Virus record (IMG/VR): IMGVR_UViG_3300021956_000084 | Coordinates: 1-22,678 of that record | Direction: 5' to 3' (one strand) | DNA: 22,678 bases | DNA from: a virus | Shown: piece by piece, positions 1 to 22,678 of the stretch | Position numbering within the stretch: position 1 is the stretch's first letter | Layout: each line of letters starts with the position of its first letter | Notes under the pieces: model-generated | Database searches by the model: none | What the model was told of the DNA's origin: nothing | Seen by the model: the letters and a program-made list of their open reading frames with translations, nothing else | Translations under genes and position numbers: made by a program

Positions 1-601
1 CGCCTGGGTACACCATGCTGCTAGGTGCCGCTGTCCATGATGGAACGCCAGCTGCTAATGTCAATATTTGACCATTAGTTCCAGCTGTAAGCTTAGATAA
101 TGTGTTTGCTGCTGATGCATAAATAATGTCACCAGTTGCATATGTTGAGAATCCTGTACCACCGTTAGCTGATGGCAATGTACCTGTAACGCCTGTAGAT
201 AATGGCAAACCAGTTGCGTTAGTCAAAGTAACAGATGTTGGAGTTCCTAAAATAGGAGTTACAAGCGTAGGAGATGTTGATAAAACAACAGATCCTGAAC
301 CCGTAGAGGATGTTACACCGGTACCACCGTTGGCTACGGCTAGTGTTCCTGCGACTGTCACGGCTCCTGAAGTCGCTGTAGATGGTGTTAAACCTGTGGT
401 TCCAAAAGATATTGTGCTAACAGGATTAGAGGCAGCACTAGATGCCAGTAACTTAACAGTTCCTGAGCTATTTTTAAAATATAACTTTTCATCAGCGGTG
501 TTAATCGCCAATTCTCCAGCTACAAGGTTGGCTGCTAATGGTTGATTAGTCGCCGTTGAGCTGTAGTAAAGTTGTATGGGGGTGTATCCTGCTTGTGCCA
601 T
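1..601 (-). CDS. Phage tail fibre protein, N-terminal part (runs off the window)
   Basis: Reading the minus strand from ATG at 601, the frame stays open for 200 codons to the window edge, so the 3' end is missing. A GAGG ribosome site sits 7 bases before the ATG. Residues 1-52 begin MAQAGYTPIQLYYSS and contain AGELAINTADEKLYFKNSSG, the pattern of the N-terminal domain found in many tail fibre and receptor-binding proteins (a ligand list followed by a GEL...D..L..K unit). The rest is Ser/Thr/Gly-rich with NGGTG motifs and the segment STYATGDIIYASAANTLSKL, also present in the two other fibre-like genes of this window. It most likely forms part of the trimeric tail fibre that contacts the host surface. 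The family call rests on motif recognition, and the receptor-binding tip is not visible. Confidence 0.85.
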   Translation of the reverse strand, partial: MAQAGYTPIQLYYSSTATNQPLAANLVAGELAINTADEKLYFKNSSGTVKLLASSAASNPVSTISFGTTGLTPSTATSGAVTVAGTLAVANGGTGVTSSTGSGSVVLSTSPTLVTPILGTPTSVTLTNATGLPLSTGVTGTLPSANGGTGFSTYATGDIIYASAANTLSKLTAGTNGQILTLAAGVPSWTAAPSSMVYPG

Positions 602-633
602 AATTAATCCTCGAGCCTATTATAAACCATAAA

Positions 634-3600
634 TTAGAAAGTTCCACCACTAATACCACCGGTAATGGCGTTAGTAGAAGAGTTATAAGTTAAACTTGTA
701 TTAGTCAATACAGGTAAATTACCAGTAGTACCTGTTACAAAAGTAAGGTAGTTTGTTGTAGCAGATCCTGTAGTAATAGCCGTATTGGCTGCATTTGTTG
801 CGTTTGTTACGGCTGAAGAGCCAATTGCAGTAGCAATTTGTGTGCCAGTTGCAGCTGTAAATGCTGATGAGCCATTTCCATAAAGAACGCCTGTAAGTGT
901 TACGGCTCCAGTACCGCCACTAGCAACAGGCAAAGTACCAGTAGTAAGAGCAGATGTGGAAGTTGCATAAACAGCGCCTCCGTTAGTGAATGATGTTAAA
1001 CCTGTACCACCATTGGTTGTAGCTAAAGTACCAGCTAATGTTACAGCACCAGTAGTTGCGGTCGATGGTGTAAGACCAGTCGATCCAGCACTAAATGATG
1101 TTACTGCAGAAGCAGAAGCGTCTGACCATGTAGGAACGCCACCTGATACAGTTAATATTTGACCTGATGTGCCAATTGCGCGTTTAGATAAAGTATTTGC
1201 GGCAGAAGCATAAAGCAAATCGCCTGTAGTGTATGTACTAAATCCTGTACCACCTGATGAATTACCTAATGCTGTGCTTAGGGTTACAGCACCTGCACTA
1301 GAAATAGTCATTGCATCAGTTGCGCCACCGTTTACAACAAAATGAATTGCGTTAGAAGTTGTAGTTCCAATTGCTAAATCAGCTGAGGTTGCTGTGAGGT
1401 ATACGTTATTAGCGCCGTTAAATGCACCTGAACCAGTGAATCCGCTAGAATTCATACCAAAGTTACCGTAGTAAGCTGTATTAGTGCCTTGGTCGTTAGA
1501 GATTACAAAGTCTGTAGATGCTGTAGCGCCATTGTTTTTGTTTTGTAAAATGGCTTGGACATAATCAGTACCTGAAGCGGCCCATGAAGCCATAATACCT
1601 GTATCAGAATAACTTAATGTGCCATAGTTCATCGTGCCTGCATTGGTTGATGACGCAATACTTGCTGTACTTTCTACTGTCGTAAATCGACCTGTAGATG
1701 CTACTGATGATCCTATAGATACATTATTAAAGCCTGATACTGTGTCACCTAAAGATACGGAGGTAGATCCAAATGTAATGCTTGAGTTTACAAGACCTGA
1801 GTTAGGTAAACCTGTTGCGTTTGTTAATACAAGAGCACTTGGCGTGCCTAAGTTAGGTGTGACAAGTGTTGGGCTTGTTGCAAAAACAAGAGATCCTGAA
1901 CCTGTTTCATCTGTTACGGCTGAAGCTAAATTAGCACTTGTTGGTGTTGCTAAGAATGTTGCAACGCCTGTACCGAGACCACTGATACCAGTGCTTACAG
2001 GAAGTCCTGTAGCATTTGTTAATGTCACTGATGTTGGTGTACCAAGCGCTGGTGTAACAAGCGTTGGTGATGTAGATAAAACAACGTTACCAGTACCAGT
2101 TGTTGATGTTGATGATGCCGCTGTTAATTGACCTTGTGCATTAACTGTAAAATTACCAAGCGTGTAAGATCCTGCAGAAACTGTTGTGTTTGCAATACTT
2201 ACGATAGAGCCGCTAAGCTGTAAACCAGTACCCCAAATATAACCACCTGCAGGGCCACCTGTTTGGTTAAATACAAGAGGTGTTGTACCAATGATAATTG
2301 GAAAGTCGGTACCTTGTACCCATGTAGTTGTAGCATTTTGTGTGCCACCAATAATATAAGTTGTATCACCTGGGCCTACTTCTGTAGATCCGCTTCCTGA
2401 TGTATCAAAGTCAGTTGCTCGAATCATTGACCAATTAGTTGATCCTGAACCTTGATTTGTTAATACATAAATACCGTTATAAGCTTGGTTTGATTCATCT
2501 TTAATAAGCAATCGAATTTGATTTGTTACGTCAGTTGCGGTCATGGTGTGACCGTCAATAACTAAAGCAGCTTGTGTTCCATTATTAGTAAGTGTTGCAC
2601 CTACACCTGAAGAACCATTGAAATAAGTGACAGAACCTAAATCTGTTGTAGTTGCGTATTCGCAAGCCTCGTGATAACTAACGTTTGAAAATAGATTATC
2701 AACATATTGTTTTGTAGCGAGATCTAATGGATTAGTTGGTGGTTGAGTTACTGTTACAGACGTAAAGCCTGCTGGTGTTAATGTTGTGCCGCCAAGTGCT
2801 ACTGGTGTAGTTCCTAATGTAATTGTGCTATTTGTTAATGCACTGTTAGGAATGTTAATTAATGTATTTAAACCAGCATCAATTGTTTTGTTTGTAAGTG
2901 CTTGTACACCTGATAATGTCACTACGCTTGTATCAATTGCTACAGTAACAGCAGATGATCCATTGTAAGAAGTGCCTGTTAAACCAGTTCCAATTGTTAA
3001 TGCATTTGGATTTACAGCTGTGATTGTTGTAGATCCACCAAGACTTACATTATTACCATTGATCGTAACTGAGCTATTAGTTAATGATGCATTAGCAATA
3101 TTAGATAATGTGTTTGTAGAACCGCTAATTGACTTATTGGTAAGCGTATCAGTAGTAGCGCGACCTACCAATGTATCTGTTGATGTAGGAAGTGTTAATG
3201 TTCCTGTATTTAAAATCTGAGCAATTGTTGGCGTTGTAAGTGTTAACCCTGCAACGACTGTTTCTGTACCACCTAACGATATAGATGTAGAGCCAATAGT
3301 GATTGAGCTATTAGTAAGTGAGCTATTAGCAATATTGGTGAGTGTGTTTGTAGATCCACTGATAGATTTGTTTGTTAATGTATCAGTTGTTGCTCTACCT
3401 ACTAATGTGTCAGTAGATGTTGGTAAGGTTAATGTACCTGTATTTGTAATAGTAGAAATTACAGGTGATGTAAGTGTTTTGTTTGTAAGTGTTTGTGTGC
3501 CGCTAAGCGTAACAACAGTTGAATCAATAGTGATTGTTGTAGGCGTAGAACCATCAAACACTGGATTTGGTGTAGCTGTTAATCCTGTACCAATTGTTAA

Positions 3601-4845
3601 TGCGTTAGCAAGTGTTGCAGTAACTGTACCTGATGAACCTAACGGAATAGAAACGCCATTGATAGTAATCGTGCTATTTACTAAACCTGAATTTGGAATA
3701 TTAGTGAAAGTGTTTGTACTTCCACTCATTGATTTATTTGTTAGTGTTTGAATGCCCGAAATAGTAGCTACGTTAACACCATTGGATTGTAGTGTAGTAA
3801 AGTAACCAGCTGCAGGCGTAGCTGACCCAATAACAGTATTGTTAATTGTATCTGCTGTAATTGATGTTCCTGTAATTGATCCGCCTGTGATATTTACAGA
3901 ATTAGAATTTTGTGTAGACATTGTTCCCAAACCAGTAATATCTGTATTTGGAATTGTTGTCGAGGCTGTCATTGGCGCTGTGCCATTGCCGTATACATAA
4001 CCTGTTAAAGTAACCGCTCCAGTACCACCATTAGAAGGATTTAAAGTGCCGCTTAAAACAACATTACCGCCTGAAGCAATAGCTGGTAAGAATCCTGTTG
4101 TGCCTGCACTAAATGAAGCTACACCACCCAAAACAAAAGATGACCACCCACCTAATTGATAACCTTCATATGCGCCTAAATCGGAGTTATATCTAACTTC
4201 ACCAACAGTAGGCACTGCAGGTCTTTCTACTGTAGTACCTACAGGAATTGTAATAGCTGCTACGCCAGGAATGATTGGATTGTCTGCAATACCAATTGTA
4301 GGGTCACCTGAGCCGCCTGTAGCATTAGATATAGAAATTTCGTTGGCAACACCTGTAAGTGTTCTTGGGTTAATTGATGTGCTTCCACTTAAACAAAGTA
4401 CGCCGTCACCAGTTAATTGAGCTAAGTTTAAAGCTAAACCTGTAAGATTAACTGTTGGATTTCCTGATACACCATTGCCATCAGCAATTGAAAGCCCTGT
4501 TGTACCTGCAGAAATTGTTCTATTTGCAAGAACATTTGCGCTTGTTTTAGCTACAATACCATTGCCAAGTGCGTTTAAAGTTGAAACTGCACCAGTTAAA
4601 TCAACAACAAAAGAATTTCCTGCTCCATTATCTGTGGTTGTTAATCCTGATCCTACTGAAAAATAACGTGCATTTGGCGTTGTGCCTGATAAGCTTACTT
4701 CTAAAAATTGTGCTGTTTGAGTAGGAGAACCTGCAATTTGACCAGTTGTAGTTTGTACAGTAACTCCATTTTGTACTATGGGAACTGATTCTAATCCTGT
4801 AATTGGACCTGCTGCTGGTAATTGCGTTATCTGAACATTTGCCAT
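634..4845 (-). CDS. Large repetitive tail fibre protein (1403 aa)
   Basis: Residues 1-50 (MANVQITQLPAAGPITGLES... VQTTTGQIA) match an N-terminal adaptor type also seen in the gene at 6940-7968; it probably docks the fibre on the tail. Residues roughly 350-720 hold repeated TLTNKT/TLTNKS units typical of phage fibre shafts, including two near-identical 78-residue units. About residues 718-865 form a separate domain starting HEACEYATT with NGIYVLTNQGSGSTNW, a module recurring in fibre proteins. About 1065-1185 is another recurrent fibre module (SNDQGTNTAYYGNFGMNSSG, NAIHFVVNGGATDAMTI). NGGTG-rich shaft follows to the C-terminus. No intramolecular chaperone or endosialidase-type peptidase was recognised. 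The start overlaps the previous stop as TAATG, which implies coupled translation. The role as host-contact fibre is well supported; the receptor is unknown. Confidence 0.9.
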   Translation of the reverse strand: MANVQITQLPAAGPITGLESVPIVQNGVTVQTTTGQIAGSPTQTAQFLEVSLSGTTPNARYFSVGSGLTTTDNGAGNSFVVDLTGAVSTLNALGNGIVAKTSANVLANRTISAGTTGLSIADGNGVSGNPTVNLTGLALNLAQLTGDGVLCLSGSTSINPRTLTGVANEISISNATGGSGDPTIGIADNPIIPGVAAITIPVGTTVERPAVPTVGEVRYNSDLGAYEGYQLGGWSSFVLGGVASFSAGTTGFLPAIASGGNVVLSGTLNPSNGGTGAVTLTGYVYGNGTAPMTASTTIPNTDITGLGTMSTQNSNSVNITGGSITGTSITADTINNTVIGSATPAAGYFTTLQSNGVNVATISGIQTLTNKSMSGSTNTFTNIPNSGLVNSTITINGVSIPLGSSGTVTATLANALTIGTGLTATPNPVFDGSTPTTITIDSTVVTLSGTQTLTNKTLTSPVISTITNTGTLTLPTSTDTLVGRATTDTLTNKSISGSTNTLTNIANSSLTNSSITIGSTSISLGGTETVVAGLTLTTPTIAQILNTGTLTLPTSTDTLVGRATTDTLTNKSISGSTNTLSNIANASLTNSSVTINGNNVSLGGSTTITAVNPNALTIGTGLTGTSYNGSSAVTVAIDTSVVTLSGVQALTNKTIDAGLNTLINIPNSALTNSTITLGTTPVALGGTTLTPAGFTSVTVTQPPTNPLDLATKQYVDNLFSNVSYHEACEYATTTDLGSVTYFNGSSGVGATLTNNGTQAALVIDGHTMTATDVTNQIRLLIKDESNQAYNGIYVLTNQGSGSTNWSMIRATDFDTSGSGSTEVGPGDTTYIIGGTQNATTTWVQGTDFPIIIGTTPLVFNQTGGPAGGYIWGTGLQLSGSIVSIANTTVSAGSYTLGNFTVNAQGQLTAASSTSTTGTGNVVLSTSPTLVTPALGTPTSVTLTNATGLPVSTGISGLGTGVATFLATPTSANLASAVTDETGSGSLVFATSPTLVTPNLGTPSALVLTNATGLPNSGLVNSSITFGSTSVSLGDTVSGFNNVSIGSSVASTGRFTTVESTASIASSTNAGTMNYGTLSYSDTGIMASWAASGTDYVQAILQNKNNGATASTDFVISNDQGTNTAYYGNFGMNSSGFTGSGAFNGANNVYLTATSADLAIGTTTSNAIHFVVNGGATDAMTISSAGAVTLSTALGNSSGGTGFSTYTTGDLLYASAANTLSKRAIGTSGQILTVSGGVPTWSDASASAVTSFSAGSTGLTPSTATTGAVTLAGTLATTNGGTGLTSFTNGGAVYATSTSALTTGTLPVASGGTGAVTLTGVLYGNGSSAFTAATGTQIATAIGSSAVTNATNAANTAITTGSATTNYLTFVTGTTGNLPVLTNTSLTYNSSTNAITGGISGGTF
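3108..3445 (-). repeat. Two copies of a 78-codon fibre repeat, codon-diverged
   Basis: Segments 3342-3445 and 3108-3211 lie 234 bases (78 codons) apart and encode the same run of about 34 residues, beginning GTLTLPTSTDTLVG and ending SGSTNTL. By hand alignment about 24 of 104 bases differ, all silent, and include swaps between codon families (AGA/CGC for Arg, TTA/CTT for Leu). Looser copies flank them, for example around 3710-3760 and 2860-2920. Confidence 0.85.
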
Positions 4846-5189
4846 TATTCGGGACTCACGGTTAAGTTATCTAAATTGCCATTATTTTCAGGCGTTTGTA
4901 TATTTTGCTCAGGTGATATAGTGAAGCTACCATATTCGCCTGTAATCAAGCTGTTATCTTCAACAGCCACACTTACGTCAGGACGCGGAAATCTTAAATT
5001 AATTCTTTCCGTTTTTCTTGCAGGCAAACGATAAGGATCGAGTTGATCTTTACAACCCTGACTACAAACCCTTAAACCAGGGAAATTTGAGTCAGCAGAA
5101 AGATCAGAAAACGCTCTTTTCATTTTGCATCTATCGCATACAGCGATTGCAAGCGATGCCATTCCTGTTGTATCAAGCCATTTTGGCAT
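4845..5189 (-). CDS. Conserved phage protein with a Cys zinc-ribbon-like motif
   Basis: A 114-residue protein with CDRCKMK near residues 18-24 and CSQGC near 42-46, giving a CxxC...CxxxC arrangement that could bind one zinc or simply form disulfides. The segment LDPYRLPARKTERINLRFPRP after it is of a kind I recognise from small proteins beside adaptor and fibre genes in related podophages. The acidic tail (residues 75-114) looks disordered. It is coupled on both sides by TAATG overlaps with the adaptor gene before it and the large fibre gene after it, so the three products are probably made together. A structural or tail-assembly role is inferred from position only. Confidence 0.8.
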   Translation of the reverse strand: MPKWLDTTGMASLAIAVCDRCKMKRAFSDLSADSNFPGLRVCSQGCKDQLDPYRLPARKTERINLRFPRPDVSVAVEDNSLITGEYGSFTISPEQNIQTPENNGNLDNLTVSPE

Positions 5190-6262
5190 TATTTTGTGTA
5201 CACACTTATATTAGGAGCATAGTAAATAGGTGATTTATCACGCTCTTCTTGCTCAGCTTCATTTAAGTATTGTGCTGCCATTTTTTCCAAATATTGTACA
5301 CGATCCATTTGAACTTGAGGCAATTCCAAGCTCAATCTATGAGCTAAATTCATGACAATTGCTTCATACCATCTTTGAGGGATTTCAAGCTCGTCTGTAA
5401 GCGCTCCTACATCCATAATTTGACGTGAATACCATACAGTCATTTGCACAAAGGCATTAGAAGGGGTTGGCCAAATATAAATTGTAGGTTGAGGAATTGT
5501 TCTGTCAAACCAAAATTGATACGGTTGATTAGCTGTAAAGTTTTTATTTGGTAAGTTTGTATAGTCATCACGATTTAAGCGTGACATTTGAATTTCACGG
5601 CTGTTATTACCAAAATAAAGCTCTCTTAAAGCCATTGTAGTACCGTTATACACTCTCATTCTGTAGTACTGTACTGTTTGGCCTGGGTCGATGTCAGTCC
5701 AAACCCATTTTTGATCTGTTACAACAATAGAACCTAGGTCTTTTAATGTAAGCCAAGTAATTCCGTCAACAGAATATTCTAAAATAACTGACCATGTAGC
5801 TGATGCGCCACCTGCAATGTATGGCATAAAGCCAATAGAGCCTAAATAAATATAATTATTTGTGCCGTAATTGATTGAGATATTGCCGTTTGCTGATGTT
5901 TGTTGGCAATAAGTAGCAATATTATTGTCGTAAACATTAGCTACTACGCCACCTGCAGATGATGTGTATGCACCACTAGGGCGATCCATAGTGCGATAAA
6001 GCACATTTAGTGCATCATTAGCGCCTAATGGTAATGTGTATTGATATTTGTCGGGTGTAAGACCAATAACTTCTTTATTAATTGCCCAATATTGAATACC
6101 AATGTTTATTAAGCTAGATAGAAAGTAAAAAAGCGATTGTCTTGCTGTAACTTGTTGCTCAGAAGTTAATTCTTCAGCAAGCTTGCCACAACGACGAGCA
6201 GCATGATCGATAATTTCTTGTACATTAACTACTGTGGTTCCTACGGTGCCTGAATAAGCCAT
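5189..6262 (-). CDS. Head-tail adaptor / tail-tubular-like protein with inserted discoidin-like domain
   Basis: The 357-residue protein has a helical N-terminal part (EIIDHAARRCGKLAEELTSE, then LINIGIQYWAINKE) and a beta-rich continuation (PDKYQYTLPLGANDALNVLY), the pattern of podophage adaptor or gatekeeper proteins. The C-terminal part (FDRTIPQPTIYIWPTP, LEIPQRWYEAIVMNLAHRL) also fits and ends in a helix-rich tail. Residues about 98-220 look like an insertion: VYDNNIATYCQQ, WSVILEYSVDGITW, QYYRMRVYNG and ALRELYFGN follow the strand pattern of discoidin (F5/8 type C) or galactose-binding folds. If correct, the head-tail junction or tail tube carries an exposed sugar-binding domain. It lies directly upstream of the Cys-motif gene with a TAATG overlap. 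Adaptor role: fairly confident; fold of the insert: inference. Confidence 0.78.
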   Translation of the reverse strand: MAYSGTVGTTVVNVQEIIDHAARRCGKLAEELTSEQQVTARQSLFYFLSSLINIGIQYWAINKEVIGLTPDKYQYTLPLGANDALNVLYRTMDRPSGAYTSSAGGVVANVYDNNIATYCQQTSANGNISINYGTNNYIYLGSIGFMPYIAGGASATWSVILEYSVDGITWLTLKDLGSIVVTDQKWVWTDIDPGQTVQYYRMRVYNGTTMALRELYFGNNSREIQMSRLNRDDYTNLPNKNFTANQPYQFWFDRTIPQPTIYIWPTPSNAFVQMTVWYSRQIMDVGALTDELEIPQRWYEAIVMNLAHRLSLELPQVQMDRVQYLEKMAAQYLNEAEQEERDKSPIYYAPNISVYTK

Positions 6263-6271
6263 GTTTTCCCT

Positions 6272-6673
6272 TTACCAACCCGGGCATTTCCAACGTCTTA
6301 AAGATGCTTTAGCTCTTGGTGCGTCGCCACTAGCGTTTTTTACAACACCTGACATACGTGCACAGAAACTATTTTTTCTAGCGCCTCCTTGAGGTTGTGG
6401 TGCCTTTAAGTTACTTCCTGTTTCTCTGTTATATTTTGCACGGCCTTTAGCAGTTAATCCTGCGCCTTGCTTTGTGGAGAGTTTTTCTCCTCTTCCGACT
6501 GAGAGACTAACACCTCCGCCTTTTGCTTTGGCTGTCTTAGCAGATTCCAAAAAATCTTGACGTGTAGGAGCTCCTGCTGAACCAATTTTACGCATACGTT
6601 CGCCACTACCGTGAGCAATTCTTTCACGTTTTGCATGAATGTTTGCATATAATCCTTTCTTTACCACTTGCAT
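6272..6673 (-). CDS. Small basic phage protein, DUF6321-like
   Basis: The 133-residue protein is very rich in Lys, Arg and Gly. Motifs in order are [20 protein letters not shown] (from residue 5), [30 protein letters not shown] and a Cys-containing end, [10 protein letters not shown] then RRWKCPGW. I recognise this as the family often labelled DUF6321, small proteins of tailed phages with unknown function; the name is from memory. The start overlaps the 3' end of the previous gene by 13 bases. A shorter start is possible, because family members commonly begin just before [10 protein letters not shown]. It may bind DNA or be a minor virion component, judging only by charge and position. Confidence 0.82.
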
Positions 6674-6930
6674 GAACCGCCATGTTTTAGTTTAGATAAA
6701 TCTGTTTTTTCACCTTTGTGCTCTTGTTTGTCATGCATAGCAAAAGCTTTTTTAATCATTTTTTTATCTTGTGCAACGTCATCGTGCACCATGCCACCTT
6801 TAGCTTTTTTGGCTGATCGTTTAACTGAATAAGCAATGGCTACAGCTTGCTTTTGTGGCTTGCCTGCTTTGATTTCAGCTTTAATGTTTTTCTTAAATGC
6901 TTCGGATGATTTTGATTTAATTAATGGCAT
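6661..6930 (-). CDS. Small Lys-rich protein, DUF6496-like
   Basis: An 89-residue, strongly basic protein beginning [20 protein letters not shown] and carrying [16 protein letters not shown] (about residues 23-38), a signature I associate with DUF6496, a short family common in phages and some bacteria. The second half is KKAKGG, an acidic/basic helix and HGGSCKW at the end. A GGAG-type ribosome site precedes the ATG. It lies beside the DUF6321-like gene, and the pair are probably made together. Function is unknown; nucleic-acid binding is only suggested by charge. Confidence 0.85.
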
Positions 6931-6939
6931 GATCTCTCC

Positions 6940-7968
6940 TTAAGATACTTGATTAACTGTTACGATAACAGCAGGAGCAGATGGGTATCCTGTTCCTGAT
7001 GGGTAAGTTACAACAGAACTGTTGCCTGTTTCTGACAACCATTTTAATGTAAGTTTGTTAGATGTGGTTAATGTTAAGAACAAGTTAACTGTCATGATAG
7101 TTGACGCAGGAGTGCCTGAACTTGATCTTGCTGCTACTGTTGCCCAAGATGCAGAAGATGCAACATTAGAACCATCTAATACATACCAAACATTAACTAA
7201 ATCTTGTGTATTGCTTGGATTAAATATTTGAAGGCTATATTGAATATTGTATGTACCTGCTACAGCAACAGAAATTTCAGAAGTTGCTAAATTTAATGAA
7301 ACACCGTTACTTAAATCGGTTGTATTGATTTGCAATAATGTAGGAGTGTATGTTCCTGATGTAACTTGTGCGCCACCTACTGCTGTACCAATTGTATGTG
7401 ATGCTTGTGCTGAGCCATTAACATGACGAGTACATCCTGTAAATGATGTAGCTGTAATTCCTGTATAAGTAATAAGTTCATTTTCAATAATAATTGCGCC
7501 TGTAGATGAAAAACCTGTAGTTGATACAACAGGAATTGTTGTGACGCTATTATTGATAGCTGATGTTAATGAAGTTGTGTAATCGTAATGGAATGCACCG
7601 TATTGAGTGTTAATGTCTGATGGATCAATTACATCCCAATCAGGAGCAGAAGATGCAGAACCCGTACCTGTTTGTCTTAAAAATTTATTTGTTGTAGTTG
7701 TGTTACCTGCTAACTTAGCTAATGTATTAGTAGCTGAAGCATATAGAATATCACCCGTTGTATAGGTAGAAAGACCTGTACCACCATGTGTTGGTGATAA
7801 TGTATTGGTAACTTGTGTATTTAAAAGTACAGGATTGACATCTAATACTTGTGATACAAAATCTGCAGTTGTTGTTTGAACATTAGTGCCTGTTTGAACT
7901 AGAGGAACTATCTCTGTGCCATCTAGTGTTGAAGCCAATGTCATCTGTGATATTTTTAAATCAGGCAT
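6940..7968 (-). CDS. Short tail fibre-like protein with possible C1q/TNF-like tip
   Basis: The 342-residue product starts MPDLKISQMTLASTLDGTEI and continues VPLVQTGTNVQTTTADFV, the same adaptor style as the 1403-residue fibre. Next comes the shared module HGGTGLSTYTTGDILYASAT (about residues 62-81). A small beta domain with TSLTSAINNSVTTIPVVSTT and ENELITYTG (about 130-190) is typical of fibre shafts. The last 130 residues, with SVAVAGTYNIQYSLQIFNPS and alternating hydrophobic strands up to VIVTVNQVS, resemble a C1q/TNF-like jelly roll, a common trimeric tip in phage fibres. AAGGA precedes the start. It is probably a second receptor-binding or decoration fibre; the tip assignment is inference. 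Confidence 0.8.
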   Translation of the reverse strand: MPDLKISQMTLASTLDGTEIVPLVQTGTNVQTTTADFVSQVLDVNPVLLNTQVTNTLSPTHGGTGLSTYTTGDILYASATNTLAKLAGNTTTTNKFLRQTGTGSASSAPDWDVIDPSDINTQYGAFHYDYTTSLTSAINNSVTTIPVVSTTGFSSTGAIIIENELITYTGITATSFTGCTRHVNGSAQASHTIGTAVGGAQVTSGTYTPTLLQINTTDLSNGVSLNLATSEISVAVAGTYNIQYSLQIFNPSNTQDLVNVWYVLDGSNVASSASWATVAARSSSGTPASTIMTVNLFLTLTTSNKLTLKWLSETGNSSVVTYPSGTGYPSAPAVIVTVNQVS

Positions 7969-7977
7969 AATAATTCC

Positions 7978-8211
7978 TTATTGTATATAAATCTTATATC
8001 CATCTTCTTGTAAGATATAAAAGTTTGTTTCTAAAATAATATAATAGTTAGTGACAGGAGGAGGAGGTATTAGACATGAGTATGTGTCTACTACACCTGA
8101 GCCACCTGTATCGTCACCATAACCATTGTTAGCATCAGCAACAACGCCACTTGCACAACCTGGTGTTGTTTGAGCTTGATTGGCTACGTTAGAGTAACCA
8201 ACATAAGCCAT
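7978..8211 (-). CDS. Small protein of unknown function (77 aa)
   Basis: A 77-residue product beginning MAYVGYSNVANQAQTTPG, with a Gly/Asp-rich middle, a CLIPPPP stretch (about residues 46-52) and an aromatic, Ile-rich end (YYIILETNFYILQEDGYKIY). The end looks like a beta hairpin, similar to short virion proteins placed just before fibres. Its ATG overlaps the stop of the preceding gene as TAATG, so it is likely translated by reinitiation, and the next gene begins about 10 bases after its stop. I do not recognise a family; a minor virion part is a guess from context. Confidence 0.7.
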   Translation of the reverse strand: MAYVGYSNVANQAQTTPGCASGVVADANNGYGDDTGGSGVVDTYSCLIPPPPVTNYYIILETNFYILQEDGYKIYIQ

Positions 8212-8516
8212 TACGCAATACCTGCTTGTACTAGGTTAAGTGTTGCTGTTCCACCACCTGAGTTCACTGTTAAGCGAATGCCTGTCACAGGGAAAGCATA
8301 GTTACCATCTTTATTTGTGCTTTGTCCAGCAATTGTTGGATGTGAAAACCATGTTGTAAAACCTGTTGCCGGATCATCAAATGTGTGTTGAACAGTATAA
8401 TCTACAGTGCCATCTACAACCACACCAAAACCAATATTACATGGGCTTGTGTTTGTATTAACTACAATTGGTGATGTTGATCCTGCGCCTGTCTTAGAAA
8501 CTATTTGTACTTTCAT
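8211..8516 (-). CDS. Small virion-type protein of unknown function (101 aa)
   Basis: A 101-residue beta-rich protein starting MKVQIVSKTGAGSTSPIVVN, with IGFGVVVDGTVDYTVQHTFD (about residues 28-47) and an end in TGIRLTVNSGGGTATLNLVQ. The strand pattern and closing Gly/Thr segment look like a small beta-sandwich that accompanies capsid or tail proteins in many phages. AAAGGA sits 6 bases before the ATG, directly downstream of a strong hairpin (8528-8557) that ends the previous gene's message. Its stop is shared with the next start as TAATG. Exact role unknown. Confidence 0.75.
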   Translation of the reverse strand: MKVQIVSKTGAGSTSPIVVNTNTSPCNIGFGVVVDGTVDYTVQHTFDDPATGFTTWFSHPTIAGQSTNKDGNYAFPVTGIRLTVNSGGGTATLNLVQAGIA

Positions 8517-8527
8517 ACGAATCCTTT

Positions 8528-8557
8528 AAAAAATGGAGGGGAGCAAGCTCCCCATCC
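8528..8557 (-). terminator. Rho-independent terminator or intra-operon attenuator
   Basis: On the minus strand the stem GGGGAG / CTCCCC closes a CTTG loop (8538-8553), lengthened by GGA/TCC across a one-base bulge, and is followed by ATTTTTT. It begins 5 bases after the stop of the Lys/Gly-rich gene. The ribosome site of the next gene follows the T-run at once, so there is no space for a new promoter and partial readthrough is expected. Confidence 0.8.
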
Positions 8558-8561
8558 TAGT

Positions 8562-9575
8562 TTACTTCTTTGCTTTACCGCCACGTTTGTAGTCTGAAAA
8601 ATGAGAAGCACCTTCTTGAAATTTCTTAGAAGAGAGCACTTTATCAATATCACTATCAGTTAAACCTGAAGGATAACGTTTTTCAGCTTGTGGAGGCGTT
8701 GTGCCTTTTAATGGTTTATCAATCATAGTTTTCTTACCGGCTTTTTCTGCCTTCATTACTGATTGGTAAGCACTATCACTGATTGGACCACCGTCAGCCT
8801 TTTGATAAGGTGAATACTTATCTAAAAGCTTAGCTTTTGATGCATTTAAAGCAGGTGCATTTTCTTTCTTAAAGGTGCTTTGTAACTTTTTTGAGGTTAC
8901 ATTGCCTCCCTTTTTGAAAGTTCCTGAAAGCATATTAATTGCTACAGGAGCTGAAGGCTTCTTTGCACCTTGTGGCATGCTAGTGGCTTTGCCTTCATCA
9001 TTTACACTACCACCACTAGCGTACGCTTTTTTTGAGCTTCCGCCCTTTTTATAGCCGCCGCCGTTGCCTAAAGCTACACCACCAGTTTTGTAACCACCGC
9101 CATTACCTAAAACAACACCGCCGGTTTTGTAACCGCCACCATTGCCTTTTTTAACGTCGCCAGTTTTACCGCTAGTTTTTGTAGTCTTTTCTGCTGAGTG
9201 CATTAAAGTGTTGCGATATTCTCCACCTTGATCTTCTGTGTTGATAATACCGCTCTTAGCTAAACCACCTTCTGCATAGCATTTACCGCCTTTTTTCATT
9301 GGAGGTACTGATACTTTAGGCATCATTGATCTACGTCTTGAAGCGAATGATGGTCTTGCAGGTGCACGAGCTACAGGTGCAGCACTTCTTGGGGCAATTT
9401 TAGGTGCCATAGAAGTTAATGCACTTTGTACTGGAGCCATACCGCCGTCCATCATTTTGTGACCTGTCTTAGCGTCACCTTTCATTTTTTTGTGGGCACT
9501 ACCGCCTTTTTTCAGTTTTAAAATTACTGAAGGCTCTGTAGTTTCCATTTTTACCATTGGTTTAAACTGTCCCAT
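8562..9575 (-). CDS. Lys/Gly-rich repeat protein, unknown (337 aa)
   Basis: A strongly basic, low-complexity protein with many KKGG and GGSxxKK clusters. Residues 20-45 hold LKKGGSAHKKMKGDAK, residues 58-90 are Ala/Pro/Arg-rich, and residues 144-178 carry three copies of LGNGGGYKTGGV-like repeats. The C-terminal third is more helical (DSAYQSVMKAEKAGKKTMID; LTDSDIDKVLSSKKFQEGAS) and ends YKRGGKAKK. Similar Lys/Gly proteins are often found between capsid and tail genes of podophages, but I know no tested function. Possible roles are binding packaged DNA or forming an internal virion component; both are inferred from charge and location. GGGAG lies 8 bases before the ATG. A strong hairpin follows the stop. 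Confidence 0.78.
   Translation of the reverse strand: MGQFKPMVKMETTEPSVILKLKKGGSAHKKMKGDAKTGHKMMDGGMAPVQSALTSMAPKIAPRSAAPVARAPARPSFASRRRSMMPKVSVPPMKKGGKCYAEGGLAKSGIINTEDQGGEYRNTLMHSAEKTTKTSGKTGDVKKGNGGGYKTGGVVLGNGGGYKTGGVALGNGGGYKKGGSSKKAYASGGSVNDEGKATSMPQGAKKPSAPVAINMLSGTFKKGGNVTSKKLQSTFKKENAPALNASKAKLLDKYSPYQKADGGPISDSAYQSVMKAEKAGKKTMIDKPLKGTTPPQAEKRYPSGLTDSDIDKVLSSKKFQEGASHFSDYKRGGKAKK
9042..9146 (-). repeat. Three 12-codon Gly/Tyr/Lys repeats
   Basis: Within the Lys/Gly-rich gene three tandem units encode GNGGGYKTGGVV-LGNGGGYKTGGVA-LGNGGGYKKGG. The 36-base units differ mostly at silent positions (GGT/GGC, AAT/AAC, TAC/TAT). Confidence 0.85.
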
Positions 9576-9586
9576 ATTTTTTCTCC

Positions 9587-9994
9587 CTAGTTAGTTGTGC
9601 CACTAAAAGATTTATAAAGAACAGTTACACGGGCGTCACCTGCTGTAGGAGCTGTGCCTGACTTAATATAAGTACATGTCACATTTACTTCTGAGTCTGC
9701 AGGAACTAAAGGATCCCACGCACTTAATACACCAGTGGTGTTAATACCTTGTCGTCCATATGCATTCACATTAGTACCCACAACGTAAGCTGTAGTAGTA
9801 CCGCCTGTATAACCAACAGAGATTTGATTTGTAGTACCTGCATCAAATGCTGTTAATACATCAATGTGAACATTGACGATTTGAGCATTTGGCGGAAGCG
9901 TTCCAATCGTTACTGTTGTATCAGTATAACCAATAGTAGTAGTAATGGCTGAAACGACACCCGCAATATTTGTTACTGCATTATTAACTGCCAT
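9587..9994 (-). CDS. Small beta-rich virion protein, unknown (135 aa)
   Basis: The protein begins MAVNNAVTNIAGVVSAITTT and alternates hydrophobic and polar residues throughout (IVNVHIDVLTAFDAGT; AYVVGTNVNAYGRQG; RVTVLYKSF), with no charged clusters, as expected for a compact beta-sandwich. It is the first gene after the major capsid gene and has an AAGGAG ribosome site 6 bases before the ATG, which suggests high expression. Such proteins are frequently capsid decorations or head fibres. I see no diagnostic motif, so the structural role is an inference from position, composition and ribosome site strength. Confidence 0.75.
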   Translation of the reverse strand: MAVNNAVTNIAGVVSAITTTIGYTDTTVTIGTLPPNAQIVNVHIDVLTAFDAGTTNQISVGYTGGTTTAYVVGTNVNAYGRQGINTTGVLSAWDPLVPADSEVNVTCTYIKSGTAPTAGDARVTVLYKSFSGTTN

Positions 9995-10012
9995 GTCTTT
10001 CTCCTTTAAATT

Positions 10013-10036
10013 GGAAGGGGAAAAAATTCCCCTCCC
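10013..10036 (-). terminator. Hairpin after the major capsid gene (weak terminator or mRNA stabiliser)
   Basis: Minus-strand stem GGGGAA / TTCCCC with a TTTT loop, extended by four more pairs including one G-T, starts 10 bases after the capsid stop codon. Only a short AATTTAAA follows instead of a long T-run, so termination is probably partial. The next ribosome site starts within about 10 bases. Confidence 0.6.
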
Positions 10037-10046
10037 CTACTATTAA

Positions 10047-10961
10047 TTAAACACCTGGTGTACCGTAAGCGGCACGCCAGTCAGTCCAGCCTAAATCGTA
10101 ACGCTCTGTTGCTTTGTAACGCATAGAGTCAGTTTCGAAATCGCCTTCCATAGTTTTTTCTAACTTACGTCTCATGAGAAGTTTTAAACCTTCAGGAGCA
10201 TCAGTTTGAACCCACCATGCTGTTGATGATGTTAAACGTGAAAGAACTGCAGCGCCTTCGTCGAGTAAGCCAATTGATTTAATTGGGTTTACATCGTTGT
10301 TAGCTGTGCCTGTTCTTAAAACAGATTTTAACAATACTTCAGCTTGGAAAATGTTACCAGGAGCAACAACAAGTTGTCTTGGAACTAAACGAATCTTCTT
10401 GCCGTTGTTGTCAACAGCTTGACGGATTTGAATTAACATTTGTTCAAGTGATGTTTGTGATAAGTTAGCAGCAGTTGCTAATAAGTTAGAAGCTGTACCG
10501 TTTACGATTGGGTGTGCGTTAGAGTTCAATTGAACGCCGTCACCACCAATGTAAGATGGGTTAAACGCACGGTTAAGTACGTTAGCTGCTAATGTTTCTT
10601 TTGTTTCAATCAATGATTGTGCTAAATGTCTAGCATAAACTTGACCGATACGGATATGGTCACCGTCTTCTACTAAAACTTTCGTTAAAGCAAACGCTAA
10701 ACCGTATACTGAGTATACGTAACGTTTTAAGAAGAGCACGCCACCTTGTTGGTATGTTACTGGTGTACCGTCAGGTAGTTGTGGTGCTGCACCGAAACCA
10801 TAAAGAACTGGTTCTTCGTGGTAGTTTCTTGGTATACCTTCTTGTTCACGGAAAACTCGTGACCATTCATCGGTACGTTGATCATAGACGCCATCGAAGC
10901 ATTCGTTAAGGATTGGCTCAACGATACTTCGGAAGTCCGTACTGCGCATTGGAGCTGCCAT
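10047..10961 (-). CDS. Major capsid protein
   Basis: The 304-residue protein has the pattern of a HK97-fold phage coat protein: an N-terminal arm (STDFRSIVEPILNECFDGVY), a KYVYSV/FALTKVL helix region resembling the spine (LIETKETLAANVLNRAF at about 117-133), and a P-domain-like stretch with GGDGVQLNSNAHPIVNG. The segment SLEQMLIQIRQAVDNNGKKI then RLVPRQLVVAP is highly typical of this family. The end has LLMRRKLEKTMEGDFETDSM and YDLGWTDWRAAYG. The gene sits after scaffold and decoration genes, in the expected order, and is followed by a hairpin. A strong AAGGAAGGA ribosome site precedes the ATG. Scaffold and GroES-like genes upstream probably support its folding and assembly. Assignment is confident without naming a subfamily. 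Confidence 0.9.
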   Translation of the reverse strand: MAAPMRSTDFRSIVEPILNECFDGVYDQRTDEWSRVFREQEGIPRNYHEEPVLYGFGAAPQLPDGTPVTYQQGGVLFLKRYVYSVYGLAFALTKVLVEDGDHIRIGQVYARHLAQSLIETKETLAANVLNRAFNPSYIGGDGVQLNSNAHPIVNGTASNLLATAANLSQTSLEQMLIQIRQAVDNNGKKIRLVPRQLVVAPGNIFQAEVLLKSVLRTGTANNDVNPIKSIGLLDEGAAVLSRLTSSTAWWVQTDAPEGLKLLMRRKLEKTMEGDFETDSMRYKATERYDLGWTDWRAAYGTPGV

Positions 10962-10980
10962 GTTCTAGTTCCTTCCTTAA

Positions 10981-11559
10981 TTAAATGCCAGGTACAGGCG
11001 CAGCAATTTGTGATTTAGCTACGTGTACTCTAACGATTGTGAAATTGTCACCCCATGCATTATCAGGATATGGAGCAATGTCAAGAATTTGAACTTGACC
11101 TTGTACACCTGTTGCTAATGGAGTGTGGTTTAATGTTGCTTGTGAAAGACCAGTAACATTAGAACCAGCCGCTAAGTTTGTGAAGTTCGCGTCTAAGCCA
11201 ACAGCTGTTTGAGCTACTGAACCGTCTGCTTGAATTTCATAAACAATGTTTTCGTCATTATAAAAATACGCTACGCATGAACCTGTTTGGTAAGCTGTGT
11301 TAGCTGGCCAATAGTTTGATACGCGACGACGACCTGTTGTATCTGTCCATTCAACGCCTGCAAATGCTCCTGCTACTGCATCTGAAGTTGAGTTGACTGG
11401 CTCAATAACGCCGCTACCTGCTACATAAGTGACTGGTTGTCCCTTAAGTATGTCAGTAGCATATGCGCTTGGAATACCGTTTGCTAACGCCTGTGCACGG
11501 TCCAAACCGGAAGGATGGAACGCAGGACGTAAACCAAACGGAGCTGATGTTGATGACAT
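10981..11559 (-). CDS. Probable capsid decoration protein (192 aa)
   Basis: The protein opens MSSTSAPFGLRPAFHPSGLD, a start I associate with phage head proteins encoded just ahead of the major capsid gene. It then shows ILKGQPVTYVAGSGVIEP, AGAFAGVEWTDTTGRRRVSN and a beta-rich C-terminus (GQVQILDIAPYPDNAWGDN; IVRVHVAKSQI). There is no signal peptide and no protease motif. It has an AGGAG ribosome site and lies about 20 bases before the capsid gene, which fits co-expression in high amounts. Decoration or head-stabilising role is inferred from position and family resemblance. Confidence 0.72.
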   Translation of the reverse strand: MSSTSAPFGLRPAFHPSGLDRAQALANGIPSAYATDILKGQPVTYVAGSGVIEPVNSTSDAVAGAFAGVEWTDTTGRRRVSNYWPANTAYQTGSCVAYFYNDENIVYEIQADGSVAQTAVGLDANFTNLAAGSNVTGLSQATLNHTPLATGVQGQVQILDIAPYPDNAWGDNFTIVRVHVAKSQIAAPVPGI

Positions 11560-11588
11560 ATCTGTCTCCTATTAAAATTTAAGTTTGA

Positions 11589-12131
11589 CTACCCTGTAAA
11601 TACAGGAGCAGCCACTGGTTTATCTAAATTGTCCAACCCATCACCTTCGACTTGACCTAGTGATTTACCACTAGAGTCTCTAGCACCTTGTACGTTTTCA
11701 GCGTTGACTTTAATCTTACCGCTTTCTTCTAACGGTTGATCGTGGTGGAAGTGTGTCATGATGTCTTGGTATTGATCTTGAGGGATCTTAAACAAGAGCA
11801 TCTCGTTACACGCCACGAAGCCTACGTGCTCGCCAGCTTTTACACGCCAATTTTCAAATCCGGGAATTTCTTCTGCTTTCACAGGAACATATCCAAGACG
11901 CATGCGTTTATCTATGCTGTCGTAACTATTGGTTGTTGATAACCAACACAAGTGCCAACCTTTCATCTCAGGGACGTTGGGTAGTGCGCTTTGTGTCCAC
12001 TCATCTTTCCACATCTTACGACGTTCTTGGGATGATACGAACGTATCCTCAGGTGCCTCACGAACGGTGTCATGACTCGCGCGATCTTCGCGTCCACCAG
12101 CTGATAATGATTTTTTTAAACGTGAATCCAT
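11589..12131 (-). CDS. Conserved phage protein between scaffold and decoration genes, unknown
   Basis: The 180-residue protein has a charged N-terminus (about 1-40: MDSRLKKSLSAGGREDRASH) and a compact middle with ALPNVPEMKGWHLCWLSTTN, YDSIDKRMRLGYVPVKAEEI and NWRVKAGEHVGFVACNEMLL. It then has FKIPQDQYQDIMTHFHHDQP and a disordered acidic tail. The core pattern (GWHLCWLS.TN then R..LGY.PV) looks like a conserved phage family seen in the same genome position, but I cannot name it. AGGAG stands before the ATG. It may be a minor head or assembly protein; that is inference from location. Confidence 0.75.
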   Translation of the reverse strand: MDSRLKKSLSAGGREDRASHDTVREAPEDTFVSSQERRKMWKDEWTQSALPNVPEMKGWHLCWLSTTNSYDSIDKRMRLGYVPVKAEEIPGFENWRVKAGEHVGFVACNEMLLFKIPQDQYQDIMTHFHHDQPLEESGKIKVNAENVQGARDSSGKSLGQVEGDGLDNLDKPVAAPVFTG

Positions 12132-12146
12132 GTTAATTCTCCTATT

Positions 12147-13151
12147 CTATCGTTGATTAAGTTTGTCTTGTGCGTATCTGCGAATCATCTTCGCACGCTT
12201 TTCGGGATCGTCCCACATACCTGCATCTTTCATGGCTCTGACTTGGTCAGGTGTTAAGGTAAAAGTATTTTTACCGCCACTACTTGCTGCGCTCTCCCGA
12301 CCTGAACTTGTTACAACGTTTTTAGGTCTTCTTGTAGATGGATTAACGCTAGTTTCTACAGCACCACTATAACGGTGCGGTAAATATTTTGCAAGACGAT
12401 TATCGAGTTCTTCCCAATATTCTTGTGTTTTTGGGTTCCAACCCTCTTCGGCCATACCCTGGTCAATAGTTAATGCTATTTTTGAGTCAGGATCACGACC
12501 ATTTGGGTCATACCAAGGATTTTCATCCATCCAATTAGTAGCGTGACGCGTGACTAACGGATCAGGCGCTTGAATGGTTTGTTGTGGAGGTTGAGCAACA
12601 GACTGTCTCTTTAAACCTTCTAAAGATTCGTACTGTTTCTTAGCTTCGTACCACAATTCTTGTGCTTGGGCGAGTAAATCACCGTTGCCAGTCTCTGTGG
12701 CTTCCTTGATTTTCTGTTTTGCATACAAAATACGGGTTTCTTGATCTTCAAGAGCCTTATTTATGCGTGCAATCTCAGAACCTTGTGTTTTTCTCTCGAC
12801 AATCGACAATCTTTCAAGTAATTCTTGGTTTTGTCTCTCTAAGAGATGTAGTTTTGTGTCTTTTTCTGCAGCGACTTGCTTGTGATACTCTTTGCGAGCA
12901 CGTCTTTTTGCTCGTTTAGCCTCACGAACAGCCTCAGCTTCTGCGTCAATTTCGCCACCTTCGGCTAATTCACGTTGTCTTGCTGCTTCATCTGCTTCAT
13001 CTGAGTCTTCTTGTGGCTCAGGTTTAGTTTCTACTTCGTCTTGAACGTCAGGAGACTTAATGTCAGCAGGTAATTCAATAACAGCTGAACCATCTTGCGA
13101 CTCTTGAACGTCAATAATTTCTGCTTCTTGTATTTTATCTTCAGTTTTCAT
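12147..13151 (-). CDS. Probable capsid scaffolding protein
   Basis: A 334-residue, highly charged protein: an acidic, likely disordered N-terminus (residues 1-70), then a long predicted coiled coil (about 75-185; EAVREAKRAKRRARKEYHKQ, LHLLERQNQELLERLSIVER). A Trp-rich middle follows (TNWMDENPWYDPNGRDPDSK). The basic C-terminal helix-turn-helix begins TFTLTPDQVRAMKDAGMW and contains RAKMIRRYAQDKLNQ. Acidic start, central coil and basic C-terminal hook is the layout of scaffolds that bind coat protein through the C-terminus. It lies between the co-chaperonin and head genes. Its ATG overlaps the previous stop by 4 bases (ATGA). No protease domain was seen. Confident as scaffold-like, less so about cleavage or a dual role. 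Confidence 0.8.
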   Translation of the reverse strand: MKTEDKIQEAEIIDVQESQDGSAVIELPADIKSPDVQDEVETKPEPQEDSDEADEAARQRELAEGGEIDAEAEAVREAKRAKRRARKEYHKQVAAEKDTKLHLLERQNQELLERLSIVERKTQGSEIARINKALEDQETRILYAKQKIKEATETGNGDLLAQAQELWYEAKKQYESLEGLKRQSVAQPPQQTIQAPDPLVTRHATNWMDENPWYDPNGRDPDSKIALTIDQGMAEEGWNPKTQEYWEELDNRLAKYLPHRYSGAVETSVNPSTRRPKNVVTSSGRESAASSGGKNTFTLTPDQVRAMKDAGMWDDPEKRAKMIRRYAQDKLNQR

Positions 13152-13582
13152 AGAAATGCCTTCATAGTTAATGGATCACAGGTTACTGTTGCAATAATTT
13201 CGTGGTCATTGAGGATCATAAAGAGTGATGGTTCGTCTTCATCTGACTCACCAGGCACTTTTACTTCCCATCGATCACCGCCCCATTTAGGAACGCGAAT
13301 ATAATCACCAGGTTTTGCCCATACACCTTCGGGCCATGTCTCCATGGTGTCTCGTTTTCTAAATGCAAGCGGACCAACCTCGATTACTTTCGCAACCATG
13401 TTGTTCCATTTTTCAGTTTCTCTCGTCTCTTCAACAAGAATAATCCCGGCACTTGTAGTTTTTTTCTTACTTCTACGCAATTGAACTAATACTCTTGCGC
13501 CTAAAGGCTTTGCACCGGGGTCTACAGCAGGAAACGCATCCTGCAAATCAGCTGAATTACCAGCTACCGTGCTATTGCTCAT
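13148..13582 (-). CDS. Phage GroES-like co-chaperonin
   Basis: The 144-residue protein matches the GroES fold in order: KPLGARVLVQL (about 25-35) is the first strand, and KKTTSAGIILVEET (40-53) is the mobile loop with an IIL hydrophobic tripeptide that would contact GroEL. NMVAKVIEVGP follows, then GVWAKPGDYIRVPKWGGDRW. Near the end, LFMILNDHEIIATVT resembles the closing GroES strands. Host GroES is about 95 residues; the extra length is a 24-residue N-terminal extension, a longer roof segment (71-90) and an acidic insert (GESDEDEPS). It probably works with host GroEL to fold coat or other phage proteins, as T4 gp31 does. It overlaps the preceding gene by 11 bases and the scaffold gene by 4. 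Confidence 0.85.
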   Translation of the reverse strand: MSNSTVAGNSADLQDAFPAVDPGAKPLGARVLVQLRRSKKKTTSAGIILVEETRETEKWNNMVAKVIEVGPLAFRKRDTMETWPEGVWAKPGDYIRVPKWGGDRWEVKVPGESDEDEPSLFMILNDHEIIATVTCDPLTMKAFL

Positions 13583-13766
13583 TCTCTTTCTCTTCCTTTT
13601 CTTTAAGAAGGTTGTTAATAATATCTATCGCAGTGGATAAGCCTGCATACTCACCGACAAGACGTTGATAAGATTCAAAATTAGACGCGGTACCTTGCGC
13701 TAATGCTTTCTCTATCGCCACCTTTCGCGCTTCTACAGCGCCAATAATGTCGGATACGTATCTCAT
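13572..13766 (-). CDS. Small helical protein, unknown (64 aa)
   Basis: The product begins MRYVSDIIGAVEARKVAIEK and continues with ALAQGTASNFESYQRLVGEY, LSTAIDIINNLLKEKEEKEN at the end. It is almost wholly helical with a Lys/Glu tail, a pattern common in short phage proteins coded just after the portal. No function is known to me. The ATG overlaps the stop of the 58-residue gene before it (ATGA), and its 3' end overlaps the co-chaperonin gene by 11 bases, so translation is likely coupled through the whole run. A helical assembly factor is possible but unsupported. Confidence 0.75.
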   Translation of the reverse strand: MRYVSDIIGAVEARKVAIEKALAQGTASNFESYQRLVGEYAGLSTAIDIINNLLKEKEEKENEQ

Positions 13767-13939
13767 GCGTTATCTTTTTTGATAGCTGACGATTCAAAGT
13801 TGCCATGATCAGTATTAGCTTTCGCCATTGTTGCTGAACCTGACTCTTGGAGTGTTTCGCCATCTAGCCATGCGCCATGCTTAATGCGTTGGTGCATATT
13901 GACTAATTCTCCAGCTTGGTCTTTATCGGTTGTTGCCAT
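13763..13939 (-). CDS. Small hydrophilic protein, unknown (58 aa)
   Basis: Reading the minus strand from ATG at 13939 gives 58 codons, starting MATTDKDQAGELVNMHQRIK and ending SAIKKDNA, with TGA at 13763-13765. A strong TTAGGAGG ribosome site lies 5 bases before the ATG, inside the portal's last codons, and the start overlaps the portal end by 17 bases. The stop overlaps the next ATG as ATGA. Middle residues HGAWLDGETLQESGSATMAK look protein-like and hydrophilic. It fills the only apparent gap in this gene chain. No family recognised; the strong ribosome site argues that it is real. Confidence 0.8.
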   Translation of the reverse strand: MATTDKDQAGELVNMHQRIKHGAWLDGETLQESGSATMAKANTDHGNFESSAIKKDNA

Positions 13940-16463
13940 AATTGCCTCCTAAGTGACGTTGAGTTTCATGTTGCAGTTTTAAAGCAGTCTGCTCCTGCTC
14001 TTTACGCAATTTGATTTCGTCAACAGTAAGTTCTGCTGTCTTCATTCGTTCTTGCGTTAAGTTGTTTTCAGCATTCATCGCAATCTGAACTTGTCTATCT
14101 TTGTCAGTTTCTTGCGTACGAACCTGTAAATCTGCCATCTTGAACTGATTATCCATTTGGTCTTTTTGTGCACGACGTTGTGTCTCAGCCATAGATGCTT
14201 GTAGGATTGCTTGATCAGCAGGATCAATTTGTGGTTGTGGAGCAAATTGAGCCATAATTTGACCAAGTTGTTGTAGAGCTTGGTTAACACCACCGAATAC
14301 TTGTTGTGTATCAAGCTTGACGTGTGAAGACGCAACCGCCATCGCTTTATCAATTTCTTGAGCGACTTTAGACTCTTCGTATTTACCAAGTTTGATATTC
14401 GTACCTATGGTGACGTAACCTTCCATTTGTTGTGTATACCAAAGCATCATGTGTTGCTTAATATGTTCTAATGCTTGTGGAATAAGTTTTGGTGCAATTA
14501 AATTATTGCTGCCTAAGTTTGGATCAGTTGCAAAGTTCAAGTGAGATTGAATATGTGCAAGGTGATCTTGACGTGGATATGCAAACGCTGGTTTACCTAA
14601 AGCCATTGCAGCATTTTCATGTGCAGAGTCTTGTTCCATAGGTTTAGCAATGTTAGGCATAAGCTCATTCACGCCTGGTACTTTCATTTGTTTTAATACA
14701 CGTGATAACACTGCATTCACATCAAACGATTGTGGAAACTGTGTCATCAATTGAAGCACCGCTTGGTTTTGCGCCATACGTTGTGTTTCAGAGAATATGT
14801 GTGGATCTGATACAGGGATCACATCTGAGTTGCGTTTAAAGTCTTCTCGTTGAATTGGAAGTTCTGCAACCACATCACCTTTTTTCTGTTCATCAAGATA
14901 CCAACGATTGATACGTCCAAGTACTTGTAATACTCTGCGTTGTGAATCGTGTAGTCTTGCGTGAATTGCTGAGAAAACTTTTGCGCCTTGTTCAATCAAC
15001 GCTTGTGTTGTACCTACAGGTGCGTTTTGATTAATGTCTTTGATTTTTTCTTCTGATGTTGATACAACACCTTTAGCCGCTGTGTCTAACCATCCAAGTA
15101 ATTGGAAGAGTACTGGTGACGGTGGATTGAATGGCATAGGCATTGCAATCTTACGTACGTCGTCAACACCAGGTGCGCCTTCTATCTCTGTGATTTGCGT
15201 AACTTCGACTTCTTGAGATTGTCCGCTGATCTTAGCGCCTTTAAGTTTAAGCATTGTAGCGCTGTTATTAATATGCGCAGTATCGAGTAAAGCACGTAGG
15301 GCGCCAGTAAGAGCAGCAGATAAACCGCCAATAAGATGAGGTAAGCCAATAGCATAAGCGCCTCTCCAAGGGATGAACTTAAACTCGATAATCCAATCCA
15401 ATTTAGTAAACGTTTCATCGCCTTCCTCCCAGTTTCTGTAAAGTCCTAAAATTTCATTATCAAGCTCATCGATCATCATGACGTAAGGAGCTGATTCACC
15501 TTTAGTGCGTTTGTCATCTTCTAATTCTAAATATGTATAGATGTGGTACACGCGACGTAATCCATCTTCGTCGTCTTGATATTGTTTACCTTCAACCTTG
15601 TTCGTTGCTTTTTCAGGAGCTGATTCTGTAGGCTCCATCGTTGCACGAATAAAATCAACGTCTCTATATAAGCCTCTTGCAATACGTTGTCTAAATTCCC
15701 ACTCAGTAATGTCTTGTACTTCTGTGACGCGTTGTGCTGTGTAGAAGTTAACTGATGCAAAAGGTAAGTAGATATTATCGATAGGTACAAACTCTGCACA
15801 TGGACGCTTTTTCTTTTCGTCATACCAAAGCTTCATGAATTGAGAGCCACCTAATGGTAACTGTGTAAGTAGTTGTTCTTGCTCGTCACGGAACTCTTCA
15901 ATCTGTTCAGTCAATTGCCAGTTCATGTAATCACGTTTGCGCTCTGCAATATCTTGTTTCTCAGGTGTGGTCTCACCTAAAATTTTTGTACGTGTAGGTC
16001 CATCAGGCGGAAACATTTCTTTAATTGCTTGAGCTGCGAAATCTACACAAGCTTCAGCCATGACCGGATGCACAACACGAGATGCGCCCATGAATTGCGC
16101 ACCACCTGGAGCGTCGTCGCCTAATCCCGTACGGCGAATACCCTCTTCATATTGTTTATCTCTTTTCTCACGCGCCTCTTTATCTTTCTTGATAAGATCA
16201 AGGTAACGCATGCCAATCTTTTCTAAGTCGTATAGGTTGACTGTCTCTGCTAAGTTAGAGTAAAAGTCTTCGTCTTCTTGAGGACCTTTAAAGTCTTCCA
16301 TATGAACGATAGCTGATCCATCATCAAGCTCTTCAACATCTGTGTCGTATTGCAATAGATCTAACTCTTCAGATGACTGAGGTTGTTGACTAGATTGGTC
16401 AGGTACTCCTGGTATGTTTCGACCAAACTCAGGATCGATAGGCATTTCGGGATTTAAAGCCAT
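13923..16463 (-). CDS. Portal protein, P22-like long type
   Basis: The 846-residue product has an acidic N-terminus (residues 1-75), then a conserved portal core: GMRYLDLIKKDKEAREKRDK, GASRVVHPVMAEACVDFAAQ, IKEMFPPDGPTRTKI, and LPLGGSQFMKLWYDEKKKRP with FVPIDNIYLPF. Later KLDWIIEFKFIPWRGAYAIG, LIGGLSAALTGALRALLDTA and TSEEKIKDINQNAPVGTTQA mark the crown and tunnel region of the long podophage portals. The C-terminal 110 residues form a Gln/Glu/Lys-rich coiled coil (MAETQRRAQKDQMDNQFKMA), like the barrel of P22-type portals. It forms the dodecameric DNA gate at one capsid vertex and is the docking site for the terminase. An AAAGGA site about 11 bases upstream is modest. Placed three genes after TerL with one large gene between. 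Confidence 0.9.
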   Translation of the reverse strand: MALNPEMPIDPEFGRNIPGVPDQSSQQPQSSEELDLLQYDTDVEELDDGSAIVHMEDFKGPQEDEDFYSNLAETVNLYDLEKIGMRYLDLIKKDKEAREKRDKQYEEGIRRTGLGDDAPGGAQFMGASRVVHPVMAEACVDFAAQAIKEMFPPDGPTRTKILGETTPEKQDIAERKRDYMNWQLTEQIEEFRDEQEQLLTQLPLGGSQFMKLWYDEKKKRPCAEFVPIDNIYLPFASVNFYTAQRVTEVQDITEWEFRQRIARGLYRDVDFIRATMEPTESAPEKATNKVEGKQYQDDEDGLRRVYHIYTYLELEDDKRTKGESAPYVMMIDELDNEILGLYRNWEEGDETFTKLDWIIEFKFIPWRGAYAIGLPHLIGGLSAALTGALRALLDTAHINNSATMLKLKGAKISGQSQEVEVTQITEIEGAPGVDDVRKIAMPMPFNPPSPVLFQLLGWLDTAAKGVVSTSEEKIKDINQNAPVGTTQALIEQGAKVFSAIHARLHDSQRRVLQVLGRINRWYLDEQKKGDVVAELPIQREDFKRNSDVIPVSDPHIFSETQRMAQNQAVLQLMTQFPQSFDVNAVLSRVLKQMKVPGVNELMPNIAKPMEQDSAHENAAMALGKPAFAYPRQDHLAHIQSHLNFATDPNLGSNNLIAPKLIPQALEHIKQHMMLWYTQQMEGYVTIGTNIKLGKYEESKVAQEIDKAMAVASSHVKLDTQQVFGGVNQALQQLGQIMAQFAPQPQIDPADQAILQASMAETQRRAQKDQMDNQFKMADLQVRTQETDKDRQVQIAMNAENNLTQERMKTAELTVDEIKLRKEQEQTALKLQHETQRHLGGNYGNNR

Positions 16464-16496
16464 GGTAAAAATTTCCTTTTATTTTTAGTTAAACTT

Positions 16497-16505
16497 TGAT
16501 ATAAT
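16497..16505 (+). promoter_or_regulatory. Extended -10 promoter for the plus-strand gene
   Basis: The plus strand reads TGATATAAT, a perfect extended -10 (TG, one base, TATAAT). The -35 position (about 16477-16482, ttttat) has little match, which extended -10 promoters tolerate. Transcription would start near 16512, on top of the AAGGAGGG ribosome site, leaving a leader of only about 11 bases. It points against all neighbouring genes. Confidence 0.6.
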
Positions 16506-16522
16506 TCCGTTAAGGAGGGCAT

Positions 16523-16714
16523 ATGCCATACAAAACTAGCAAAACCATTGATGGTTTGATTACTCACTACGGTAAATGGACGAAGAAGGAAGAAGACGCC
16601 TTCTACGAGATATTTAGTTTCGATGATTGGAAGGGATCTCATGGACTTATTCCTCACGCTTCTTTGGAGCAAGTGGAAGAGCAAAAGCCGCAGGTAGATA
16701 CTCTTTCGACTTAA
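16523..16714 (+). CDS. Lone plus-strand small protein, unknown (63 aa)
   Basis: The only convincing plus-strand gene in the window. It begins MPYKTSKTIDGLITHYGKWT, followed by KKEEDAFYEIFSFDDWKGSH and a Glu/Gln-rich end. The mix of aromatic and charged residues looks like a small soluble protein, with no membrane segment or signal peptide. AAGGAGGG ends 3 bases before the ATG, and an extended -10 (TGATATAAT) stands just upstream. The gene fills the 183-base gap between the portal and the 834-residue gene, and its last 68 bases overlap the 3' end of that gene on the opposite strand. I recognise no family. It could be a moron or an early regulator made separately from the late operon; this is inference. 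Confidence 0.68.
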   Translation: MPYKTSKTIDGLITHYGKWTKKEEDAFYEIFSFDDWKGSHGLIPHASLEQVEEQKPQVDTLST

Positions 16715-19151
16715 GCGCTTTCTCAAGACCACTCAAGCCTTCTTTGGCTACGATTTCTCGTGCGCGCAATACATCTTTACGTGGGGCACCGACGCCGTAT
16801 TTAATTGAGGCTTCGATGTCACGCTTATTCATTTTTTCTAACTGAGCAGCAAGTTGTGGGTCAGCCTCTAATAATCGTTTGACTACATCAGGTGATGCGC
16901 CAGTCGCTTCTTTTAAGTAATCAAATAGCTGTTGTGTTGCTTTGCCTGAGCCTTCATATTGCTTACCAAACACATCTTCAAAGCCTTTGTATCCACCCTC
17001 TGTACGTACGCGCTGCATAGAGCCAATCTTTTCAGGTACTGCTTCGTGGAGTTTGTCTTTGAATCCTTCTTTCAACATCTTGGCTAAGTCTTGTCCTGAC
17101 TTCACTGCGTCATTAAATCCAAGTAAGACACCGTCTTTGCCTAAGTCAATCACGCCATTAAAGCCATGCTCATTCGCTGTCTTAGTCAACGTTTGCATTT
17201 CGTTTTCTGTTAATGGCTTGTTAAGTTTTAAGTGTAATGATGTGGATGGTGTTACGGCGCCAGGCACTGGTTTAATCCAAGGGGATGCGCCTTGTACATC
17301 AAAGTATCCACGTAATGCTGACATAGCATCCATGAGTGATTTAGATTGTGGTTGTACGACTGGGCCTTCTTTGCCGGGCGTCATACCTACTAATGATCTT
17401 GATTGTGATTGCGGATTGAATTCTGTAATGCCAGTCACTGGGTTTGTATATGACCCTAAACCTTCTTGTGTCTTGCCTGTAAGTAATCCATGGCGTGCGC
17501 CCATTTTCTGACTGAGTATGTCTTTGCCATATTGATCTGCCCAATTAGCAGCCTTTGAATATTCCTCTTTTAAATTAAGTGGAAGCTTCTCAATGTCTGC
17601 AAGGTGTCCTGATGTTGTAAAAGGTATTTGCTCATAGGTATTGAATGCTGTGTATTTCGGAGCGCCTTCTAAATAAGTTTTGTTAGCCTCCGCGAATGCA
17701 GACTCTAGTGTTGGGAATCTGCCTGGGCTACTCTTCATGAGTGACTGTGCTTTTTGTAATACCCAAGGTGCTGCTTGAATCTCTTCAGGGTTCCAGTTTT
17801 CTTTGCCTGCCAATCCTTTTTTGTTAGCACGCTCTGTCGCTAGAATAGTTTCGGCATCTAGGAATGCATGCTCTTGTGGTGATAGGCCGCGGGTAATAGG
17901 TACTGCCTTGCCTGTCTCTTTATCAATCTGTGTGTATCCAAAATTTCGTGCGTGACGGAAATCGTTTACGCCTGTTGATCCGATACCTTGTGCAGGGTCG
18001 ATGTACTTAGCATAGATGTCTGTCTTCTGACCAAGCGGGATGTCTTTGCCTTCCTCTGCTGCTTTGTAATAACGTGAAGCTTGTGGGCCCGTACGAACGA
18101 TAGGTTGTTTAGCGCCTGCCTCTAATGCGTTATGTGCTTGCAATGTAAAGCCTAGGTTTGATATAGGATCAGCTTGTGCTGAGAACAATGCGTTAGCTCT
18201 TGATAGTTCGCGTGATGCTTCGGGGGTTGGCGTATATTCTTTGTGGAATTGTTGAGCGCGTTCATACCAGTCACCGCCTAATGCGCCTTCCTCTACCATC
18301 TTGTCGTATTCAGAACGTAGCTTGTTGATGTCACGCATAGACTTAACGCCACGTGGTGCGCCTACGAATTGTCCGCTAGGGTCTTGCTTAAGGTGTACGC
18401 CTTTCTCTGCTAATGGTACGGCTTCTTCATAAGGCATATGACGAAGGTCACCTTGGATAGCGCCTTTCTTTGTATACTTAGCTGCACGCTTGCCTAATAT
18501 GTTGGCCACGTTGCCTTCGATAGATCCTATAGCCATAGGGCCGAAGTTAAGTGCTACGTCCATCATCTCTTTCTCGGTCATTGGCTTTGCTGGTTTCTTT
18601 AGGTCTTCAATGATCTTGTTACCTTCTCCACGCATGATGCGGGCAAGTGGTGCGTCACCTTTGAGCCACTCATCAAACGCTACACTTAATGGGGATGACT
18701 CGTCTACGAATGATGTTGCCTTGCCACCGTCTGCCATCTTAGGTGTTAGGTCTTTAAATGGGGATTGGTGCATATGCGCAAGCTTACGTGCTTCGGCTTC
18801 TGCTTTGGCTTTCACTGCTTTAACTAGCGGATCATCGTCATCACGAAGTCCGGCCTCATAATCTTTAACAACTTCTATCTCTTCAGGAGTTATACCCTTG
18901 TATAACATTGGATGGAATAGCTGACCTTTCTCGCCGCCTAAGGATAGCTCAGTCATCTTGTCACCGGTCAAGGTTGGAACCTCACCAGCCCAGCCAGTAG
19001 TCTTTGGCATCATCTCGCCGCCATAACCTTGAGGCGTAGGGAAAGCTCTTAGTCCATAAGGATTGGGATAGTCACCATAGCCCATGCCACCTTCACGTGT
19101 AGGCTTGGACATAAACTCTGAGACTCTAAACTGATTATTTAAATCGTCCAT
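16647..19151 (-). CDS. Large virion-associated protein, probably ejected; unknown (834 aa)
   Basis: A long hydrophilic protein between terminase and portal. Residues 30-130 (NPYGLRAFPTPQGYG, TELSLGGEKGQ, then KAEAEARKLAHMHQSPF) resemble an N-terminal module seen in multi-domain phage virion proteins. Residues 290-420 (GGDWYERAQQFHKEY, LFSAQADPISNLGFTLQAHN, LGQKTDIYAKYIDP, GVNDFRHARNFGYT) followed by SPQEHAFLDAETILATERAN and NPEEIQAAPWVLQKAQSL form a helical unit that I have seen in phage polyvalent-type proteins. It loosely recalls helix-hairpin-helix DNA-binding folds. The C-terminal 150 residues are helical. No lysozyme, protease or membrane helix was seen. Ejection with the DNA is inference. 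AAGGA precedes the ATG; the 5' end overlaps the DUF1289-like gene by 17 bases. Confidence 0.72.
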   Translation of the reverse strand: MDDLNNQFRVSEFMSKPTREGGMGYGDYPNPYGLRAFPTPQGYGGEMMPKTTGWAGEVPTLTGDKMTELSLGGEKGQLFHPMLYKGITPEEIEVVKDYEAGLRDDDDPLVKAVKAKAEAEARKLAHMHQSPFKDLTPKMADGGKATSFVDESSPLSVAFDEWLKGDAPLARIMRGEGNKIIEDLKKPAKPMTEKEMMDVALNFGPMAIGSIEGNVANILGKRAAKYTKKGAIQGDLRHMPYEEAVPLAEKGVHLKQDPSGQFVGAPRGVKSMRDINKLRSEYDKMVEEGALGGDWYERAQQFHKEYTPTPEASRELSRANALFSAQADPISNLGFTLQAHNALEAGAKQPIVRTGPQASRYYKAAEEGKDIPLGQKTDIYAKYIDPAQGIGSTGVNDFRHARNFGYTQIDKETGKAVPITRGLSPQEHAFLDAETILATERANKKGLAGKENWNPEEIQAAPWVLQKAQSLMKSSPGRFPTLESAFAEANKTYLEGAPKYTAFNTYEQIPFTTSGHLADIEKLPLNLKEEYSKAANWADQYGKDILSQKMGARHGLLTGKTQEGLGSYTNPVTGITEFNPQSQSRSLVGMTPGKEGPVVQPQSKSLMDAMSALRGYFDVQGASPWIKPVPGAVTPSTSLHLKLNKPLTENEMQTLTKTANEHGFNGVIDLGKDGVLLGFNDAVKSGQDLAKMLKEGFKDKLHEAVPEKIGSMQRVRTEGGYKGFEDVFGKQYEGSGKATQQLFDYLKEATGASPDVVKRLLEADPQLAAQLEKMNKRDIEASIKYGVGAPRKDVLRAREIVAKEGLSGLEKALKSKEYLPAAFALPLAPKKREE

Positions 19152-19317
19152 TACTTTCCTTGATGCGTTTCATTACCGCTTTGCGTTGTGCTGGTGTGTA
19201 ATCTAACCATCCTGCTATCTCGTCCTCTGTTCGTTTGCATGTCTTGCATGTCTGTGTCTTGACATCAAGGTTGCATATGTTCTTGCACGGTGTCTTTATA
19301 TTTCCCATTCTTGCCAT
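19135..19317 (-). CDS. DUF1289-like small Cys-motif protein
   Basis: A 60-residue protein with TPCKNICNLDVKTQTCKTCK (about residues 9-28) followed by RTEDEIAGWLDYTPAQRKAV. The spacing C-x3-C ... C-x2-C and the R-x-x-x-EI-x-x-W motif are hallmarks of DUF1289, a small family widespread in proteobacteria and thought to bind a metal or iron-sulfur centre; its function is not established. The start could be the second Met, 3 codons in; neither has a good ribosome site, so coupling to the upstream frame is likely. It overlaps the 834-residue gene by 17 bases. A bacterial-type protein inside the packaging operon is unusual and may be an acquired accessory gene. Confidence 0.85.
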   Translation of the reverse strand: MARMGNIKTPCKNICNLDVKTQTCKTCKRTEDEIAGWLDYTPAQRKAVMKRIKESNGRFK

Positions 19318-19484
19318 TGTTCAGTCTTTATACCGTGTCTCTGATTCCATCGTTCTTCATGCCACCACCACAACCTTCTGTATCGTCTTATGCGATCATG
19401 TCGTCTAGTGTTAGCGCTTATTGATCTTGTCTTTATGCGCCGTCTTCTTAACCCAAACAGATCTATTGTTCTGTAAACAATCAT
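19296..19484 (-). CDS. Possible basic Arg/Trp-rich small protein (62 aa)
   Basis: The frame starts with an ATG that overlaps the terminase stop (ATGA) and runs MIVYRTIDLFGLRRRRIKTR, an Arg-dense middle, then WWWHEERWNQRHGIKTEQWQ and EWEI. It overlaps the DUF1289-like gene by 22 bases. In favour: coupling overlaps at both ends and a plausible amphipathic end (RHGIKTEQWQEWE). Against: no ribosome site of its own and a very high Arg content that could come from reading a wrong frame. Another frame through 19420-19500 encodes a hydrophilic run without a start codon. If real it could bind nucleic acid. Confidence is limited. Confidence 0.48.
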   Translation of the reverse strand: MIVYRTIDLFGLRRRRIKTRSISANTRRHDRIRRYRRLWWWHEERWNQRHGIKTEQWQEWEI

Positions 19485-20923
19485 ACTGCGTACGGGTTAA
19501 CTCGTTCTCTTCTTCCTGCGTCTACATAATCCTCTGTTGGATCATATGGTGCTGGGTCTATCTCCATCAATCCTGCGTCTCTAAGATACCTAAGCGCCTG
19601 AGTACAGGCATCAACATAGTCATCATGCGTAGCCTCAGGGAACGAACATATCTGCGACACAAAGCCCTCGGCCCAGTCACGTACATATCCACGTCGTACT
19701 GTAGACTCGGGAATCCACACGCGTCCATGAGCGATAATGTTTGCAACAATGGAAAGTCGTTGTACTTTGTCCGCTCTACCGGGATTGTAAGCTCGCACTG
19801 GTAGATGCGCCCGTTGCATATCTTGTATGAGACTGATCCCAGCCGCCTTATCCTCGACAAGGATGAGATCAACTCGCTTACCTTTAACAAACTCTCCTGT
19901 GTCTGACTCGCTATCAGCACCGTAACTGACTTCATACTCTTCTCTCACTTTCTTTCTTAGGTCAGGGTATTGCATCCGCTCTTGCCACGCGTCTATCAAC
20001 ATGACAGACATTGGTCCATCGGTTGGTTTAAATAGTCCGAACACTAAGCACGCTGTTGGGTCATTGATTGTCTTCTCTGTATAAGCGCAGTCATAGCTCT
20101 GTATAATGTATTCAAACTTAGGGAATGGCTTCCTAGAATCCCATAGCTTAAACATATCCCTTTTAACTATGCCACCCTCTTCAGGATCAATGAGCTCAGC
20201 ATAGATCTCTTGCCTTCCAAGCTTTGTACCTTCGTACTGAAGGATCTGTTGTTGGAAGCTCGGGGCTAGGTTGTCGATGTTTGCATACGTCGATGCAGTC
20301 GTCATCACTACCTCACCTGATCCATCACTGGATCTGCCTACCAAGTCAACGACTAAGTCTTTAGGACGTGGTGTCGTTGATGCAATAATCTTTGTGTTCT
20401 GTCCTAATCGCACGGAGAACATAATCATGTCCCATGCGTCTTGTAAGTAATCCCATGCGGCTAACTCATCTAGCCATGCGCCGTGGTATTGTCCTCCACG
20501 AAACCGATCCGGTTCCGAAGCGGATATGCCTTTGATTAACGATCCATTGATCAGCTTAATCTCTAGCAGTGACTTGTTATAGTCTGCAATAAGGATCTCA
20601 GGTATCACGCTAAGCAATCCTGATTCACCTTCTATACATGTACCGCGTACATCCATTGCTGTTGGCGCGGATACTAACCATCGTGTGTTAGGTTGCTCCC
20701 AGGCCCACCAGCCAATCTGTTCAGCAGAGGTTCGAGTCTTACCTGCTCCCCGGCCGCCGAGTAATAACCATATAGCCCAGTCACCATGTGGAAGTATTTG
20801 GTGATCATGCGCTTGCGTTAACCACTTCATGCGCCACGCTATCGCTACTTGCTTTGCAATAGGAAGCGATTTAAATTGCGCTTCTACTTCTTTGTCTTTA
20901 AGAAGCTCTACAACATCAGTCAT
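19481..20923 (-). CDS. terL: Terminase large subunit (ATPase and nuclease)
   Basis: The motor that cuts and pumps DNA into the prohead. The ATPase part shows the Walker A GGRGAGKT (residues 56-63), Walker B GAWLDEL with catalytic Glu at 153, and a coupling motif IIASTTPRP (about 179-187). The C-terminal nuclease has an RNase H-like arrangement with Asp 278 (QSYDCAYTEKT), Glu 357/Asp 358 (LILVEDKAAG) and Asp 434/435/438 (HDDYVDAC). Length (480) is normal for the family. It follows TerS and a 61-residue gene with a TAATG overlap, so it is probably translated by reinitiation. All catalytic motifs appear intact. The VEDKA-type nuclease motif is common in large-subunit terminases of siphoviruses and podoviruses; packaging strategy cannot be decided here. 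Confidence 0.95.
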   Translation of the reverse strand: MTDVVELLKDKEVEAQFKSLPIAKQVAIAWRMKWLTQAHDHQILPHGDWAIWLLLGGRGAGKTRTSAEQIGWWAWEQPNTRWLVSAPTAMDVRGTCIEGESGLLSVIPEILIADYNKSLLEIKLINGSLIKGISASEPDRFRGGQYHGAWLDELAAWDYLQDAWDMIMFSVRLGQNTKIIASTTPRPKDLVVDLVGRSSDGSGEVVMTTASTYANIDNLAPSFQQQILQYEGTKLGRQEIYAELIDPEEGGIVKRDMFKLWDSRKPFPKFEYIIQSYDCAYTEKTINDPTACLVFGLFKPTDGPMSVMLIDAWQERMQYPDLRKKVREEYEVSYGADSESDTGEFVKGKRVDLILVEDKAAGISLIQDMQRAHLPVRAYNPGRADKVQRLSIVANIIAHGRVWIPESTVRRGYVRDWAEGFVSQICSFPEATHDDYVDACTQALRYLRDAGLMEIDPAPYDPTEDYVDAGRRERVNPYAV

Positions 20924-21108
20924 TATTTAACGCCAATTAGCTCTTCAATGTGTTTGTTTTGTCTTTCTACAGCCTTAATAATTTCTTTAAGTTCATCTAA
21001 TGTATATCTGTCTTCAGGTAGTTCAATGTACCCAGTGTTATAAGTCTTTATGTCCATAGCCATCTTTTTAGTCATAAACCCATCCGCTTTTCTTTTCTCA
21101 AAGCTCAT
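20923..21108 (-). CDS. Small helical protein between terminase subunits, unknown (61 aa)
   Basis: The frame begins MSFEKRKADGFMTKKMAMDI and ends YTLDELKEIIKAVERQNKHI-EELIGVK, a clear amphipathic helix or coiled coil. It starts inside the TerS stop (ATGA) and its own stop is shared with TerL (TAATG), so it is coupled both ways. A second start (MTKKMAMDIK, 11 codons in) has a weak GGATGG-like site and could be the true start. I recognise no family. A helper of the terminase is a guess from its place only. Confidence 0.7.
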   Translation of the reverse strand: MSFEKRKADGFMTKKMAMDIKTYNTGYIELPEDRYTLDELKEIIKAVERQNKHIEELIGVK

Positions 21109-21680
21109 TTAACTTGGCGCTTCAACTCTAAATTCTTAATCATCTCATCAAAGATGTTGACATTGACATTGATTGAGTCGGCTTCATTGTCACCAACGTG
21201 TGCGATCCTGTCTGAATACTTTTTAGGCTTAAGCTTAGCCGCCACCCATTTGCGTGCGTCTACGCGATTCTTTTGCCACTGGACGTAAGCAGAGTCATAT
21301 CGAGTCTTGCCCTTGTCATCAACGATCTGTTGTGGTAGTTCATCAGAGATTGCGTGAATCTCATCGGCCAATGTGTCAGCTTGGTCTTCCCTCGCGCGCG
21401 CATATATCTCCGAAAACTCTTTGTAGCGCAACAACCACTCATACACCGCCGTTTTCTTCGGCATACGTTCGTCGCGACAAATCGACACAAGCGACTCACC
21501 GTCTGCAATTCTCTCGCATATCTCCAAAGCAATCTTAAGACTGTATTTAGTAGGACGACCACCCTTGTTTTTAGAGCAGTCGATAGAGGATTGATCCTGA
21601 TTGTCAGAGCTAAGTGATACATCATCCTTACTATCGTAAGAGGATGCTACCTTAGCTTCAGTGATCTTTGATTGAGTCAT
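21105..21680 (-). CDS. terS: Terminase small subunit
   Basis: The 191-residue protein recognises phage DNA and loads the large subunit. After an acidic, Ser-rich N-terminus (1-38), the core GGRPTKYSLKIALEICERIA (about 40-59), GESLVSICRDERMPKKTAVY (62-81) and EWLLRYKEFSEIYARAREDQ form the helix-turn-helix and first long helix of Sf6-type small subunits. ADTLADEIHAISDE is followed by KNRVDARKWVAAKLKPKKYS, a very typical family ending. A weak ribosome site (GGAT) stands before the ATG, but a near-consensus promoter lies about 30-58 bases upstream, making it the first gene of the operon. The next gene overlaps it by 4 bases. Confidence 0.9.
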   Translation of the reverse strand: MTQSKITEAKVASSYDSKDDVSLSSDNQDQSSIDCSKNKGGRPTKYSLKIALEICERIADGESLVSICRDERMPKKTAVYEWLLRYKEFSEIYARAREDQADTLADEIHAISDELPQQIVDDKGKTRYDSAYVQWQKNRVDARKWVAAKLKPKKYSDRIAHVGDNEADSINVNVNIFDEMIKNLELKRQVK

Positions 21681-21709
21681 ACATATATATCCATGTAATA
21701 ATGCAATAG

Positions 21710-21738
21710 AATGTAAACGGACATATGTAAGATGTCAA
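21710..21738 (-). promoter_or_regulatory. Sigma70-type promoter of the packaging/structural operon
   Basis: The minus strand has TTGACA (perfect -35, 21733-21738), a 17-base spacer and TACATT (-10, four of six). Transcription would start near 21703, about 23 bases ahead of terS. It lies in a 102-base non-coding stretch (21681-21782) and is the best minus-strand promoter I found. It would drive terS, terL and probably all the genes to the left. Confidence 0.75.
21720..21736. promoter_or_regulatory. Inverted repeat overlapping the operon promoter (possible operator)
   Basis: GACAT-N7-ATGTC is an inverted repeat in the promoter spacer and -35; inside it ACATATGT is a perfect 8-base palindrome (21721-21728). 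A protein bound here would block polymerase. No second copy was found near the other genes, so it is a candidate only. Confidence 0.4.
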
Positions 21739-21782
21739 TGTATTTGTTTGATTATGGTTTAGTTTTTATTTCGGGGGAATTT

Positions 21783-21962
21783 TTAGAACGGCGCGGGCTC
21801 GAATTGATCTAAATCGAGTTTTTCTTTGGGCTCGCGCTTAACTGAGTACCTAACGAATGTGGCATCAGGCTTATCCTTCATCCAGTGATCAAGCTCAATC
21901 TTAGAATGAAAGCCACGAATCTTTTCGTGATCAATGAATGCAATGTATCTGAACTGGCTCAT
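21783..21962 (-). CDS. Small protein of unknown function (59 aa)
   Basis: The preferred start at 21962 is preceded by GGAG with good spacing and overlaps the stop of the membrane protein before it as ATGA. The product begins MSQFRYIAFIDHEKIRGFHS and has KIELDHWMKDKPDATFVRYS then VKREPKEKLDLDQFEPAPF. It looks like a small alpha/beta protein. The longer frame would add 22 residues up to 22028, but those bases code for the C-terminus of the membrane protein in another frame and that start has no ribosome site. No family recognised. It is the last gene before the operon promoter. Confidence 0.75.
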   Translation of the reverse strand: MSQFRYIAFIDHEKIRGFHSKIELDHWMKDKPDATFVRYSVKREPKEKLDLDQFEPAPF

Positions 21963-22078
21963 TTTTTTCTCCGGCGTTTTTTCCAAAGTTCGTATTCTGT
22001 AATCACAATCGCTGATAGGATCATGCATAAAAACAAAAATACTACAAAAAAAACAAAGGCTTTCGTAGCAAAGTCCAT
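21959..22078 (-). CDS. Single-pass membrane micro-protein (39 aa)
   Basis: A frame of 39 codons from ATG at 22078: MDFATK, then the hydrophobic stretch AFVFFVVFLFLCMILSAIVI (about residues 7-26), a short ITEYELW linker and the very basic tail KKRRRKK. This is a clear transmembrane helix; by the positive-inside rule the tail would be cytoplasmic. Its stop overlaps the next start (ATGA). There is no ribosome site before the ATG, but the stop of the preceding gene is only 9 bases ahead and in the same frame. Single-pass proteins of this size can act as holin-like or superinfection-exclusion factors; no family is recognised, so the role is open. Confidence 0.68.
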   Translation of the reverse strand: MDFATKAFVFFVVFLFLCMILSAIVITEYELWKKRRRKK

Positions 22079-22087
22079 AAAAGAATG

Positions 22088-22363
22088 CTAAATGAAATTA
22101 CCTTGTTTGTCAACCCATACATCTTCGCTGAGATAGCCTGTATCACCAGTCATGCGGTATAAGTTTTCCCTGTATTGGCGCTTGCCATTTTTAATATACA
22201 ACAACTTGAAATACAAATTATTAAGCTCGCGTCTTGGTTCCTTCTCTTCAAGCTTGAAGTATTTAATCACGCCCTTGTTTGAAGATTGTAAAATGCGGCC
22301 TATCATATCGCAGGCTAGTTTTAATTGATCACGATTAAATTCAACCACTTTAGTTTTTTCCAT
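22088..22363 (-). CDS. Small protein of unknown function (91 aa)
   Basis: I choose the start at 22363, where GGAGG lies 6 bases before the ATG; a longer frame to 22444 only adds residues that overlap the previous gene and has no such site. The product begins MEKTKVVEFNRDQLKLACDM, has IGRILQSSNKGVIKYFKLEE and YFKLLYIKNGKRQYRENLYR, and ends DVWVDKQGNFI at an amber TAG. It is basic and mixed helix/strand. Its 5' end overlaps the previous gene by 14 bases. No family is recognised. The in-frame open sequence after the TAG encodes a membrane segment (see findings). Confidence 0.75.
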   Translation of the reverse strand: MEKTKVVEFNRDQLKLACDMIGRILQSSNKGVIKYFKLEEKEPRRELNNLYFKLLYIKNGKRQYRENLYRMTGDTGYLSEDVWVDKQGNFI

Positions 22364-22550
22364 GGCAATCCTCCGGCGCGATAGTATTCCAAATTTGATA
22401 GTCAACATCGATCTGTCTCTGAAGCTCTCTGAGTTTAGTATCACTTGCGCTGCCTTTCATATACACGCTATGATCATCTGAGTAGACGTAGTACCAATCG
22501 TGGCTTTGTAGTGTATCGATGTAGTCCTTAATAATTTCCATTGCATTCAT
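22350..22550 (-). CDS. Small protein of unknown function (66 aa)
   Basis: The start at 22550 has AAGGAG 6 bases upstream; the frame could extend 5 codons to 22565, but that ATG lies ahead of the ribosome site. The product begins MNAMEIIKDYIDTLQSHDWY, has a YVYSDDHSVYMKGSAS strand region and ends DYQIWNTIAPEDCHGKN. It is acidic and probably compact alpha/beta. It is the first gene after a terminator and a 13-base palindrome. No family is recognised. Confidence 0.75.
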   Translation of the reverse strand: MNAMEIIKDYIDTLQSHDWYYVYSDDHSVYMKGSASDTKLRELQRQIDVDYQIWNTIAPEDCHGKN

Positions 22551-22565
22551 TTTAATCTCCTTCAT

Positions 22566-22578
22566 AACCGATTCGGTT
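22566..22578. promoter_or_regulatory. 13-base palindrome before a ribosome site (candidate operator or hairpin)
   Basis: AACCGATTCGGTT is a perfect inverted repeat (6-1-6) lying between the terminator and the AAGGAG of the 66-residue gene. As DNA it could be a protein site; as RNA it would form a small AACCG/CGGTT hairpin close to the ribosome site. Confidence 0.35.
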
Positions 22579-22580
22579 TT

Positions 22581-22608
22581 AAATAAAAAGCAGGAGGGTT
22601 TCCCCTCC
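22581..22608 (-). terminator. Rho-independent terminator
   Basis: Minus-strand stem GGAGGG / CCCTCC with a GAAA tetraloop (22593-22608), followed after three bases by TTTTTATTT. It begins 24 bases after the TAG at 22632-22634, as expected for the end of the gene entering from the right. Confidence 0.8.
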
Positions 22609-22631
22609 CACCCAGCGTGACAACAACGCTA

Positions 22632-22678
22632 CTACTCTGATGCTCCTGCCTTGAGGATTTTATCAGCTGCAGAGAATA
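22632..22678 (-). CDS. 3' end of a gene entering from the right (C-terminal 14 codons)
   Basis: The minus strand is open from the window edge to TAG at 22632-22634 and encodes FSAADKILKAGASE, which ends like a helical protein. The terminator that starts 24 bases later supports this as a true gene end. A second open frame passes further, to TGA near the next ribosome site, but runs through the hairpin. Function cannot be judged from 14 residues. Confidence 0.5.
   Translation of the reverse strand, partial: FSAADKILKAGASE

Follow-up and report, generated by a model that had tools for sequence, protein, structure and literature searches.

A probable moron-type accessory gene with a predicted promoter of its own in a variable slot beside the portal gene of an uncultured phage

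A 63-codon frame running antisense to the late operon of an uncultured phage is, with a probability of roughly three in four, a genuine moron-type accessory gene that encodes a protein, equipped with its own promoter and seated in an exchange slot between a large gene and the portal gene. The frame lies in IMG/VR virus record IMGVR_UViG_3300021956_000084, of which the whole stretch of 22,678 nt was analyzed (the window). Its features are collected in Table 1. The first-pass annotation of this DNA had placed a perfect extended -10 element, AAGGAGGG and a 63-codon frame on the plus strand at 16497-16714, between the 834-aa gene and the portal gene, with an antisense overlap of 68 bases into the former; all of these were found there, the overlap to the base. 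It had also described a lone plus-strand gene and, in fact, every other gene call in the window is on the minus strand.

Table 1. Features at and around the large gene/portal junction of the window
Feature	Position	Strand	Remark
Perfect extended -10 promoter element TGATATAAT	16497..16505	+	Sole perfect match in the window
Shine-Dalgarno AAGGAGGG	16512..16519	+	Predicted transcription start is its first base; 11-nt leader
63-codon accessory gene, probably moron-type	16523..16714	+	Without detectable homologue; slot and orientation match the small antisense genes of relatives
Large gene/portal gap, 183 nt (insertion slot)	16464..16646	.	In relatives mostly -8 to 36 nt; sister L174 has 12 nt
Convergent 68-nt overlap between the 63-codon gene and the large-gene 3' end	16647..16714		
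834-aa gene in the variable terminase-portal slot	16647..19151	-	Relatives carry ART-PolyVal or PcfJ proteins there
Portal protein, phrog_1216	13923..16463	-	Comparison anchor

Predicted promoter and ribosome-binding site of the 63-codon frame

Counting both strands, TGNTATAAT is present once in the window, at TGATATAAT, and since 1.33 perfect extended -10 matches are expected in a sequence of this kind, the single occurrence alone is not rare. The pairing of AAGGAGG with an ATG was likewise observed once, formed by AAGGAGGG and the ATG at 16523, with 0.20 expected. Simulation of 200,000 first-order Markov sequences matched to the region gave a 63-codon ATG-initiated ORF in 0.6%, TGNTATAAT in 0.4% and AGGAGG-ATG in 0.8% of them, and the ordered chain of promoter, Shine-Dalgarno and ATG in 0 of the 200,000. 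The best -35 is the weak TTTATT (3/6), which makes this an extended -10 promoter, and it is absent from the list returned by a standard two-hexamer promoter scan.

Transcription is predicted to start at 16512, a position set by its spacing of 7 nt past the -10 hexamer and coinciding with the first A of AAGGAGGG. The earlier claim of an almost leaderless message beginning on the ribosome site is thereby upheld as to the start, but the leader of 11 nt is short rather than leaderless. No terminator-like site was found on either strand at 16400-19400, hence no intrinsic terminator downstream of the 63-codon gene within that range, and the transcript may for this reason have an antisense effect on the large gene.

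Occupancy of the portal junction in relatives

Portal relatives were drawn from IMG/VR with three portal queries and one family A protein query, and redundancy among junctions was removed by exact identity over 400 nt only, with near-duplicates remaining. Among the 104 distinct junctions, a set that the loci from the family A query entered because the gene is present in them, 23 including the window contain, in the same place and orientation, a small antisense gene encoding 63-123 aa (starts chosen by inspection), while 81 hold none. The synteny comparison that had been proposed in the first-pass annotation thus yielded 22 other distinct junctions with such a gene. The insertion expected of a moron is seen in the gap, which measures 183 nt in the window versus 12 nt in L174 and -8 to 36 nt in 79 of the 81 unoccupied junctions, the remaining two having 68 and 360 nt. 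L174 carries a large gene 53% identical to that of the window over the last 256 residues and has no antisense gene at its junction. The other moron trait, differing genes of neither structural nor lysis function at one site, is seen as well in that the slot is mostly empty and otherwise filled with dissimilar genes. Families A, A', B and C together with the occupant of L211 form a loosely related set (alignment A3), from which the occupants of the window, L162 and L213 appear separate. The small genes of L211 (3576-3929), L213 (3728-3937) and L162 (3644-3880) lie antisense in the same slot on the minus strand of their records; judged by eye, those of L213 and L162 do not resemble the main family.

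Presence of the antisense gene requires 16 changes on the portal tree, at least 11 of them forced by branches that a quick method supported well. Within one tight clade whose portals are about 98% identical, L067 carries a family C gene, L072 and L171 carry family A genes, and L064 and L103 carry none. Occupancy tracks the C-terminal type of the large gene, with 20 of 24 loci occupied for one type (L229 having been added to the set) versus 0 of 62 for the commonest type. As many as 221 nt at the large-gene 3' end are shared with the occupants, and for this reason they probably move together with the large gene. No additional copy of an A/B/C-type gene was found elsewhere in 12 long relatives, and no antisense gene is annotated at the junction in the cultured phages with related portals (Caulobacter RW, Roseobacter CRP-902, Pelagibacter HTVC027P, Planktothrix Pag-Yong1 and DSL-LC04). 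Three matches were found in MAG contigs, which name differing phyla or classes and so give no consistent host.

Predicted promoters of the occupants

A TANNNT hexamer ends 6-7 nt 5' of the ATG in 17 of the 23 occupants, and the TG is present in addition in 13, against 0.3 expected from shuffles. Related sequences contribute to both counts, and in the remaining six the hexamer was picked by eye. With this spacing, transcription of most occupants would start on or beside the start codon, and leaderless mRNAs are therefore predicted. The hexamer at this distance was observed in L011, L014, L028, L057, L069, L070, L072, L074, L090, L091, L092, L111, L171, L220, L226, L228 and L229. Short leaders are found instead in the window, L067 and L071, with a clear Shine-Dalgarno in the window and L067. 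In families A, B and C, a -35-like TTGCCA or a one-base variant of it overlaps the portal start region at a spacing of 17-18 nt from the antisense -10. The portal start (ATGGCAA), read as its reverse complement, gives TTGCCA, which matches the -35 consensus at 5 of 6 positions, as seen in L057, L072, L228 and others. Searches of open-licence papers found none that describes leaderless antisense genes within late operons.

Coding strand and alternative explanations

Relatives also carry sense ORFs in the gap, which made a test of the strand necessary. Over the first 51 codons of seven family A members, dN/dS was 0.14 for the antisense frame, which is free of stops, and 1.36 for the opposing sense ORF, which has stops in two of the seven; the sole other frame with a low value (0.27) carries stops in all seven. 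Purifying selection acts in the antisense frame alone and, therefore, the antisense strand is the coding strand in family A. By its position, the plus strand is probably the coding one in the window as well.

The same selection on the antisense protein speaks against an antisense regulatory RNA which would pair with the large-gene mRNA at its 3' end and lower expression of that gene, the ORF being incidental. Such an RNA would suit a transcript antisense to the large gene with no terminator to stop it, the inclusion of the antisense RNA sar in the P22 ant moron (PMC2629481), and the association of one large-gene C-terminal type with an antisense gene. However, the window has a full ORF preceded by a consensus Shine-Dalgarno at the correct distance, and the sequences of the occupants differ while their place and orientation persist, which leaves this explanation quite unlikely.

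The minus strand is also open, at 16454-16732, and could encode a 62-aa operon gene from an ATG at 16642 to 16454, of which the plus-strand ORF would be a shadow. This frame directly follows the stop of the large gene and shares 10 nt with the portal start, and sense ORFs of 40-61 aa are found in the gap of relatives too; against it, the sense ORF of family A evolves as given above and is broken in several members where the antisense frame stays open, and in the window merely GAGG is found, 9 nt before its ATG. Its codon score is -0.05, compared with 0.068 per codon for the 63-codon frame, itself weakly gene-like relative to the genes at 0.305 ± 0.149. Codon usage alone separates the strands poorly, and it was rejected as decisive evidence because antisense shadow frames score alike. 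A coding minus strand is very unlikely on these grounds.

The search of the 63-aa product against viromes that the first-pass annotation had proposed returned no relative in IMG/VR or phage records; Pfam, PHROGs, 84,980 bacterial and archaeal genomes and the 12 long relatives likewise held no homologue. Because the product lacks a detectable relative, the evidence for the gene comes from its place. Its single-sequence structure prediction is poor (pLDDT 55). Family A is predicted at pLDDT 77, and its model has no PDB match at E<=0.001, with weak matches to small uncharacterised phage proteins. The absence of a homologue, the shortness and the weak codon bias would all agree with an open frame and a promoter match arisen by chance in non-coding filler, an explanation no more probable than a coding minus strand in view of the ordered chain that was missing from every simulated sequence and the same-strand genes that fill the slot in the other 22 junctions. 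It is extremely unlikely that the product belongs, in strongly diverged or truncated form, to the family of the other occupants (W-V...EEA..H...LN domain), since, for all that slot, strand and promoter position are in common, the match to the A3 profile has an hhalign probability of 0.2% and the shorter window protein aligns, weakly, over a 15-residue stretch alone.

Proposed expression and role

The preferred reading, an independently expressed accessory gene, agrees with the earlier suggestion of a moron-type gene read apart from the minus-strand operon, and the comparison favors it through the occupancy of the slot, the empty junction of L174, the selection in family A and the -10-like hexamers of relatives. 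The extended -10 and Shine-Dalgarno on the gene's own strand, together with those hexamers, would fit independent expression. It is proposed that host sigma-70 polymerase would read the gene from the extended -10 at 16497, and that the 11-nt leader, because it begins on the Shine-Dalgarno, would give a short-led and efficiently translated message. From its orientation, expression would occur mainly before late transcription and be occluded later by oncoming polymerases. The most likely role is that of a small cytoplasmic effector acting early against the host or competing phages. That the window's own frame is translated, and its timing and role, we infer.

Expression from a prophage to the benefit of the lysogen is typical of morons and not required of them. 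Here it looks unlikely, because neither tyrosine nor serine integrases were found in the 12 long relatives, records whose completeness is not established, the window itself being a fragment. A more elaborate model would make this a dedicated swap slot whose small antisense genes, leaderless for the most part, are transcribed by host polymerase ahead of the late phase, in part from the portal-start -35, and are tied to a polyvalent ADP-ribosyltransferase-type neighbour, for example as an immunity or counter-defence partner; taken as a whole, this model is unlikely.

Relation to known systems

Under the operational definition of a moron (PMC2629481), insertion and variable content are both observed here, and independent expression is suggested by the sequence. 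Two close precedents, pid and Tab, make the architecture already known, and the 63-codon gene would accordingly be a new example of a known gene type. The pid gene of P22 is an 86-aa ORFan moron (PMC3573128) that is similarly small, antisense and within the late operon. It differs in having a 3' Rho-independent terminator, an accompaniment that is not part of the moron definition used here, and in its demonstrated effect, the derepression of host dgo, whereas no terminator-like site was found at 16400-19400 around the present gene. Tab of Pseudomonas phage JBD26, of 83 aa (PMC10884400), is likewise small, has a promoter of its own and runs against the direction of the late operon, among packaging genes; the slot described here lies instead between the large gene and the portal gene, in phages whose long relatives are without integrases. 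The ant moron slot of P22-like phages (PMC2629481) resembles it as one fixed late-operon position with differing accessory sets or none, but often holds several genes, adjoins the tailspike gene and belongs to temperate phages. Small overlapping genes on opposite strands are also known from olg1/gene 10 of phage Fc02 (PMC9936078), there in a lysis-lysogeny control region and with measured exclusion activity. What is less usual here is that leaderless starts are predicted and that a single slot is fixed in phages that apparently lack integrases.

A well-delimited accessory-gene slot is thereby described for a widespread group of uncultured phages, and it is unusual in two respects: every occupant runs antisense to the operon, and for the majority a leaderless message is predicted. 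Should these genes target hosts or competing phages, the slot would constitute a catalogue of small effectors that could be collected by reading the portal junction.

Neighbouring genes

The large gene beside the slot scores for an ART-PolyVal domain in three occupied relatives, above the Pfam cut-off in L072 and L028 and below it in L067, and PcfJ in one unoccupied relative; large genes with ART-PolyVal or PcfJ fit the class of polyvalent proteins (PMC5512222). The 834-aa protein of the window itself has no Pfam hit. In the terminase-portal interval of relatives (L001, L028, L067 and L072), this large gene is hypervariable. Two further minus-strand genes were noted in the window: a GroES-like co-chaperonin gene at 13148-13582, adjoining the head genes, and a small DUF1289 gene at 19135-19317, between the terminase and the large gene.
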